Shown in pieces: positions 1-64,000 of a DNA stretch of 64,000 nt; the stretch's first letter is position 1; every line of letters starts with the position of its first letter. The position numbers were made by a program, and so were the translations under genes. Under the pieces are notes generated by a model. That model did not search any database. It was not told the DNA's origin and worked only from the letters and a program-made list of their open reading frames with translations. The stretch comes from Sediminibacterium sp. Gen4 (lineage in GTDB: Bacteria > Bacteroidota > Bacteroidia > Chitinophagales > Chitinophagaceae), in NCBI GenBank assembly GCA_013391385.1, contig JACBFI010000003.1, positions 1 to 64,000 on the forward strand, read 5' to 3'.

Positions 1-105
1 TAAAGAACAAAATTAAAAAGATTAATCAAAACTTTGTTTCTTAACACAGAATCTCGGTGGTTTTACCACAGAGGTAAAGGAGTTTGGCGCAGAGTTGCAC
101 GGAGG

Positions 106-1311
106 TTATTTGAGGGCGAGTTCTTGATGGCTGGCTTTTCGCGAAGGTATCCATGCGGCGAGGAAGCCGATGGTGGTTACAGTTATGAGTACCAAAAAAT
201 AGTCGCCAGGTATCAGTTTAACAGGGTATGCTTTTACAATAAAAGTATCACCTGCCAGTTTAATAGGTTCAAATTTAATTTGTATCCAACAGATAATTGT
301 GGCGAGCAACATACCCAAAGCCGCTCCAAATCCGGCAAGTAATAATCCTTCTGATAAAAAAATAGCTTGAATTCGTTTTTGTGAGGCACCCATCGCTTGC
401 AATACAGCAATGTCTTTTTGTTTTTCCAATACCAACATGGTTAATGCTCCAATCATATTAAATGCAGCCACTACCAATATCAAAGAAAGAATAGCATAGA
501 TGACCCATTTCTCCAATTGCATCACTGCATATAAACTCTTATTTTGTTCATACCTGGTTTGCACCAAATATTGCTCTCCTAAAATTGACCGTAATTGTTC
601 TTTGATCTTATCTGCATCACCGGCTACTTTTATCTCAGCAGCACTGTATTCATCCGCTTCCATGTTCAACATATAACGGAAGAAAGCGAGATTGGTAAAA
701 GCATATTTATTATCAAATTCTTGTTGTACTTGAAAAGTACCGCTGGCGGTAATATTGTTAACACTGAGTCCATCCATGGAATTAAAACTGGCTTTCCTGT
801 TAGGTGTATACAACGTGAGTGGATAAATACCTCGTTCTACATCTGCCCCAATCGCATTTTCTATTCCGTAGCCTAATACAATAGACGGTGTTTCCAATGT
901 TCCCAACGCAAACTTTCCTCGCTTGATATGATCAGTAATTTTATTGGTAGCTACATATTGTTCATCCACCCCTTTTACCAATACAATGGACTGGTACGGA
1001 CCATTTACCAACAATGCTTTTTCTTCTGCTACCAAACTAAAAACAGCGACTCCGGGTGTTGACTTAATTTTTTGTTGCTGCTGCGTGTTGAGTGTGATGA
1101 TTTTCCCTTTTGCCGGAGCAATCCGAATATCCGTATAAAAATCTGTGTACAGTCCCTTAACCAGCTCTTCAAATCCATTGAATACACTGAGTATGATAAT
1201 AAGTGCTGCACAACCCACCGTAATAGCCGTTACGCTGATCCATGCAATGACATTGATGGCATTGGTAGATTTTTTCGATCTAAAATAGCGCCAGGCAAAG
1301 AGAAAGTTCAC
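106..1311 (-). CDS. LolC/LolE-type ABC transporter permease
   Basis: Inner-membrane permease of the FtsX/MacB superfamily, most like the LolC/LolE proteins that extract lipoproteins from the inner membrane. It is 401 residues long, as expected. The architecture is visible: one N-terminal transmembrane helix (about residues 20-45), a large periplasmic domain (about 50-260), then three C-terminal helices with the FtsX signature, including a conserved LEKQKDIAVLQAMGAS stretch before the last helices. The start is a GTG; no in-frame ATG is available upstream, and the N-terminus (FAWRYFRSKKSTNAIN) fits the family. No LolD ATPase is adjacent, so its partner must be elsewhere. The gene follows rbfA on the same strand, separated by a palindromic repeat. 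Family assignment is firm; lipoprotein export as the exact role is inferred. Confidence 0.85.
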   Translation of the reverse strand: MNFLFAWRYFRSKKSTNAINVIAWISVTAITVGCAALIIILSVFNGFEELVKGLYTDFYTDIRIAPAKGKIITLNTQQQQKIKSTPGVAVFSLVAEEKALLVNGPYQSIVLVKGVDEQYVATNKITDHIKRGKFALGTLETPSIVLGYGIENAIGADVERGIYPLTLYTPNRKASFNSMDGLSVNNITASGTFQVQQEFDNKYAFTNLAFFRYMLNMEADEYSAAEIKVAGDADKIKEQLRSILGEQYLVQTRYEQNKSLYAVMQLEKWVIYAILSLILVVAAFNMIGALTMLVLEKQKDIAVLQAMGASQKRIQAIFLSEGLLLAGFGAALGMLLATIICWIQIKFEPIKLAGDTFIVKAYPVKLIPGDYFLVLITVTTIGFLAAWIPSRKASHQELALK

Positions 1312-1349
1312 GGATGGATAATATGGATTTGGTAAATGACGATGATTTT

Positions 1350-1416
1350 GAGTGAGTAGTGAATAGTCAGTAGAGAGTATAAATGTCTCTCACTACTGAC
1401 TACTCACTATTCATTA
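1350..1416. repeat. Self-complementary intergenic repeat (rbfA / permease gap)
   Basis: Two arms built from GTGAGTAGT / GTCAGTAGT-like units (about 1350-1378 and 1385-1416) are reverse complements with a few mismatches and a short AT-rich loop. The right arm runs into the last codons and stop of rbfA. It belongs to the chromosomal palindrome family described in the findings and could act as a terminator or RNase III site. Confidence 0.75.
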
Positions 1417-1788
1417 TTCATTCCCTTCCCCCTTCTTCTCCTCACTAATATTCTTGAATATCTCTTCCATTTTGAACACATAATCCAAAGTGTCGTCGAG
1501 ATAGAAATGAAGAACGGGTATTCGGCGGAGTTGATGTTTCATTTTATCAGCCAATTCTTTCTTGATCTCCCATGCACGACCTTCTATCGTCTTCATGGTG
1601 GCTTTTGCATCTTTTACCTGGAACAGACTGAGATAAATTCTGGCTTCCAACAGATCGGGAGTAACTTTAACAGAGGAAATAGATACCATTCCTCCATCGA
1701 GCATGGAAAGATTCAGTCTCCTGAAAATATCATTCATTTCCTCTTGAATGGCTCCTGCTACCTGACGCTGACGTTTTCCTTCTTCCAT
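1414..1788 (-). CDS. rbfA: Ribosome-binding factor A
   Basis: RbfA binds the free 30S subunit and assists late 16S rRNA maturation. The 124-residue protein matches the family in length and layout: an N-terminal helix rich in Arg/Gln (RQRQVAGAIQEEMNDIFRR), the KH-like core with VSISSVKVTPDLLEARIYLS, and the PVLHFYLDDTLDYVFKMEEI segment near the C-terminus. The acidic and lysine-rich tail is encoded partly by the palindromic repeat downstream. It is divergent from the MsbA-like gene and precedes the LolC/E permease on the same strand. Confidence 0.95.
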   Translation of the reverse strand: MEEGKRQRQVAGAIQEEMNDIFRRLNLSMLDGGMVSISSVKVTPDLLEARIYLSLFQVKDAKATMKTIEGRAWEIKKELADKMKHQLRRIPVLHFYLDDTLDYVFKMEEIFKNISEEKKGEGNE

Positions 1789-1852
1789 GTTGAACTGTTT
1801 GATTGGCTGTAAAATTACTTACTTTGCTGTGTTTTACCGATTTTATCCTGAT

Positions 1853-3673
1853 ATGAAGCGTTTTTCAAGAATACTTTTTTACCTAAGGAGTCAGAAGCAG
1901 AACATCGTACTGTATTTGATTTTTACCCTATTCTCCATCCTTTTTTCATTGGTTTCATTGGCTATGTTGGCCCCTTTTCTACAATTGCTTTTCAATAAAT
2001 CAGCATTGATCAATGTTGAGCCGGCATTTGCGTTGACTGCCAACGGTGTGTTAAATTATCTAAAATACTTCATCAGCAAGCTCATTACGGAAAATGGGGA
2101 AGTGTATGCTTTAGGAGCTATTTGCGGACTTATTATCGTTTCTGTATTTTTTAAGAATGTTTTTACCTATCTCGCATTTCGAGTTTTAGCTCCCATGCGT
2201 AACCATGTAATGACCAAGTTGCGCGCCGACCTTTACAGCAAAATATTAGATCTTCCTATCGGATACTTTACAGAACAAAGAAAAGGCGATATCATCAGTC
2301 GCATGAGTAATGACGCCAATGAAGTAGAATGGAGTGTAATGGGTACACTCGAAGCATTGATTCGTGACCCACTCAACATCATCATTATACTTGTCTTTTT
2401 GGTTATGCTAAGTCCTGCTCTGTCATTATTCCTGCTGGTGCTGTTACCTCTTACAGGTTTTATCATCGGCAGATTGAGTCGATCATTGAAAAAGCAGTCC
2501 ACTTCTTCTCAGGAAAAATTAGGCACATTGATGTCGATTCTTGATGAAACACTTGGCGGATTACGTGTGATCAAGGCATTCAATGCCGAGAAAATATTAC
2601 ACAACAAATTCATCAGCAATAACAATACACTGAATCAGATCCGTAATAAGATGAATTTCCGGAAAGACCTGGCTTCACCCATGTCTGAGTTTTTGGGTGT
2701 GTTGGTATTGTCTTGTATTCTTTGGTTTGGCGGCAAATTGGTATTGGATGGACAATTCGGGTTAGAACCGGAAAGTTTCATCACTTATATTGTTTTCTTC
2801 ACCCAGATCATCAATCCGGCGAAATCATTGTCCGGCTCATTTTACAGCGCACAACGTGGTAGTGCTGCTATTCAGCGAATTGAGGAAATTTTAAAAGCGC
2901 CTGTCACCGTTACCGATCAACCCAATGCTAAAACCTTGACCGAGTTCAATCATAGCATCGAGTTCAACAATGTTTCTTTTTCATATGAGGATGTGACCAT
3001 CCTAAAAAATATCAACTTAAAAATTGAAAAAGGGAAAACCATTGCCTTGGTTGGATCATCCGGTGCGGGTAAAAGTACCCTCGCAGATCTCATCCCTCGT
3101 TTTCATGATGTAACCAATGGTGAGATTTTAATTGATGGTGTAAACATCAAAGCATACACACTACATTCCATTAGAAGTCAGATGGGTATTGTAACACAAG
3201 AGCCCATACTATTCAATGATACCATTGCCAACAATATTGCATTGGGTATCGATCATGCTGATCAAAGACAGATTGAGCAGGCTGCAAAAGTTGCCAATGC
3301 CTATGATTTTATTCAGCGAAAAGAAGAAGGCTTTGATACCAATATTGGTGATCGTGGTACCAAACTCAGTGGTGGTGAGCGTCAGCGTGTAACCATTGCA
3401 CGTGCCGTATTAAAAAATCCGCCGATTTTGATTTTAGATGAAGCAACTTCCTCATTAGATACAGAAAGTGAAAGACTGGTACAAGACGCTATCAATAATA
3501 TGATGCAACAAAGAACCTCTATAGTCATTGCCCACCGTCTCTCCACCATCCGTAATGCCGATGAGATCATCGTTCTCCAAAAAGGAGAAATAGCAGAAAG
3601 AGGTACACATGATGAATTGCTTTTGAGGGGAGGAATTTATAAGAAATTAGTAGAGATGCAGGAAGTGAGATAA
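1853..3673 (+). CDS. MsbA-like ABC exporter (fused membrane and ATPase domains)
   Basis: Half-transporter of the exporter type with six transmembrane helices (residues about 1-330) followed by the nucleotide-binding domain. The ATPase motifs are complete: Walker A GSSGAGKST with Lys407, Q-loop in MGIVTQEP, signature LSGGERQRV, Walker B ILILDEATS with Asp529 and Glu530, and the switch His in IVIAHRLST. Length (606 residues) and the TM-core sequence are most like MsbA, the lipid A-core flippase, but a lipid or drug exporter of the same family cannot be excluded. The chosen start gives MKRFSRILFYLR; the reading frame is open 22 codons further upstream but that part looks non-coding. A strong hairpin follows the stop directly. 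Confidence 0.87.
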   Translation: MKRFSRILFYLRSQKQNIVLYLIFTLFSILFSLVSLAMLAPFLQLLFNKSALINVEPAFALTANGVLNYLKYFISKLITENGEVYALGAICGLIIVSVFFKNVFTYLAFRVLAPMRNHVMTKLRADLYSKILDLPIGYFTEQRKGDIISRMSNDANEVEWSVMGTLEALIRDPLNIIIILVFLVMLSPALSLFLLVLLPLTGFIIGRLSRSLKKQSTSSQEKLGTLMSILDETLGGLRVIKAFNAEKILHNKFISNNNTLNQIRNKMNFRKDLASPMSEFLGVLVLSCILWFGGKLVLDGQFGLEPESFITYIVFFTQIINPAKSLSGSFYSAQRGSAAIQRIEEILKAPVTVTDQPNAKTLTEFNHSIEFNNVSFSYEDVTILKNINLKIEKGKTIALVGSSGAGKSTLADLIPRFHDVTNGEILIDGVNIKAYTLHSIRSQMGIVTQEPILFNDTIANNIALGIDHADQRQIEQAAKVANAYDFIQRKEEGFDTNIGDRGTKLSGGERQRVTIARAVLKNPPILILDEATSSLDTESERLVQDAINNMMQQRTSIVIAHRLSTIRNADEIIVLQKGEIAERGTHDELLLRGGIYKKLVEMQEVR

Positions 3674-3705
3674 CCCCCCGGCCCCCTGAAGGGGGCCGGG
3701 GGGTT
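3672..3705. repeat. Perfect 15-bp GC-rich hairpin with TGAA loop
   Basis: Arms AACCCCCCGGCCCCC (3672-3686) and its exact complement (3691-3705) enclose a TGAA loop. It lies between two convergent genes and begins in the stop codon of the exporter. There is no T-tract, so it is either a non-canonical terminator or a member of the intergenic palindrome family. Confidence 0.85.
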
Positions 3706-3707
3706 GG

Positions 3708-4661
3708 TTATTCGGCACTAGGCTTCACCAAACCCAGTTTCGCTTCTAAACTCAACGTAGCATGCGGCACCGCACGTAAGCGGGCTTTATCGATCAACTT
3801 ACCGGTTACACGGCAGATACCGTAGGTTTTGTTTTCGATGCGCATCAATGCTTTCTCCAGATGATCGATATAAGTGATCTGACGGCTGGCCATTTGGCTG
3901 AGCTGTTCTCTTTCCATGCTCATACTACCATCTTCCATGGTCATATAACGAGCATCGTCATTATCACCACCCATTTCATCTTTACGGGTAATCAGACCTT
4001 GTAGATAAGTCAGCTCTTTTTTAGCAGCTTCCAGTTTTTTATTGATCAACTCACGGAATTCATTCAGGTCCGCATCGCTGTATTTTACTAATGTTTCGTT
4101 GTTTCTCACAGTTTCTACTCTTTTTTCTAATGGTGTATAGCCGGGCTGATATGGAACGCTGCTTTTTGTGCTGGTTTTGGGAACCTTCACTTCTTTCAGT
4201 GGTTCAGGCGCTTTTCTAACAGGTTTTACAGGCGGTGCCGGTGGACCTTTAGGCTCTGGTTTCTTCATCGGAGGTAAAGGCGTGGATACAGGCTTTGCAG
4301 CAGGTGCTGGAGCTGTGGGCTTTACCGGAGCTTTCGCAGCAGGCTTAGCCGGTACAACTACTTTTTTCACAGGAGCCGGTGCCGGTTTAGGTGCTGGCTT
4401 GGCTGCTTTCACAGGTGCTTTAGCAGCCGGCTTAGGAGCAGGTTTAGCAGCAGCCTTTTTTGCAGGTGCTGGTTTTACTGCTGCTTTCTTAGCAGGAGCC
4501 GCTTTTTTAGCTGCCGGTTTAGGTGCTGGCTTGGCTGCTTTTTTAGGAGCAGGTTTAGCAGCAGCCTTCTTAGGCGCTGGTTTTGAAGCTGTTTTCTTGG
4601 CTGGTGCCGCCTTTGGAGCCGGTTTTTTCGCTGCCTTAGGGGCTGGTTTCTTAGTAGCCAT
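3708..4661 (-). CDS. TraR/DksA-family protein with an H1-like Ala/Lys/Pro tail
   Basis: The C-terminal half (about residues 170-317) is a DksA/TraR-type module: a coiled coil (ADLNEFRELINKKLEAAKKE onward), a segment ending in EKALMRIENKTYGICRVTG, and a LRAVPHATLSLEAK tail helix. Such proteins enter the RNA polymerase secondary channel. Only one Cys (in ICRVTG) of the usual four zinc ligands remains, so the finger is probably metal-free. Residues 1-150 are low complexity, mostly AKKAAPAKKA/PAPK units, resembling the tail of histone H1; a DNA- or nucleoid-binding role for that part is inference. The stop of ileS is 6 nt upstream, so the two genes are probably co-transcribed. Confidence 0.85.
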   Translation of the reverse strand: MATKKPAPKAAKKPAPKAAPAKKTASKPAPKKAAAKPAPKKAAKPAPKPAAKKAAPAKKAAVKPAPAKKAAAKPAPKPAAKAPVKAAKPAPKPAPAPVKKVVVPAKPAAKAPVKPTAPAPAAKPVSTPLPPMKKPEPKGPPAPPVKPVRKAPEPLKEVKVPKTSTKSSVPYQPGYTPLEKRVETVRNNETLVKYSDADLNEFRELINKKLEAAKKELTYLQGLITRKDEMGGDNDDARYMTMEDGSMSMEREQLSQMASRQITYIDHLEKALMRIENKTYGICRVTGKLIDKARLRAVPHATLSLEAKLGLVKPSAE

Positions 4662-4667
4662 ACGCTT

Positions 4668-7600
4668 TTATCCTTTTTTGTTTACTACCACTTTCAACAG
4701 GTTATCATTGACTTCGATCTCGGTACCCTCCGATAATTCAGGTACCCATTCAATGATATCTGCCAAAATTTCGCGGCAAATATAATCGTTATACTTAACA
4801 ATAGACTCCTTAAGGCCTTTAGCCTCAAGAACGGTCACGAATATACGGTCTGTGAGTTCAAAACCGCTTTCTTTCCGAATATTTTGTATCCGATTGACGA
4901 ATTCACGGGCATCTCCCTCCTGTTTTAGCTCCTCAGTGAGGGTAATATCCAGGGCTACGGTCAAACTACCCTTTCCTGCCACACTCCATCCCGGAATATC
5001 TTCTGCGGCAATCTCCACCTCAGATAATAAAATGGTAATCGTCTCGCCATCCAAATTCAAGTCTATTTGACCCGCTTTCTCAATCGTAGCGATCTCATGC
5101 TGACCAAATCCGGTGATCAATGCACCTGCTGCTTTCATTTTTGCACCTAGTTTAGTACCCAGTGCTTTGAAATTAGGCTTAATCTTTTTCTTGATAATAC
5201 CCTCTGTATCGGTGATGTATTCCATCTCCTTCACATTCACTTCTGCTTTAATCAGGTCTTCGATCAATTCCAACTGATGTTTCATATTGGGATCGAGTAC
5301 CGGTATCAACACTTTCTGCAAAGGCTGTCTTACTTTGATGTTTACTTTTTTACGCAGTGATAATACCAAGGAACATACATCCTGCGCCAATTGCATTCGC
5401 TCTTCCAATACCTCATCAATGGCTGCTTCATTTGCAACAGGGAAATCTGCATGGTGAACAGATGAAACATCAAACCTATTCGTTACAGCATTCAGGTTTC
5501 TGAACACCGCATCACTAAAGAACGGAGAAATAGGCGCCATCAATCTTACAATCGTCTCCAAACACGCATACAAAGTTTGGTAAGCACTAATTTTATCGGT
5601 TTCATAATCACCCTTCCAAAAACGACGACGACACAAACGCACATACCAGTTACTCAAATGTTCATCTACAAATTCCTCAATAGCTCTTCCCGCAATGGTT
5701 GGCTCATAGTCGTCCATCGCTGCGGTTACTTTTTTCACCAAACTATTGAGTGAAGAAAGAATCCAGCGATCAATCTCGGGTCTGTCTGCCAATGCAATCG
5801 GCGCTTCTTTGAATGCAAATCCATCTACATTAGCATACAGTACAAAGAATTGATAGGTATTGTATAAAGTGCCAAAAAATTTACGCTGTACTTCCTGAAT
5901 ACCTGCCAGATCAAATTTTAAATTATCCCAAGGTGATGCATTGGTGATCAAATACCAACGTGTTGCATCAGCGCCATATTTCTCAATAGTTTCAAACGGA
6001 TTCACTACATTACCCAAACGCTTACTCATTTTGTTTCCGTTCTTATCCAACACCAATCCATTACTTACAACGGTTTTGTAAGCCACACTATCAAATAGCA
6101 TCACACCAATTGCATGCAGGGTATAAAACCAACCACGTGTTTGGTCAACACCTTCTGCGATAAAGTCTGCAGGGAATGATTGTCCCTTATCAACCAATTC
6201 TTTGTTTTCAAAAGGATAATGCCATTGTGCATACGGCATCGCACCACTATCAAACCATACGTCGATCAGATCCGATACACGACGCATGGGTTTTCCTGAG
6301 ACACTCACCAGTACGATATCATCCACATAAGGTTTATGCAGATCAAGGATGCCTTCATGCAAATAGTTCTTGTTGACATCGCCACCTAATACTTCATTGG
6401 CTTTACGAATGCCTTCATTCAGTTCTTCGATGGAACCAATACAAACTTCTTCACTACCATCTTCTGTACGCCAAACAGGCAATGGGGTTCCCCAATAGCG
6501 ACTGCGACTCAAATTCCAGTCTACCATGTTTTCCAGCCAATTACCAAAACGTCCTTCACCGGTACTTTTCGGTTTCCAGTTGATGGTTTTATTCAATTCC
6601 ACCATTCTGTCTTTTACTGCTGTGGTTTTGATGAACCAAGCATCTAAAGGATAGTAAAGAATGGGTTTATCCGTTCTCCAGCAATGCGGATAACTGTGTT
6701 CGTATTTTTCAACTTTGAAAGCACGGTTCTCTTTTTTCAGTTTTACACAGATGTCTACGTTTACATCCACATAATCTTTCTCGTCTTTATAATTCTTCAC
6801 ATAGCGACCACTGAACTCACCCAATCCATCCACAAATTTTCCTTCTCTGTCCACCATGGTGAGAATACCGATATTGTATTTCTGTCCAACCTTATAGTCA
6901 TCTGCACCAAATGCAGGAGCTGTGTGCACGATACCGGTACCATCTTCAGTCGTTACAAAATCTCCACACAAAACACGGAAAGGTTTAGCACCCGGTGTGA
7001 TCTCTTCAACTACTGATGGTGAATTGGCTTCGTAAGGAAGCAATTGTTCATAAGTAGCATCTTCAATAGCAGATCCCTTGAACTCAGTGATAACTTTCCA
7101 AGGCAATAATTTTACTTCTGCATGGTATCCGGCAAAATCCCCATTTTCACCTTCCGGCTTGAAATACTTACCCAGTAAGGCTTTTGCGAGCACAACAAAT
7201 ACAGGTAAATGGGTATATGGATTGAAAGTTTGAACCAGTACATAATCAATATTCGGCCCCACCGTCAATCCTAAATTCGAAGGCAATGTCCATGGAGTAG
7301 TTGTCCATGCCATAAAAAACACCTCATCAGAACCTGCAGCATCAAAAAGAAATTGTGTCTTGTTGCTTTTGATTGCCTTGAACATTGCTACTGCAGATGT
7401 ATCCTTTACATCCTTATAAGTTCCGGGCTGATTCAATTCATGTGAACTCAATCCTGTTCCTGCCGCCGGAGAGTAAGGTTGTATGGATACACTTTCATAC
7501 AAGTATCCTTTTTTGTACAACTCACTCAATATCCACCACAGCGATTCAATGTATTTGTTATCGAAAGTGATATAGGGATCATTCAGATCTACCCAGTATC

Positions 7601-8021
7601 CCATTTTGGTAGTGATATCATCCCAAATGTCTTTGTAACGCATCACTGCCTCACGACATTTCTGGTTGTAATCTTCCACAGAAATTTTCTTGCCGATATC
7701 TTCTTTCGTAATACCCAGTTCTTTCTCAACACCCAATTCAACAGGCAATCCATGGGTATCCCATCCGCCTTTACGCTTTACCTGAAAACCTTGCATGGTC
7801 TTATAGCGACACACCATATCTTTCAACGTACGAGAAATGACATGGTGAATACCCGGCATACCGTTGGCACTTGGCGGACCCTCATAAAAAACAAAAGGTG
7901 TTTTGCCTTCTCTCAGCGCAACACTTTGCTCAAAAGCCTGTCCATCCTTCCATTTGGCCAGTATCTCTTTTTCGATAGCCGGCAGGTTCAATCCTGAAAA
8001 TTCAGCGTATTTAGCACTCAT
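4668..8021 (-). CDS. ileS: Isoleucine--tRNA ligase
   Basis: Class Ia aminoacyl-tRNA synthetase charging tRNA-Ile, 1117 residues. The signature HIGH-like motif is GIHH (residues 57-60, after GPPSANGMP) and the second signature is KMSKR (664-668). The editing CP1 domain lies between, with TTTPWTLPSNLGL, and the anticodon-binding domain follows (DRWILSSLNSLVKK). No CxxC pairs are seen in the C-terminal region, and the protein is longer than the E. coli enzyme, consistent with the eukaryote-like type-2 IleRS group; the subtype call is inference. It is followed at 6 nt by the DksA-like gene. Confidence 0.97.
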   Translation of the reverse strand: MSAKYAEFSGLNLPAIEKEILAKWKDGQAFEQSVALREGKTPFVFYEGPPSANGMPGIHHVISRTLKDMVCRYKTMQGFQVKRKGGWDTHGLPVELGVEKELGITKEDIGKKISVEDYNQKCREAVMRYKDIWDDITTKMGYWVDLNDPYITFDNKYIESLWWILSELYKKGYLYESVSIQPYSPAAGTGLSSHELNQPGTYKDVKDTSAVAMFKAIKSNKTQFLFDAAGSDEVFFMAWTTTPWTLPSNLGLTVGPNIDYVLVQTFNPYTHLPVFVVLAKALLGKYFKPEGENGDFAGYHAEVKLLPWKVITEFKGSAIEDATYEQLLPYEANSPSVVEEITPGAKPFRVLCGDFVTTEDGTGIVHTAPAFGADDYKVGQKYNIGILTMVDREGKFVDGLGEFSGRYVKNYKDEKDYVDVNVDICVKLKKENRAFKVEKYEHSYPHCWRTDKPILYYPLDAWFIKTTAVKDRMVELNKTINWKPKSTGEGRFGNWLENMVDWNLSRSRYWGTPLPVWRTEDGSEEVCIGSIEELNEGIRKANEVLGGDVNKNYLHEGILDLHKPYVDDIVLVSVSGKPMRRVSDLIDVWFDSGAMPYAQWHYPFENKELVDKGQSFPADFIAEGVDQTRGWFYTLHAIGVMLFDSVAYKTVVSNGLVLDKNGNKMSKRLGNVVNPFETIEKYGADATRWYLITNASPWDNLKFDLAGIQEVQRKFFGTLYNTYQFFVLYANVDGFAFKEAPIALADRPEIDRWILSSLNSLVKKVTAAMDDYEPTIAGRAIEEFVDEHLSNWYVRLCRRRFWKGDYETDKISAYQTLYACLETIVRLMAPISPFFSDAVFRNLNAVTNRFDVSSVHHADFPVANEAAIDEVLEERMQLAQDVCSLVLSLRKKVNIKVRQPLQKVLIPVLDPNMKHQLELIEDLIKAEVNVKEMEYITDTEGIIKKKIKPNFKALGTKLGAKMKAAGALITGFGQHEIATIEKAGQIDLNLDGETITILLSEVEIAAEDIPGWSVAGKGSLTVALDITLTEELKQEGDAREFVNRIQNIRKESGFELTDRIFVTVLEAKGLKESIVKYNDYICREILADIIEWVPELSEGTEIEVNDNLLKVVVNKKG

Positions 8022-8113
8022 AGTCTTTCGGTCAGCTTGAAAATTGCCTGTAATCCTTTAACAGGCAGGTTTTAAAGGCTGCGAAGGTATGAAATGTGGG
8101 GGAGGAAAAGGGA

Positions 8114-8264
8114 GGGTGAAAAGTGAAAAGTGAAAAGTCAAAAGTCAAAAGATGGTTACTGACGCAAAAAAAAATCTAATAAAATGATTATCAATAAGTT
8201 AAAAGAATGGATATCGTACGAATTCTTGCCCTTTCACTTTTGACTTTTCACTTTTGACTTTTGA
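8114..8264. repeat. Self-complementary GTGAAAAGTCAAAA repeat (ileS / hemJ gap)
   Basis: Left arm 8114-8151 is a run of GTGAAAA and GTCAAAA units; right arm 8229-8264 carries the complement. They are separated by about 77 nt with nothing recognisable. The right arm encodes the last codons of HemJ (FKSQK and stop). The rest of the gap up to the ileS start shows no gene. Confidence 0.8.
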
Positions 8265-8859
8265 ATTCATTACTCCTCATTCTCTTATACACCCGAATCG
8301 CACTCATGAGCAGCAGCACAAATAAGATCAGCCCAACCAGCCCCCATATAAAACTGAGGCTTTGTTTTACTACCACCAGCATGACGATAGAGATAAGGAA
8401 AATAGTGGCTACTTCATTCCAAATACGGAGTTGATTAGAAGAATATCGATAAATGCCTGCGATCTCCTGCTTAAAAATACGATGCAGAGAAAAATGATAG
8501 ACATACAAAAACAAAACAAAAATGAGTTTTACCAATAACCATCTTCCGGATGCATCAAAAACAACTTTATCCCAATTGCCATGAAATAAAACTGACAATC
8601 CAAAAATCAAAGTAAGAATCGCAGATGGCCAGGTGATCCCATACCATAAGCGTTTCATCATAATTGAAAACTGTTCACGCAACACTTTACATTCCATCTC
8701 ATTTTTATCTCCGGCCTCAGTGGCATAAATAAAAAGTCTAGGCATATAAAACAACCCCGCAAACCAGGTAACGATGAATATGATGTGTAGTGATTTGAGG
8801 TATTCGTACAAGAATTTGAAAATTTGAGAATTTGAAAATTTGAAAATGAAGATGCTCAT
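8248..8859 (-). CDS. hemJ: Protoporphyrinogen IX oxidase HemJ
   Basis: Membrane protein that oxidises protoporphyrinogen IX to protoporphyrin IX, the step before ferrochelatase. The N-terminal conserved block LHIIFIVTWFAGLFYMPRLF with its essential His is present, followed by a MKRLWYGITWPSAILTLIFG helix and further helices, in total four to five membrane segments. hemH lies directly upstream on the same strand, which supports the role. The first 16 codons of the ATG-started frame are made of palindromic repeat sequence; family members start at a position equal to the TTG at 8811 (LYEYLKSLHI), so translation may begin there, giving 187 residues. Confidence 0.88.
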   Translation of the reverse strand: MSIFIFKFSNSQIFKFLYEYLKSLHIIFIVTWFAGLFYMPRLFIYATEAGDKNEMECKVLREQFSIMMKRLWYGITWPSAILTLIFGLSVLFHGNWDKVVFDASGRWLLVKLIFVLFLYVYHFSLHRIFKQEIAGIYRYSSNQLRIWNEVATIFLISIVMLVVVKQSLSFIWGLVGLILFVLLLMSAIRVYKRMRSNEFKSQK

Positions 8860-8983
8860 TTTCAGTTACCAATATTTCATGTAATCTGTAAAGTTATAGT
8901 TCAATTTGATTGAAAGACTGTAAAATCATTCATTAAACCTTAGAACAACTCAATTTTCAAATTTTCAAATTGGAAAATTTTCA
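8811..8983. repeat. Self-complementary AATTTGAAA repeat (hemJ / hemH gap)
   Basis: Tandem AATTTGAAA units at 8811-8850 are the complement of TTTCAAATT units at 8950-8983, with nearly full identity over about 35 bp. One arm overlaps the 5' end of the hemJ frame and the other reaches the hemH stop codon. Confidence 0.8.
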
Positions 8984-10033
8984 AATTAATATCATCTCCT
9001 CCTTCCCACTCCTAATCTCCTCCATCCATTTTTCAATAGTGGCAGTCCACGCGGGGTGGACGTTGAGACAGGGGATTAGTGTAAATGATTCGCCTCCTGC
9101 ATGGAGGAAGGTTTCTTTTCCTTCCTCTCCTATTTCTTCGATGGTTTCTAAGCAATCGCTGATGAATGCCGGACAAGCTACCAATAATTTCTTAATTCCC
9201 TCTCCCGGCATAGCTTCCAAACGCTTATCTGTAAAGGGTTGTAGCCAACCGCTACCCAATCTGGATTGAAATGAGAGACTGTATTTCTCTTTAGGGATAC
9301 CTAATTTCTCTGCTACCAATTTAGTGGTCACCACCAATTGATGGCGATAACATTCTTTATGTGCCGGAGAAGCCACTTCACAACAGTTCTCTACTTTCAA
9401 ACAATGACAACCAGTGACATCACTCTTGCGGATATGTCTTTGTGGTACGCCATGGTAGCTGAATAAAATATGGTCGTAAGCTTGTTCTGTATAAGGTTTG
9501 ATAGATTCGGCCAATGCACTGATATAGGCTTCATCATCATAAAACGGTTTGATAACACTTAACTTAAATGAGTAATTATATTGTTTATGTTGCTCTTTTG
9601 CATATTCAACTGCGGTTTCATAACTACTCATTGCATAGTGCGGATACAAGGGTAACAAAACCACTTCTTCCAAAGAAGGATGTTTTTTCAATAAAGCATC
9701 ATAGGCTTCTTTAGGAGATGGCGTACCATAGCGCATAGCAATCTCGATGGGTTCTTCAATATCCTGCTGTAGTGCTTCTTGTAATTGTTTGGTGAGTACA
9801 ATCAATGGAGAACCTTCATCGGTCCAAATACTTCTGTACGCTTCTGCAGACTTAGGCGCACGAAATGGAACGATGATACCACGAACGAGCAACGCCCTTA
9901 CGATATATGGGATATCGATTACACGACCATCCATTAAAAACTGATTCAGGTATCTTCTGACATCTTTTACTTCTGTTGAATCAGGTGAGCCAAGATTCAT
10001 TAATAAGAGTGCACGTTTCGCATTCGTTGCCAT
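8981..10033 (-). CDS. hemH: Ferrochelatase
   Basis: Inserts ferrous iron into protoporphyrin IX to give protoheme. The 350-residue protein begins with ALLLMNLGSPDS, the family N-terminus, and has the catalytic His in FSYHGVPQRHI and the acidic CLETIEEIGEEG helix. A cysteine-rich stretch (CHCLKVENCC) follows the active-site His region; whether it binds an iron-sulfur cluster cannot be told. I take the second ATG (10033) over the one at 10039 because a TAACTTTG promoter box at 10051-10058 would leave almost no leader for the upstream start. The gene is divergent from hemA and is followed by hemJ. Confidence 0.95.
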   Translation of the reverse strand: MATNAKRALLLMNLGSPDSTEVKDVRRYLNQFLMDGRVIDIPYIVRALLVRGIIVPFRAPKSAEAYRSIWTDEGSPLIVLTKQLQEALQQDIEEPIEIAMRYGTPSPKEAYDALLKKHPSLEEVVLLPLYPHYAMSSYETAVEYAKEQHKQYNYSFKLSVIKPFYDDEAYISALAESIKPYTEQAYDHILFSYHGVPQRHIRKSDVTGCHCLKVENCCEVASPAHKECYRHQLVVTTKLVAEKLGIPKEKYSLSFQSRLGSGWLQPFTDKRLEAMPGEGIKKLLVACPAFISDCLETIEEIGEEGKETFLHAGGESFTLIPCLNVHPAWTATIEKWMEEIRSGKEEMILI

Positions 10034-10050
10034 AATCACATTTGAATTTG

Positions 10051-10058
10051 CAAAGTTA
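10051..10058 (-). promoter_or_regulatory. Bacteroidota-type -7 box for hemH
   Basis: On the minus strand this reads TAACTTTG, a full match to the TAnnTTTG -7 element. It sits about 18 nt before the hemH start. No clear -33 box was seen. Confidence 0.5.
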
Positions 10059-10228
10059 GACTAACAAATCGCTTGGTTAAAAGTTCTGAAGGATTTGTTT
10101 GCAGAAAAGAACGAAACAAAAACAGAAAGAGTTTGCTCTCAGCAGCTAAAATGACCGCTTATCAGAAATCTGACAGAGAAATGACAATGTAATGACGTTT
10201 GTCATGTTTTAAAAGAAACCATGCAGGA

Positions 10229-10236
10229 TACCTTTG
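10229..10236 (+). promoter_or_regulatory. Bacteroidota-type -7 box for the hemA operon
   Basis: TACCTTTG matches TAnnTTTG and lies 40 nt before the hemA start; a TTTG at 10198-10201 may be the -33 box although the spacing is long. The hemH-hemA gap (10040-10276) otherwise holds no gene, only the two diverging promoters. Confidence 0.5.
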
Positions 10237-10276
10237 CGTACTTATTTGAGCGAGACTTAAAGGATCGTGGCAGTTT

Positions 10277-11485
10277 ATGGAGACAGGACAATTTTTCATA
10301 GCAGGAATCAACTACAAAAAGACCGATGCGGCTGTTCGTGGTAATTATGCCATTAATCCTGAACAATATGCCATCATTTTACAGCATGCGAAAGCAAGGG
10401 GTGTAAAAGAGTTATTTGTGCTCAGCACCTGTAACCGTACCGAGATTTATGGTATTGCGCCCGATGCAGCAACACTGGTTGACCTTCTTTGCAGTGTTAC
10501 TTTAGGTAGCAAATCTGATTTTGTTCAACGTTGCTACATCAAACAAGACGAAGAAGCTTTACAACATATTTTTTCCGTTGGTGCCGGATTGGATTCTCAG
10601 ATCCTGGGCGATTATGAGATTGTGGGTCAGATGAAACTGGCAGTTAAGTTTGCAAAAGAAAAGGGAATGATCGGTTCTTTTATGGAACGTTTGTTCAATA
10701 CTGTATTACAATCTTCCAAGCAAATCAAAAATGAAACCGCATTAAGTGGTGGTACCATATCTGTTTCCTTTGCCGCCATACAATTTATCCGCCAGCAGTT
10801 AGCAGATACCAGTGATAAAAAGATTGTATTACTGGGTACCGGAAAAATTGGACGTAATACTTGCAAGAATCTGGTTGATTACCTAGATACTAAAAATATC
10901 ACCCTCATCAACAGAACAGCAGAAAAAGCACAAGAACTGGCAGCGAGTTTGCAGCTACAAAGTGCTGACTGGAATGAGTTGGAACAGGAGATCAACAGTG
11001 CGGATATTATTATCGTTGCTACCAATGCTGAACAGCCGGTAGTAACCACCAAAAATTTACAATTCGGTCATAAAAAGATACTGATCGACCTTTCTATTCC
11101 TCATAATATTGATCCTTCATTGGCACAGCAAGACAATATAGTACTTGCCAATGTGGATGATCTGTCTAAGATCAACGACCAAACCTTACAGAAAAGAAAA
11201 GCAGAAGTACCAAAAGCCATGAATATCATTCGTCAACACATGAATGAGTTTATGATTTGGAATCATCAGCGCCGCCATGTTCCTATTTTAAAGGCGGTGA
11301 AGCAAAAATTACATGATATGCATTCCTGTGGATTGTTTTTAACTTCACAGAGAGCATCAGAAGATATCAATACAGAAGCCATTCAGAAAGTGGTGAACAA
11401 TGTAGCCGTTAAGATGCGTAACAGACATCAGCCCGGTTGTTATTACATTGAAGCCATCAACGACTTCATGACGAGCAGTCATTAA
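10277..11485 (+). CDS. hemA: Glutamyl-tRNA reductase
   Basis: First committed step of the C5 heme pathway: NADPH-dependent reduction of glutamyl-tRNA to glutamate-1-semialdehyde. The catalytic Cys52 is seen in LSTCNRTEIYG, the NADPH fold in KIVLLGTGKIGRNTC, and the C-terminal dimerisation helices follow, for a usual length of 402 residues. It opens the plus-strand hem operon; hemC starts 8 nt after its stop. Confidence 0.97.
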   Translation: METGQFFIAGINYKKTDAAVRGNYAINPEQYAIILQHAKARGVKELFVLSTCNRTEIYGIAPDAATLVDLLCSVTLGSKSDFVQRCYIKQDEEALQHIFSVGAGLDSQILGDYEIVGQMKLAVKFAKEKGMIGSFMERLFNTVLQSSKQIKNETALSGGTISVSFAAIQFIRQQLADTSDKKIVLLGTGKIGRNTCKNLVDYLDTKNITLINRTAEKAQELAASLQLQSADWNELEQEINSADIIIVATNAEQPVVTTKNLQFGHKKILIDLSIPHNIDPSLAQQDNIVLANVDDLSKINDQTLQKRKAEVPKAMNIIRQHMNEFMIWNHQRRHVPILKAVKQKLHDMHSCGLFLTSQRASEDINTEAIQKVVNNVAVKMRNRHQPGCYYIEAINDFMTSSH

Positions 11486-11493
11486 ACCTAGAT

Positions 11494-12459
11494 ATGACCA
11501 AGGTAGTACGAATAGGAACACGCGACAGTCAGCTCGCCGTGTGGCAAGCCACATGGGTGCAAGAGCTCCTGAAAGAAAAAGGAGTAGCTACTGAGCTTGT
11601 GTATATTAAAAGCGAAGGAGATATTGATCTTGTAACACCACTCTACGAAATTGGTGTTCAAGGTATTTTCACGAAAACGCTGGATGCTGCCTTACTGAGT
11701 AACAAAATAGATATTGCCGTTCACTCCATGAAAGATGTGCCAACGCAACTCGCCAAAGGCATACGAGAAGCTGCAGTACTGAAACGTGCATCTCATAAAG
11801 ATATTTTGGTTTATAAAGATGATCATGTACCTCAAGCATTGGGATATGTCAATGGTGAATGGTCAACAAATCATGGGCCATGGACCATGGACCATGGACT
11901 ATTTGCTACCAGCAGCGTTCGCCGCAAAGCACAATGGCTCAATCGTTATCCTGATCATCAATTTGATAATCTGCGCGGTAATGTGAATACGCGATTACGT
12001 AAACTGGAAGAAAGTAATTGGCAGGGTGCCATTTTTGCTGCAGCCGGATTGGAAAGAATCAATCTTCGTCCGGAAAAAGCAATTGATCTCGACTGGATGT
12101 TACCTGCTCCTGCACAAGGGGCTGTAATGGTAGTGTGTAGAGAAGGAGAGACGGAAATTTTCAATAGCTGTCAACAACTCCATCATAACGAAACAGCGAT
12201 CTGTGCCCATGCAGAAAGAAATTTTTTACGTCAATTGATGGGTGGTTGTGCTACACCTATTTCAGCTTTGGCGCAAATACAAGGTGATGAAATTTTCTTT
12301 AAGGGAAATGTGGTGTCACTAGATGGTAGAGAGAAAGTTGATATCAGCACAACTGTATCTGTTTCCATAGGTGCAGAGATAGGTACCGAGGCGGGACAAG
12401 AAATTTTAGCGATGGGTGCCGCAGAGATCATTCAAGCCATTAGAAATGCAGGGAAATAA
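11494..12459 (+). CDS. hemC: Porphobilinogen deaminase
   Basis: Polymerises four porphobilinogens to hydroxymethylbilane. Present are VRIGTRDSQLAVWQA at the N-terminus, the catalytic Asp in VHSMKDVPT, the TSSVRRKAQ basic motif and the cofactor-anchoring Cys252 in LMGGCATPIS. Residues about 119-137 (EWSTNHGPWTMDHG region) are not family-like: they are encoded by tandem CCATGGA units inserted in frame just before the TSSVRRK motif. Length is 321 residues, slightly above typical. It overlaps hemD by 14 bp, implying coupled translation. Confidence 0.95.
   Translation: MTKVVRIGTRDSQLAVWQATWVQELLKEKGVATELVYIKSEGDIDLVTPLYEIGVQGIFTKTLDAALLSNKIDIAVHSMKDVPTQLAKGIREAAVLKRASHKDILVYKDDHVPQALGYVNGEWSTNHGPWTMDHGLFATSSVRRKAQWLNRYPDHQFDNLRGNVNTRLRKLEESNWQGAIFAAAGLERINLRPEKAIDLDWMLPAPAQGAVMVVCREGETEIFNSCQQLHHNETAICAHAERNFLRQLMGGCATPISALAQIQGDEIFFKGNVVSLDGREKVDISTTVSVSIGAEIGTEAGQEILAMGAAEIIQAIRNAGK
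11857..11911. repeat. In-frame palindromic CCATGGA tandem repeat inside hemC
   Basis: Three to four CCATGGA units, each itself palindromic, flanked by AATGGTCAAC and GACTATT ends that extend the symmetry. The segment keeps the hemC frame open. It has the look of the chromosomal intergenic palindromes but lies within a coding region. Confidence 0.8.
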
Positions 12460-13156
12460 GATCCACATATTATCTACCAGACCTGTAAAAAATACGTTGA
12501 TACAGGAAGCTGCTGAAAACAATATTCAGTTGGATATTATTCCATTGATTGATACAGAGCCTGTACAGGATATTGATACACAGCAAGAGGTAGAACAGAT
12601 CGCTTTACAATATGCTACAGTTGTTTTCACCAGTATGAATGCTGTTGAAAGTGTAATCACCATGTTAGATCAGCAAGTACCCGAATGGAATATTTACTGC
12701 ATGGGGAATACAACACAAGAACTGATTAGCAATTATTTTGGAGAACAGGCTATTAAGGGCACCGGTAATAACGCATTGGAACTCGCTGAACATATTTTAG
12801 ACGACAATGAAGAATTGGATGAAATATTTTTCTTCTGCGGAGACCAGCGAAGAGATGAATTACCCGCCAGACTTACAGAAGCAGGCATACAAGTAGAAGA
12901 AATAGTGGTGTATAAAACCATTCCACTATACCAAAAAATAGATACTGCTTACAATGGCATTTTGTTCTTTAGTCCAAGTGCCGTTGAAAGTTTTTTCCAT
13001 AAAAACAAAGTAACTGATTCAACTGTATTCTTTGCTATTGGAAATACCACAGAAGCAGCAATTAAGAAACATACAAATAATTCAATCATCACAGCTCATT
13101 CACCGGGAAAAGAAGAACTGGTGAGGAAAGCGATTTATTACTTTGGTGAAAGGTGA
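12446..13156 (+). CDS. hemD: Uroporphyrinogen-III synthase
   Basis: Cyclises hydroxymethylbilane with inversion of ring D. The sequence is divergent, as usual for HemD, but the layout fits: KIHILSTRPVKN at the N-terminus, FTSMNAVESV, an internal domain swap, and ILFFSPSAVESFFHKN followed by FFAIGNTTEAAIKK near the C-terminus. The ATG at 12446 was chosen since it gives the conserved start and a short overlap with hemC. The last codons and stop lie in a palindromic repeat. Confidence 0.88.
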   Translation: MQGNKIHILSTRPVKNTLIQEAAENNIQLDIIPLIDTEPVQDIDTQQEVEQIALQYATVVFTSMNAVESVITMLDQQVPEWNIYCMGNTTQELISNYFGEQAIKGTGNNALELAEHILDDNEELDEIFFFCGDQRRDELPARLTEAGIQVEEIVVYKTIPLYQKIDTAYNGILFFSPSAVESFFHKNKVTDSTVFFAIGNTTEAAIKKHTNNSIITAHSPGKEELVRKAIYYFGER

Positions 13157-13222
13157 AAAGTGAAAGGTGAAATAAAGATCACATCTTCCTCACCTTTCAC
13201 TTTTCACTTTTCACTTTTCACT
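13145..13222. repeat. Self-complementary GGTGAAAAGTGAAA repeat (hemD / hemE gap)
   Basis: Left arm 13145-13171 with GGTGAAA/AGTGAAA units pairs with 13189-13222 (about 24 of 27 positions). The loop is about 17 nt. The hemD stop codon is inside the left arm. Confidence 0.8.
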
Positions 13223-13231
13223 AAATAATCT

Positions 13232-14260
13232 ATGCTAAAAAACGACCTACTCCTCAGAACCCTTCGTGGTGAAACAACTGAAAGAACGCCTGTATGGATG
13301 ATGCGTCAAGCCGGACGATACCTTCCTGAGTACATGGTATTGCGTGAGAAATACGGATTCTTTGAACGTTGTCAAACCCCTGAACTGGCTTGTGAGATCA
13401 CTTTACAACCGATAGATATTGTGGGTGTGGATGCTGCTATTTTATTCTCAGATATTCTGGTAGTACCACAAGCCATGGGTCTGGAAGTACAATTGATCGA
13501 AAGCAAAGGTCCTGTACTTCCTGATCCGATCAAAACCATTAAAGACATGGATCGTGTTCGTGTACCTGATGTTCATGAAACATTGGGTTATGTGATGGAT
13601 GCTATAAAACTCATCAAACAAGAACTCAACGGAAGAGTGCCATTGATCGGTTTTGCGGGTGCGCCTTGGACTTTATTATGTTATATGGTACAGGGTAAAG
13701 GTTCTAAAACTTTTGATGAAGCAAAAGCATTCTGCTATACACAACCTGAACTGGCACATCAGTTGTTGCAAATGATCACAGATACTACCATTGCTTACTT
13801 GAAAGCGCAAGTAAAAGCAGGTGCCGACACCGTTCAAATCTTTGACAGCTGGGGTGGATTATTGAGTCCGCATGATTTTGAGAACCTCTCATTACAATAC
13901 ATGCGTCAGATCGTAGCTGCATTGAAAGATGAAGTACCCACCATCGTTTTTGCAAAAGGTGCATGGCATAGTTTAGATAGCATGGCCGCTACAGGCGCTC
14001 ATGGTTTGGGAATCGATTGGTGTATCAAGCCGGAACTGGCTCGTCAGTTTGCAGGTAACCATGTAACACTCCAAGGAAACTTTGATCCTGCAAAACTATT
14101 ATCACCGATTCCTGTGATTCAAAAAGAAGTAAAAGACATGTTGCGTGCATTTGGTCCGGGCAGACATATCGCCAATCTCGGACATGGCATCCTCCCCAAT
14201 GTTCCTGTTGATCATGCAAGAGCGTTTGTGGATGCAGTAAAAGAATTTCGACACACATAA
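13232..14260 (+). CDS. hemE: Uroporphyrinogen decarboxylase
   Basis: Decarboxylates the four acetate side chains of uroporphyrinogen III to give coproporphyrinogen III. The invariant N-terminal block [15 protein letters not shown] and the Asp-bearing [16 protein letters not shown] stretch are present, with [16 protein letters not shown] and the C-terminal [15 protein letters not shown]. Length 342 residues is standard. The start lies 10 nt after the palindromic repeat separating it from hemD. Confidence 0.97.
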
Positions 14261-14330
14261 AAGTCAAAGGTGAAAGGTGAAAAGTGAAAGGATATTGTAT
14301 TCCATTTTACTTTTCACCTTTCACCTCAAT
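14259..14330. repeat. Self-complementary GGTGAAAGGTGAAAAG repeat (hemE / hemF gap)
   Basis: Arms 14259-14291 and 14305-14330 are complementary over about 25 bp with a 14-nt loop. The unit sequence is close to that of the hemD/hemE repeat. The left arm starts at the hemE stop codon and the right arm ends 9 nt before the hemF start. Confidence 0.8.
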
Positions 14331-14338
14331 ATACCCTT

Positions 14339-15247
14339 ATGATAAAAGACCAATGGATTTCCTTTATTCATCAGCTGCAAGATGATATCTGTGCTGCTTT
14401 GGAGAAAGTAGATGGGAAAGCTACATTTCAAGAAGACAAATGGGATCGCGCTGAAGGCGGTGGTGGACGTACACGTGTGATTGGCAATGGCGCAGTGTTG
14501 GAGAAAGGCGGCGTGAATACTTCTGTTGTTTTTGGTCCGGTTACGGATATGATGCGTACACAATTAAAGATCAATGGACATAGCTGGTTTGCATGTGGAT
14601 TGAGTTTGGTGATTCATCCGTATAATCCATTTGTGCCCACTGTACATTGTAATTATCGCATGTTTGAATTGTATGATGAACAGGGAGAAGTGATAGACAG
14701 ATGGTTTGGTGGTGGTACGGATCTCACCCCTTATTATTTGTTTGAAGAAGATGCCATTCACTTTCATCAAACCTATAAAAATGCTTGCGATCAATTTGAT
14801 CCTTCATTTTACCCCACATTCAAAAAAGAATGTGATGAGTATTTTGTGAACTGGCATCGCAATAAAGAAAGAAGAGGCATTGGTGGAATTTTTTATGACT
14901 ACCAGCGTCCGGATGAAAATAAAGATGTGCAATTCTGGATGGCATTTGCAAAAGCTTGTGGTTATGCATTCATAGATAGTTATATTCCTATTGTAGAGAA
15001 AAGAAAAGAAACTGAGTTTACACCGGAAAACAAATATTGGCAGGAAATACGCAGAGGAAGATATACTGAATTTAATCTGGTACATGATCGTGGAACTATC
15101 TTTGGACTCAAAACAAATGGCAGAATTGAAAGCATCTTGATGAGTCTACCGCCAACGGTAAGATTTGATTATAATCATCAACCGGTTGAAGGCTCAAAGG
15201 AATGGGAATTGTGGCAGGCTTGTTTGTACCCGAAGGAATGGATTTAA
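14339..15247 (+). CDS. hemF: Oxygen-dependent coproporphyrinogen III oxidase
   Basis: Converts coproporphyrinogen III to protoporphyrinogen IX using O2. Family blocks are clear: the glycine-rich GGGGRTRVIGNGAVLEKGGV, HPYNPFVPTVHCNYRMFE with metal/substrate His, WFGGGTDLTPYYLFEED, and RRGIGGIFYDY. The 302-residue length is typical. Use of HemF rather than the radical-SAM HemN implies aerobic heme synthesis. Confidence 0.97.
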   Translation: MIKDQWISFIHQLQDDICAALEKVDGKATFQEDKWDRAEGGGGRTRVIGNGAVLEKGGVNTSVVFGPVTDMMRTQLKINGHSWFACGLSLVIHPYNPFVPTVHCNYRMFELYDEQGEVIDRWFGGGTDLTPYYLFEEDAIHFHQTYKNACDQFDPSFYPTFKKECDEYFVNWHRNKERRGIGGIFYDYQRPDENKDVQFWMAFAKACGYAFIDSYIPIVEKRKETEFTPENKYWQEIRRGRYTEFNLVHDRGTIFGLKTNGRIESILMSLPPTVRFDYNHQPVEGSKEWELWQACLYPKEWI

Positions 15248-15248
15248 G

Positions 15249-15731
15249 TTTGATTTTTTGATCTTTGATTTCTTGATTTTTTTCATAGCAAACGCTCCGC
15301 ATCGTTCGTACTGCTCAATTGTAATTTCGTAGGATGAATCGGAAAACTTTACAAGATAGAACAAAACAGTTCAATATCGATGTTGTATTATTTTGTGATT
15401 GTCTGCCTAAAACACCTGCCGGCTTTGAGATTGCCAAACAATTGATTCGTTCTTCAGGATCGGTAGGAGCAAATTATCGTGCAACCAGCAGATCAAAATC
15501 ACAAGCTGATTTTGCACATAAATTAAAAATTGTTCTGGAAGAAATCGACGAGTCACATTATTGGTTAGAAATCATTAAAGCAACAAAACTTAGTACCAGT
15601 AGTATCATTGATCAATTAATCTCAGAAGCAAATGAACTAACAGCTATTTTCACTGCCGCGAATAAAACGTTTGATTTAAAAATAAAGCTGAGTAAATAAT
15701 AAATCAAGAAATCAAAGATCAAAAAATCAAA
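15249..15731. mobile_element. IVS-like cassette: perfect 31-bp inverted repeats around a four-helix-bundle gene
   Basis: The arms at 15249-15279 and 15701-15731 are exact reverse complements over 31 bp and are made of TTTGATTTTTTGATC / TTTGATTTCTTGATTT-type units. They enclose one gene of the 23S-rRNA intervening-sequence protein family. The layout (long terminal stem, IVP-type ORF in the loop) is that of rRNA intervening sequences, but here it interrupts a heme-operon mRNA between hemF and hemB. Mobility is inferred, not shown. Confidence 0.6.
15334..15699 (+). CDS. Four-helix-bundle protein (23S rRNA IVP / S23 family)
   Basis: A 121-residue all-helical protein with the family hallmarks: IAKQLIRSSGSVGANYRATSRSKS followed by FAHKLKIVLEEIDESHYWLEII. 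These proteins are encoded within intervening sequences of 23S rRNA in other bacteria and have the fold of the Avd protein of diversity-generating retroelements; their biochemical function is unknown. It lies alone within perfect inverted repeats between hemF and hemB and has no obvious link to heme synthesis. No reverse transcriptase or template/variable repeat pair is nearby. Confidence 0.88.
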   Translation: MNRKTLQDRTKQFNIDVVLFCDCLPKTPAGFEIAKQLIRSSGSVGANYRATSRSKSQADFAHKLKIVLEEIDESHYWLEIIKATKLSTSSIIDQLISEANELTAIFTAANKTFDLKIKLSK

Positions 15732-15736
15732 GATCC

Positions 15737-16714
15737 ATGTATCTCCAAAGACGCAACCGCATCCTCCGCCAATCACCTGCTATTCGTGCAATGGTGGCTG
15801 AGACGATATTGAAACCTGCTGATTTTATTGCTCCTTTGTTTATTGATGAGGGAGAAAATGTGAAGACTGAAATTGCTTCTATGCCCGGGTATTACAGGAT
15901 GTCCTTAGACCTAACTGTGAAAGAGGTAAAGGTATTATGGGAAATGGGAATTCGTTGTGTACTGCTTTTTATTAAATGCAAAGACGAACTCAAAGACAAT
16001 ACCGGTAAAGAAGCATGGAATAAAAACGGATTGATGCAGCAAAGTATTAAAGCCATCAAAAATGCCGTTCCTGAAATAATGGTGATGACAGATGTCGCTT
16101 TAGATCCTTTTTCATCTTACGGACACGATGGTATCGTAAAAAATGGTGAAATCGTGAATGATGAAACAGTAGAAGCATTGGTAAAAATGAGTGTTAGTCA
16201 TGCAGAAGCAGGTTGCGATTTTGTGGCACCCAGTGATATGATGGATGGAAGAATTAGCGCCATAAGAAATGGTTTGGAAGAAAATGGATTCACGAAAGTG
16301 GGTATCATGAGTTATAGTGCTAAATATGCATCCTGTTTCTATGGTCCATTCAGAGATGCGCTGGATAGTGCTCCCGGATTTGGTGACAAAAAAACTTACC
16401 AAATGGATTTCGCCAATCGAACAGAAGCCATCAAAGAAACGTTGATGGATGTGGAAGAAGGTGCTGACATCGTGATGGTAAAACCCGCCATGGCCTATCT
16501 GGATATCATTCGCGAAGTGAAGAATGCAGTCGAAGTTCCGGTAAGTGCTTATCAGGTAAGTGGCGAATACGCAATGATCAAAGCAGCTGCTAAAATGGGC
16601 TGGTTGAATGAAGAAAAAGCGATCATTGAGAGCCTGACTTCCATTAAACGTGCAGGTGCTGATATGATAGCCACCTATTTTGCGAAAGATGCAATCAGAC
16701 TGATTAATCAATGA
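15737..16714 (+). CDS. hemB: Delta-aminolevulinic acid dehydratase (porphobilinogen synthase)
   Basis: Condenses two 5-aminolevulinates to porphobilinogen. The two active-site lysines are in IMSYSAKYASCFYGPFRDA and MVKPAMAYLDII. The metal loop reads DVALDPFSSYGHDG, that is, Asp/Ala in place of the zinc-binding cysteines of the E. coli enzyme, so this is the zinc-independent, probably Mg-activated type. Length 325 residues is usual. The start codon lies 5 nt after the right arm of the inverted-repeat cassette. Confidence 0.97.
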   Translation: MYLQRRNRILRQSPAIRAMVAETILKPADFIAPLFIDEGENVKTEIASMPGYYRMSLDLTVKEVKVLWEMGIRCVLLFIKCKDELKDNTGKEAWNKNGLMQQSIKAIKNAVPEIMVMTDVALDPFSSYGHDGIVKNGEIVNDETVEALVKMSVSHAEAGCDFVAPSDMMDGRISAIRNGLEENGFTKVGIMSYSAKYASCFYGPFRDALDSAPGFGDKKTYQMDFANRTEAIKETLMDVEEGADIVMVKPAMAYLDIIREVKNAVEVPVSAYQVSGEYAMIKAAAKMGWLNEEKAIIESLTSIKRAGADMIATYFAKDAIRLINQ

Positions 16715-16718
16715 TTAG

Positions 16719-16781
16719 TTGCCACTGAATACACAGAGAAGCACTGAAAGATTCTGTGCATTTCTGTGCATCCAGTGGCAA
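16719..16781. repeat. Self-complementary TTGCCACTGnATnCACAGA repeat (hemB / hemL gap)
   Basis: Arms of about 30 bp begin with TTGCCACTG (16719-16727) and end with CAGTGGCAA (16773-16781), with a few mismatches and a very short loop. It lies directly after the hemB stop. Confidence 0.8.
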
Positions 16782-16803
16782 TATATTAACAATAAATATA
16801 ACT

Positions 16804-18090
16804 ATGTACAATAAAAGTATCTCTCTCTTCCAACGCGCACAACAATCGATCCCGGGTGGTGTAAATTCTCCTGTACGTGCTTTTAAAAGTGTCGGCGGAA
16901 CGCCCATCTTTATTGAAAAAGCTAAAGGTGCTTATCTCTATGATGCTGATGGCAATCGTTACATTGATTATATCGCTTCCTGGGGACCTATGATTTTAGG
17001 ACATGCATACGATCCGGTGGTGAAAGCCATTCAGGAAAAAGCGGTATTGTCTACCTCATACGGCGCACCTACGGAACTGGAAATTGAAATGGCAGAACTC
17101 ATCAAAAGCATGGCACCCAATGTTGACCTGATCAGAATGGTGAGCAGTGGAACAGAAGCTTGTATGAGTGCTTTACGATTGGCAAGAGGATATACCGGTA
17201 GAAATAAATTCATCAAATTCGAAGGCTGTTATCATGGTCATGCTGATGCATTTCTTGTGAAAGCAGGTAGCGGATTGGCCACTTTTGATATTCAAACAGT
17301 TCCCGGAATCACTGGCGGTATATCTAATGACACATTGACCTGTGCTTATAACGATCTTGAAGCTGTTCAACAATTAGTAGCAACTCATAAAAATGAAATC
17401 GCTGCCATCATCGTTGAGCCCGTTGCAGGAAATATGGGCTGTATCTTACCTGCTCCCGGATTCCTCGAAGGCATCAGGGCTATTTGTGATGCAGAAGGTA
17501 TTGTTTTCATTTTTGATGAAGTGATGACCGGTTTCCGTTTAGCACAAGGGGGTGCACAACAGGTGTTGAATGTAGATGCAGACCTTATTACTTATGGGAA
17601 AGTGATCGGCGCGGGAATGCCTGTTGGTGCTTTTGGTGGCAAACGTGCCATCATGGAAAAAATCGCTCCACTTGGAAATGTATACCAGGCAGGCACGCTA
17701 AGTGGTAATCCAATTGCTATGATCGCGGGTTATACTTTATTAAGTGAGTTAAAAAATAATCCTTCTCTCTATCAAGAATTGAATGACAAGACAGCTTATC
17801 TACATGAGGGGCTGAACAAAGTGCTCACTGAAAGTGGAACTCCATTTGTGATTAACAGATTCGGATCAATGATCAGTATCCATTTCAGCGAAAAGCCGGT
17901 TACTGATTTTGCATCTGCATCCACTGCCAATAACGCATTGTTCAACAAATACTTTCATGCCATGCTGAAAAAAGGTATCTACTTACCTCCTTCCGCATTT
18001 GAAAGCTGGTTCCTAAACAATGCACTCTCATACGCAGACCTAGACGCCACCATACAAGCCACAAAAGAAAGCCTCTCAGAAATATTGTAA
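16804..18090 (+). CDS. hemL: Glutamate-1-semialdehyde 2,1-aminomutase
   Basis: PLP enzyme producing 5-aminolevulinate from glutamate-1-semialdehyde. Present are [13 protein letters not shown] at the N-terminus, [29 protein letters not shown], and the PLP Lys266 in [19 protein letters not shown]. The ATG at 16804 gives 428 residues and the family N-terminus; the frame stays open 16 codons upstream through the palindromic repeat. It closes the hem operon and is followed at once by a strong hairpin. Confidence 0.97.
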
Positions 18091-18092
18091 AA

Positions 18093-18123
18093 AAAGGGGT
18101 TCCGATTAAACCGGAACCCCTTT
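18093..18123. terminator. Bidirectional hairpin terminator between hemL and ruvB
   Basis: AAAGGGGTTCCG (18093-18104) pairs with its exact complement (18112-18123) around a 7-nt loop. An A-run at 18089-18095 gives a U-tract for minus-strand transcripts from ruvB, and the stem ends in TTT for hemL transcripts. Confidence 0.85.
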
Positions 18124-18176
18124 CAGTGTATCTCAGTGCCTTCTCCAAAGGAGTCCTGTGGACTGTGGCAATACAT

Positions 18177-19211
18177 CTATCTAAACAATTCCGACTGATT
18201 CCCCATCGAAGGACGATCTTTTCCTAAGTGTTGGTATGCCTTTAATGTAACCTCTCTTCCCCGCGGTGTACGTTGTAAAAAGCCCTCCTGTATCAAAAAA
18301 GGTTCATATACTTCTTCCAATGTGCCCGCTTCTTCTCCCACTGCAGTCGCAATGGTAGTAAGTCCAACAGGCCCACCTTTAAACTTATCAATGATAGCTG
18401 ATAGAATACGGTTATCCATTTCATCCAATCCATGTTCATCCACGTTCAATGCCTTTAATGCATGTTGTGTGATGCCTAAATCAATTTTACCATCATTTAA
18501 CACTTGTGCAAAATCTCGTACGCGACGTAACAAACCATTAGCGATTCGAGGCGTACCCCTACTTCTCCTCGCAATTTCAAAAGCAGCATCTGAAAGAATA
18601 CCCGTATTTAAAATTGCTGCACTTCTTTCAATGATCTTTTTCAGCGTTTCAGCATGATAATATTCTAATCTTGACTTGATACCGAAACGTGATAATAAAG
18701 GTGCCGTCAACAATCCACTTCTTGTCGTTGCACCAACTAGTGTAAACGGATTCAAATTTATTTGCACACTTCTGGCATTCGGACCGGAATCGATCATAAT
18801 ATCAATCCTGAAGTCTTCCATAGCTGCATACAAATATTCCTCTACTACTGTGCTCAATCGATGGATCTCATCAATAAATAATACATCATTGGGTTGCAGG
18901 TTGGTGAGCAATCCTGCCAGATCACCCGGTTTCTCAATCACCGGTCCTGAAGTTTCTTTGATATTCACGCCCAATTCATTCGCAACAATTCTACTTAGTG
19001 TAGTCTTACCCAATCCCGGTGGACCATGAAACAAAATATGATCCAATGCCTCACCTCTCAACTTAGCGGCTTTGATAAAAATGACCAGATTCTCGATCAA
19101 TTGTGGCTGTCCGGAAAAATCATTGATCTCTGCCGGACGAATAGCATTCTCAAACTCCTTTTCAGCAGCACTCAGGTTCATCGGATCTCTGTTCAAGTTG
19201 GGGTTGGACAT
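18177..19211 (-). CDS. ruvB: Holliday junction branch-migration ATPase RuvB
   Basis: AAA+ motor that drives RuvA-bound Holliday junctions. The 344-residue protein has the N-terminal [12 protein letters not shown]-like start, Walker [10 protein letters not shown], Walker [11 protein letters not shown], sensor [14 protein letters not shown] with the Arg finger region, and a C-terminal winged helix with [17 protein letters not shown]. It is convergent with hemL and divergent from the next oxidoreductase gene. Confidence 0.97.
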
Positions 19212-19232
19212 GGAGTAAAGGTAGTAAATTGT

Positions 19233-19343
19233 GGGATAGTCAAGGGTGAATGGTCAATTGTCAATTGTGAATATAGTTTGTGACTTTTTATTTTATGCTT
19301 AACGCATTATTCACAATTCACAATTCACAATTGACTATTCCCC
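19233..19343. repeat. Self-complementary CAATTGTGAAT repeat (ruvB / oxidoreductase gap)
   Basis: Units such as TCAATTGTGAAT at 19233-19276 are mirrored by ATTCACAATTGACTA at 19305-19343; the outermost GGGATAGTCA and TGACTATTCCC also pair. It fills the gap between the divergent genes. Confidence 0.75.
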
Positions 19344-19372
19344 AGCTTTACTCAGCTTTAAAAAAACACCCC

Positions 19373-20026
19373 ATGCAACAAAAAACCGCACTCATTCTTG
19401 GCGCTAGTGGATTAACTGGGAAACATTTGTTAGAATTGTTGTTAGAGGATCCGTTGTATCGGCAAGTAACCGTATATGTTCGCAAGCCGGTGCATATCAG
19501 TCATCCTAAATTGGTGCAGCAAATTGTTGATTTTGAAAAATTGAATACTGCGATAGATGCAACAGATGTTTTTTGTTGTTTAGGCACTACCATTAAAAAA
19601 GCCGGATCACAAGATGCATTCAGGCAAGTGGATCTCGTCTATCCACAAAAAGTGGCCGTATTACAATTGGCTGCAGGCTCGCAAAAATTTTTAGTGATCA
19701 GCGCCGTGGGTGCTGATGCAAATTCATCTATTTTTTATAGCAGAACCAAAGGGCAACTAGAAAAAGCATTGACAGCACTTGGATATCCATGCCTTTGCAT
19801 TTTCAGACCTTCTTTTATCATGGGTGATAGGGCTGAGAGAAGAGTGGGAGAAAAGATTGGCATTTTCATAGCGAAACTGATAAGCCCTCTTTTGATTGGA
19901 CCATTCAAAAAATACCAACCTGTTTCCGCATTGGCATTAGCAGCGTCTATGCAACATGCAGCACATCATCATACAGAAGGTCTTCACCATATTTCTTCGG
20001 ATGAGATAAAGAAATTTGAATACTAG
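19373..20026 (+). CDS. NAD(P)-binding atypical SDR oxidoreductase
   Basis: A 217-residue short-chain-dehydrogenase-like protein of the HTATIP2/YwnB type. The cofactor motif is ALILGASGLTGKHLLELLL at the extreme N-terminus; VFCCLGTTIKKAGSQDAFRQVDLVYP and FLVISAVGADANSSIFYSRTKG (with the YxxxK-like SRTKG) are also typical. The substrate is unknown. The start at 19373 places the Rossmann motif seven residues from the N-terminus; the frame upstream is repeat sequence. Confidence 0.8.
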   Translation: MQQKTALILGASGLTGKHLLELLLEDPLYRQVTVYVRKPVHISHPKLVQQIVDFEKLNTAIDATDVFCCLGTTIKKAGSQDAFRQVDLVYPQKVAVLQLAAGSQKFLVISAVGADANSSIFYSRTKGQLEKALTALGYPCLCIFRPSFIMGDRAERRVGEKIGIFIAKLISPLLIGPFKKYQPVSALALAASMQHAAHHHTEGLHHISSDEIKKFEY

Positions 20027-20043
20027 GGTATAGTGAAAAAAAT

Positions 20044-20063
20044 ATATTTGCATATACAAATAT
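20044..20063. promoter_or_regulatory. Putative MarR operator upstream of its own gene
   Basis: ATATTTG-CATATA-CAAATAT has perfect 7-bp arms and overlaps a TATATTTG -7-like box (20043-20050). A second -7 match, TAACTTTG, is at 20070-20077. The core resembles the palindrome before the downstream NmrA-like gene. Confidence 0.6.
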
Positions 20064-20084
20064 TTAAGCTAACTTTGTTTTTTA

Positions 20085-20507
20085 ATGAAAACAACCGATA
20101 GCCAATATTATCAATGTCTTTACTTTACTTCCAATGCATTGGCAAGAAAAGTGGAGAAGTTAGCCATCGAAAGCTGGAAACAGGTTGAGCTTTCCCCCAG
20201 CCATGGCTATGTATTGATGGCTGTCTTGGAAGAACCTGGTATGCAGCCTAGCAGATTATCGGATGAGATGCAGCTTACCCCCAGTACTATTACCCGTTTG
20301 TTGGAAAAACTTGAAGAAAAAAAACTGGTTATAAGGATAACTGAAGGAAAAATCACGAATGTATACCCTACACCTAAAGCAAAAGAATTATTACCACAAC
20401 TAAAAAAATGTGTGAATGATTTTTATAAGCGCTACGCTTCGATAATAGGACATAAAGAAAGCCTACAGCTTGTTAAAACCCTAGGAGCCATAGCCGATCA
20501 ACTTTAA
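20085..20507 (+). CDS. MarR-family transcriptional regulator
   Basis: A 140-residue winged-helix repressor with the recognition region MQPSRLSDEMQLTPSTITRLLEKLEEKKLVIR and a GKITNVYPTPKAKELLPQL wing. The palindrome overlapping its promoter and the similar one before the next gene suggest that it represses itself and the NmrA-like oxidoreductase. The inducing ligand is unknown. Confidence 0.9.
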   Translation: MKTTDSQYYQCLYFTSNALARKVEKLAIESWKQVELSPSHGYVLMAVLEEPGMQPSRLSDEMQLTPSTITRLLEKLEEKKLVIRITEGKITNVYPTPKAKELLPQLKKCVNDFYKRYASIIGHKESLQLVKTLGAIADQL

Positions 20508-20525
20508 TTTTTTTTATTTAGATAA

Positions 20526-20537
20526 TTGTATATACAA
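20526..20537. promoter_or_regulatory. Putative MarR operator before the NmrA-like gene
   Basis: TTGTATATACAA is a perfect 12-bp palindrome sharing the TATACAAATATT half with the operator at 20044-20063. It lies 30 nt before the next start codon. Confidence 0.6.
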
Positions 20538-20566
20538 ATATTAAATCACATATTAAATCACAAAAC

Positions 20567-21460
20567 ATGAATTATGTTATTACAGGTGGGGCAGGCAATA
20601 TCTCAAAGCCATTAAGCCTTTCACTTTTACAGAAAGGTCATCAGGTTACCGTTATCGGTCGTAGTAAAGCTAACCTTCAGGAACTTATTGACGCAGGCGC
20701 TAAAACTGCCATAGGTTCTGTTGACGATGTAGATTTTTTAACTCAAAGTTTCACTGGTGCAGATGCAGTGTACGCAATGGTACCACCCAATTTCGGTGTG
20801 GCTGACTGGAAAGCATATATTGGTACTGTTGGGGAGAATTATGCCAGAGCTATTGCTGCAAGTGCTGTAAAGCAGGTAGTATTTCTGAGTAGTGTTGGCG
20901 CAGACCTATCAGATGGTTGTGGTCCGGTAACGGGTTTGTACCGTGCTGAACAGGCTTTGCAAAAACTAAAAGAAGTAAACATTGTGTACCTCCGTCCTCC
21001 CTATTTCTACAACAATCTTTTCGCCAATATCGGACTGATCAAAAATATGGGAATCATGGGTAGTAATTTCAGCTCCCCTGCCGGGAAATTCCCCATCGTA
21101 GCACCCATTGATATTGCTGAAGTTGCTGCAAGTTATTTGCTCAATCCCAACTTTCAAGGTCATCAGGTTCATTATCTTTCAAGTGATGAAACCTCAACAG
21201 ATGAAATCGCAGCGGCCATTGGTAAAGCCATTGGCAAACCTGATTTGAAATGGGTTCAGTTTTCAGATGAACAAACACTCAATGGTATGTTACAAGCGGG
21301 TCTGCCCGAAGAAATAGCTAAAAATTATACAGAGATGGGAGCCGCTATACAAAGCGGTAAAATGCAGGCTCATTATTTTGACAATAGACCTACACAACTT
21401 GGAAAGATAAAGCTTGCAGATTTTGCAGCTCAGTTTGCAGCTGTTTATACAAACAGCTAA
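20567..21460 (+). CDS. NmrA-like NAD(P)-binding oxidoreductase
   Basis: A 297-residue atypical SDR close to NmrA/HSCARG and quinone-oxidoreductase-2-type proteins. It starts with the Rossmann motif YVITGGAGNISKPLSLSLLQKGHQVTV cut at residue 30, then AMVPPNFGVADW, VVFLSSVGADLSDGCGP and YLRPPYFYNNLF. Members of this group often sense redox state or reduce quinones; the true substrate is not visible. Gene order and the shared palindrome imply control by the MarR protein upstream. Confidence 0.85.
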   Translation: MNYVITGGAGNISKPLSLSLLQKGHQVTVIGRSKANLQELIDAGAKTAIGSVDDVDFLTQSFTGADAVYAMVPPNFGVADWKAYIGTVGENYARAIAASAVKQVVFLSSVGADLSDGCGPVTGLYRAEQALQKLKEVNIVYLRPPYFYNNLFANIGLIKNMGIMGSNFSSPAGKFPIVAPIDIAEVAASYLLNPNFQGHQVHYLSSDETSTDEIAAAIGKAIGKPDLKWVQFSDEQTLNGMLQAGLPEEIAKNYTEMGAAIQSGKMQAHYFDNRPTQLGKIKLADFAAQFAAVYTNS

Positions 21461-21463
21461 TTC

Positions 21464-21528
21464 ATTCAGTATTTCTGTGTTCTCATTGGCATTTATTTTT
21501 TGCCATTGAGAACCCAGAAACACTAAAT
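21464..21528. repeat. 28-bp inverted repeat / likely terminator between convergent genes
   Basis: Arms 21464-21491 and 21501-21528 are complementary with about four mismatches around a T-rich loop. It sits exactly between the NmrA-like gene and the M23 peptidase, both ending here, and belongs to the CAGTGTTTCTG-type palindromes. Confidence 0.8.
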
Positions 21529-21530
21529 AT

Positions 21531-22181
21531 TTACACTCCAAAAGTGTACTGTAATATACCGCCGGGATCAGGGCAATTGGCAAGGTATTTTTCTCTCTCA
21601 CTGAATTTACAGACACCCGGATAGTCGCCCTTCATACCCTGCATATCTTTGATCAACTGAAAATGAAGATGTGGCGGCCAATGTCCGTTTTCATGCGGTT
21701 CACCGAAATGAGCAAAAGCTTCTCCTTTATGGATTGCCTTTCCCTCATACAATTCATCCAGGTCATCAAAGGATAGATGTCCGTACAAAGTGTGTAACAC
21801 TTCTCCTTCCCATTCATGTTGTAAAATAATCACCGCGCCATAATCTCCATAGGTTTCATGAAAACCAAAACTATGAACTACCCCATTCAAAGGTGCAAAT
21901 ACGGGTGTTCCTGCATGTCCCCAGATATCTGTTCCCAAATGCAAACGACGTGGTTCTTCTGCATCATCAAATACCCGGCTCCTGCTGTACACTGTTCTAT
22001 TTTCATCATATCCACCAATAGCATAACGGGCACCGGAATCCATGAGGCATTGATCAATATAAGTTGAGAATAGATCAATATCATTTACCAAAGCTTCTGT
22101 AACGGCTTTATTATTGGCGGTTAAATCCAATGGTAGTAATTGATCAACACCTATTTCAAAGGGAACAACAGGATAAAACAT
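21531..22181 (-). CDS. M23-family peptidase
   Basis: A LytM/M23-type zinc endopeptidase of 216 residues without a visible signal peptide. The zinc-binding HxxxD is in RLHLGTDIWG and the second metal motif is PPHLHFQL; YGHLSFDDLDEL corresponds to the family GHL loop. Such enzymes cut peptidoglycan cross-links, but family members of this small cytoplasm-like type are largely uncharacterised. It is the last clear chromosomal gene before the conjugative element. Confidence 0.85.
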   Translation of the reverse strand: MFYPVVPFEIGVDQLLPLDLTANNKAVTEALVNDIDLFSTYIDQCLMDSGARYAIGGYDENRTVYSRSRVFDDAEEPRRLHLGTDIWGHAGTPVFAPLNGVVHSFGFHETYGDYGAVIILQHEWEGEVLHTLYGHLSFDDLDELYEGKAIHKGEAFAHFGEPHENGHWPPHLHFQLIKDMQGMKGDYPGVCKFSEREKYLANCPDPGGILQYTFGV

Positions 22182-22695
22182 GAATAATTGGGTTTTTACA
22201 AAGTTTCATAGAATTACTTGTAAAAAAGTGTATTTGCCTTTTTGATGACTGACCAGTTCCATAAAATAAGATATCACTATTTAACTATTGTCAACCTAAA
22301 GGCTCTTGAAGTGATAAGTATTTGAGAATAAAGCACAATCATTAAAAAGAATTATTTGATTTTTTGATAAAAAAGATTAATATAGCCCAAAGTGGCTAAT
22401 AAAGAAGAGTTTACAAGAACCGGAAGTGTTATCGGTAACGATTTAGTAATGGTGCTTACTGCACTCGCCTTCATTTGATTACCTTGTAAATCAATACTGC
22501 AAATATAAAAAAATAAAGGGTAAAGTACATTGGTGCTTTATCCTTTTTTATTCTCCCTATATGAAAAATCATCAAAAAAATCCCCACAGTTGGGGGAACC
22601 TGTGAGTTTTGTTTTAAAATATTTTCCAAATTTTGACATATCCACAATAGATGCAGTTCCGAAACGAATAGTCCCAATATCTAAACATCTAAACT
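22182..22695. other. Long AT-rich gap at the chromosome / conjugative-element junction
   Basis: No full-length gene is visible. It contains a 28-codon open frame with a GTG start (22392-22478; VANKEEFTRTGSVIGNDLV...), which looks like the truncated start of a gene and is not recognised, and a small hairpin (CCCCACAG-TT-GGGGGAAC region near 22590). The left attachment site of the element is expected in here, but its partner copy is outside the window, so it cannot be placed. Confidence 0.5.
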
Positions 22696-23541
22696 ATGGA
22701 AATCGTGTTGAGCAAAATATTATCGGAAATTCAGCATCAAGAAGACAAGCTGTCTTCTCAAATGATGCAAACTGCGGATGAGGCTTACCAAATGACCTTA
22801 TTCCTGAAGGAAATGCTGTTTACCATAAAGATGAAAGTCTTACAGACCGGATTTAAGAACGAACAGCAGGAAATCCATTTTTTCAAGAACATCAAACCGC
22901 AGATTTTAGGAAAACTGATTTATTACAATAAAGTATTCCGCATTGAAACTACCTGCCCAGTAAGTACCGGGAGGATACATCAAAGCTATTTTGAAAACCA
23001 ACTAAAAATCCTCAAATGCGAATACAGGGAAAGTATATCCTGTGAGGATTTTTACAGGTACTACCGTGCAGGAAGAACCGACCGTGACCACACTTATTTC
23101 AGGCTCGGAAAAATTAATTACCACGATGGTTTAAAGAGTGCCGTATTTGAAATTGACCTTAGCTTTTCTACCTATTACGATAACAAAGTTGCACATATTA
23201 TAGCCAATGAATTACTTTATACTTATTTGCTTACCAAAATAAACCCTGAAAAAAATCCCGATACGATTTTAATAAACGGAGATGCCAACAAAGACATTTC
23301 GTGGACTAATTCACAAAATGCGCTTATCGAATTGATTTACGCCCTGTATGCTTCAAACTCTATTGCATACGGTAAAATAAGTATCAGAAAATTAGCATTG
23401 ATTTTTCAAATCTTATTCCGAACACCCTTGAACGACATACATCATTCTTTCCACCGGATGAAAACAAGGGCTGGCTCTCGAACGGCGTTTTTAGACCAGC
23501 TCAAAATTTCCCTCGAAGAATATATGGATAAAGACCTTTAG
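22696..23541 (+). CDS. rteC: RteC-family protein
   Basis: RteC regulates excision in the Bacteroides element CTnDOT by activating the excision operon. This 281-residue protein shows the family blocks FFKNIKPQILGKLIYYNKVFRIE cut short here as KPQILGKLIYYNKVFRIE, FYRYYRAGRTDRD, and FSTYYDNKVAHIIANELL. It lies at the left end of the element, followed by a terminator and the small helix-turn-helix genes. A second, diverged RteC is encoded at 37.5 kb. Confidence 0.9.
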   Translation: MEIVLSKILSEIQHQEDKLSSQMMQTADEAYQMTLFLKEMLFTIKMKVLQTGFKNEQQEIHFFKNIKPQILGKLIYYNKVFRIETTCPVSTGRIHQSYFENQLKILKCEYRESISCEDFYRYYRAGRTDRDHTYFRLGKINYHDGLKSAVFEIDLSFSTYYDNKVAHIIANELLYTYLLTKINPEKNPDTILINGDANKDISWTNSQNALIELIYALYASNSIAYGKISIRKLALIFQILFRTPLNDIHHSFHRMKTRAGSRTAFLDQLKISLEEYMDKDL

Positions 23542-23561
23542 CAATATCAGCACAGGTTTTC

Positions 23562-23592
23562 AAAGCAGTACACAAAATGTACTGCTTTTTCT
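23562..23592 (+). terminator. Rho-independent terminator after rteC
   Basis: AAAGCAGTACA (23562-23572) pairs with TGTACTGCTTT (23579-23589) around a 6-nt loop and is followed by TTCTTT. Confidence 0.85.
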
Positions 23593-23708
23593 TTGCCCAT
23601 ATACGCCAATTGGCAGATGTTGGCAAAAGGCTACTATAAAATAACCGAAACACACTGAAACCCTTATTAAACAAGGGTTTTGCTCATTGCAAAAAATTTC
23701 CAAAAAAG

Positions 23709-23755
23709 TGCCAAACCAATGGGTACGCATTGGCAGACAAACACTGCCACACTTC
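23709..23755 (+). promoter_or_regulatory. Variant of the element-wide GCCAAA...CTGCC motif
   Basis: Contains GCCAAACCAATG, its partial mirror CATTGGCA, and GACAAACACTGCC, the last about 40 nt before the helix-turn-helix gene start at 23791. A related inverted copy (CCAATTGGCAGATGTTGGC) lies at 23604-23628. Confidence 0.5.
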
Positions 23756-23790
23756 TGAATTTTGTCCTGCGAATATTAAACAACAGTGCT

Positions 23791-24144
23791 ATGAACATTA
23801 TAACAGTTGACGAAGAAGTGTGGAAGCACCTCAACGAACGGTTGAAGGCCATTAGCGAATATATCCTCAAACTGGAAGATACAAGCTACGATAGCTTATG
23901 GCTCAACAACCACGAAGTCTGCCAGTATCTCCACATCAGCGAAAAAACATTGTGGCGTATGCGTACCAACGGGCAGATTGCTTTTTCAAAAATGTACGGG
24001 CAGTATTACTATACAATTGGTGCGATTAAGGAAATGCTCAACTCTAACGCCGTGCAAACGACCGATGAATATGTAGAGCAGCTTATGGCTAAAGGCAAAA
24101 GCTATATCGAGAAAGGCAGAAAGCTGAAATCAGGTAATCATTAA
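23791..24144 (+). CDS. Small helix-turn-helix protein (MerR/excisionase-like, first of a pair)
   Basis: A 117-residue protein with an N-terminal helical segment and a DNA-binding domain of the HTH_17 type: LWLNNHEVCQYLHISEKTLWRMRTNG followed by the YYYTIGAIKEML wing. Such proteins are found in pairs in Bacteroidota conjugative elements and are thought to control transfer or excision genes. The ATG at 23791 was chosen because the frame upstream is regulatory sequence. The partner gene starts 12 nt downstream. Confidence 0.85.
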   Translation: MNIITVDEEVWKHLNERLKAISEYILKLEDTSYDSLWLNNHEVCQYLHISEKTLWRMRTNGQIAFSKMYGQYYYTIGAIKEMLNSNAVQTTDEYVEQLMAKGKSYIEKGRKLKSGNH

Positions 24145-24156
24145 AAGCGTACCCGT

Positions 24157-24465
24157 ATGAATATCGACAAAATGGAATTTGTGGCGTGGATGGAACGCAT
24201 AATGGACAGGCTTGACATCCTCGGCAACCACATAGATGATTTACAAAAGAAGCGCAACAGCATAGACGGCGAAGAATTACTGGATAATCAGGATTTATTG
24301 CAAATGCTGAAAATCAGTAACCGTTCCCTGCAACGGTATCGCTCCATAGGCAAGCTCCCTTATTATACTATTAGCGGTAAACTGTATTACAAACTGTCCG
24401 ATGTGCATCAGTTCATCAGGGAAAGTTTTAACCCGCCTTTGCCCAAACTGGATGCCAATAAGTGA
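24157..24465 (+). CDS. Small helix-turn-helix protein (second of a pair)
   Basis: A 102-residue protein with the same plan as its neighbour: a helical N-terminus, then LLDNQDLLQMLKISNRSLQRYRSIGKLPYYTISGKLYYK, here cut for length to the recognisable LKISNRSLQRYRSIGKLPYY core. Probably works with the preceding protein. Its stop codon is 1 nt before a copy of the element-wide regulatory motif. Confidence 0.85.
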   Translation: MNIDKMEFVAWMERIMDRLDILGNHIDDLQKKRNSIDGEELLDNQDLLQMLKISNRSLQRYRSIGKLPYYTISGKLYYKLSDVHQFIRESFNPPLPKLDANK

Positions 24466-24498
24466 CAAACACTGCCTTTGAGTGCCACATAAAGCAAA
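24464..24498 (+). promoter_or_regulatory. Element-wide two-box motif before the DUF3945 gene
   Basis: GACAAACACTGCC followed seven nt later by GCCAC, 20 nt from the first box start, the same spacing as the other copies. The gene start is about 55 nt further. A CCTTTACATTCGAC string at 24512 also recurs near other copies. Confidence 0.5.
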
Positions 24499-24550
24499 TC
24501 AGTGAAGGCTTCCTTTACATTCGACCGTAAAATTCTAAAATTTTCAGACT

Positions 24551-26011
24551 ATGAGCGAAGAAACAACAAATAAACAGGAAATGCCCGAACAGCTTTCGGA
24601 CATATTACTCGTACTGGATAAAGAGAAAATGAAAATCCAGGCGGTAAAGAGTATCGACGAAAACGGGAAAATGGAAACCGTTGACCCCACCAAGAAGAAC
24701 CAAAACCAGTTTATGCGTGTGGACAAAAGCGGCGATTTCTTTTCCAACTTCTTTTCCAATTTTTTCAGCCAGTTAAAGAACCCGACAAACTTTACTTTCT
24801 TCAAAGTGCCTGCCCCGGTTGCTGCTGAAAAAGCGGAAGAACTGCAAAAGCACGTAGATAAGCCCACTCCACAGGGCGAAAAAGTGCTGAAAGAACACGA
24901 AGTGAAAGCAGAACCCCAACCGGATAAAAAACAAGAAAATCAAAATAATATGGCAACAGCACAAACAACAACGGAAACAAGCGAATACCGCTACAAGCCG
25001 GAGCAGATTGATTGGGACACAATGAAAAACCTCGGATTAAGCAAAGAGTATCTTGAAAAAAGAAACCTGCTCGACCCTTTGTTACGAGGTTATAAAACCA
25101 ATGAACTTTTACCGATAGGTATTAACCTCGGTGGTTCTATCCTCCGCACAGATGCCCGCTTGTCTTTGCAGCAAGCGGAAGACGGCAATGTTATCGTGGC
25201 AATACACGGTATCAAAAGAGAACCTAACCTGCACTTTGAGTTTTTCGGTCATAAGTTTACGGACGAAGACAAGAAAAACCTGCTTGAAACGGGCAATATG
25301 GGGCGTGTGGTTAATTTGGTAAATTCCAAAACAGGTGAACTGATGCCGTCCATTATCAGCATTGACAGACTGACCAATGATGTGATTGCACTACGCACAG
25401 AGTTTATCAAAATTCCCGATGAAATTAAGGGTGTAAAGCTGAATGAAGAACAAAAGCAAACGCTGATGGAGGGCAAACCCCTCTATTTAGAGGGTATGAT
25501 TTCCTCTAAAGGAACGGAGTTCTCGGCAACGGTACAATTCAATGCGGACAAACGGTATGTTGAGTTCCTGTTTGACAGGAGCAACAACAATCAGCAAGCC
25601 CAGACGAACCAACAGAATAACCAACAAAGCAATCAGCAAAGCCAACCGCAGGAAGCTCCAAGAACTTTCAGGGGCAAAGAACTGGATGATGAGCAATACA
25701 ATAAGTTCAAAGCCGGGCAAACCATATACGTTGAACTGAAAGACAAAAAAGACCAACCGTATAAGGGTTATATCACTTTCGACAAAGATACCGGAAAGAC
25801 CAATTTCGAGTTTCCCGGTCAGTACAAAGCACGGGTAGAACCTGCCGAAAGCCATAAAACACAAACTGCCGTCAATTCGGAGGGCAAAACCAACGAAGCG
25901 ACCAAGAACGTCCAGGAGCCTTTGAAGTCCGGGCAGCAAAGACCGAAAAACGAAAAGCAGCAAGAGCAGCAGGACAACAAGCCTGCAAAATCCAAAGGCA
26001 GAAAAATGTAA
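24551..26011 (+). CDS. DUF3945 domain protein
   Basis: A 486-residue protein conserved in conjugative elements of this phylum; function unknown. Residues about 1-120 are charged and variable; the centre (about 150-260) has the conserved IDWDTMKNLGLSKEYLEKRN and LLRGYKTNELLPIGINLGG blocks; two diverged copies of a beta-rich unit follow (LNEEQKQTLMEGKPLYLEGM and LDDEQYNKFKAGQTIYVEL). The C-terminus is Gln/Lys-rich and ends KSKGRKM, like the tail of the protein encoded at 57.1 kb. topB starts 6 nt downstream, so they form an operon. Confidence 0.85.
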   Translation: MSEETTNKQEMPEQLSDILLVLDKEKMKIQAVKSIDENGKMETVDPTKKNQNQFMRVDKSGDFFSNFFSNFFSQLKNPTNFTFFKVPAPVAAEKAEELQKHVDKPTPQGEKVLKEHEVKAEPQPDKKQENQNNMATAQTTTETSEYRYKPEQIDWDTMKNLGLSKEYLEKRNLLDPLLRGYKTNELLPIGINLGGSILRTDARLSLQQAEDGNVIVAIHGIKREPNLHFEFFGHKFTDEDKKNLLETGNMGRVVNLVNSKTGELMPSIISIDRLTNDVIALRTEFIKIPDEIKGVKLNEEQKQTLMEGKPLYLEGMISSKGTEFSATVQFNADKRYVEFLFDRSNNNQQAQTNQQNNQQSNQQSQPQEAPRTFRGKELDDEQYNKFKAGQTIYVELKDKKDQPYKGYITFDKDTGKTNFEFPGQYKARVEPAESHKTQTAVNSEGKTNEATKNVQEPLKSGQQRPKNEKQQEQQDNKPAKSKGRKM

Positions 26012-26017
26012 TACAGT

Positions 26018-28111
26018 ATGAAAACAATTATTGCAGAAAAACCAAGCGTAGCAAGAGAAATAGCCGGACTTGTGGGAGCATCCGATAAAAAGGACGGTTA
26101 CCTGACAGGTAACGGCTATTTTGTTACGTGGGCATTCGGTCATTTAATTGGACTGGGAATGCCCGAAGATTACGGCATATCGGGATTTGATAAAGCATCC
26201 CTGCCGATATTGCCCAACCCTTTTTTATTGACCGTTCGTAAGGTCAAAAAGGACAAAGGGTACACCGCCGATACTGGCGCACTAAAGCAACTCAAAGTTA
26301 TTGAGCAGCTTTTTAAGCAAAGCAACAGCATCATCGTTGCTACTGATGCAGGTCGTGAGGGCGAACTCATTTTCAGGTACATTTATGAATACCTGAAATG
26401 CAACAAGCCTTTTGAACGCCTTTGGATAAGTTCGCTTACCGAAAAGGCAATTAAGCAGGGCTTTGACAATCTGAAAGACGGAAAGGAATTTGACGGATTG
26501 TATCAGGCTGCACAAGGCAGAAGCCGTGCCGACTGGCTTGTAGGCATCAATGCTACACAGGCATTGAGCATTGCCGCAGGCAACGGTATCTATTCGCTCG
26601 GACGGGTACAAACGCCTACACTGGCTTTGATATGCAAACGCTACCTCGACAATAAGAATTTCGCAGTAAAGAAATACTGGCAGATACAATTAACCCACAA
26701 CAAAGCGCAGGTTGATTTCAAAAGTATTTCTGCTACCAAATGGGAAGAAAAGCAGCTTGCCGATGATACGCTCAAAACCATTCAGCGTGGCGCAACGGCA
26801 ACCGTTACATCGGTAGAAACAAAAAACGTTACCGAACAACCGCCTTTGCTTTTTGACCTGACAGGCTTACAAAAGGAAGCCAACAAAAGGCTGAAGTTAT
26901 CTGCTGAAGCCACACTCAATATTGCCCAAAGCCTGTACGAAAAGAAGTTTATCACGTATCCACGTACCGGAAGCAAATACATCCCTGAAGATATGTGGGC
27001 TGAAATTCCAAACCTTGTGCGGGCTTTGCAGAACCGTGAGGATTGCAAACAAGCCCTTACCAAAATCAAATGGGGACGGTTCAACAAACGTATCGTGAAT
27101 GACCTCCGTGTAACGGACCATCACGGTTTGTTGATTACGGACAAAGTGCCGTCGGTACTCAATGCAGACGAAAACAAGATTTACAATATGATTGCGCTTC
27201 GATTACTCGAAGCCATATCGCAAGCCTGTATCAAAGAAATAACCGATGTATCGTTACAGGTATTGCACTACGACTTCACAGCTAAAGGCTGTAAAATTCA
27301 GGAACCAGGTTGGCGTTCCATCAAAGGAAGTTTTACTGACGATGGCGAAGAGCCAGTACAAGAACTACCGGAACTGCACAAAGGCGACGAACTTGCTATA
27401 AAAGAAGCTGCCGTTTTAGAAAAGCAAACAAAACCACCAGTGCTTTATACCGAAGCCGGGCTTTTATCTGCTATGGAAACCGCAGGTAAAGAAATTGAGA
27501 ACGAGGAAGAGCGCAAAGCACTTAAAAATATTGGTATCGGTACGCCTGCAACAAGAGCCGCCATTATCGAAACCTTGTTTACCCGTAATTATATTCAACG
27601 GGATAAACGTTCTTTAATCCCTACGGAAAAAGGATTGCAGGTGTACGGGCTTGTGAAAGACCGCAAAATTGCTGATGTGGCGATGACAGCAGAATGGGAA
27701 TTGGCATTGCAGAAAATCGAAAACAACGAAGCCAATGCCGGAATGTTCCAAAAGGAAATGGAAACCTATGCCAAATCCATTACCGATGAATTGCTGCAAA
27801 CTTCCATTGCAAGCACCAATCAGCCAAAACTAACCTGCCCGAAATGCAAAAGTAAACAGCTTATCATTCGTGACAAGATTGTGAAATGCCCCGATGAGGC
27901 TTGTAACTGGGTACAGTTCCGCACGGTCTGCGGTGTACAAATTAGTATTGAAAATGTAACAAACCTTGTCAATAAAGGCAAAACCTCTCTTATCAAAGGA
28001 ATGGAAAGTAAGGCAGGAAAGAAATTCGATGCTTATATCGTACTGAACGATAAAGCCGAAAGCTCCTTTGAGTTTGAGAAAAATAAAACCAATAAGCGCA
28101 ATGGAAAATAA
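26018..28111 (+). CDS. topB: DNA topoisomerase III
   Basis: Type IA topoisomerase, 697 residues. The TOPRIM domain starts at the N-terminus (IIAEKPSVAREIA, then VATDAGREGELIFRYIY), and the catalytic Tyr314 is in KKFITYPRTGS. A C-terminal zinc-ribbon-like piece (CPKCKSKQLIIRDK, CPDEACNW) is present. Such copies are part of the element backbone and probably assist processing or replication of the transferred strand. It is translationally coupled to the next gene by an 11-bp overlap. Confidence 0.95.
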   Translation: MKTIIAEKPSVAREIAGLVGASDKKDGYLTGNGYFVTWAFGHLIGLGMPEDYGISGFDKASLPILPNPFLLTVRKVKKDKGYTADTGALKQLKVIEQLFKQSNSIIVATDAGREGELIFRYIYEYLKCNKPFERLWISSLTEKAIKQGFDNLKDGKEFDGLYQAAQGRSRADWLVGINATQALSIAAGNGIYSLGRVQTPTLALICKRYLDNKNFAVKKYWQIQLTHNKAQVDFKSISATKWEEKQLADDTLKTIQRGATATVTSVETKNVTEQPPLLFDLTGLQKEANKRLKLSAEATLNIAQSLYEKKFITYPRTGSKYIPEDMWAEIPNLVRALQNREDCKQALTKIKWGRFNKRIVNDLRVTDHHGLLITDKVPSVLNADENKIYNMIALRLLEAISQACIKEITDVSLQVLHYDFTAKGCKIQEPGWRSIKGSFTDDGEEPVQELPELHKGDELAIKEAAVLEKQTKPPVLYTEAGLLSAMETAGKEIENEEERKALKNIGIGTPATRAAIIETLFTRNYIQRDKRSLIPTEKGLQVYGLVKDRKIADVAMTAEWELALQKIENNEANAGMFQKEMETYAKSITDELLQTSIASTNQPKLTCPKCKSKQLIIRDKIVKCPDEACNWVQFRTVCGVQISIENVTNLVNKGKTSLIKGMESKAGKKFDAYIVLNDKAESSFEFEKNKTNKRNGK

Positions 28112-28982
28112 ACCGTCTATCGTACCCAAAGAAATAAGAAACCTGATTTATACTGTACGGGGCAAACAGGTAATGTTGGATAGCGACCTCGCTGCCTTAT
28201 ATCACGTAGAAACAAAGAACCTGAATAAAGCCGTTAAAAGAAATATCGAGCGATTTCCGTTATCATTCTGCTTTCAACTGACCGAAGAGGAAGTTGAAAA
28301 CTTGAGGTTCCAATTTGGAACCTCAAGTTTAAATTACGGCGGCAGGCGGTATTTGCCCTATGTTTTTACCGAACAAGGCGTTGCAATGGCTTCTGCCATA
28401 CTACGTTCGGATATAGCAGTTAAAATGAGCGTTGAAATAATGGAAGCCTTTGTAGAAATGCGGCGTATGCTTATCAGCAACGCATCTTTGTTTCATCGTT
28501 TGGATAACATTGAGTTAAAGCAACTGGAAGCCGACCAAAAATTTGAAGAGCTATTTAAGGCTTTGGAAAGCGACAAGCTGCACAGCGAAAAAGGTATTTT
28601 CTACAATGGGCAGGTATTTGATGCCTATGCTTTTGTTTCAGACATAATCCGAAGTGCCAAAACTTCCATTATCCTGCTCGATAATTATGTGGATGATACG
28701 GTGCTTACCTTGTTAGGTAAGCGTAAGAATGATGTATCTGCTACCATCCTTACCAAAAGTGTCAGCAATCAGCTACGGTTAGATTTACAACGTTACAATA
28801 ACCAATATCCTCCGGTAGATGTTGAGCTATTTTCCGATGCCCACGACCGATTTTTGATTATTGATAATTCGGAACTTTATCACATAGGGGCATCGCTCAA
28901 AGACCTGGGCAAAAAATGGTTTGCCTTTTCGAGAATGGATATCGAAGTCGGCAGGATGCTACAAATTCTCAATAAGCCATAA
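28101..28982 (+). CDS. ORF6N domain protein
   Basis: A 293-residue protein with an N-terminal ORF6N DNA-binding domain (YTVRGKQVMLDSDLAALYHV, then RFPLSFCFQLT and YVFTEQGVAMASAILRS), a linker coiled coil and a C-terminal ORF6C-like region ending in FLIIDNSELYHIGASLKDLG. That last part resembles the HxK-less phospholipase-D-like fold seen in some of these proteins; this is tentative. Likely a regulator or antirepressor. The start codon lies inside the end of topB. Confidence 0.88.
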   Translation: MENKPSIVPKEIRNLIYTVRGKQVMLDSDLAALYHVETKNLNKAVKRNIERFPLSFCFQLTEEEVENLRFQFGTSSLNYGGRRYLPYVFTEQGVAMASAILRSDIAVKMSVEIMEAFVEMRRMLISNASLFHRLDNIELKQLEADQKFEELFKALESDKLHSEKGIFYNGQVFDAYAFVSDIIRSAKTSIILLDNYVDDTVLTLLGKRKNDVSATILTKSVSNQLRLDLQRYNNQYPPVDVELFSDAHDRFLIIDNSELYHIGASLKDLGKKWFAFSRMDIEVGRMLQILNKP

Positions 28983-28995
28983 TGTATAGCTGGTT

Positions 28996-31395
28996 CTATT
29001 CTGTCTTTGGGTTTTCTTGTAGTGCTTCATTACGCTTCTTCATTTCTTCTTGCCATAATTCGCCTTGTATTTCTCCCCAAGTCTTAATCTCTAAGTGTTT
29101 TTTGACTGAAAACTCACATAGATTTCCAATCCAATCATTATATCTGTGGTACGACTTAGCCTCATTTTTGTATTCTGAAAAATGGTCGCCAAATTCATTC
29201 GGTAATAATTCTTTGGCAGTTAAAATAAGTATTGGATTTGTTGGTCGATGTCCCACACCAGTTCTAAAATGGTTTACAACTTTTGAAATTTCTACTTTTT
29301 CTTCATCTGTTAATTCCTCATTTAATGTGGCAAAAGTCAAAATTGAGTTTGGAAATTCTGTTCCTAATTCAATCATTCTATCTGCATCGTCAGACGTAAA
29401 GTGTTTGTAGGTCTTGCATTCGCAAAAAATTAAATCTGGAGGAATGCTGTTTTTGTTACCTTCCTGAAGTATCAAGGCGAGGTCAACCTCTTTGGTTGCT
29501 TTATTTTTTATAAGTTCAAAACCAATAAGCGCAGACATATTCCCAGTGGTTTCTGCAAATTCTTCATTAAACAATTTGAGCGTTAAAAATACAGTTATGA
29601 CCCCACCAACTTTATTATTCTTACTAAATGGTCCAATTCCACGATAAGCCCACTTAATATCTTGTGGGTGGTGGGTTGGTAAGCCAAAGTTGTTTCTGCA
29701 AATGGCACAAGTCATTGTCTCCATTAAATCCGTGGGAAGATAAAAAGCGTGTTGATGGCAAACTTCACATTGGAGAATTGAGCCAAATTCAATTATCTTA
29801 TTTTCTATGATTTTTTTTATGTAGGAGTTGACTTGTTCATTATCATTAATTTTTAGGCTCTTCTTGATTTCTCCAACTAATTGTTGATGGTAAACGGTTT
29901 TTCCGTCTTCAATTAATTCGAGTATTTTAAGTGAGGATTTATTTTGTAAAAAATATGAGCCTCGTATGCCCCCAATATTCTTTAATACTTCTTTTGCTAA
30001 ACGACCATTGGATGTTTGGTTTAATTTGTTGCCGCTTTTAGCGAAAAATACTTTGAAAAAATCTTTGGCTTTTGGAATGAAAAAATACACTTCGTCATCC
30101 TCCCGTCGAACATAGTGACTTAATCCCCCTTTGGATAACCGCCATTTGTCCCTGCCAAAAGAATGAGTTAATCTTATCCAGTCGATTGTTTCAATTCCAT
30201 ATATAAGCCCCGCATCATTCAAATATTCATCAAAGTAATTAAATGTAAGGTTTACTTTATGTGAGGCTGCGAGGTTGTAGTTGTATTTAAGTTTGAACGG
30301 TATGTCATCAGTTTTAAACTTCACATAATTTTCCTTTACTTCTACTTGCGAATAGGTGGAATTAATTTGTGTCTGTGCGCACAATACCTTATCTGCTTCC
30401 AATACCGACCTATCTTCTGACCAAAATCTCGGAAACCAACCTTGAAATGCGAAATTAAGATTACCTCCTATTTCGTTTTTAATATCTTGAAGTTTTTGTT
30501 CAATTTCTTGTCTCTGCTCCGGAGTTGCTGAAGTGCTAACTTGAAAATTAACGATTGAGAAACTTTGAGATTTGTCTTCTTGAAACTTGCAAAATCTTTT
30601 TATAAATCCATTAAAGTATTCATTGCTAATTTGGCTAAGCGGGATAGGAATAATGCTCCAACCAAGCGCTCGCAAATTCCAATAATTGATAATGTCATTT
30701 AACCTTGTCTCGTTTAGAAAATATATTCCTTCGCCTTTATACCAACGTCTTTCAGACAAAGATTTAATCGCTTCTACATTGATATCTAATGTGCTAATGT
30801 TCTCATTCGGAAAATGTTCAGCAATATTCTCAAAAGTAATTTCGGGCTGTTCAAAATATGCATAGGGTTTTAATTGATTACTCAATTCTTTTTGAAAGCT
30901 GTCCACAAAGCAGCCAATGAAGGACTTTAAAAATAATCCTGAACTTTCTGTGTTGGGAAGTGAAAGTTTTAAGTTATCGTTTCTTACGAATTTAAACTCT
31001 GTTTCAATGGTATGAGAAATTAATTCAAGAATACTTATGCCGTATCTAATTTCGCCTTTTTCAGTGCAAGAAAGAAACTCTTCAATTGTTAGTAAAGTTC
31101 TATCCCCGATTAATGTCTTTATGTAATTCTCATCTAAAGAACTGTCATAAAGAATTATGTCGGGGTCAAAATTGTCTATTGTATTTATGTAATAATTTGA
31201 AGCGTCATACTCAATTGCATATTCCCTAACGAATGCTTCTGGTAAATCTGAATGAAGTGGCAGAATTGGGCTGAAAATACCACCCCAATATGAAAATGCA
31301 ATTTTTACTGCACGTTCAAATTTGCTTTCATTGTCAGGTTCAATTAAAAAACAAAATCTTATCGGCGATACTGCCTGATTTACTCCTATAGTCAT
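28996..31395 (-). CDS. Unknown 799-residue protein with zinc ribbon and PD-(D/E)XK-like motif
   Basis: I do not recognise the family. The N-terminal half begins RFCFLIEPDNESKFERAVK and SYWGGIFSPILPL and has no membrane segment. A zinc ribbon is formed by Cys543, Cys546, Cys563 and Cys566 (CEVC ... CAIC). About 70 residues later comes a nuclease-like signature: Glu636/Asp638 in KEVDLALIL and Glu659-x-Lys661 in LIFCECKTYKH, as in PD-(D/E)XK restriction-type enzymes. The gene is AT-rich compared with its neighbours, is alone on the opposite strand, and separates two parts of the element backbone, so it is cargo, possibly a defence protein. That role is inference. Confidence 0.6.
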   Translation of the reverse strand: MTIGVNQAVSPIRFCFLIEPDNESKFERAVKIAFSYWGGIFSPILPLHSDLPEAFVREYAIEYDASNYYINTIDNFDPDIILYDSSLDENYIKTLIGDRTLLTIEEFLSCTEKGEIRYGISILELISHTIETEFKFVRNDNLKLSLPNTESSGLFLKSFIGCFVDSFQKELSNQLKPYAYFEQPEITFENIAEHFPNENISTLDINVEAIKSLSERRWYKGEGIYFLNETRLNDIINYWNLRALGWSIIPIPLSQISNEYFNGFIKRFCKFQEDKSQSFSIVNFQVSTSATPEQRQEIEQKLQDIKNEIGGNLNFAFQGWFPRFWSEDRSVLEADKVLCAQTQINSTYSQVEVKENYVKFKTDDIPFKLKYNYNLAASHKVNLTFNYFDEYLNDAGLIYGIETIDWIRLTHSFGRDKWRLSKGGLSHYVRREDDEVYFFIPKAKDFFKVFFAKSGNKLNQTSNGRLAKEVLKNIGGIRGSYFLQNKSSLKILELIEDGKTVYHQQLVGEIKKSLKINDNEQVNSYIKKIIENKIIEFGSILQCEVCHQHAFYLPTDLMETMTCAICRNNFGLPTHHPQDIKWAYRGIGPFSKNNKVGGVITVFLTLKLFNEEFAETTGNMSALIGFELIKNKATKEVDLALILQEGNKNSIPPDLIFCECKTYKHFTSDDADRMIELGTEFPNSILTFATLNEELTDEEKVEISKVVNHFRTGVGHRPTNPILILTAKELLPNEFGDHFSEYKNEAKSYHRYNDWIGNLCEFSVKKHLEIKTWGEIQGELWQEEMKKRNEALQENPKTE

Positions 31396-31547
31396 TTATT
31401 ACTGTCTTATTAATGAATATCACTTAAAGTCTTTCCTTAAATAATCACAAATTCTTAAAGATACGCAGTACGTATTCTGTGATAACGCCAGCCAAGTATT
31501 TGTTTCCCAAAAATACAAATTAAATTCCTGGCTAATAAGGTTCTTAC

Positions 31548-31582
31548 GCCAAATCCTGCCACTCAACGCCAAACCCTACAAC
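31548..31582 (+). promoter_or_regulatory. Element-wide two-box motif before the DUF1896 operon
   Basis: GCCAAATCCTGCC, seven nt, then GCCAAACCCTACAAC. It aligns without gaps to the copy at 62637-62671 and ends 67 nt before the DUF1896 start. The surrounding gap (31396-31649) has no gene. Confidence 0.65.
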
Positions 31583-31649
31583 ATTTTCAAAGGCATTTGT
31601 TCCTGCTTCTAATTTTAGGATTTAAGTAAAATTCTAAACAAAATAAAGT

Positions 31650-32087
31650 ATGGATGTACAGCAAAAAGACCTATCGTATTTCAGATTAAGACTGCAAGAA
31701 TTATTAAACAGCAGCTTCCCCGAAAAGGCATACGACCAAAAATTTATAGACCAACGGTCTTCGTGGGCTGCCAACGCTTACGAGGGTGCTTTTCGTTCGG
31801 GAAACGCCGTTGAGCAATGCGATGAAATAGCCAACTACATTCTTTTTGAGGGCTTGCACTTCTCCAAGTTCGACACGGTTTTCAAAGTGGTATGCAATGA
31901 ATTTGATACCATAATGGCAGATGAGGAACTGCGACCGTTCGCCTTTAAAATGTTTCCAGTTTGTGAGCCTGTTTTCGCAGGGTATGAATTAACGGATGAT
32001 TTCGCTAACGGAAATGAGTTTGATGTACTCTATACCGAACTGACCGGAACCATCTCAATATGGATTGACGAAAATGGGCTTCATTAA
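31650..32087 (+). CDS. DUF1896 domain protein
   Basis: A 145-residue protein of a family restricted largely to conjugative elements of Bacteroidota; function unknown. Conserved features are the N-terminal [20 protein letters not shown] and the [21 protein letters not shown] block with [15 protein letters not shown]. It overlaps the start of the giant methylase-helicase, which implies coupled translation and a joint function. Confidence 0.85.
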
Positions 32088-35000
32088 GCGGTTCCATCTC
32101 CAACAGAATATTGATGCCCTACGAATTGTTTTTAAACTGGAAAAGGAGAAACGGCAAGCCACCGTAGGCGAAAGACTGCTAATGATGCGATACAGCGGAT
32201 TTGGCGGTCTTAAATTCGTTCTAAACCCCATAGAAAACGAAATAGACATCAACAATTGGAGAAAAACGGAACACGACCTTTTTCCACTTACGCAGGAACT
32301 CCACCAACTACTCAAAGAAAATTCCGAAGACGATAAGCAATACCGCAGGTATGTGGATAGTATGAAAAGTTCCGTACTGACGGCTTTTTATACACCGCCA
32401 AAGGTTATAGATGCCATTTCATACGCTTTGCGTGATAATGGTCTGCACATTGATAAATTCCTTGAACCCTCCGCAGGTATCGGTTCATTTATCCAATCCT
32501 TTGCAGAAAATCAGGAAGTCAGTGTTACTGCTTATGAAAAGGACTTGCTCACAGGGAAAATTTTAAAACAACTTTATCCTGAAAGCAACATCCGTATTAA
32601 CGGTTTTGAGGAAATCCCCGAAAGGGAGCAAAACAGCTATGATGTAATCGCCAGTAACATTCCGTTCGGCGATACCTCCGTTTTTGACCTTTCATACTCA
32701 CGTAGCAGGGACAATGCCAAAATACAAGCTGCCCGAAGCATACACAATTACTTCTTTCTAAAAGGTACTGATATGCTGCGTGAGGGTGGTTTGTTGGCTT
32801 ACATCACTTCGCAGGGCATCCTGAACAGTCCTAAAAATGAACCCATACGCAGGGCATTGATGCAGGATAATAATTTGGTGTCGGTTGTAAGATTGCCCAA
32901 CAACCTGTTTACCGAATACGCAGGTACGGAAGTCGGTAGTGATTTGATTATCCTGCAAAAGAATACAGCAAAACAAAATCTGACCGAAAGGGAAGATCTG
33001 TTTTGTCAAAGCAAGCCATCCGAATATAATACGCCTGGCAATGCACTCTTTCAAGACGGTACACGAATTATCCATACCGACCAAAAATTAGATACCGACC
33101 CATACGGACAACCTGCCTTAATCTATACGCATAAAGGCGGTGTTGAGGGCATTGCCAAAGATTTAAAACAAATGCTTTCCGAAGATTTTGGAAAGCACCT
33201 GAATTTGAATTTGTACAGAGGCGAACGAAATGATGAACCTGTTAGACAAATTCCAATTGAACCAAAGGTTACGCCTCCGGTAATCGACCCTGTAATCATT
33301 CAGCAACAACCGCAACCCGTAACCGCTTCGATAACGCATCAGGAAAGCCCGCAGGAATTACAGCAACTAAGCATTTTTGACCTGTTTGAAAGTGCGGGCG
33401 AACCTGTAATGGTGCTTACTCCACCTAAAAGAGCCACCCAATCCAAAAGACATAACACTAACAAAAGTAGAGGTACAATAAGCCGTCAGCCCGACCTGTT
33501 CAGTAGTGCGAAGCAACCTTATACACCGCTAAAATCTAATGGTACTGCCAATGGAACCCACCCAATAAACGGCAAAAAACAGGAAGCTATCGGCGACCTG
33601 TTTTCACAAATAAACGGGAATGGCCAGTCTGATAAGACAGCCATTCCCGCTATCAATATTAATGCTGTTCCTGAACCTGCTTCGTACAGTGGCGAACTGC
33701 AATCGTTCCACCGTAACGATTGCCTTGTAATGGATAACGGTTGGGTGGGTTATCTGCAAGATGTGCAAAGGAACGACGAAAAGGCAACAGCAATCTTTCA
33801 TCCGTTGCAGTTGCCGACCTCACAGAAAGCAAGAGCCGAAGCGTACATAACCGTAAGAGATAGCTATATCAACCTTTATCAAAAAGAAGCTGAAAAGCAG
33901 ACCGAGCATAAAGCTGAACGGGAAACGCTGAACCTCCTATACGATGCCTTTACCAAAAAATACGGCAATCTTAATGCTGCCGACAATGCCAAGTTGATAA
34001 AGACAGACAGTGCAAGTAAAGAAATTCCTTATCTGGAGCGCATCATCGGCGGTGTCATACACAAAGCGGATATATTCAGCCGTCCGGTTAGTTTTTCTAT
34101 TACCACGTTAGCAACTGATAATCCTGAAGAGGCTTTAGCCGCATCGCTGAACAAATACGGAAGCGTTGATTTGGATTTTATGTCCGAAATCAGCAGCCTG
34201 CCTGCCGATACCCTGAAAGAAGCCTTGCACGGGCGGTTGTTCTACAATCCGTTACAACAGGAATACGAAATAGCAGAACGTTGGATTGCAGGCAACGTTG
34301 TAGAGAAAGCCAATGAGGTAAAAGTTTATCTCGAAAACAATCCCGATGATACCGAAGCCAAAGCAAGCCTTACGGCATTAATAGATGCCCGACCAAGACG
34401 GATTGAATTTGAGGAACTGGATTTTAACCTCGGCGAACGTTGGATACCTACCGGAATTTATGCCCGTTTCGCTTCGCACCTGTTCGATGCGGATGTTGTG
34501 GTTCATTACTCCGAAAGCTCCGATGATTTTTCCGTGAAGTGCCATCAGGGCAATATGAACATTTGGGAAAAATATGCCGTCAAAGCTGAAAGCCGCACGT
34601 TTGACGGTGTTGCCCTGCTCAAACACGCCCTTGTCAATACTACGCCTGATATAACCAAAAAAGTAATGGTTGGCGACCAAGAGGTAAAAGTGCGGGATAT
34701 GGAAGCCATACAAATGGCGAACACCAAGATTGATGAAATCCGTACCTCTTTTACCGACTGGTTACACGCACAGAACGATGAGTTTAAAAACAGGCTGACC
34801 GACCAGTACAACGATACTTTTAACTGTTTCGTTCGCCCGAACTATGACGGAAGCCATCAGGACTTTCCGGGATTAGACCGTAAGGCGGCGGGCATTGAAG
34901 ACCTGTATTCAAGTCAAAAGGACACCGTTTGGATGATAAAGCTGAACAATGGTGCTATTTGTGACCACGAAGTAGGCGCAGGAAAAACGCTTGTAATGTG

Positions 35001-37518
35001 TACGGCAGCGCAGGAAATGAAGCGATTGGGATTAGCCTATAAGCCAATGATTATCGGGCTGAAAGCGAATATACCTGCCATTGCTGAAGATTACCGCAAA
35101 GCCTATCCACACGCTAAAATCCTTTATCCAGGCATTGATGACTTTACCCCGCAAAAACGCCTGCGGATTTTCGGGGATATAAAAAATAATGAGTGGGATT
35201 GTGTGATACTCACACACGACCAGTTCGGAATGATACCACAATCTCCCGAAATACAAAAGGAAATCCTCGAAATAGAATTAGACAGCGTAGAGCGTAACCT
35301 CGATGCGCTGAAATCGCAAGGCAAGGAAGTGACAAGGGGAATGCTCGCCGGGGTAATCAAAAGGAAAGAAAACCTTGAAGTAAAGCTGAAAACGCTGCAA
35401 CACGATATTGAAAACCGCAAGGATGATATTGTGGACTTTAAGATGATGGGCATCGACCACCTGTTTGTGGATGAAAGCCACCAATTCAAAAACCTGATGT
35501 TCAACACCCGCCATACACGGGTTGCCGGACTGGGTAACGTGGACGGCAGCCAAAAGGCACTCAACCTGCTGTTTGCTATTCGCACTATTCAGGAGCGTAC
35601 CAATGCGGATATGGGCGCAACCTTTCTTTCGGGTACAACCATCAGCAATTCATTAACGGAGCTGTACCTGCTGTTCAAATACCTGCGCCCCCGTGCATTG
35701 GAAAAACAGGGCATCCATTCTTTTGATGCGTGGGCTGCTATCTACGCAAGGAAAACTACGGATTATGAATTTTCGGTAGCCAACAATATCGTGGCTAAAG
35801 AGCGTTTCCGCTATTTTATCAAAGTGCCGGAACTGGCGCAGTTCTATTCTGAAATTACGGATTACAGAACGGCAAAGGATATTGGTATTGACCGCCCCAA
35901 TAAAAACGAAATTCTTTATAACATACCGCCAACGCCCGACCAAGAAGCCTTTATCCAAAGCCTGATGCAGTTCGCCAAAACAGGAAATGCAGAACTGTTG
36001 GGCAGACCAAAGCTAAGTGCAAGCGAAGAAAAAGCAAAGATGCTCATTGCTACGGATTACGCCCGTAAGATGTCGCTTGATATGCGTATGGTAAGCGGTA
36101 TTTATGACGACCATCCCGACAACAAGGCTTCGCATTGTGCGGCAAATATCGCCAAGTATTACAACCAGTTCAACGCACAAAAAGGAACGCAGTTCGTTTT
36201 CTCGGATTTGGGAACCTACAAGCCGGGCGAATGGAATGTGTACTCCGAAATTAAACGCAAGCTCGTGGAAGACCACGGCATACCTGCGCACGAAGTCAGG
36301 TTTATTCAGGAAGCGAGAAATGATAAGCAACGCAGGGAACTTATCAATGGGATGAACGAGGGCAAAATCCGTGTGCTGTTCGGTTCTACAAGTATGCTCG
36401 GAACTGGCGTAAACGCACAGAAAAGAGCCGTTGCCGTTCATCATTTAGATACACCGTGGCGACCGTCAGACCTTGCCCAAAGGGACGGGCGGGCAATCCG
36501 TAAAGGCAATGAGATTGCCAAATTCTTTGCCGATAATAAAGTGGCTGTTATCATTTATGCCGTTGAAAAGTCTTTGGATAGTTATAAGTTTAACCTGCTG
36601 TATAATAAGCAGATTTTCATCGACCAGTTAAAGACCAATAACCTGACCAAAAGAACGATTGACGAGGGAAGTATGGACGAAAAATCGGGAATGAATTTTT
36701 CGGAATATGTGGCAATCCTTTCAGGTAATACAGACCTGTTGGACAAAGCCAAACTGGAAAAACAGATTGCCGGACTGGAAAGTGAAAAGCAGGCGTTCAA
36801 CCGTTCTAAATCCAGTGCTAAATTTAGAGTACAGGACTATATGGAATTATTGGAAAGCACTCAATCCCGTTTAAACAGGATGAGCCTTGACTGGGAGAAC
36901 TTACAGCAACGCATACAAAAACGCCCGGATGGTGCTATCGCCAATCCTGTGCTGTTGGACGGCTTGCAACTCAATGCAAATCCGAAACAAATCGGTGCGA
37001 AGCTGAACGAGATTGCGGACAAAGCTCGCACCGGAGGTCAGTATGAAGAAATAGGCAGCTTGTATGGTTTTACGCTGTTGGTCAAAACCGAAATATCAGA
37101 AAAAGAGGGTGTTGATATTCGGGTAAACCGCTTTTTAGTGCAGGGCGAGGGCAATATCAAATACACTTACAACAACGGTCTAATAGCAAAAGACCCCGAA
37201 ACTGCGGCAATGAATTTTTTGAGGGCTTTGGAAAAACTGCCGGGGTTTGTGAAACAGGAACAGGAGAAAATCGCTGAAATACAAAAAGACCTGCCTATAC
37301 TTCAGGAAGTGGTTAACGGTACTTGGTCTAAGGAAAGCCGATTGAGCGAACTTAAAACAGAACTGGCAGCCGTGGAAAGAAAGATACAGCTATCCATAGA
37401 GCCTGTAAAACAAAGCGAAGAAGCTGTGGAGCAGGTAGAGAAGTGGAAAGAAACCCCAACGGGTTCGGAAAGCATTGTACGGACAAAAGGTATTTATTTG
37501 CCACGAGGTGTATTATAA
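32074..37518 (+). CDS. Giant N6-DNA methylase-like / SNF2-like helicase fusion
   Basis: An 1814-residue protein of the kind encoded in Bacteroidota elements and comparable to phage P1 DarB in combining methylase and helicase parts. The N-terminal methylase domain has [15 protein letters not shown] (SAM motif I) and SNIPF (195-199) where NPPF/NPPY is usual. A variable proline/glutamine-rich linker follows (about 390-560). The superfamily-2 helicase has Walker A GAGKT (Lys971), DESH (1133-1136) and motif [14 protein letters not shown] from Gln1469. A C-terminal coiled coil ends the protein. Likely protects or remodels element DNA; catalytic activity of the methylase is uncertain. The start at 32074 is chosen for the short overlap with DUF1896; an ATG at 32065 is also possible. 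Confidence 0.88.
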
Positions 37519-37527
37519 GAAAGGTTA

Positions 37528-38352
37528 TTAACTTTCTTCTTGTTCATCCATCTTCTTAATCAAGGCATCACGCAAGCTGTCAAGGAATTTTGTTCTGTTT
37601 ATTTTTCTGGATTTAAGTTCCAAATAGGTATGATAGAAATCGCCTAAATTAATATTAAAAGCAAGTTCAAACGTCTTAGCTATGACTTTGATGTCCGCAT
37701 TTCCATTATCGAAAATACCTTGTGCATATAGGGAATAAATCAGTTCCGTTAATGCTGTTTTGCTTCCTGTCCACTTCAATGTGGAGTTTTCCAAAGCCTT
37801 TTTGTGATTGTTATTGTGAAGCTGGTCTTCAAGATAAACTTGTATCAGGTCATTGGCAATAATTTTCGCCACTTTATAATCGTGAGAAGTAGAGAAGTTT
37901 TGGTCTGCTTCAAAATAAAAAGTGTCCAAACTTAATTTAATATCGTATTTCCCCCGCACAAAGAGCTTCTCGTCAATAAAAGAATTATTGGTTCGGTAGT
38001 ACTTATAAAATTCAAGGTTGTTGTCAAAATACTTTTTGAGTTTAGTTAGTTCACTATTATAATATTTCTTGACAGCTTTCGCTCCATAAGGTTTTTTTGT
38101 TTCAATTTTATAAATGGCATTATAGTAAATGAGTTTTGAAACAATAACAGGTTTCTGATATTTGAAAAAACGGATTTCCTCGTCAACATTTTTAAACCCT
38201 CTCTTTATGACAAAATGTTTTACGTCAGACAAGCAGTTGATTATAATTTTAATAACCGCTTCAATCTGCTGTATCGGGCAGTCGGTTTCAATCTCTAACT
38301 CCTTGATGTTGTCCTCCAGCTTAATTAGTGTTTCATTATAAAATTTTTCCAT
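37528..38352 (-). CDS. rteC: Second RteC-family protein
   Basis: 274 residues with the RteC blocks RFFKYQKPVIVSKLIYYNAIYKIE (partly), FYKYYRTNN and FSTSHDYKVAKIIANDLI. It is only distantly similar to the RteC at 22.7 kb and is more AT-rich. It lies at the end of the minus-strand metal-resistance block, convergent with the methylase-helicase, and may have come with that cargo from another element. The internal ATG at 38352 was chosen over the longer frame. Confidence 0.85.
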   Translation of the reverse strand: MEKFYNETLIKLEDNIKELEIETDCPIQQIEAVIKIIINCLSDVKHFVIKRGFKNVDEEIRFFKYQKPVIVSKLIYYNAIYKIETKKPYGAKAVKKYYNSELTKLKKYFDNNLEFYKYYRTNNSFIDEKLFVRGKYDIKLSLDTFYFEADQNFSTSHDYKVAKIIANDLIQVYLEDQLHNNNHKKALENSTLKWTGSKTALTELIYSLYAQGIFDNGNADIKVIAKTFELAFNINLGDFYHTYLELKSRKINRTKFLDSLRDALIKKMDEQEES

Positions 38353-38442
38353 TCGGTTATTTTGAAATTTCACAAAGACACCAGCGAAGTATCTGAACTG
38401 GGAGTGATGAACTGGTATCATTACATCGGTTTATTTTGTTTA

Positions 38443-39690
38443 TCAAAATGCCTTTTTACGATTACCTTTTGATGACTTAAGGGCTAAAACGGCAATTACA
38501 GCTAAAACCAACGTAAGCATACCTCCATACAAAAATTCTTTTTCGGGAAACCGTGTGCCTAAAAAACCTGCTATCGGGTAAGCGATGGCCCACCATAAAT
38601 GAGAAAAAGCAAAATGAGAACCGTACACTTTGCCTTGGTCTTGCGGCTCTATATTCTCGCCAATCAATGTTTCGGAAGGCATATCGGCAAGGGTTTGACC
38701 TATTCCTGCAAAAACCCATAAGAAGAGTAAGCCATTGTACGGAACGAAGTTGGCAAAGCTGATGGCTAAACCTATCAGGATAGCTCCGCTAATCAGCGAT
38801 ATGCTCCTTGTTTTGGTTTTATCAAGGCTGCCCAACAGAAAAGCTGTAATAGCTGCACCTACTCCGAAAATTGCCATCATCCAGCCGTAATGCTTGTCAT
38901 CTAATTGCAAAGATGTTTTTACCAACCCCACGGTATTGACCAGCACCATAGCTCCGGCAATAGCGGATATAAATTCAATGCTTAGTGAGAACCGTAAAAT
39001 CTTGTTCCCAAACAATAAGCGAATACCTTTTATCACTTCGCTCCACGTATTACCGGGTGGGGTGTTATCTGTATTCACTCCTTTTTGCAGTGCAGCCATC
39101 GGGATAGTCAATATCAAAAGTATGGCAATGAACAGCGTTGCCCCGTTTACAAAGAAAATCTGCTTGGCTCCTAACCATACCGCAAATACTCCCGCCAATG
39201 CAGGACCAAATACACTTAACAACTGAAAGGTTGCCATTGATAAGCCGTTGGCTTCCCTGTATATTTCTTTTTCTACTATCTGCGGAATAATAGCCCTGTA
39301 CGTTGGTGTGAAGAATGCCGCAAATACATTGAGGGCAAATATCAATCCGTACACCTGCCATTCTTTGGTTACGAACGGCAACATACACACGATTGCCATT
39401 CTTGCCAATTGGGTTAACAGCAATATATTCTTACGTATTAATTTTTCAGATACCACGCCTGCAAAGGGCGAAAAAATGATATACGCCGTTACCCGTAATG
39501 TGAGTGCTGATGCCAGTATAGCTGCAGCATTACCGGGGTTGATTTGATAGGTAAGCAATGCCAGTCCCAACCAGGTAAAGGCATCACCAAACAGGCTTGC
39601 GATTTGGGCAAAATAAAGTCTTGCGAAAGTCGAGTTCCGTAACGTTTTAAATGGTTCTGTAAATATTTTTAGTAAAGGTCTTGTTTCCAT
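38443..39690 (-). CDS. MFS efflux transporter
   Basis: A 415-residue membrane protein with about 12 helices of the major facilitator type, of the EntS/Bcr-like branch: RLYFAQIASLFGDAFTWLGLALL near the start (cut), SPFAGVVSEKLIRKNILLLT with the loop 2-3 motif, and PTYRAIIPQIVEKE. The substrate is unknown. It ends the metal-resistance gene block, which hints at but does not prove export of a metal chelate. The start is an ATG 25 codons into the open frame, matching the family N-terminus. Confidence 0.85.
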   Translation of the reverse strand: METRPLLKIFTEPFKTLRNSTFARLYFAQIASLFGDAFTWLGLALLTYQINPGNAAAILASALTLRVTAYIIFSPFAGVVSEKLIRKNILLLTQLARMAIVCMLPFVTKEWQVYGLIFALNVFAAFFTPTYRAIIPQIVEKEIYREANGLSMATFQLLSVFGPALAGVFAVWLGAKQIFFVNGATLFIAILLILTIPMAALQKGVNTDNTPPGNTWSEVIKGIRLLFGNKILRFSLSIEFISAIAGAMVLVNTVGLVKTSLQLDDKHYGWMMAIFGVGAAITAFLLGSLDKTKTRSISLISGAILIGLAISFANFVPYNGLLFLWVFAGIGQTLADMPSETLIGENIEPQDQGKVYGSHFAFSHLWWAIAYPIAGFLGTRFPEKEFLYGGMLTLVLAVIAVLALKSSKGNRKKAF

Positions 39691-39709
39691 ATAATGTTTG
39701 TTTAAGTCG

Positions 39710-40033
39710 CTACCAAAGGCAATCCTGAAAATCGGTTGCCATATGTAACAATAGTCCAAGTGCAATAATCCTGGTTATTTTATTGCCGAACAAGAACAAC
39801 AGGAAATACACTGCTATTGCGTAGTACGAATGCAGAAAATGAAACCCTACGCTGCATCTGTTCGGGTCGAATATCGGTTCTGCAAACAGGTGGTCTACAT
39901 CAACAAGCATTGTCAATAATAAAATTATCCAGACCATCTTCCATTCCTTTTTGAAAAACACAAAGGCAATCAATCCCGGAAATAGAAGGTGTAAAGAATA
40001 GTGGACAATATTTTGCAGTACGAATAAGGACAT
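39710..40033 (-). CDS. Small DUF6122-like membrane protein
   Basis: A 107-residue protein with three to four hydrophobic helices. It has conserved acidic and His residues: LHLLFPGLIAFVFF, LLTMLVDVDHLFAEPIFDP, GFHFLHSYYAIAVY and LLLHMATDFQDC. The D-x-D-H and H-x-x-D pattern resembles membrane metal-dependent hydrolases of the YbcI type. It is often found near metal-resistance genes; role unknown. Confidence 0.65.
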   Translation of the reverse strand: MSLFVLQNIVHYSLHLLFPGLIAFVFFKKEWKMVWIILLLTMLVDVDHLFAEPIFDPNRCSVGFHFLHSYYAIAVYFLLFLFGNKITRIIALGLLLHMATDFQDCLW

Positions 40034-40183
40034 TTTTTAGGTTAATATTTTTTGTTCATTTCTGGTTGAATTTGAGTTGTCTTAACAAATTAATTGTAAA
40101 TAAAAGCCTTGCGAAAGATGTATTCCGCAAAGCCTTATTATTTCATTGTCAGTTGTCAATCACTGTAATGATAGATTGAAAAA

Positions 40184-40606
40184 TTAATGTTGATGACCGT
40201 GGGCTTTTTCAGCATCAGAAACTTCATTTTTAAATTTTCCAACCAACTTTTTGTCCTCATAGGTAATAGTAACGGTGCAATTTGTATAAATACCATTTTT
40301 AGGCAACGCAACTGTCAATGCTCCATTTTTACCTGCAATAAGATTTGCCGTTGATTTTGTACCGTTTTCAAAAGCGAACTCTACCGAGCCGGTAGCTGTT
40401 TTATTCAATGTCTTGGCACTGGCATCCAGCACATAAAAGGTAAGCGCATTGTTGGCTTTTACCATTTCGATGTGGTAGTTGTCAATATCTACCATTTTAC
40501 CCCCGTGCGGAGCCGCACCGTGTCCGCTTTGAGCCATTGCAGGAGTAATTGCCAAAGTTGTCATTGCGATAACTAATGACATTCCGATTGATTTGATTTT
40601 TCTCAT
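40184..40606 (-). CDS. Secreted His-containing hypothetical protein
   Basis: 140 residues with a clear signal peptide (MRKIKSIGMSLVIAMTTLAI, cleavage after AMA). The mature N-terminus is SGHGAAPHGGK and the C-terminus EKAHGHQH, so both ends carry possible metal ligands around a beta-rich core. It lies directly after the P-type ATPase gene (33 nt) and probably acts in the periplasm as a metal-binding accessory. The 144-nt gap to the next gene holds no gene. Confidence 0.65.
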   Translation of the reverse strand: MRKIKSIGMSLVIAMTTLAITPAMAQSGHGAAPHGGKMVDIDNYHIEMVKANNALTFYVLDASAKTLNKTATGSVEFAFENGTKSTANLIAGKNGALTVALPKNGIYTNCTVTITYEDKKLVGKFKNEVSDAEKAHGHQH

Positions 40607-40638
40607 TTTTTTTGATTTTAAAAGTGAATAATTATGAA

Positions 40639-42477
40639 TTAAATTTTTACCCTAAGTAATTTGATTGAATTAAGAAACACGAGTGTATCGGGCAACAGGT
40701 GGATGATTGCTGCCTGTACGGGTCCTAACACACCCATTAATACCAATGTGATACCTACAACGTGTACCACACCTACGCCACCGATGATATTTTCTTTAAT
40801 GGTTCTGAATGCTTTTTTACTGATAGCTTTAGACCGGGCTATTTTCTCCAGTTTATCTTCCACCAATACTATATCCGCAGCTTCCATAGCGGCTTGTGTA
40901 CCCACAATGCCCATAGAAATACCGACATTCGCCTGTACCAAAGCAGGGGCATCGTTAATGCCATCACCAACCATCGCCACTTTCTCTCCTTTGGATTGTA
41001 GTTCCTGAATTGCTTTGATTTTATCTTCAGGCAACATATCTGCCCTGAACGATGTGATACCCAACTGCCCTGATACGTGTGCTGCCGTCTGCGGATTGTC
41101 GCCTGTGAGCATAATGATATTTTCCACGCCGCTTCTTTTCAATTCCTCAATCATTTCTTTTGCTCCCGGACGTATCGCATCTGACACATAAAATACGGAT
41201 GCCGCACTGCCATCCACTGCCATATAAATAGCCGTATCGGTGAGGTTTTCGCTATTGACGGTTACGGAAATAGTATGGTCTTCCATCAGCGTTTTATTCC
41301 CTATCAGCACTTTTTTATTATTGATGGTAGCACTGATGCCTTTGCCTTTGAATACCTCAAAAGCCGTAGGCTCTGATAGTGAAACGCCCATATTGCCTGC
41401 ATATATCAATATCGCATTGGCAAGGGGATGACTGGAACGGTTTTCGGCTGATGCAGCTAACTGGACCAACTCCTTTTCGGTAAAACCGTCATTCAGGATT
41501 TCTATTTTATTAACGGTTGGTTTACCTGCGGTCAATGTGCCTGTTTTATCAAAAACGATGGTTTTTATCTTTGCCAGTTCTTCCAAGAATTTGCCGCCTT
41601 TTACAAGGATACCCTCTCTTGCAGCCCTTGCTATGGCGGAAATGGTTACCAAAGGAGTAGCCAGACCTAATTCAGCAGGGGAAGTGAAAATAAGCAGGGC
41701 AATCACCAGCTTTACATCTTTTGTTAATAGGTAAACGCCCAATACAAAAACGAAAACAACGGGTATCAGCCACGCTGCTACCTTATCCGTTAATTTTTCG
41801 ATTGGGGCTTTACTGCTTTCCGCTTCTTCTACCAAAGCGATAATCCGTGAAAACACCGTGTCCTTTCCCGCTTTGGTCATTTCCACATCCAAAGCACCCA
41901 ATTCCAGTATTGTGCCTGCAAAAACCTCTATACCGGAAGTTTTTTCCACAGGTACGCTTTCGCCTGTTATGGGTGCTTGGTTTACAGACCCCGAACCTGC
42001 CACCACCTTACCGTCAACGGATATCTTTTCGCCTGCTTTTACCACCACAATATCACCCACTGCCAGCGATGCAATAGATACGGACTGCTCTCTGCCGTCT
42101 TTTTTTAATATGGCTGTCTGTGGTACAGAACCGATGAGTTCCTTTATAGATGCTCTTGCTCTCTCACCGCTTGCACTGGCAATGTATTCGGCAATCAGGA
42201 TAATCATCAGCACCACTGAACCCGCCAGGTATTCTTTACCTATGACCGATACGATGACCGCTATGGAAATAAACAATTCCGTTCCGATTTTCCGCTCCCT
42301 GATAAGTTCCACGGTGGCGGTTTTCAGCAGCGAATACAAACCGAAAGCCATTGCTGCCAGCAATACAGGAAGCGGTATAATCTCTAAATAAAACAACAGG
42401 CTGGCAATGCCCACTGTAATAATGCGTATGATTTCCCAAAAGAATTGCCGGGAAAAAAATGTTTCGAGTGTCCCCAT
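40639..42477 (-). CDS. Heavy-metal P1B-type ATPase without an N-terminal metal-binding domain
   Basis: A 612-residue cation pump. Present are the TGES actuator motif (ITGESVPVEK), phosphorylation Asp310 in FDKTGTLT, the P1B-specific SHPLANAIL and the GDGINDAP hinge. The transmembrane metal-selectivity motif, CPC in zinc/cadmium pumps and SPC in cobalt pumps, reads SPA here (Ser266-Pro267-Ala268 in FTSPAELGLATP). There is no N-terminal HMA domain. Metal specificity therefore cannot be predicted. It lies in the operon with the CzcB/CzcA genes. Confidence 0.92.
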   Translation of the reverse strand: MGTLETFFSRQFFWEIIRIITVGIASLLFYLEIIPLPVLLAAMAFGLYSLLKTATVELIRERKIGTELFISIAVIVSVIGKEYLAGSVVLMIILIAEYIASASGERARASIKELIGSVPQTAILKKDGREQSVSIASLAVGDIVVVKAGEKISVDGKVVAGSGSVNQAPITGESVPVEKTSGIEVFAGTILELGALDVEMTKAGKDTVFSRIIALVEEAESSKAPIEKLTDKVAAWLIPVVFVFVLGVYLLTKDVKLVIALLIFTSPAELGLATPLVTISAIARAAREGILVKGGKFLEELAKIKTIVFDKTGTLTAGKPTVNKIEILNDGFTEKELVQLAASAENRSSHPLANAILIYAGNMGVSLSEPTAFEVFKGKGISATINNKKVLIGNKTLMEDHTISVTVNSENLTDTAIYMAVDGSAASVFYVSDAIRPGAKEMIEELKRSGVENIIMLTGDNPQTAAHVSGQLGITSFRADMLPEDKIKAIQELQSKGEKVAMVGDGINDAPALVQANVGISMGIVGTQAAMEAADIVLVEDKLEKIARSKAISKKAFRTIKENIIGGVGVVHVVGITLVLMGVLGPVQAAIIHLLPDTLVFLNSIKLLRVKI

Positions 42478-42487
42478 TTTATACTAT

Positions 42488-42688
42488 TTAGTGTTTATGA
42501 TTATTGCCCACATTAATATTGGAAAGTATTCCTGATAAGATGAGTAAAAGGATAAGAAGTAATATCGCTACCACCCAAAGACCTCGTTTGAGCATTTTAC
42601 CGCTCCATTTATCTTTGGGTGGATTGCTACCTTTTTTTGCTGAAGGCGGCACGTATTTCTTTTTTCTTTTATTCTTCTTCCTCGGCAT
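42488..42688 (-). CDS. Small basic single-span membrane protein
   Basis: 66 residues: a very basic N-terminus (MPRKKNKRKKKYVPP), one hydrophobic helix (LWVVAILLLILLLILSGIL) and a His-containing tail (NNHKH). It overlaps the end of the CzcB-like gene by 20 bp and stops 11 nt before the ATPase gene, so it is co-translated with both. It may be an accessory subunit of the pump; function unknown. Confidence 0.6.
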   Translation of the reverse strand: MPRKKNKRKKKYVPPSAKKGSNPPKDKWSGKMLKRGLWVVAILLLILLLILSGILSNINVGNNHKH

Positions 42689-43868
42689 TTTTTATTGCAG
42701 ATAAAATGGTATAAGCATTTTTGGTAACTACCGTAAGTTGTCCTGCATTGACAGTTGACGGCAATTCAATAGCCGTGTAGCCTGCCTGCTCAACGCCTTT
42801 TGAAACCGGGATTAACTGGAATGTATGGTTACCTTTTTCCTGATTTGTCTGAACAATAATATAGTCCGCCCCCTCTAACTGCACAAGGGCATCAGTCGGA
42901 ACGGCATTTTGTTGTTCTGCTCCGGTTTCAAGTAATGCCTTTACAAACATTCCCGGTAACAAGCCCTGTCTGTTGGCAAGGTGGCAATGCACTGGTATCA
43001 TTTTATTATCATCCGTAGCCTGCCCAACCAAATATACTTTAGCGGTTCTGTCGTACTTGCTTTCGTTGGATAATGAGAACTTTACCGATTGCCCCGGACG
43101 GATTTTACCCAGGTCTTTTTCAAAAGCATTCAATGCAAGGTGCAGGTCGTTTGTTCCCATAATTTCAAAAAGTACATCGGTGGAGGCAACGTATTTCCCG
43201 ATGTTCACATTGCTTGCTTTTATATATCCGGCGATGGGAGCATATACATTGGCTGTTCTTGAAATACTATTGCTTTTCCTCAAAGCCGAACTGCTAATCC
43301 CTATCAAAGCCATCTGCTGTTCCAATCCTGAAATTTTGGCTTTCATCACTTTAAGGTCGGAGCTGACCTGCTGGAAAGTTTTAGCAGAATTGATATCTTC
43401 TTCCCTTAACTGCTGCTGCCTTTTGTATTCTGTTTCCAAATATTCAAGGCGACCTATGCTCTCTAAATATTCCTGTTGGATAGAGATAAATTCAGGATTT
43501 TCCAGTGTGGCTAATAACTGCCCCTTTCTCACCTGCTGCCCCGGCAGTAAACCGGAGGTTTTGATGTATCCGCCCAATGGTGCTGATACAGAAGCAACGC
43601 TTCCCGGCTCGGCATCTATGACACCTGTAAGTTTTATGATACTACTTAGGTTGCGGCTTTCGATTGTGCCTGTTTGAATGTCGGACAACTTAAATTGGTC
43701 GTCTGTAAACGTGATGGTCTTAACAGCGTTTGCCGTGGTGTCGGTCGCTGCCTGTTCGGGAACTTCCTTACTTTCTTGCGTATTGCCGTCTTTTTTGTCT
43801 TTGCAGGAAGATACTGTTATCATTGCAAAGAGCAGTAGCGGCAGATATTTTATTGATGATTTTATCAT
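42669..43868 (-). CDS. RND efflux periplasmic adaptor (CzcB/CusB-like)
   Basis: A 399-residue membrane fusion protein linking the RND pump to the outer-membrane channel. It starts with a lipoprotein signal (LLLFAMITVSSC, lipobox Cys22). The lipoyl half-motifs are SVSAPLGGYIKTSGLLPGQQ and NVYAPIAGYIKASNVNIG, flanking a coiled-coil hairpin (EYLESIGRLEYLETEYKRQQ). It lies 17 nt after the CzcA-like gene. Confidence 0.92.
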   Translation of the reverse strand: MIKSSIKYLPLLLFAMITVSSCKDKKDGNTQESKEVPEQAATDTTANAVKTITFTDDQFKLSDIQTGTIESRNLSSIIKLTGVIDAEPGSVASVSAPLGGYIKTSGLLPGQQVRKGQLLATLENPEFISIQQEYLESIGRLEYLETEYKRQQQLREEDINSAKTFQQVSSDLKVMKAKISGLEQQMALIGISSSALRKSNSISRTANVYAPIAGYIKASNVNIGKYVASTDVLFEIMGTNDLHLALNAFEKDLGKIRPGQSVKFSLSNESKYDRTAKVYLVGQATDDNKMIPVHCHLANRQGLLPGMFVKALLETGAEQQNAVPTDALVQLEGADYIIVQTNQEKGNHTFQLIPVSKGVEQAGYTAIELPSTVNAGQLTVVTKNAYTILSAIKNAEEEE

Positions 43869-43885
43869 TGCTTTAAAAATTTTGA

Positions 43886-46800
43886 TTACTTGGTTCCTAA
43901 AATCGCTTCTATTGAAATCACTACCTGATTATAGTTGTACAGGTTATCCAAATATTCTGAATGAATATTGCTGGATAAGGTGAGGTTCTGCAAATACTGG
44001 GTATAGGATATATCACCGCTCCTGAAACTTTTATCAGAGTTCTTAATAATCAAATCAGCCTGCGGTAAAGCCTCCTGCTCATAATAGGTGAGCGACTTCT
44101 GGAATTTGTTATATTCCTGTACCAACTCTTTTAGTCTTCCGTTCAGGTTAGTGACAGTAAGTTCAACCTCTGCTTTTGCCCTTTGCTCGCTGATTTTGGA
44201 AGCGTTTATCCTTGACTTGTAGCCACCCGGAAATAAAGGAATAGCTACGCCGACCTGAAAGAAATTAAACCTGTCCCGTCCTGTATAAGTTCGCTCAACT
44301 CCATCTATGAATTGGGTTCCTTTGTAAGTTTGGCTGCTAAATCCAAGAATAATGTCGGGTAACATTTTACTTCTCTCCAAAGCCGTGGTCTGTCGATTGA
44401 CCGCAATTTGCTGTTGCAGATAGTTTAACAACGGATTGTCCGCAGGCGAAACATTTTGCTGTGGCAGTAATAGCTCTCTTGCAACCAGTAACGTATCTGC
44501 AATGGTTATGTCGTCCGTAGTATTTAACAGTGTTTGAAGAAGCTGGTTGGCGATTTTTATATCAGCATTCGTCTTTTCCAGTTCATTTTGTATCTGCTTT
44601 GACTGAACCGATGAGGTGATGTTCTCCAAACTGGTCGCTTCTCCGGTTTTATACCTTATATTGCTTGCCTTGCTTAGTTTCACATATATCGTGTCGAGTT
44701 CCACCAAAAGTTTTCTTCGCTCCAATGCGTACTGGTATTGAACATAAGCCAGTTTTACGCTACGCACAAGGTCATTTCCTGTCACGGCTTTATAGGCTTC
44801 GCTACTCTTTATTCTCTCTTGTGCCAGTTTCGACTGGTTACTATATACGGTTGGAAAATCTATCCTTTGACCCACATTAAGCAGGTTATCCGTTATGGTG
44901 GGATTACTGACCACGCCCTGTGTATAGGAAAATTCCGTTTTGGGCATCGTAACGCTGCCTTTTTTTAGAGCTTGCTGCAGGTTGATGTCATAATTGGAAA
45001 TTTTCATCTGCGTGTTATTTTTCAAGGCTTCATCAATGGATTGCTGCAAGGTCAATGTCCTTGTTGGGGTCTGCGCATTGCCAAGCAAAGGCAACAGGAA
45101 TAGCCCCAAAACCAAAATTGTTACAGGAACGGTCTTCATTCTCTTCTTTTTAGGGGGACGGGTAAAATAAATGTAAAGCACTGGCAACACCACCAAAGTC
45201 AGCGCCGTAGCGGTAATCAATCCTCCTATGACCACGGTTGCCAGCGGGCGTTGTACTTCCGCACCAGACGAGGATGATAACGCCATCGGCAGGAAGCCTA
45301 ACGAGGCTACGGTTGCTGTCATTAACACGGGTCTTAACCTTACCCGTGTACCGATGCGCACCCGTTCATAAATATCCGTTATACCGTCTTTCTCCAATCG
45401 GTTGAACTCAGCAATCAATACAATACCATTCAGTACGGCAACTCCAAAGAGTGCAATAAACCCTACTCCGGCTGATATACTGAAAGGCATATCCCGGATA
45501 AGCAAAGCGAACACGCCACCGATAGCCGACAATGGGATGGCAGTAAATATGAGCAGTCCCTGCTTTATGGAATGGAACGTGAAATATAAAAGCACCAGGA
45601 TAAGTAGTAGGGCTACGGGTAACGCTACTGCAAGCCTTGCATTGGCTTCTTCGAGATTTTTGAACTGCCCGCCATAGGTAACGTAATAGCCCGCTGGCAT
45701 TTTTACTTTGGCAGCGATAACATCCTGAATATCGTTTACGATACTCTTGACGTCACGGTTACGGACATTAAAGCCTACCGTAATCCGCCTTTTGGCATTA
45801 TCCCTTTGTATCTGCACAGGTCCCGGCTTAAAGCTGATTTCTGCGACCTCGCTCAAAGGAATTTGTTGCCCGTCCGGTGTACTTACAAATAAGTTCTGCA
45901 CATCGGTTATGTCCACACGGGAAGCACTGTCGAGCCTGACTACCAAATCAAATCGGCGTTCGCCCTCATAGACCAGACCTGCAACCTCGCCTGCAAATCC
46001 TGCTGCAATGGCACTGTTCACATCTTCTATGTTCATTCCGTACTGACCAATTTTGTCACGGTTGAACTGGATACTGATTTGCGGCAAGCCTGTTATTTCT
46101 TCTACATATAAATCCTCAACACCATCAACGGACTTGATTTTCTTGCCTACATCAGAAGCTATATCTGAAAGTATATCCAAGTCCTCACCATAAATCTTTA
46201 ATACCACGTCTTGCTTCGCCCCGGTAAGGAGTTCGTTAAAACGCATTTGAATAGGCTGCTGAAAGCTGAATGTTGCATTTGGAATAACGGACAGGGATTG
46301 CTGCATTTTTTCAATCAATTCTTCTCTGTCTGCCGCACTTGTCCATTCTTTCTTAGGTTTAAGTACCACTACCATATCTCCCGCTTCAATAGGCATCGGG
46401 TCGGTAGGAATTTCACCCGAACCTATTTTATTGACCACCTGTTTTACTTCGGGGTAATTCTTCAATAGAATGGTTTGTGCCTTTTGGGAAACATCTATCA
46501 TTTGGTTGATGGAACTTCCAACGGGAACCCTTGTTTCTACGGCAAAATCGCCCTCGTCCAACTGCGGGATAAATTCACCGCCCATTCTGTTGAATGTGAT
46601 AAGTGTGATGATGAACAATACCACCGCAACCGATACTACTAAAAGTTTGCGCTTCATCGCACCGTTAATAATGGGGGTATAAACTTTTTGTATGGCGTTC
46701 ATCATCCTATCGGAAAAGTTTTCCTTGTGTGATGTTTTTTTACTCAACACTAACGCAGACATCATCGGAACATAAGTGAACGACAACAGGAATGCTCCTA

Positions 46801-48265
46801 AAATGGCAAAAGATACCGTTTGTGCCATAGGCGTAAACATTTTGCCCTCAACGCCGACCAATGCCAGCAACGGGAGGTAAACGATGAGGATAATGATTTC
46901 ACCAAATGCGGCGGCTGTACGGATTTTGCGTGAGCTTTCATATACCTCTTCATCCATTTGGTCTTGTGTAAGTTTTTCCACCCCGCCATACCGGGCTTTA
47001 CTTCCCGTAATACGGTGCATCACAGCCTCCACTATGATAACCGTTCCATCGACAATAATCCCGAAGTCAATCGCACCGAGGCTCATCAGGTTACCGGAAA
47101 CACCAAACAGGTTCATCATACAGATAGCGAACAGCATAGCCAAAGGAATGACCGATGCTACCACAAGCCCGCCACGAAGATTTCCAAGAAATAAAATAAG
47201 TACAAAGACTACAATCAAAGCCCCCTCGATAAGATTGGTGGAAACCGTTGAAATAGCCCCGTCCACCAGTTTTTTACGGTCAAGGAACGGTTCGATTTCA
47301 ACGCCCTCCGGAAGACCTTTCTGTATTTCCGCTATTTTCTCCTTTACGTTGGAAATGACTTCCGATGAATTGGCTCCTTTCAGCATCATAACAATACCTG
47401 TAACCGTTTCGCCCTGTCCGTTTCTCGTAGCTGCACCATAGCGGGGACCATTGCCATAACCAACCTCGGCAACATCACGGATGAACACGGGCGCACCGCC
47501 CTCTTTTTTAACAACGATGTTTTTGATTTCGTCAATGTTTTTTACCAAGCCCTCACTGCGGATAAAATAGGCGTTCGGACCCTTGTCGATATATGCTCCC
47601 CCTGTATTCTGGTTGTTCTTTTCCAGAGCAGTAAAGATGTCCGAGATAGTAATATCCTGACTTGCCAGCTTATCGGGGTTAACCGCTATCTGGTATTGCT
47701 TTACGAAACCTCCAAAACCGCTTACTTCGGCAACTCCCGGTGTTCCCAATAGCTGCCTTTTGATAATCCAGTCCTGAATGGTTCTCAATTCGGTGGCATC
47801 GTACTTATCCTGATAGCCTTTTTTGGGATGGACTACATACTGAAAGATTTCGCCAAGACCTGTTGTCACGGGAGCCATTTCAGGTGTACCAACTCCCTCC
47901 GGTATATTCTTTGACGCTATGGTCAAACGTTCCTGTACCTGTTGCCTGCCCCAATAGATGTCCACCTTTTCTTCAAATACAATGGTGACAATGGATAGCC
48001 CGAAACGTGAAAAGGAACGCATATCCTTAATCCCCGGAATACTGACCATCGTCTGCTCCACTGGAAAGGTTACCAGTTGTTCCACTTCCTGTGCCGCCAG
48101 TGTAGGCGACACCGTGATGACCATCACCTGATTATCCGTGATGTCAGGTGTGGCATCTATGGGAAGTTTGGTAAGGGAATATGTACCCCAGCATATCAAT
48201 GCCAGGGTAAATAAACCTATTATCAACTTATTCTTAATTGAAAAATGAATGATTTTATTTAACAT
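43886..48265 (-). CDS. czcA: CzcA/CusA heavy-metal RND pump fused to a TolC-like outer-membrane domain
   Basis: 1459 residues. Residues 1-1042 are a full heavy-metal RND transporter: N-terminal KNKLIIGLFTLALICWG, the pore/proton-relay motif DFGIIVDGTVIIVEA in helix 4, and GVAVLNGIVLIAEFNRL in the second half. From Met1043 a signal-peptide-like stretch (VPVTILVLGLFLLPLLGNA) leads into a TolC/CzcC-type domain (TLTLQQSIDEALKNN, coiled coils, final YNYNQVVISIEAIL). The junction suggests a CzcA and CzcC gene fusion; cleavage by signal peptidase at LGNA would release the channel protein. Exports divalent metals (zinc, cadmium, cobalt) or copper; specificity is not certain. Confidence 0.93.
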   Translation of the reverse strand: MLNKIIHFSIKNKLIIGLFTLALICWGTYSLTKLPIDATPDITDNQVMVITVSPTLAAQEVEQLVTFPVEQTMVSIPGIKDMRSFSRFGLSIVTIVFEEKVDIYWGRQQVQERLTIASKNIPEGVGTPEMAPVTTGLGEIFQYVVHPKKGYQDKYDATELRTIQDWIIKRQLLGTPGVAEVSGFGGFVKQYQIAVNPDKLASQDITISDIFTALEKNNQNTGGAYIDKGPNAYFIRSEGLVKNIDEIKNIVVKKEGGAPVFIRDVAEVGYGNGPRYGAATRNGQGETVTGIVMMLKGANSSEVISNVKEKIAEIQKGLPEGVEIEPFLDRKKLVDGAISTVSTNLIEGALIVVFVLILFLGNLRGGLVVASVIPLAMLFAICMMNLFGVSGNLMSLGAIDFGIIVDGTVIIVEAVMHRITGSKARYGGVEKLTQDQMDEEVYESSRKIRTAAAFGEIIILIVYLPLLALVGVEGKMFTPMAQTVSFAILGAFLLSFTYVPMMSALVLSKKTSHKENFSDRMMNAIQKVYTPIINGAMKRKLLVVSVAVVLFIITLITFNRMGGEFIPQLDEGDFAVETRVPVGSSINQMIDVSQKAQTILLKNYPEVKQVVNKIGSGEIPTDPMPIEAGDMVVVLKPKKEWTSAADREELIEKMQQSLSVIPNATFSFQQPIQMRFNELLTGAKQDVVLKIYGEDLDILSDIASDVGKKIKSVDGVEDLYVEEITGLPQISIQFNRDKIGQYGMNIEDVNSAIAAGFAGEVAGLVYEGERRFDLVVRLDSASRVDITDVQNLFVSTPDGQQIPLSEVAEISFKPGPVQIQRDNAKRRITVGFNVRNRDVKSIVNDIQDVIAAKVKMPAGYYVTYGGQFKNLEEANARLAVALPVALLLILVLLYFTFHSIKQGLLIFTAIPLSAIGGVFALLIRDMPFSISAGVGFIALFGVAVLNGIVLIAEFNRLEKDGITDIYERVRIGTRVRLRPVLMTATVASLGFLPMALSSSSGAEVQRPLATVVIGGLITATALTLVVLPVLYIYFTRPPKKKRMKTVPVTILVLGLFLLPLLGNAQTPTRTLTLQQSIDEALKNNTQMKISNYDINLQQALKKGSVTMPKTEFSYTQGVVSNPTITDNLLNVGQRIDFPTVYSNQSKLAQERIKSSEAYKAVTGNDLVRSVKLAYVQYQYALERRKLLVELDTIYVKLSKASNIRYKTGEATSLENITSSVQSKQIQNELEKTNADIKIANQLLQTLLNTTDDITIADTLLVARELLLPQQNVSPADNPLLNYLQQQIAVNRQTTALERSKMLPDIILGFSSQTYKGTQFIDGVERTYTGRDRFNFFQVGVAIPLFPGGYKSRINASKISEQRAKAEVELTVTNLNGRLKELVQEYNKFQKSLTYYEQEALPQADLIIKNSDKSFRSGDISYTQYLQNLTLSSNIHSEYLDNLYNYNQVVISIEAILGTK

Positions 48266-48284
48266 ACCATAATGTTGTTAGAAT

Positions 48285-48893
48285 TTATTGCTTAAGGAGA
48301 TACTGCCCTTTCAATCTTATCTTGACAGTAATATCCTCATTGGAATTGTTTTTAAAATACCAGCCCTGCGGTCCCTCGAATGGAGCAATGAAAGAGCCGA
48401 CGATGTTATTGGAATAGGCGATGGTATAGCTTTCAAAATAATTGCTGTTGTCTTTAACCTCTCCGTGAAAATCAAAGTACAGTTCTCCTTTGTCGGTCAT
48501 CCATTCGTATTTGAGTGAGCCGTATTTCAGCATATTTACTTTGTATTCAAGCCCCTTTCCTGCGGGTATTGCCACACTGACTTCATCGGTACGCTCCGAT
48601 AGCTGTGTTGCAGGAGCCGGGTTATCCGCAGCAGCAGGTTTGGGTACGTCTGCACCGGAACCTGCGTTTTCCAGTTTCAGCACTTTATGCGGTCCCGAAG
48701 CCACCGTTTCCGTGCCTGCATCGCCAACATACAGCTTGCTAAAGCCTGTTGCCTTGCCAATTCCCAACGGGTCTATCCCATATTCAGCCGGGAGTACGGC
48801 ACTGACCAAGAGTGCCGCTCCAATAACCAAAGCAATGACCACCTGCTTTATGATGGATTTTTTATCTAATATCTGATGCGCTATTTCTGCCAT
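48285..48893 (-). CDS. Transmembrane anchor-type protein of metal-efflux cluster
   Basis: 202 residues with one N-terminal membrane helix (IIKQVVIALVIGAALLVSAVL), a proline/alanine linker and a conserved periplasmic domain (YKVNMLKYGSLKYEWMTDKG, YFDFHGEV, FIAPFEGPQGWYFKNNS). Proteins of this type accompany HupE-like and CzcA-like genes; the biochemical role is unknown. It sits 19 nt before czcA and 11 nt after the hupE-like gene. Confidence 0.7.
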   Translation of the reverse strand: MAEIAHQILDKKSIIKQVVIALVIGAALLVSAVLPAEYGIDPLGIGKATGFSKLYVGDAGTETVASGPHKVLKLENAGSGADVPKPAAADNPAPATQLSERTDEVSVAIPAGKGLEYKVNMLKYGSLKYEWMTDKGELYFDFHGEVKDNSNYFESYTIAYSNNIVGSFIAPFEGPQGWYFKNNSNEDITVKIRLKGQYLLKQ

Positions 48894-48904
48894 TTTTATT
48901 TTTT

Positions 48905-49588
48905 TTAAGAGTTAAAATAACCGACTAACTGATAGCCGAACAATAGAAAACCTGCTGCCATAAGCAGGGTATTGGTGAGCGTTGAAAACTTCATAAAACT
49001 TGATGACCGCCTCCAATTGGTGATGATAAAAAGCACAAGGGCTAAGGCTATGAACTGACCTATCTCCACGCCGATATTAAAGCCGATAAGGTTAGTCAGA
49101 AGCCCTGTCCTGTCAAAACTTAGTTCCTGTAACTTACTGGCTAAACCGAAACCGTGAAAAAGTCCAAAGATTAAGACCGCCGCTTTAGTATTGGGCTGAT
49201 AACCCAAAAACCTTTGAAAGCCACCCAAGTTGTCAAAGCCCTTATATACGATAGACAATGCAATGATGGCATCAATCAGATAGGCATTGATTGCCATATC
49301 TGCCAGCACACCCAATAAGAGGGTAATACTGTGACCAATAGTAAAAAAACTCACATAAAGCAGTACTTCCTTTGGGCGATAAAGGAAAAAGATAACGCCT
49401 ACAAGGAACAGCAAGTGGTCATAGCCTGTAAGCATATGCTTTGCCCCGATATACAGAAAAGGGACAAAGGCTACTCCCGAATTGCCACTTAAAAATGTTT
49501 GGGTATCCTCATCTACTCCGTGAGCATACGCCGCCCCTGAAACCAATATCAGCAGGGCTATTGATAGAAAAATTTTGATATACTTCAT
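48905..49588 (-). CDS. HupE/UreJ-like metal transporter
   Basis: A 227-residue membrane protein with a signal peptide (ending AAYAHG) and about six helices. Conserved motifs include HMLTGYDHLLFLVGVIFFL, FFTIGHSITLLLGV and LIFGLFHGFGLASKL, with the His residues expected to bind metal. HupE/UreJ proteins carry nickel or cobalt; here it probably handles the metal exported by the CzcA system. The ATG at 49588 was preferred because it starts the signal peptide. Confidence 0.85.
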   Translation of the reverse strand: MKYIKIFLSIALLILVSGAAYAHGVDEDTQTFLSGNSGVAFVPFLYIGAKHMLTGYDHLLFLVGVIFFLYRPKEVLLYVSFFTIGHSITLLLGVLADMAINAYLIDAIIALSIVYKGFDNLGGFQRFLGYQPNTKAAVLIFGLFHGFGLASKLQELSFDRTGLLTNLIGFNIGVEIGQFIALALVLFIITNWRRSSSFMKFSTLTNTLLMAAGFLLFGYQLVGYFNS

Positions 49589-49709
49589 TTCCGGATTTTT
49601 TGTTAATTGAAAGCATAGCATCGAAGATGTGTATAGGTAATACACACATCTCACGAAGTACCGTTTGTAAATCAATTATGCAAACGGATAAGCGTAATCC
49701 TAATAAGAA

Positions 49710-49973
49710 TTAGTGCTTGTGTCCGTGAGCTTTGTCTATGCTGTCCTGATTAACTTTAGGCTGCGCCACAGATTTATTGGTGCTGTCAGCAGGTGTATGA
49801 TTACCCGCAGGGTCGTGCGAATGACCGTGAGCCTTGTCAATGCTGTCCTGATTGACTGCCGGAGCTGTTAGTTCCTGTTCTGGATTTGATTTGTCTGAAG
49901 AAGATTTTTCGCTGTTATTGCAAGCTGTAAACGCAAGTGCAGCAAATGCCGCTATAATGAATGATTTTTTCAT
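49710..49973 (-). CDS. His-rich lipoprotein with duplicated NQDSIDKAHGH unit
   Basis: 87 residues. The signal is of lipoprotein type (MKKSFIIAAFAALAFTACNN, lipobox Cys18). The mature part holds two copies of VNQDSIDKAHGH, one followed by SHD and one by KH at the very C-terminus, separated by a Thr/Asn-rich linker. The repeated HGH motifs suggest divalent-metal binding at the envelope. Function is inferred from composition and from its place in the metal operon. Confidence 0.65.
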   Translation of the reverse strand: MKKSFIIAAFAALAFTACNNSEKSSSDKSNPEQELTAPAVNQDSIDKAHGHSHDPAGNHTPADSTNKSVAQPKVNQDSIDKAHGHKH

Positions 49974-50058
49974 CGTTAAAATAAATTTGATTGTAAAAAG
50001 AAATGATTTGCCCGTAGAATTGGGCATAAGTCAAATTTTAACTTTCAGAGGATGAAAG

Positions 50059-50454
50059 TTAAGCAACGATGAAAGAGGGAGGACCTCGGAGGGAGTATGC
50101 GCCGTAGTGCGGTGACTGGTAAATTGTATGCCTGTCCGGTGGAAAGGTATGCTGCTGATAGGCAACGATATATTCAATGGGATATTGGTAATCAAAAATG
50201 ACGGCGCTAAAAGGCTGTGACAATTCCTTTGCAACAACTATATCCGCTCTATCATTAGTAAATGTTATCTGCTCTCCTGCATGTTGAATGCCGGAAAACA
50301 AGGTTCCCAAATCCACACAGCCCCCGTTTTTATCGTGGTCTTGATGGCTATGTACTGTGAAATTTTCGTGGTGATGATGCGAAACGATGCTATGTCCAAG
50401 TATAACTACTTGGGCAATAACAAAAAACACTATGGCTAAGTTCTTACGCAACAT
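50059..50454 (-). CDS. His-rich envelope protein, first gene of the metal block
   Basis: 131 residues with an N-terminal membrane helix (LAIVFFVIAQVVILGHSIV) followed by the cluster SHHHHENFTVHSHQDHDKNG, a likely metal site. The remainder is a small domain rich in Tyr and Pro. Homologues commonly stand beside CzcA-type genes in this phylum. It is preceded by a promoter-like sequence, so it probably opens the metal-resistance transcription unit. Confidence 0.6.
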   Translation of the reverse strand: MLRKNLAIVFFVIAQVVILGHSIVSHHHHENFTVHSHQDHDKNGGCVDLGTLFSGIQHAGEQITFTNDRADIVVAKELSQPFSAVIFDYQYPIEYIVAYQQHTFPPDRHTIYQSPHYGAYSLRGPPSFIVA

Positions 50455-50459
50455 TGCGA

Positions 50460-50492
50460 CAAAGATATACAAATAAGTTTACTTGATGGCAA
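50460..50492 (-). promoter_or_regulatory. Promoter for the metal-resistance block
   Basis: On the minus strand TATCTTTG (50460-50467) matches the TAnnTTTG -7 box and a TTG at 50490-50492 lies 22 nt upstream. It is just before the His-rich gene start at 50454. The gap up to mobC has no other feature. Confidence 0.5.
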
Positions 50493-50604
50493 TTCGGTGC
50501 AAAAAAACGAACTTAATTCCCAAATTATTAAACTTATTCAATCTTTACCAGCCTTTTTGTACGTGGGCGACAATTGTTTTTAAGTCAATACATTTTTCTT
50601 TAGG

Positions 50605-52605
50605 TTATTCCTGCTGTACCAAATGCTGTAAGTTCGGGTCATTCTTGATGCGCTCCATTTCACTGACAACAATATTCAGGATGTCCGATTTTATCTGTTT
50701 GTAATTGCTTTCGATTTCCTGCTTCATCTTATCCTCGCCCTGTTCATTTACAAAGGATAAAATTTCCGGTATCTTCTGATAGGCTTTGGTTTCTGCGGCT
50801 ACTTTTTCATTATCTACCACAATTTCGGCGTGAAATATTTTTTGCTCGATACGTTCATCGAAATTATCTGATACAGAACCCACAAACATACCTTGTGTTA
50901 ATGTTGAGATTTTGGAAGCCGGAATGAGGCTGTCTAACTGTGTGGAGATAGAGGTAGATTTATCGTTGCGGTTAATGGTCATACTTTGGCGTTTCTGCAA
51001 TACTTTCCCGAAGCGTTCAGATAGGCTCTTTGCTGTTTCTCCGACCACCTGACCACTGAATATATTGCCAACGGTATTTTGAATAACCTTGCTCTCTTTG
51101 TCGCCGTAATCCCTCGTTAATTGCGAAAAGTCCTGAAAGCCCAAACATACCGCTACTTTGTTACTTCTCGCAGTTGCGATAAGATTATCCAGTCCCCGAA
51201 AATAAATAGTGGGCAGCTCATCTATGATAACGGAACTCTTCAACTGTCCTTTTTTATTAATCAGCTTTACAATCCTTGAATTGTACAAGCCCAACGCTGC
51301 CGAATAAATATTTTGACGGTCGGGATTATTACCAACGCACAAAATTTTAGGCTCTTGTGGGTTATTGATGTCAAGCGTAAAATCATCGCCCGTCATTACC
51401 CAGTACAACTGCGGGCTAATCATTCTTGACAATGGAATTTTTGCCGATGCTATCTGACCTTGTAACTGGTCTTGTGCGCCGCCTTGCCACGCATCCATAA
51501 AGGGCGACAAATAATTTTCCAGTTCGGGGTATGAGGTTAAAATCGTGAACACATCCGAATACTTTTTATTCAGCAATTCAATAGCGTGTGGGAATGTGCA
51601 ATACTTACCGTCCTCGTAGATTTTCAGATACCAAATTATTGCTGCAAGCAAGATGATTGGGCTTTCCACAAAGAAATCCCCTTGCTTCTGTATCCACGAC
51701 CTGTTGAGGTTCAACATTATGGTATAAGCTGCTTCATAAGCATCTGAAATGTCCGTCATAAAGTCGGGATTGAGTGGGTTACAACGGTGGCTCTTACGTG
51801 GGTCGTCGAAATTTATAACGTAGAATTTCGGCTGAATTTTATACTTGTCCCGGTGCTTCAGTAAGTGATTGTAGGCAATGGTAGAAAGGTCGTCGAATTT
51901 GAAATCGTAGATGTACATACTAAAGCCTTTCTCAATCTGCTGCTTGATGTAGTTGTTTACAATGGCATAGGATTTTCCTGAACCCGGAGTACCCAATACG
52001 ATAGTTGCCCTGAAAGGATTTACGATGTTTATCCAACCATTATTCCATTTGTCTTTATAGTAAAATTTAGTGGGCAGGTTGACGGAATATTCATTTTCCA
52101 TCAGCTTGGTTTCCTGTTGGAAGCTCTCGTTTTCGTTGTTGAAAACGTCGTCCATCAGATTAGTGCGCAGCAAACGGCTCATCCATACCCCTGCCATCAA
52201 TAAGGCGATATAACCTAAAGAGATGGTAAGGATATACAGAAATGTACCTGTTGCCGGAGATAGCTTTAACAATGGGGTGTTCAGAAAGAACAGTACAGAG
52301 CCTATGCCCAAAGCCACGTAAATTTTAGACCAGGTTATCTTCTCATTCTTTACGCCTTTCGTTCCTAAGCAACTCAAAGCCAACAAAACCAAAGCAAATG
52401 CTTTGGTGTATAAGGTATGTGAGAACAAACCTGCCGTTCTGTTGAAATTGCCCAATATTTTGTTGATTACTTCCAACGTCCAACCACGTTCTAAAAAGAA
52501 ACCATAGCAGAACCAATAAAGGTGCATCAGCACCAATAGAATACTGACCGCCCGCATAAAAGCCATTATCTTGGCAAGCCCTCTTAAATCGTCTTCTCCC
52601 TGCAT
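50605..52605 (-). CDS. mobC: Type IV coupling protein MobC (TraG/VirD4 type)
   Basis: A 666-residue membrane ATPase that brings the relaxase-DNA complex to the conjugation channel. The N-terminus has the YWFCYGFFLERGW signature of the family and four membrane helices; Walker A is LGTPGSGKSYAIV and Walker B SSVIIDELPTIYF, with ARSNKVAVCLGFQDFSQL after it. It is downstream of mobB and mobA on the same strand, separated from mobB by a copy of the element-wide motif, so it may have its own promoter. Confidence 0.93.
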   Translation of the reverse strand: MQGEDDLRGLAKIMAFMRAVSILLVLMHLYWFCYGFFLERGWTLEVINKILGNFNRTAGLFSHTLYTKAFALVLLALSCLGTKGVKNEKITWSKIYVALGIGSVLFFLNTPLLKLSPATGTFLYILTISLGYIALLMAGVWMSRLLRTNLMDDVFNNENESFQQETKLMENEYSVNLPTKFYYKDKWNNGWINIVNPFRATIVLGTPGSGKSYAIVNNYIKQQIEKGFSMYIYDFKFDDLSTIAYNHLLKHRDKYKIQPKFYVINFDDPRKSHRCNPLNPDFMTDISDAYEAAYTIMLNLNRSWIQKQGDFFVESPIILLAAIIWYLKIYEDGKYCTFPHAIELLNKKYSDVFTILTSYPELENYLSPFMDAWQGGAQDQLQGQIASAKIPLSRMISPQLYWVMTGDDFTLDINNPQEPKILCVGNNPDRQNIYSAALGLYNSRIVKLINKKGQLKSSVIIDELPTIYFRGLDNLIATARSNKVAVCLGFQDFSQLTRDYGDKESKVIQNTVGNIFSGQVVGETAKSLSERFGKVLQKRQSMTINRNDKSTSISTQLDSLIPASKISTLTQGMFVGSVSDNFDERIEQKIFHAEIVVDNEKVAAETKAYQKIPEILSFVNEQGEDKMKQEIESNYKQIKSDILNIVVSEMERIKNDPNLQHLVQQE

Positions 52606-52665
52606 TATTTTAAGTTTTAATGTTCGGGCGTGAATTTAAAGGCTCTATGGAGTGGCTATAAGAAA

Positions 52666-52700
52666 GTGGCAGCCAGTGGCGTTGTGTGGCAGTATTTGGC
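52666..52700 (-). promoter_or_regulatory. Element-wide two-box motif before mobC
   Basis: On the minus strand: GCCAAATACTGCC, seven nt, GCCACTGGCTGCCAC. It ends about 60 nt before the mobC start and is followed by a GCCTTTAAATTC string like those near other copies. Confidence 0.6.
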
Positions 52701-52706
52701 TGATTA

Positions 52707-53993
52707 CTATTTCTGACCTCTTTGGCGTTTGCGTTTCTTCTTCATCTTGTTAGCAAAATCCAATTCTTCATAATCTTCGCCCTGCGCTTCAGGCAATAAA
52801 CCGCCCAATGCTTCAACCAAACCGTCTTCGTGTTTTTCCGTAGTTAAGAAGTCGAACAAATGGTGTGGCTCTTCCGCAGGAAGATCCGCATCATTTGATG
52901 TGGATAGCTTGGGTTGTAATACCACAGGCTCTTTTATCTCTGGCTTGATGTTATTGTTCCAATAATCGTTAAAAGTATTTGCGGAAAGTTCTGTTGCCAA
53001 TCTTGAACCATTCCATACCGCTTTGGAATTATGGTCTATAAAAGTAATACCATAAATCCTCCTTGCATCATTACGGCGCACCACCACGTTAATGCCCTGT
53101 TCCGCTAACTGCTTTTTAAAGCTCAATTCATCGCTGGTAGATTTCAAAGCAATGGTAACGGCAGATTTTAAGGTCTGCTTGGTCGGGGTATCTTTCAAAG
53201 CTGTTTTGCATTTCGCAAAATGCAATTCCAAAGCCGGAAACCCTGCGCTCTTTCCAAACAGCGATGCCTTGAAAGGATGCCCGGCTCTTTCGCCTTTTTC
53301 ATTCAATGGAATATATAATAAGCCCTGCTGCATTTTTCCCTGTAATTCGCCCTCGATTTTCTCGGCGGTAATATTGAACAGTGAAAGCAGTGCATTGTAT
53401 TCGCCCAGTGTTTGATATTGGTAGTAATTCGGCAGGTGGCGAACGACCGAAGCAATTTGACTTTTTACATCGCCTGCCCGATAATCTACCGGACGGAAAA
53501 CCTTATCAGTTTGGTTGCGCTCCTTATCCGTTGCGAGTATCAATCCGTGTTTTCTTTCCAGTTCACGGCATACATTCATAGACCGCATTTTCTCGAATTT
53601 GTCAGAAATCTTTTTGCCTTGTTCGTCCACGCAAACCGATACAATGTGTATATGGCTGCGGTCAATATCGGTATGCTTGAATACCACAAAAGGCTGCTCG
53701 CTGTAACCCATTTCCCGCATATACTGTTCTGCCATTTCTCGAAACTTGTCATCGCTTACCTTATCATTCGGGTCAGGATTGAGCGAAATATGCAAGGTAT
53801 GTTTCTCGGTGTTGCGGTTAGCAATTAGGTAAGGGGCAAAAGACTGGGCTAATTGCGCCACGGAATAATGACCGCTTGCGGTTTCAATCATCTTATTGGC
53901 GAACAAAATTTGTCCGTTTTCATTCTCTACTTTAAGCTGATTGTATGCCAATGCCCCATATAAATTTCCGCTTCTGCCAATCTTCGCTATCAT
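52707..53993 (-). CDS. mobB: Relaxase MobB (MOBP-type mobilisation nuclease)
   Basis: A 428-residue relaxase that nicks the transfer origin and attaches to the 5' end. The N-terminus (IAKIGRSGNLYGALAYNQ) contains candidate catalytic Tyr residues, and the metal-binding histidine triad is in FKHTDIDRSHIHIVSV, with THTLHISLNPD-like motif II (KHTLHISLNPDPNDK). The C-terminal third is variable and ends in a Lys/Arg-rich tail (KKKRKRQRGQK). It lies 2 nt after mobA. Confidence 0.93.
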   Translation of the reverse strand: MIAKIGRSGNLYGALAYNQLKVENENGQILFANKMIETASGHYSVAQLAQSFAPYLIANRNTEKHTLHISLNPDPNDKVSDDKFREMAEQYMREMGYSEQPFVVFKHTDIDRSHIHIVSVCVDEQGKKISDKFEKMRSMNVCRELERKHGLILATDKERNQTDKVFRPVDYRAGDVKSQIASVVRHLPNYYQYQTLGEYNALLSLFNITAEKIEGELQGKMQQGLLYIPLNEKGERAGHPFKASLFGKSAGFPALELHFAKCKTALKDTPTKQTLKSAVTIALKSTSDELSFKKQLAEQGINVVVRRNDARRIYGITFIDHNSKAVWNGSRLATELSANTFNDYWNNNIKPEIKEPVVLQPKLSTSNDADLPAEEPHHLFDFLTTEKHEDGLVEALGGLLPEAQGEDYEELDFANKMKKKRKRQRGQK

Positions 53994-53995
53994 TT

Positions 53996-54436
53996 CTACG
54001 GTTGTTTTTTCAGGTATTTGGCTTCAAATTCCTCGGTTATTTGGATGATTTTCTGACACAGTATCGCCATTTCTGCCGTCTGTTTTTCCAGTTTGTACAG
54101 AAATGCTGCGGCTTTTTTCTCGGAAAAGTTCTTGTACAATAGCTTCACAATCTGATTATAGTTTACGCCAATGGAACGGAACTGGCTGTGAAAAGAGGTC
54201 AGCCGCATATAAAAATCAACCGTTCCCTTGTCAATCTGAATAGTCTTTATGGTCTTATCAAAGATGCAGGACGTTATAAAATGCGCCTTTACCTGCATCC
54301 CTGATTTGTCAAAAAGAGCAAGAAAGCGGGCGTGTTCCTGCTCATTAAAGGAAATGGTGTACCGTATGGTCGCCGGGTCTGCTTTGGGGCGACGTCCGGT
54401 CTTTTTCAATTGCTTTTTGTTGTTATCGTTCATCAC
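53996..54436 (-). CDS. mobA: Relaxosome accessory protein MobA
   Basis: A 146-residue DNA-binding protein with a basic N-terminus (KKTGRRPKADPATIRYTISF) containing a ribbon-helix-helix start, then helices including the MobC/RHH-type VDFYMRLTSFHSQFRSIGVNYNQIV stretch (cut). It should recognise the transfer origin, which by position is expected in the 737-bp gap just upstream. It is co-transcribed with mobB. Confidence 0.88.
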   Translation of the reverse strand: MMNDNNKKQLKKTGRRPKADPATIRYTISFNEQEHARFLALFDKSGMQVKAHFITSCIFDKTIKTIQIDKGTVDFYMRLTSFHSQFRSIGVNYNQIVKLLYKNFSEKKAAAFLYKLEKQTAEMAILCQKIIQITEEFEAKYLKKQP

Positions 54437-54499
54437 TAATCCATTTTAAAATCCATACAAAACCCTGACTTCGGAAGGTGTTTTCTGCCCCCTGCACAG

Positions 54500-54597
54500 G
54501 GCAAGTTGTTTTGAGCATCGGAAATCATTCCGAGATGCTCAAAACACAACTTGCCGTGTTCTGGTGAACACAAAAATCCGCCCTACGGGACGGATTG
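54500..54597. repeat. Cluster of three inverted repeats beside mobA
   Basis: First, arms 54500-54521 and about 54532-54555 (GGCAAGTTG...TTTTGAGCATC) pair with a 2-nt bulge. Second, GTGTTC-TGGT-GAACAC at 54556-54571. Third, AATCCGCCC and GGGACGGATT around 54576-54597. Such ordered hairpins are typical of transfer origins. Confidence 0.65.
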
Positions 54598-54734
54598 GAT
54601 GTAACAAGGAAAAACGGCTCGATGCCGTTCAAGTTACGTCCTGATATGTCAAAAGACTTTTGCATAAATCCGTTAATAAAAATCACAATACAAAGTAAAG
54701 CCCTGTTTACGATAGCGTTGCACTGTGCCACAGT

Positions 54735-54769
54735 GCCAAATGCTACCTCTGAAAGCCAAACACTGCCAC
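54735..54769 (+). promoter_or_regulatory. Element-wide two-box motif in the mobA-traA gap
   Basis: GCCAAATGCTACC, seven nt, GCCAAACACTGCCAC. The same spacing as other copies, but about 405 nt from the traA start. Confidence 0.6.
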
Positions 54770-55173
54770 CGCTATACAACCGAGTGAATTTGATGAGTTC
54801 TTTGCCCTTGAATGTTGGCAGGCAGACCGTCAGCCCGTACTTCAGGACGAGCAGATAGCACACATTCAGGATGGCAGGCTATTCTGAATGCAAGATTGCA
54901 GGAATGCAAGAACGCAGTAATGATGGAAAGCGTGACAGCCTGCCATAAGAATATCCTGCCGGATGGATTGAATGACAGACGGAGCGAATGCAAGAACGCA
55001 ATCCTGCCTGAATAAAAGCAGGGCTGCTGTACCGCAGGGAAGCGGGCAATCAATAATTCCCGCAGGCAAGCCTGACAGCTATCCTGCAAGAAAGACAGCA
55101 CGAAATCAGGATTGCACGGCTGAAAGCCTGCAAGACTGAAAACAGGTAGATGTAAACTTTAAATTTTAAAAAT

Positions 55174-55941
55174 ATGGACACAAAAAAGAAACCTCTGTTT
55201 GTCGCCTTTTCTTCTCAAAAAGGTGGCGTTGGCAAAAGCACATTCACTACGCTTGTTGCAAGTACAATGCACTATCGCTTGGGCTACAATATAGCCGTGT
55301 TTGATGCGGATTTTCCGCAGCACAGTTTGATGAAAATGAAAACCCGTGATTTGGCAATGGTAATGGAAAATGAGGCTTTGAAAAAATTGGCTTACAAGCA
55401 GTTTACCACCATCAACAAAAAAGCCTATCCCATTATGCAATGCAAAGCGGATAGCGTACTGGATGCGGCGCACGAATTTGTAAACACTTCTCCCGTTCCG
55501 GTAGATGTGCTGTTCTTCGACCTGCCCGGAACCGTGAACACACCCGGCATTCTGAAAGCATTGGCGGGGATGCACCACATTTTTACACCCATTACGGCAG
55601 ACCGTGTAGTAATGGAAAGTACGCTCATCTTCACACAGCTATTACAGGATGTGATTATGAAAAAAGGCGAAACCTCTATACAAACCATTAACCTGTTTTG
55701 GAACCAGGTGGACGGCAGGGAAAGCACACCGCTGTACGATGTATATAATCAGCTTATTGGGCAATTGGGGTTACGCCTGATGCAAAGCCAAATCAAGAAC
55801 AGCACCCGCTTTCGCAAAGAAAGCGAAGCGGACAGTAAAACGGTTTTCCGTTCTACCGTAATGCCACCTGATGAGCGTTTGATGAAAGCCTGCCAGTTAG
55901 ACCTGTTCATCAGCGAATTTTTAAACGTCATTCAATTATAG
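55174..55941 (+). CDS. traA: ParA-like ATPase TraA
   Basis: A 255-residue P-loop ATPase at the head of the tra operon. The deviant Walker A is SQKGGVGKSTFTTLVAS, Walker A' is VFDADFPQHS and Walker B LFFDLPGTVN. In these elements TraA is required for transfer or maintenance; its exact role is not settled. No ParB is adjacent; the following DUF3408 protein may take its place. The stop is 4 nt before the next start. Confidence 0.92.
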   Translation: MDTKKKPLFVAFSSQKGGVGKSTFTTLVASTMHYRLGYNIAVFDADFPQHSLMKMKTRDLAMVMENEALKKLAYKQFTTINKKAYPIMQCKADSVLDAAHEFVNTSPVPVDVLFFDLPGTVNTPGILKALAGMHHIFTPITADRVVMESTLIFTQLLQDVIMKKGETSIQTINLFWNQVDGRESTPLYDVYNQLIGQLGLRLMQSQIKNSTRFRKESEADSKTVFRSTVMPPDERLMKACQLDLFISEFLNVIQL

Positions 55942-55945
55942 CCCT

Positions 55946-56395
55946 ATGGAAAAAGATAATAAAAGAAAAGTCACGCCGGACATTAACGAAGAGTTGATGA
56001 TGAACCTGATGGTGGACGGCGTTAAAAAAGAGGGTTTACAGCTACCGCCCGAACCGGCCGAAGAACCGGAAAAGGAAGAAGAAAAAAACGAGGTAAAGCA
56101 GGAAGAACTACAACAAAGCAAACCTGTACAACGGGAAAGGAACCGCACCAAGAAAAACCTTGACGGAACTTACGGCGAACACTTTTTGAAAACCCATTCG
56201 ATGACAAAGCGAGGAGATAAAAGCATTTATATCAGGCAGGAATACCACGAACGGCTATCCCGCATTGTACAGGTTATTGGCAAGGATGCGATACCCCTGT
56301 ATGCTTATCTCGATAACATACTGGAGCATCATTTTGAACTATTTGAAAAAGCCATTACCGATGATTTCAACGAAAAGTTTAAACCCATTTTTTAA
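55946..56395 (+). CDS. DUF3408 protein (TraB-like)
   Basis: 149 residues: an acidic, Glu/Lys-rich N-terminal half (about 1-70) and a conserved C-terminal domain (DKSIYIRQEYHERLSRIVQV, then LYAYLDNILEHHFE) that looks like a ribbon-helix-helix DNA-binding fold. It always follows the ParA-like gene in these elements, which suggests a partition-like pair. Confidence 0.88.
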   Translation: MEKDNKRKVTPDINEELMMNLMVDGVKKEGLQLPPEPAEEPEKEEEKNEVKQEELQQSKPVQRERNRTKKNLDGTYGEHFLKTHSMTKRGDKSIYIRQEYHERLSRIVQVIGKDAIPLYAYLDNILEHHFELFEKAITDDFNEKFKPIF

Positions 56396-56406
56396 AGCAT
56401 CTGATT

Positions 56407-57042
56407 ATGGAAATAGTAATTGTGATTTGCCTGCTCATCGTCATTGTCCTGCTTTTGCAGGATAAGATTGTCATTAACAAAAGGTCGCAGCAAAAGCCTA
56501 CGCAGGAAAAGGTTAACCCGAACCTGCCCGATATTATGGGGCAACCGAAGCCAGTAAGAAGCCTTTCAGTGCCAAACACTGCCAATGAAAGCCAAATAAC
56601 GGAACCGGAGATAAACCCCGATAATTTAGACATCGAATACGACGAAAACGAAAACGTCAGCATTCAAATTCCGCAGGAAGAACTGGACGAAGTTTTCAGC
56701 AATACGCCTGATTTGGAAGAAGAGGAAGAAGAATGGAACAGGTACGGAATATCCGGTGGCGATAACGGTTTTGCCCAAGGGGTTACCTACGACGAACTAA
56801 GCTCCGTAGGGGCATTGCTCCAAAAAGAAAATTTGGAACAGGCTCAAAAGGAAACAGCGGTAGCCATAGTTCAGAAATTACAGGGAACCGAATTATTCAG
56901 CTTACTGGAAAATTCTATTGAGGGTGCTTCCCGAAAAATTGCCGAGCTTTTGGATAGCACACTTTCATCTGAAAGCGACGACGGTTCTTCCACCGTGCGG
57001 AAAAGTGATTTGGGTGATTTTGACATTGGGGAGTTTGTCTGA
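56407..57042 (+). CDS. traD: Conjugal transfer protein TraD
   Basis: A 211-residue protein with one N-terminal membrane helix (IVIVICLLIVIVLLLQDKIV), an acidic middle and the conserved C-terminal part GVTYDELSSVGALLQKENLE and LFSLLENSIEGASRKIAELL. Its role in transfer is unknown. The codons at 56569-56603 carry a copy of the element-wide motif. The normal downstream genes traE onward are missing here. Confidence 0.82.
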   Translation: MEIVIVICLLIVIVLLLQDKIVINKRSQQKPTQEKVNPNLPDIMGQPKPVRSLSVPNTANESQITEPEINPDNLDIEYDENENVSIQIPQEELDEVFSNTPDLEEEEEEWNRYGISGGDNGFAQGVTYDELSSVGALLQKENLEQAQKETAVAIVQKLQGTELFSLLENSIEGASRKIAELLDSTLSSESDDGSSTVRKSDLGDFDIGEFV

Positions 57043-57102
57043 AAAGACGGCTCCCTTTTGTCTTTATAAAGGCGTCGCAGCCTGATAAAAAACAGTACAG
57101 AT

Positions 57103-57900
57103 ATGATTAAGAAAGATGACCCTGATTATATATTCGAGGAATATAAAGGACACACCATAGCAAGCCACAAGAATAATGTTGTTGGCAAAGACATTAATAA
57201 TCTCATCATTGTTTATCGTTCAGACGAGTTCCCCAATCACGGGTATATTATTGGACTGGATGATAGCAAGTTGTCCGGCAGCAGAAAGTCAGTACCAAAC
57301 AACATAGATGATGCAAAAAGTTATATTGACTGGGTAGTTGGTATTCAACAAAAAAAGGAAGAGATAAAGCCGACAAACAATATTGTTGACCAAGAAGCCT
57401 ACGATTTGCGTGTAAACAAAGGGATGCTGCCAACCATAGCTATTGCAGGGCATACATTCTATGTAGATATACGAATGGATATGCTGCGACCTAAAGATGA
57501 TTTCCTTTCAAAAGGTATTGTGTTCTCGGATATAGCCAACTACTATGATGAGGATAAAAGGACTTACACCATTCCCTACAATCCGAAGACACACGAATTT
57601 CAGGAACCGGATTACCGTAACATCAAAGAGTTGCCCAAAGATTTAATTGCTGTGCGGTTCCCCTCTGAAAGACTACTTGACAGGATTGGATGGAACAGGC
57701 ACTACGGATTTGAACTAACACACGGATTGGATAAGCAAGGCTTGAAATTACAGTTTGAAGCAAAGCAAATACCCTGGGAAAAAACCTTTCTTTTTGATTT
57801 GATTAAAAGCAACCGGAAAACCGAAAAGAACCTGCAAAAACCTGAAGCAAAACAAGAGCCAACCCAATCTCAAAACAAGCCGAAAAGTCGAAAGATGTAA
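57103..57900 (+). CDS. Unknown protein in the tra-operon replacement segment
   Basis: 265 residues; the family is not recognised. The N-terminal part (IFEEYKGHTIASHKNN, VVYRSDEFPNHGYIIGLDD-like) looks like a small beta domain; the centre has LPTIAIAGHTFYVDIRMDML, and a Lys/Gln-rich tail ends KPKSRKM, close to the KSKGRKM end of the DUF3945 protein at 24.5 kb. That likeness ties it to conjugative-element proteins rather than to the HerA gene. It stands where traE should begin. Confidence 0.55.
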   Translation: MIKKDDPDYIFEEYKGHTIASHKNNVVGKDINNLIIVYRSDEFPNHGYIIGLDDSKLSGSRKSVPNNIDDAKSYIDWVVGIQQKKEEIKPTNNIVDQEAYDLRVNKGMLPTIAIAGHTFYVDIRMDMLRPKDDFLSKGIVFSDIANYYDEDKRTYTIPYNPKTHEFQEPDYRNIKELPKDLIAVRFPSERLLDRIGWNRHYGFELTHGLDKQGLKLQFEAKQIPWEKTFLFDLIKSNRKTEKNLQKPEAKQEPTQSQNKPKSRKM

Positions 57901-57935
57901 ATTCTTGCGCCATAACTGAACACTAAACAAGAGTT

Positions 57936-59690
57936 TTAATTCCCTGCAGCCTTTGTAAATTTTGGAGTGTCAAACTTTGGAGTTGTCTTTGGCAAATCAA
58001 CTTTAACAGATATAGGCATTGGAAAATCAACGCCCATTATAATTGCTTCGCCGGAACCCAAAGATGGTAAAAAAGAAAGTGTTTCTTTATTCGCTGTTGA
58101 GCAAGCACTGGCTATTGCTTCTTTATCTTGATAGTTAATCAGCCTATGAGTAATGAATGTTCCCATCTGACTAAGAGTACCAACAGGAATATCTCTCGGC
58201 ATTTGTGTCGATAGGCATAAAAATAATCCATATTTACGGCTCTCTTTAGCAATATTATCAAAAGCATTTAATTCTGTACTTTCAAAATATTCATCCTTGA
58301 CTTTTTTATTTAGGAACTGATGTGCCTCATCTACAAAAAGTATCAATGGCTTTTCTCTAAAAGCGTTTGTTCGTGCTTTATTTAATAAATATCTACCTAA
58401 TGAATTAGCCAAAATCTCCCTAACCTGAAAATTGTATGGTACATTTTCAAACCCAATTCGCAGAACGTTTAAATCAGGGTTTTCTAAAAACTCGTTTATT
58501 TTAGTAATTAAATTATTCGTTGTTGGGGCATTAAATCCAAACATTCCGGAATAGTCATTGTCAGATATAACATTATTGACACGCATTATTAGACTTGTCG
58601 CATTCCCGTAATTCCTTTCATCTCTATTAGCTGCCCAACGGTCATTGAATATCTGAAAACATTCATTTCCGATTTGTCTGTGAAGCAGGTTTATACCAAA
58701 ATTGTTTATAGAGAAATCTTCGACTATCGCTTTATAAGTAAAGTAGGCGTTATTGTAAGCGGCAGTCAAATTTCCTTGCTTCACAACTAACCCATTATTT
58801 AATATTACTTGTTGCCCCCGGAATGTAAAGCTATCGTTCGTTCCATCATTATTATGTCCGTTATTAGGAATATTATTCATTAGACAATGGGCTACTTTCA
58901 AAGATTTTATTGCTTCCAGTAAAACGGGTTGCTGAACCTGTCCGGATGGTCTGAACAAGACAAACAAATCATTTATAGTTAAGTTTTGATAAGGAAAATA
59001 ACTCTCCGAAATAAGTATGGAATGTGTAACTTTTGGATGTGTGTCGAATGTAGAATACTCTCCGGTTGGGTCTAAAATAATTGCTTTCGCTCCTGTTTTT
59101 ATTACTCCCTCTAAAAACTTGCTAATGGTATAACTTTTACCCCCACCAGTGGTTCCAACTACTGCACAGTGACGACTGAAAATAGCCTGAAGAGATATAT
59201 CTACTGGAACATTTTTGTCATAGATTAGATTACCCATTCTAAATGTTGGAGAATGCTCAATGTTTTCTGGTTTTATTCCAAAAGTTTTAAAATGAGTGGA
59301 AAGAAATTCCGATGAGCAAATAAATACTTTAGAACCAATTAGAGGTAAACTATTTATTCCTTTTTCTATTTTACTCGGATTGAACAGGTCAAATGATAAG
59401 AGAATTTCTATTCTGCCTACGGGATGAAACGCCTTAGTCGAAAAGGTTCTTTCGCTTAATTCTAATCGTTCTTTTTCAGGTAAAGATATTTCTAACATTT
59501 TACCCAAAAATCCTTTGTCTTCTCCCTCAATAACAATATAATTACCGACAAGTCCACCACGCAAGACTTCTGCGTGATGTACAAATGTTTTCATCAAAAC
59601 AGAAGATGGAAAATGCACTTTAACGAAGGCGGGGGATACAAAATTTATATACCCAAGAAAATGACTGTGATTGAAAGGGCTATTGCTCAT
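57936..59690 (-). CDS. HerA-like hexameric ATPase/helicase
   Basis: A 584-residue HerA/FtsK-type motor. The N-terminal HerA barrel (about 10-100) precedes the ATPase with Walker A GTTGGGKS (179-186) in HCAVVGTTGGGKSYTISKF, then LDPTGEYSTF, Walker B LILFVDEAHQFL, and the arginine-finger segment AKESRKYGLFLCLSTQMPRDIP. HerA motors work with nucleases in repair or with Sir2, DUF4297 or other effectors in phage defence; no such partner gene is obvious beside it. It is AT-rich and opposite in strand to the tra operon it interrupts. Confidence 0.85.
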   Translation of the reverse strand: MSNSPFNHSHFLGYINFVSPAFVKVHFPSSVLMKTFVHHAEVLRGGLVGNYIVIEGEDKGFLGKMLEISLPEKERLELSERTFSTKAFHPVGRIEILLSFDLFNPSKIEKGINSLPLIGSKVFICSSEFLSTHFKTFGIKPENIEHSPTFRMGNLIYDKNVPVDISLQAIFSRHCAVVGTTGGGKSYTISKFLEGVIKTGAKAIILDPTGEYSTFDTHPKVTHSILISESYFPYQNLTINDLFVLFRPSGQVQQPVLLEAIKSLKVAHCLMNNIPNNGHNNDGTNDSFTFRGQQVILNNGLVVKQGNLTAAYNNAYFTYKAIVEDFSINNFGINLLHRQIGNECFQIFNDRWAANRDERNYGNATSLIMRVNNVISDNDYSGMFGFNAPTTNNLITKINEFLENPDLNVLRIGFENVPYNFQVREILANSLGRYLLNKARTNAFREKPLILFVDEAHQFLNKKVKDEYFESTELNAFDNIAKESRKYGLFLCLSTQMPRDIPVGTLSQMGTFITHRLINYQDKEAIASACSTANKETLSFLPSLGSGEAIIMGVDFPMPISVKVDLPKTTPKFDTPKFTKAAGN

Positions 59691-59767
59691 AGTTAGGTGT
59701 TGGGAATATTAATTACTATTTGTCTTGTATCCTCCGGGTTGTAGGATTTCAAATCAGGATAATTTTT

Positions 59768-60193
59768 GGCGAAATGGGTGTAAGGCTGCGACTGTTAGAA
59801 GCTGCCCAAACGCCACAACGTACCATCCCCAAAGGAACTATTGTAACGGCTAATGCCAAATTTCAGGGTGGACGTTTACAGCTAAAAGTTACCTCGATAG
59901 AACTGGAAGGCAATATCATCCCGGTGGATATTACCATTTACGATTTGGACGGACAGCAAGGCTTGTACGTTCCTTATTCTCCCGAAATGAACGCCCTTAC
60001 CGAAATGGCGGGCAATATGAGCCAGACAGGTGGAACCAGTGTAATGCTCACGCAAAATGCCGGACAACAGGTTGCTGCTGATTTAAGCCGTGGCGTGGTA
60101 CAGGGAATTTCGGGCTATTTCGCCAAAAAGGTAAGAACGCCAAAGGTTACGCTGAAAGCGGGGCATCAGGTCTTTTTGGTATCTAAAAAATAA
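59768..60193 (+). pseudogene. traM: TraM C-terminal fragment
   Basis: The last 141 codons match the C-terminus of the conjugative transposon protein TraM: RLRLLEAAQTPQRTIPKGTI, the YDLDGQQGLYVP motif and the final GHQVFLVSKK. The N-terminal membrane anchor and about two thirds of the protein are missing; the frame upstream (from 59720) is unrelated sequence next to the HerA start. It marks the right edge of a deletion that removed traE to traL as well. Confidence 0.82.
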
Positions 60194-60217
60194 TGTTGAA
60201 CTCAAATAAATAGAACA

Positions 60218-61111
60218 ATGAAAAATCATTTAAAAACCTTTTGGGCTATTGCCCTGATACTCGGCTTTGCCGTACAATCTTATGCACAGGACAGCATTAA
60301 GACACCTCTTGCCCTGGGCAAGATTGAACCCTACCGTATGGAAGTTACCTACGATAAAACTTCGCACCTGATTTTCCCGACCGCCATTCGTTACGTGGAT
60401 TTGGGTAGCGAATACCTGATTGCAGGGAAAGCGGAAGATGCAGAAAACGTGCTGCGTGTAAAAGCATCTGTGAGGGATTTTGAACCGGAAACCAATTTTT
60501 CTGTGATTACCAATGATGGGCGTTTTTACAGCTTTAACGTGTATTACAGTTCCTACCCCGAAGCAATGAGCTACGACCTGCTCACAATGCAAAAGGCAGT
60601 AGATAAAGCTAAGGGTAACGATGTGCTTTTTGAGGAATTGGGTAATAATTCGCCCTCACTGGCGGGCTTGTTATTGGAAACCATTTACAAGAAAGATAAG
60701 CGCATTGTAAAGCACATCGGGGCTAAGAGTTTCGGTATTCAGTTTATCCTGAAGGGCATTTACATACACAACGGAAAATACTACTTCCATACAGAATTGA
60801 GAAACCGTACCAATGTGCCTTTCGAGATTGATTTCATCAATTTTAAGGTAGTGGATAAGAAAGTTGCCAAACGCACCGTAGTACAGGAAAGACCGCTAAC
60901 ACCGTTGCGTACTTACAAACCATTGGACGGCATTGCCGGAAAATCGACCGAACAAAATGTGTTCCTCTTAGACCAGTTTACCATCGCCGATGATAAGATA
61001 CTGCTGATTGAGATTTTCGAGAAGAACGGCGGCAGACACCAAACGCTTCAGGTGGAAAATTCCGATTTAATCAAAGCCCGTTTGATTGACGATATGCACC
61101 TGAAATTTTAG
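60218..61111 (+). CDS. traN: Conjugative transposon protein TraN
   Basis: A 297-residue VirB9-like periplasmic channel component (DUF4138). It has a signal peptide (cleavage after SYAQ), the conserved start LGKIEPYRMEVTYDKTSHLI and FPTAIRYVDLGSEYLIAGKA, and the C-terminal KPLDGIAGKSTEQNVFLLDQ block. Length is normal, so this gene is intact although the preceding tra genes are lost. Confidence 0.93.
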   Translation: MKNHLKTFWAIALILGFAVQSYAQDSIKTPLALGKIEPYRMEVTYDKTSHLIFPTAIRYVDLGSEYLIAGKAEDAENVLRVKASVRDFEPETNFSVITNDGRFYSFNVYYSSYPEAMSYDLLTMQKAVDKAKGNDVLFEELGNNSPSLAGLLLETIYKKDKRIVKHIGAKSFGIQFILKGIYIHNGKYYFHTELRNRTNVPFEIDFINFKVVDKKVAKRTVVQERPLTPLRTYKPLDGIAGKSTEQNVFLLDQFTIADDKILLIEIFEKNGGRHQTLQVENSDLIKARLIDDMHLKF

Positions 61112-61131
61112 TAACCTTTTAAAGCAATAAT

Positions 61132-61692
61132 ATGAAAAAGTATATCTATACCGTGATGCTTGTTCTGATAGGCATTACGGCTGCACAGGCACAAAGAATG
61201 CTGCCAAAACAAAGAGGACTGGAAATAAGTGCGGGTGTATTATCCGATGATAAAATCGGTAACGATTATTATATCAGCGCAGCAATGACCGTAAACGGTA
61301 AAAATGGCAATTATCAGCTTTGGGCGTTGGAATATACGCACCAATACCACGATTATAAAGACCTCCGCATACCACAGGAAACCTATACCGCAGAGGGCGG
61401 TTACAGCTTCTTCCTGTTGGGCGATGCCCGAAAAAACATCACGCTGAATTTTGGGATAACTGGCGTGGTCGGTTACGAAACTATCAACCGGGGCGAAGCA
61501 ATGCTGTATGATGGAGCGAAGATACTGAGCGAGGATAATTTCATTTACGGCGCAGGTGGTCGCCTCACTTTTGAAACGTATCTGTCCGACCGTTTTGTAC
61601 TCGTCCTGCAAGGGCGTACAAAAGTCCTTTGGGGTACAGACTTACAGCAGTTCCGACCGTCGGCAGGTTTGGGATTAAGGTTTAACTTTTAA
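61132..61692 (+). CDS. traO: Conjugal transfer protein TraO
   Basis: 186 residues with a signal peptide (cleavage after AAQAQ) and a beta-barrel-like body: LPKQRGLEISAGVLSDD, YTAEGGYSFFLLGDARKNI, and the last strand GLGLRFNF ending in Phe, as in outer-membrane proteins. It is an outer-membrane component of the conjugation machine in this phylum. Confidence 0.92.
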   Translation: MKKYIYTVMLVLIGITAAQAQRMLPKQRGLEISAGVLSDDKIGNDYYISAAMTVNGKNGNYQLWALEYTHQYHDYKDLRIPQETYTAEGGYSFFLLGDARKNITLNFGITGVVGYETINRGEAMLYDGAKILSEDNFIYGAGGRLTFETYLSDRFVLVLQGRTKVLWGTDLQQFRPSAGLGLRFNF

Positions 61693-61704
61693 AACGTAAA
61701 AACG

Positions 61705-62154
61705 ATGATAGCAATATTCAATAAATTCAGAACGGGATTACTGCCATTATATGTATTCCTGACAATTCTCACAGCTTCGGTTACGTTGGTATCTTGCAGC
61801 AAAGATGATGAACTCGAAATACAGAATGATTTTCCTTTTGAGGTCAATGTAATGCCAGTGCCTAAAGACGTTGCCAACGGACAGACCGTAGAAATACGCA
61901 TTACCATACAGCGTACCGGGAATTACAGTAATACGCAGTATTTCCTGCGCTATTTCCAGTTTGATGGGCAAGGTACTTTGCAGTATTACAATGAACCGCC
62001 TTATCAGCCCAATGACCTGTACCAATTACCAACGGAGCAATTCAGGCTGTATTATACATCAACTTCTGCCGTATCGCAATCTTTTGATGTTTGGATTTCG
62101 GACAGCTTCGGGAATGAGAAGCAGGTAACTTTTCAGTTCAATAGCAGCGATTAA
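61705..62154 (+). CDS. traQ: DUF3872 lipoprotein (TraQ)
   Basis: 149 residues with a lipoprotein signal (TILTASVTLVSC-type lipobox with Ser-Lys-Asp-Asp following). Conserved segments are FPFEVNVMPVPKDVANGQTVEIRI and QYFLRYFQFDGQG (first one cut in use). It ends the surviving part of the tra operon and is followed by a terminator. Confidence 0.9.
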   Translation: MIAIFNKFRTGLLPLYVFLTILTASVTLVSCSKDDELEIQNDFPFEVNVMPVPKDVANGQTVEIRITIQRTGNYSNTQYFLRYFQFDGQGTLQYYNEPPYQPNDLYQLPTEQFRLYYTSTSAVSQSFDVWISDSFGNEKQVTFQFNSSD

Positions 62155-62174
62155 AAGCAGTATTTCAATTTGTA

Positions 62175-62207
62175 AAAAACGGCTTATCTGATGGGTAAGC
62201 CGTTTTT
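62175..62207 (+). terminator. Rho-independent terminator after traQ
   Basis: AAAAACGGCTTA (62175-62186) pairs exactly with TAAGCCGTTTTT (62196-62207) around a 9-nt loop; the stem end supplies the T-run. Confidence 0.9.
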
Positions 62208-62284
62208 GCATTTAGGACACCTCATTTACAGGCTGAAACAAATATTTTTCGTAAATTTAAAGATGGATTTAAAGTGTTTTTGTT

Positions 62285-62560
62285 ATGGTCGCATCATTAG
62301 TTATAGGTATCATATTTTTGGTTGCAGGCTTGGGACTTCGTTACTGGATTAACAGAAGAAAATTTTACAGGCGCAGCCCTATGGGAGCAGAGGGATTTTC
62401 CTCTTATGAAAGTTCGGTCTTCATTAAATTGATTGAAAGGGTTGGTAAATGGGTAGCTTATGCACTGATTATTTTCGGGCTGTTATCGCTATGGGTCTAT
62501 TCCCGTGAGAAAAAGGATAAGCCAACGGTAAATACCGAACAACCTGCCCAACGCAGATAA
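62285..62560 (+). CDS. Small two-helix membrane protein of the element
   Basis: 91 residues with two hydrophobic helices (LVIGIIFLVAGLGLRYWI and WVAYALIIFGLLSLWVY) separated by a basic loop with RRKFYRRSPMGAEGF, and a polar tail. Proteins of this kind follow the tra genes in related elements, but their function is unknown. It has its own downstream terminator. Confidence 0.65.
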   Translation: MVASLVIGIIFLVAGLGLRYWINRRKFYRRSPMGAEGFSSYESSVFIKLIERVGKWVAYALIIFGLLSLWVYSREKKDKPTVNTEQPAQRR

Positions 62561-62580
62561 TTATTATACAGATTTAAAGC

Positions 62581-62615
62581 AAATCGGATAACCTTTTGGG
62601 CTATCCGATTTTTTT
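62581..62615 (+). terminator. Rho-independent terminator after the small membrane protein gene
   Basis: AAATCGGATA (62581-62590) pairs with TATCCGATTT (62602-62611), followed by TTTT. Confidence 0.9.
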
Positions 62616-62636
62616 GTTTTATAGGGATAGTAACCC

Positions 62637-62671
62637 GCCAAACACTGCCTCTCAAAGCCAAACCCTGCAAC
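62637..62671 (+). promoter_or_regulatory. Element-wide two-box motif before the right helix-turn-helix pair
   Basis: GCCAAACACTGCC, seven nt, GCCAAACCCTGCAAC; nearly identical to the copy at 31548-31582. It ends about 61 nt before the start codon at 62733 and is followed by CCTTTATAAATTCGAC at 62693. Confidence 0.65.
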
Positions 62672-62732
62672 ATTCTCCACCCCTGCATTAAGCCTTTATA
62701 AATTCGACTTCCACAGCAAAATTGAGCAGAAT

Positions 62733-63044
62733 ATGGAAGTTATCGCAATACAAAAATCCGCTTTGGACGGAATGAAAAATGAACTAAAAGCACTTTTGGA
62801 ACTGACCGAAAATGCTACGCAGAAATACACTCCCATTTTTAAAGAAGAGCAATGGCTCGATAACCAGGAAGTGTGCCTGATGATGAACATTACTAAGCGC
62901 ACTTTGCAGACGTATAAGGATAAAGGGTTATTGCCTTATTCCAAATTGAACCGAAAGAACTATTATAAACGCTCGGATGTACAGGCTTTGCTCGAAGCCG
63001 GACAGCCGTACAATACTGCTGAAAATGGATTTATTCACGAATGA
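62733..63044 (+). CDS. Small helix-turn-helix protein (first of the right pair)
   Basis: 103 residues: an N-terminal coiled segment (LDGMKNELKALLELTENA) and an HTH_17-type domain (WLDNQEVCLMMNITKRTLQT, then YKDKGLLPYSKLNRKNYYKR). Same architecture as the pair at 23.8-24.5 kb. It overlaps the next gene by 20 bp. Confidence 0.85.
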   Translation: MEVIAIQKSALDGMKNELKALLELTENATQKYTPIFKEEQWLDNQEVCLMMNITKRTLQTYKDKGLLPYSKLNRKNYYKRSDVQALLEAGQPYNTAENGFIHE

Positions 63045-63318
63045 TAATGAGGAAATCATCGCCCATAAGGAAATGATTATGCAGCTAAGGAACCGTATTG
63101 AAAGCATATTGAAAAACTACCGTCCGGTAATGAACGGAGAAATATACTTGTCTGGCGAAGATGTGTGCAAGCTGCTCCATATCAGCAAGCGGACTTTACA
63201 GCAGTACCGTGACGATAATATCCTGCCGTATATACAAATAGGCGGTAAGATTATTTATAAGGAAACGGATATTCTGACCATACTGGAGCAAAATTACATT
63301 TCCAATAAAACAGATTGA
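63025..63318 (+). CDS. Small helix-turn-helix protein (second of the right pair)
   Basis: 97 residues with YLSGEDVCKLLHISKRTLQQ and YRDDNILPYIQIGGKIIYKE as the DNA-binding core and wing. The ATG at 63025 gives a compact overlap with the preceding gene, indicating coupled expression. The pair probably regulates element genes. Confidence 0.85.
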   Translation: MDLFTNDNEEIIAHKEMIMQLRNRIESILKNYRPVMNGEIYLSGEDVCKLLHISKRTLQQYRDDNILPYIQIGGKIIYKETDILTILEQNYISNKTD

Positions 63319-63365
63319 CTGTAACCTTTTTTGTCATATATGCTATCAAAAAGGAATGAGTTTAG

Positions 63366-63373
63366 TATCTTTG
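63366..63373 (+). promoter_or_regulatory. -7 box before the structured RNA
   Basis: TATCTTTG matches TAnnTTTG; a transcript would begin near 63380, just before the first hairpin. Confidence 0.5.
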
Positions 63374-63393
63374 CTACTGAAAATATAGAAAAT

Positions 63394-63561
63394 ACTTAAA
63401 GTGTTTTTGCTTTAAGTCCCACATTGAAAACTGGTAATTTTTAGACAACGGGACAGATAAGTAAGAACGCTCACGTCAAAGGCGTGGGCGCTCGCTTATT
63501 CGTTGTCGGGCATACCAGTGCCTCAATGTGCGGTAAGTGTAGTTGCCTGCGCTCTTTTTTT
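63394..63561 (+). ncRNA. Candidate structured RNA or long 5' leader
   Basis: Three hairpins in series. First: ACTTAAAG (63394-63401) with CTTTAAGT (63410-63417). Second, a long nested stem: ACTGGTA (63430-63436) with TACCAGT (63513-63519), GACAACG (63444-63450) with CGTTGTC (63501-63507), and GCTCACG (63469-63475) with CGTGGGC (63483-63489). Third: GCGGTAA (63530-63536) with TTGCCTGC (63543-63550) followed by a run of eight T (63554-63561), a terminator-like end. No protein is encoded. It is either a free small RNA or a leader controlling the genes from 63596 on. Confidence 0.6.
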
Positions 63562-63595
63562 GTGCAAGGCTTCCACAACCTAAAACATTAAGGCT

Positions 63596-63868
63596 ATGGA
63601 TAACGAGCATATTTTTTACCCCAACTTCGACCATTCTGCATCACAGCTATCAGCATTCTCTCTCTGCATAGATGTCTTTATCATATCTCTTAAAAATGGG
63701 GAAATTGTACGTTTTAGACCTAATGAAATATCACATTTTAAAGAATGGCTTACCCGTTTTAATGTCCGGGATATTGCGGTTAATGATGGCATATCTCACA
63801 CTCATAGAACGGCTAATTTATCTGAACCTGCAAACGGATTTTTTAACCTTATTAAAAAGAGGAAATGA
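63596..63868 (+). CDS. Small unknown protein coupled to a response regulator
   Basis: 90 residues, not recognised. It contains CIDVFIISLKNGEIVRFRPN and HFKEWLTRFNVRDIAVNDG and has no signal or membrane segment. The stop overlaps the next start as ATGA, so it is translationally coupled to the response-regulator gene and may work with it. It follows the structured RNA candidate at 35 nt. Confidence 0.6.
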   Translation: MDNEHIFYPNFDHSASQLSAFSLCIDVFIISLKNGEIVRFRPNEISHFKEWLTRFNVRDIAVNDGISHTHRTANLSEPANGFFNLIKKRK

Positions 63869-64000
63869 GTAAAGAGCAAATAATTAAAATAGCATTTATA
63901 GATGACCACGATTTACTAAGAAAGGGCATCTGTGATTTTATACGGGATGACGATAATTTTGAGATTGTATTTGATGCTGAAAACGGCAAATCGGCATTGC
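63865..64000 (+). CDS. Response regulator, N-terminal part (cut by window edge)
   Basis: The visible 45 codons encode a receiver domain: KIAFIDDHDLLRKGICDFIR with the acidic pair at the phosphorylation pocket, then FEIVFDAENGKSAL. The form (IDDHDLLRKG) is that of NarL/LuxR-type regulators. The output domain and any histidine kinase are outside the window. Confidence 0.8.
   Translation, partial: MSKEQIIKIAFIDDHDLLRKGICDFIRDDDNFEIVFDAENGKSAL

Follow-up and report, generated by a model that had tools for sequence, protein, structure and literature searches.

A small gene of the PF05635 family and the two inverted arms of tandem heptamers that enclose it are very probably a single kind of genetic element, a class that is far wider than the intervening sequences (IVSs) of rRNA, occurs in at least five bacterial phyla and is apparently undescribed. 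The same anatomy recurs across the five phyla, the arms repeat with a period of 7 nt, and arms and protein covary. The copy in the heme operon of Sediminibacterium sp. Gen4 has been inherited in place, with losses within its clade, and its ORF is under purifying selection, with a dN/dS of about 0.1.

Anatomy of the hem cassette

The window, the stretch of 64,000 nt that was analysed, belongs to the genome designated G000. In it, a gene for a protein of 121 aa (15334–15699, forward strand) stands between hemF (14339–15247, forward strand; match to Coprogen_oxidas) and hemB (15737–16714, forward strand; match to ALAD). The protein matches PF05635 (E = 4e-16) and TIGR02436 (1.3e-22), the four-helix-bundle family of the 23S rRNA intervening-sequence protein (IVP, or S23), as well as PDB chain 2rld (E = 5e-15), deposited as an uncharacterised protein with five chains. 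An earlier note, made from the sequence alone, had described such a gene between hemF and hemB within perfect 31-bp inverted arms; the ORF, the profile matches and the neighbours confirm the cassette, and the arms are indeed found at 15249–15279 and 15701–15731. The left arm (forward strand), made of tandem 7–8-nt units of the TTTGATT/TTTGATC type, is preceded at a distance of 1 nt by the stop codon of hemF, and the right arm (forward strand) is its perfect reverse complement, with the ATG of hemB 5 nt further on. A longer pairing, 15249–15282 with 15698–15731, covers 34 nt at 97%. Between the left arm and the ATG of the IVP gene, a leader segment (15290–15309, forward strand) seems, by eye only, to be conserved across hemF–hemB orthologues. 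The predicted RNA fold of 15243–15740 includes the full 31-bp stem (z = −4.2). PADLOC returned no match, and Rfam was uninformative, its 22 weak matches (E up to 1) comprising 20 to microRNA models and none at the gathering score. Elsewhere in the operon, the HemC translation (window 11494–12459) contains the run NHGPWTMDHG, resembling an in-frame CCATGG-type repeat within a coding gene.

Inverted arms around PF05635 genes

To score arms, the two 320-nt flanks of each gene were compared for their best inverted repeat, and 13 was taken as the threshold. With cross-paired flanks as the null, the median score was 9 and the 95% point 12; the highest per cent of these scores (up to 293) came from pairs of overlapping or orthologous loci. 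The hem cassette, with a score of 31, is far above chance, and all five PF05635 matches in G000 lie between inverted arms (scores 17–31), with a different tandem unit in each.

A PF05635-type protein is present in 116 of 148 sampled Bacteroidota genomes, in up to 16 copies per genome. Removal of three duplicates of hem copies (L190, L192 and L193) left 101 of the 104 loci collected, from which seven armless divergent loci and three with flanks below 180 nt (L041, L089 and L103) were set apart to give 91; genome G127, for which there was no sequence, was left out. Among these 91 loci, most of which entered as top-scoring matches of a search and not by random draw, 68 have inverted arms when orthologous loci are counted separately: 44/53 in the genus sample, 17/30 in the phylum sample and 7/8 in the named relatives. 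By site cluster, with the divergent cluster kept apart, 48 of 67 have an armed member. Short ORFs (90–180 codons) from five IVP-bearing genomes served as the control; nine of 152 reached the threshold, five of which were IVP genes and were removed by hand, leaving 4/147 non-IVP ORFs (Fisher p = 3e-34). The earlier note had proposed that the PF05635 genes of related genomes be inspected for flanking repeats and had named their absence from other four-helix-bundle genes as the finding that would count against its reading; what these numbers reveal is the reverse. Strong arms are missing from 23 loci, 13 of which fall within the distant phylum sample of 30, a sample of best-scoring matches only.

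None of the seven loci of the divergent PF05635 group has arms, so that the gene family does not by itself generate the arm signal. Six of these seven (L034–L039), together with L047, form one same-site cluster in seven relatives, while L040 stands apart; L047 is unarmed as well, yet is counted among the 91. The divergent gene, armless and at a conserved site, is perhaps a domesticated copy.

The arms are also found on plasmids. PF05635 genes were taken from plasmids of Cyanobacteriota, Chloroflexota, Pseudomonadota, Gemmatimonadota and one member of the Bacteroidota (Bernardetia), 18 loci hand-picked, not drawn at random, among the matches listed for 23 and 36 records; 15 of them reach the threshold, in four of the five phyla, the single Bernardetia locus being unarmed. 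On four of those plasmids, 2 of 27 annotated genes are armed (p = 3e-7). The Dolichospermum arms hold TAATTCG four times each, and those of Nostoc edaphicum TAGGGAG nearly five times. Several plasmid cassettes lie between genes of the same cluster, namely cas2/cas1, cas6/cas4, cas10/cmr3 and two ribonucleotide reductase genes. On cyanobacterial plasmids, the IVP gene is found before cas1 in L321 and at cas2/cas1, cas6/cas4 and cas10/cmr3 in L323, L326 and L327. A search of 50,697 phage records with one IVP query gave no match.

Period of the arms and covariation with the protein

The period was measured at lags 3–12 on the 62 cassettes with a score of at least 15 (124 arms). The best lag is 7 in 92 of the 124 arms, 8 in 20 and 9 in 8, as compared with lag 7 in 6/124 shuffled arms; among the 15 armed plasmid loci it is 7 in 11, 8 in three and 3 in one. 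The arm words themselves are mostly spelled differently among cassettes, and these differences are related to those of the protein. Over 2,952 different-site pairs of 80 armed elements, arm similarity in ORF-relative orientation rises from 0.178 to 0.285 with protein similarity (r = 0.183, a value that none of 2000 permutations reached). A weaker rise is seen with the arms in the opposite orientation, where similarity stays near background up to 60% identity and the 11 closest pairs attain 0.227; the Spearman coefficient is 0.09 there, compared with 0.15 in ORF-relative orientation. This covariation may stem from shared descent or from recognition of the arms by the protein. On contig C35 of G000 (189455–190967), two ORF-less hairpins about 1.4 kb apart carry heptamers that nearly match the hem-cassette units.

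Inheritance of the hem cassette

The order hemF–IVP–hemB is found in G000, G080, G090, SW22112, G108 and G094 and, outside this near clade, in Segetibacter koreensis, UBA4857 and two further MAGs. Of 45 genomes with a match, 30 supplied HemB loci, and in 10 of these hemF is not beside hemB; in 15 of the remaining 20 the gene is absent, and the gap measures 6–45 nt, or 130 nt in G010. None of the 15 gene-less gaps, all of which were read, contains heptamer arms; those of G060 and G010 hold a different palindrome. The comparison of filled and empty junctions suggested in the earlier note thus finds mostly short empty sites free of heptamer arms, and not the terminators conserved in gene-less relatives that the note had named as contrary to its reading. 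In G072, which is close to G080 on the HemB tree, the gap (L053) is 26 nt long; it holds AAATCA- and GATCAA-like words, possibly the scar of a lost cassette.

Mapped on the HemB tree, the presence of the cassette requires four changes. The tree of the hem-subfamily IVPs is poorly resolved (0/15 inner branches starred), so that its presence in distant genera may be due to vertical descent or to same-site transfer. The dN/dS of the hem IVP is 0.06–0.15 in 11 of 15 pairs, dS being saturated in the other four. The arms are themselves well conserved: between G000 and G108 each hem arm is identical at 29/31 positions, as against 70/197 (36%) of the four-fold sites of hemF and hemB, and the left arm is identical to that of G094 at 28/30. 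Inspection by eye revealed no target duplication at the hem cassette. Sediminibacterium goheungense DSM 28323 carries the cassette, and the heme operon of this species (L054 and L272) has three IVP genes, one between hemF and hemB, one between hemB and hemL and the last downstream of hemB at a distance of about 2 kb.

Turnover at other sites

The flanks of four further loci were sought in six relatives, not all sites being found in all genomes, and the sites proved to be occupied in some relatives but not in others. In G090, site C retains the arms and has lost most of the ORF by deletion; at site B, G074 has a short loop within arms that, by eye, are of the same type; at site D, the cassette of G000 is oriented oppositely to those of G080, G108 and G072. 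An IVP gene present in relatives is missing from G000 at six places, two of them resting on flanks of 32–44% identity and some of the compared stretches exceeding 1 kb; at four of the six, G000 has an ORF-less palindrome.

Among 139 elements, left after a truncated second copy was dropped from 140 IVP ORFs, pairs of IVPs with at least 76% identity are same-site in 31 of 31 cases, those with 60–76% in 96/147 and those with 40–60% in 79/1288 (32/32, 97/148 and 83/1301 with that copy included). On this time scale the elements are therefore sedentary, and no recent jump to a new site was seen among the 139.

The two arms of one locus tend to change together. In 13 of 19 same-site pairs the similarity between the arms of a locus exceeds their similarity to the orthologous arms, and these 13 include all 11 pairs with less than 75% protein identity. 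In the same vein, the ORF-less hairpin between hemE and hemF is built of GTGAAAG in G000 and of TAGTGAG- or GTGAATA-type heptamers, in both arms, in G090, SW22112 and G108; the palindrome between hemD and hemE has GTGAAAG units in both G000 and G090.

ORF-less palindromes

The earlier note had pointed to ORF-less palindromes of similar short tandem units in neighbouring gaps, and in this it was correct. Two of them consist of GTGAAAR heptamers, one at the hemD–hemE junction (13142–13225), where its start falls within the 3′-terminal part of the upstream ORF, and one in the hemE–hemF gap (14268–14326), where close relatives have other heptamers in the same place. Further tandem-unit palindromes lie at 8119–8267, at 8813–8987 (8-nt units; in a Ferruginibacter MAG, similar neighbours flank an IVP gene) and at 19245–19343. 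The palindrome in the hemB–hemL gap (16719–16781) is of another unit type than these, and seven relatives (G090, G108, G083, G050, G047, G043 and G092) have an IVP gene in that gap.

Defined as tandem arms with loops of up to 300 nt, ORF-less palindromes were sought in 80–100 kb per genome, and in 360 kb of G000, which contains 34 (9.4 per 100 kb). The density is 2 to 10 per 100 kb in seven of eight Chitinophagaceae with IVP genes; the exception, G084, has one IVP gene and no palindrome. Ten genomes without armed IVP genes (860 kb) have none; genomes whose single PF05635 match is of the weak divergent type were counted as having no IVP gene, a type judged by score alone in G061, G064 and G067. 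Within Chitinophagaceae the number of palindromes follows that of IVP genes (Spearman 0.83, n = 14, uncorrected for relatedness), and all four IVP-rich genomes sampled outside the family (80 kb each) are free of them. ORF-less palindromes thus seem to need IVP genes, but IVP genes are not always accompanied by palindromes.

The palindromes resemble decayed versions of this element, or satellites of it. The idea of an autonomous cassette with non-autonomous copies, advanced in the earlier note, holds as far as the heptamer arms common to both and the tie of palindromes to IVP genes within Chitinophagaceae are concerned; as a statement about active mobility it is weak, since all 31 close IVP pairs are same-site. 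Intrinsic terminators were considered and rejected: a T-tract follows none of 18 codirectional ORF-less palindromes, and divergent genes flank 5 of 30 intergenic ones. Two tandem-armed ORF-less palindromes on C35 of G000 (79396–79463 and 88117–88172) are inside long ORFs (978 and 493 aa). A short palindrome of the GAAGGACTCCTTC type occurs at two unrelated sites (the right flank of L005, and L146) and represents another small repeat family.

Proposed mechanism and alternatives

The cassette reproduces the anatomy that the earlier note had likened to an rRNA IVS, an ORF inside the arms of a long stem, and this anatomy recurs around the gene family. We propose, with somewhat better than even confidence in the explanation as a whole, a gene-in-hairpin element that combines RNA processing with recognition of the arms by the IVP. 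The PF05635 (IVP/S23, Avd-related) gene and its two heptamer arms would act as one unit, lodged between genes that often belong to one operon. The hem copy would be co-transcribed with its operon, and its RNA would fold into the 31-bp stem, the ORF making up the loop; this would be a substrate for an RNase III-type enzyme like the stem of an rRNA IVS, which RNase III excises without ligation. Cutting would separate the hemF and hemB messages and free that of the IVP, an oligomer of which would recognise its own arm type, bind the stem and control processing or stability. The parts of this scheme differ in strength. That an IVP recognises its own arm type has, in our judgement, slightly less than an even chance; RNA processing as the working step, for which the stem is predicted and the cutting argued by analogy with the rRNA IVS, we put forward tentatively. 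For the hem copy we hold, with moderate confidence, that RNA processing is the most likely working step and DNA-level copying its main rival, perhaps with both at work.

Transcription in the sense direction would suit such a role. Of 118 IVP genes, 96 are sense and five antisense within codirectional pairs, 10 lie between convergent and seven between divergent genes; by site cluster, sense outnumbers antisense 44 to 2. The 18 plasmid cassettes, oriented by annotation, show no clear bias (eight sense, five antisense, one convergent, four undetermined), and from these and the flipped cassette at site D it follows that sense transcription is not obligatory. Arm mismatches read on the ORF strand comprise 36 GU and 39 AC, a ratio in which selection for RNA pairing is not visible, and those of codirectional ORF-less palindromes nine GU and seven AC; the GU/AC test thus gave no support to an RNA stem under selection.

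This GU:AC symmetry is what a hairpin element acting at the level of DNA would display, one in which fold-back copying with slippage by one heptamer, each arm serving as template for the other, creates the arms and keeps them complementary and RNA processing is irrelevant. The concerted turnover of arms in 13/19 same-site pairs, the replacement of heptamers in both arms of the hemE–hemF hairpin across G000, G090, SW22112 and G108, and the inverted cassette at site D all fit such a process, to which we give roughly one chance in three. It is opposed by the strong sense bias in Bacteroidota and by the hem arms, which are almost frozen, as well as by the retention of the hemD–hemE units between G000 and G090; moreover, the orthology of turned-over arms is assumed, and replacement of one element by another would give the same picture. 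A classical mobile element, with the IVP as transposase or recruiter and the ORF-less palindromes as MITE-like sequences moved in trans, would account for the patchy occupancy of orthologous sites, for palindromes that track IVP number in Chitinophagaceae and for the several copies, up to 16, in one genome. We regard it as unlikely, given that every close IVP pair is same-site, that no recent jump or (by eye) target duplication at the hem site was seen, and that the sampled IVP-rich genomes outside the family lack palindromes; furthermore, RVT_1 is unmatched in G000, G108, G047 and G092 and Y1_Tnp in G080, all of them rich in cassettes or hairpins.

More improbable still is the insertion of the gene into the loops of pre-existing host hairpins, terminators or stabilisers, in the way rRNA IVSs sit at helix tips. 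The palindromes of G000 at 4/6 places where relatives have an IVP, and the short-looped arms of the same type (by eye) at site B in G074, are what one would expect of it; the 15 empty hemF–hemB sites without heptamer arms and an arm type that follows the protein across sites disfavour it, and the ORF-less palindromes are not terminators and are absent from the ten sampled genomes without armed IVP genes.

Relation to known systems

Among the closest parallels to the proposed gene-in-hairpin element is the 23S rRNA IVS, for example that of Coxiella burnetii. According to the accessible part of its description (PMC4990558), it has a 28-bp stem with tandem heptamers that RNase III cuts mid-stem at the first heptamer, and its S23p ORF undergoes reductive evolution and is probably not expressed. 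As far as that text goes, both it and the hem cassette carry an S23p/IVP-type ORF in a stem of about 28–31 bp, both have tandem units in their arms (heptamers in the Coxiella 5′ arm, 7–8-nt units in the hem arms; PMC4990558), and they are of similar size (428–444 nt against 483 nt; PMC4990558). The hem copy differs in lying between protein genes and not in an rRNA helix, and in having an ORF under purifying selection, whereas that of Coxiella, on the same account, is undergoing reduction. A crude short-motif check of 140 elements for a 23S rRNA context gave one 10-nt match and no such context. Heptamers need not mark every IVS, but given those in the Coxiella arms, rRNA IVSs seem to form only one part of a broader class, and the rRNA intervening sequence is recast as part of a much larger class of intergenic elements.

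A resemblance of PF05635 to Avd of diversity-generating retroelements is pointed out in PMC10053308, where structures 4DWL and 2GSC are cited. The present elements differ from these retroelements in that RVT_1 is unmatched in G000 (98% complete), and genomes without an RVT_1 match led us to reject reverse transcriptase as a required partner. Described 7-bp tandem repeats, in the parts of the reports that were accessible, lie between genes, some of them forming hairpins, with unknown function and no linked gene named; here an IVP gene is enclosed by heptamers, also on plasmids of cyanobacteria, and repeats described without a gene are now given one. Framing of PF05635 genes by heptamer arms outside rRNA was not found described in a literature search conducted largely outside subscription journals, nor in the accessible text of PMC4679880, PMC4990558, PMC11270868, PMC5524665, PMC2670836, PMC4692102, PMC4046671 and PMC10053308. 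The small protein, widespread as it is (116/148 Bacteroidota genomes), gains a function to look for, and concerted change of the arms with their complementarity preserved is a molecular puzzle that can be tested.

It is tempting to speculate that the Bacteroidota palindromes, the cyanobacterial STRRs, the heptamers of rRNA IVSs and perhaps those of Xanthomonas all belong to one element class, in which a hairpin held by the IVP promotes the copying of one arm from the other, heptamer by heptamer; we think this unlikely as it stands, though not negligibly so. Were it true, a single class would conserve only a protein of the IVP/Avd type and a stem that repeats every 7 bp, and its arms would stay complementary while their sequence drifts in concert.

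With REP/RAYT palindromes (PMC3733652), the elements share the many short intergenic palindromes per genome. They differ in that their arms are tandem heptamers without one common sequence and in that a Y1 transposase is unneeded; RAYT/REP as a required partner was rejected on the strength of G080, which has eight PF05635 matches, nine ORF-less palindromes per 100 kb and no Y1_Tnp match. The single Y1_Tnp match of G000 (C59, 89901–90420) adjoins a palindrome containing CTCCGGACTAAAGTCCGGAG, an arrangement like that of a RAYT and its REP.
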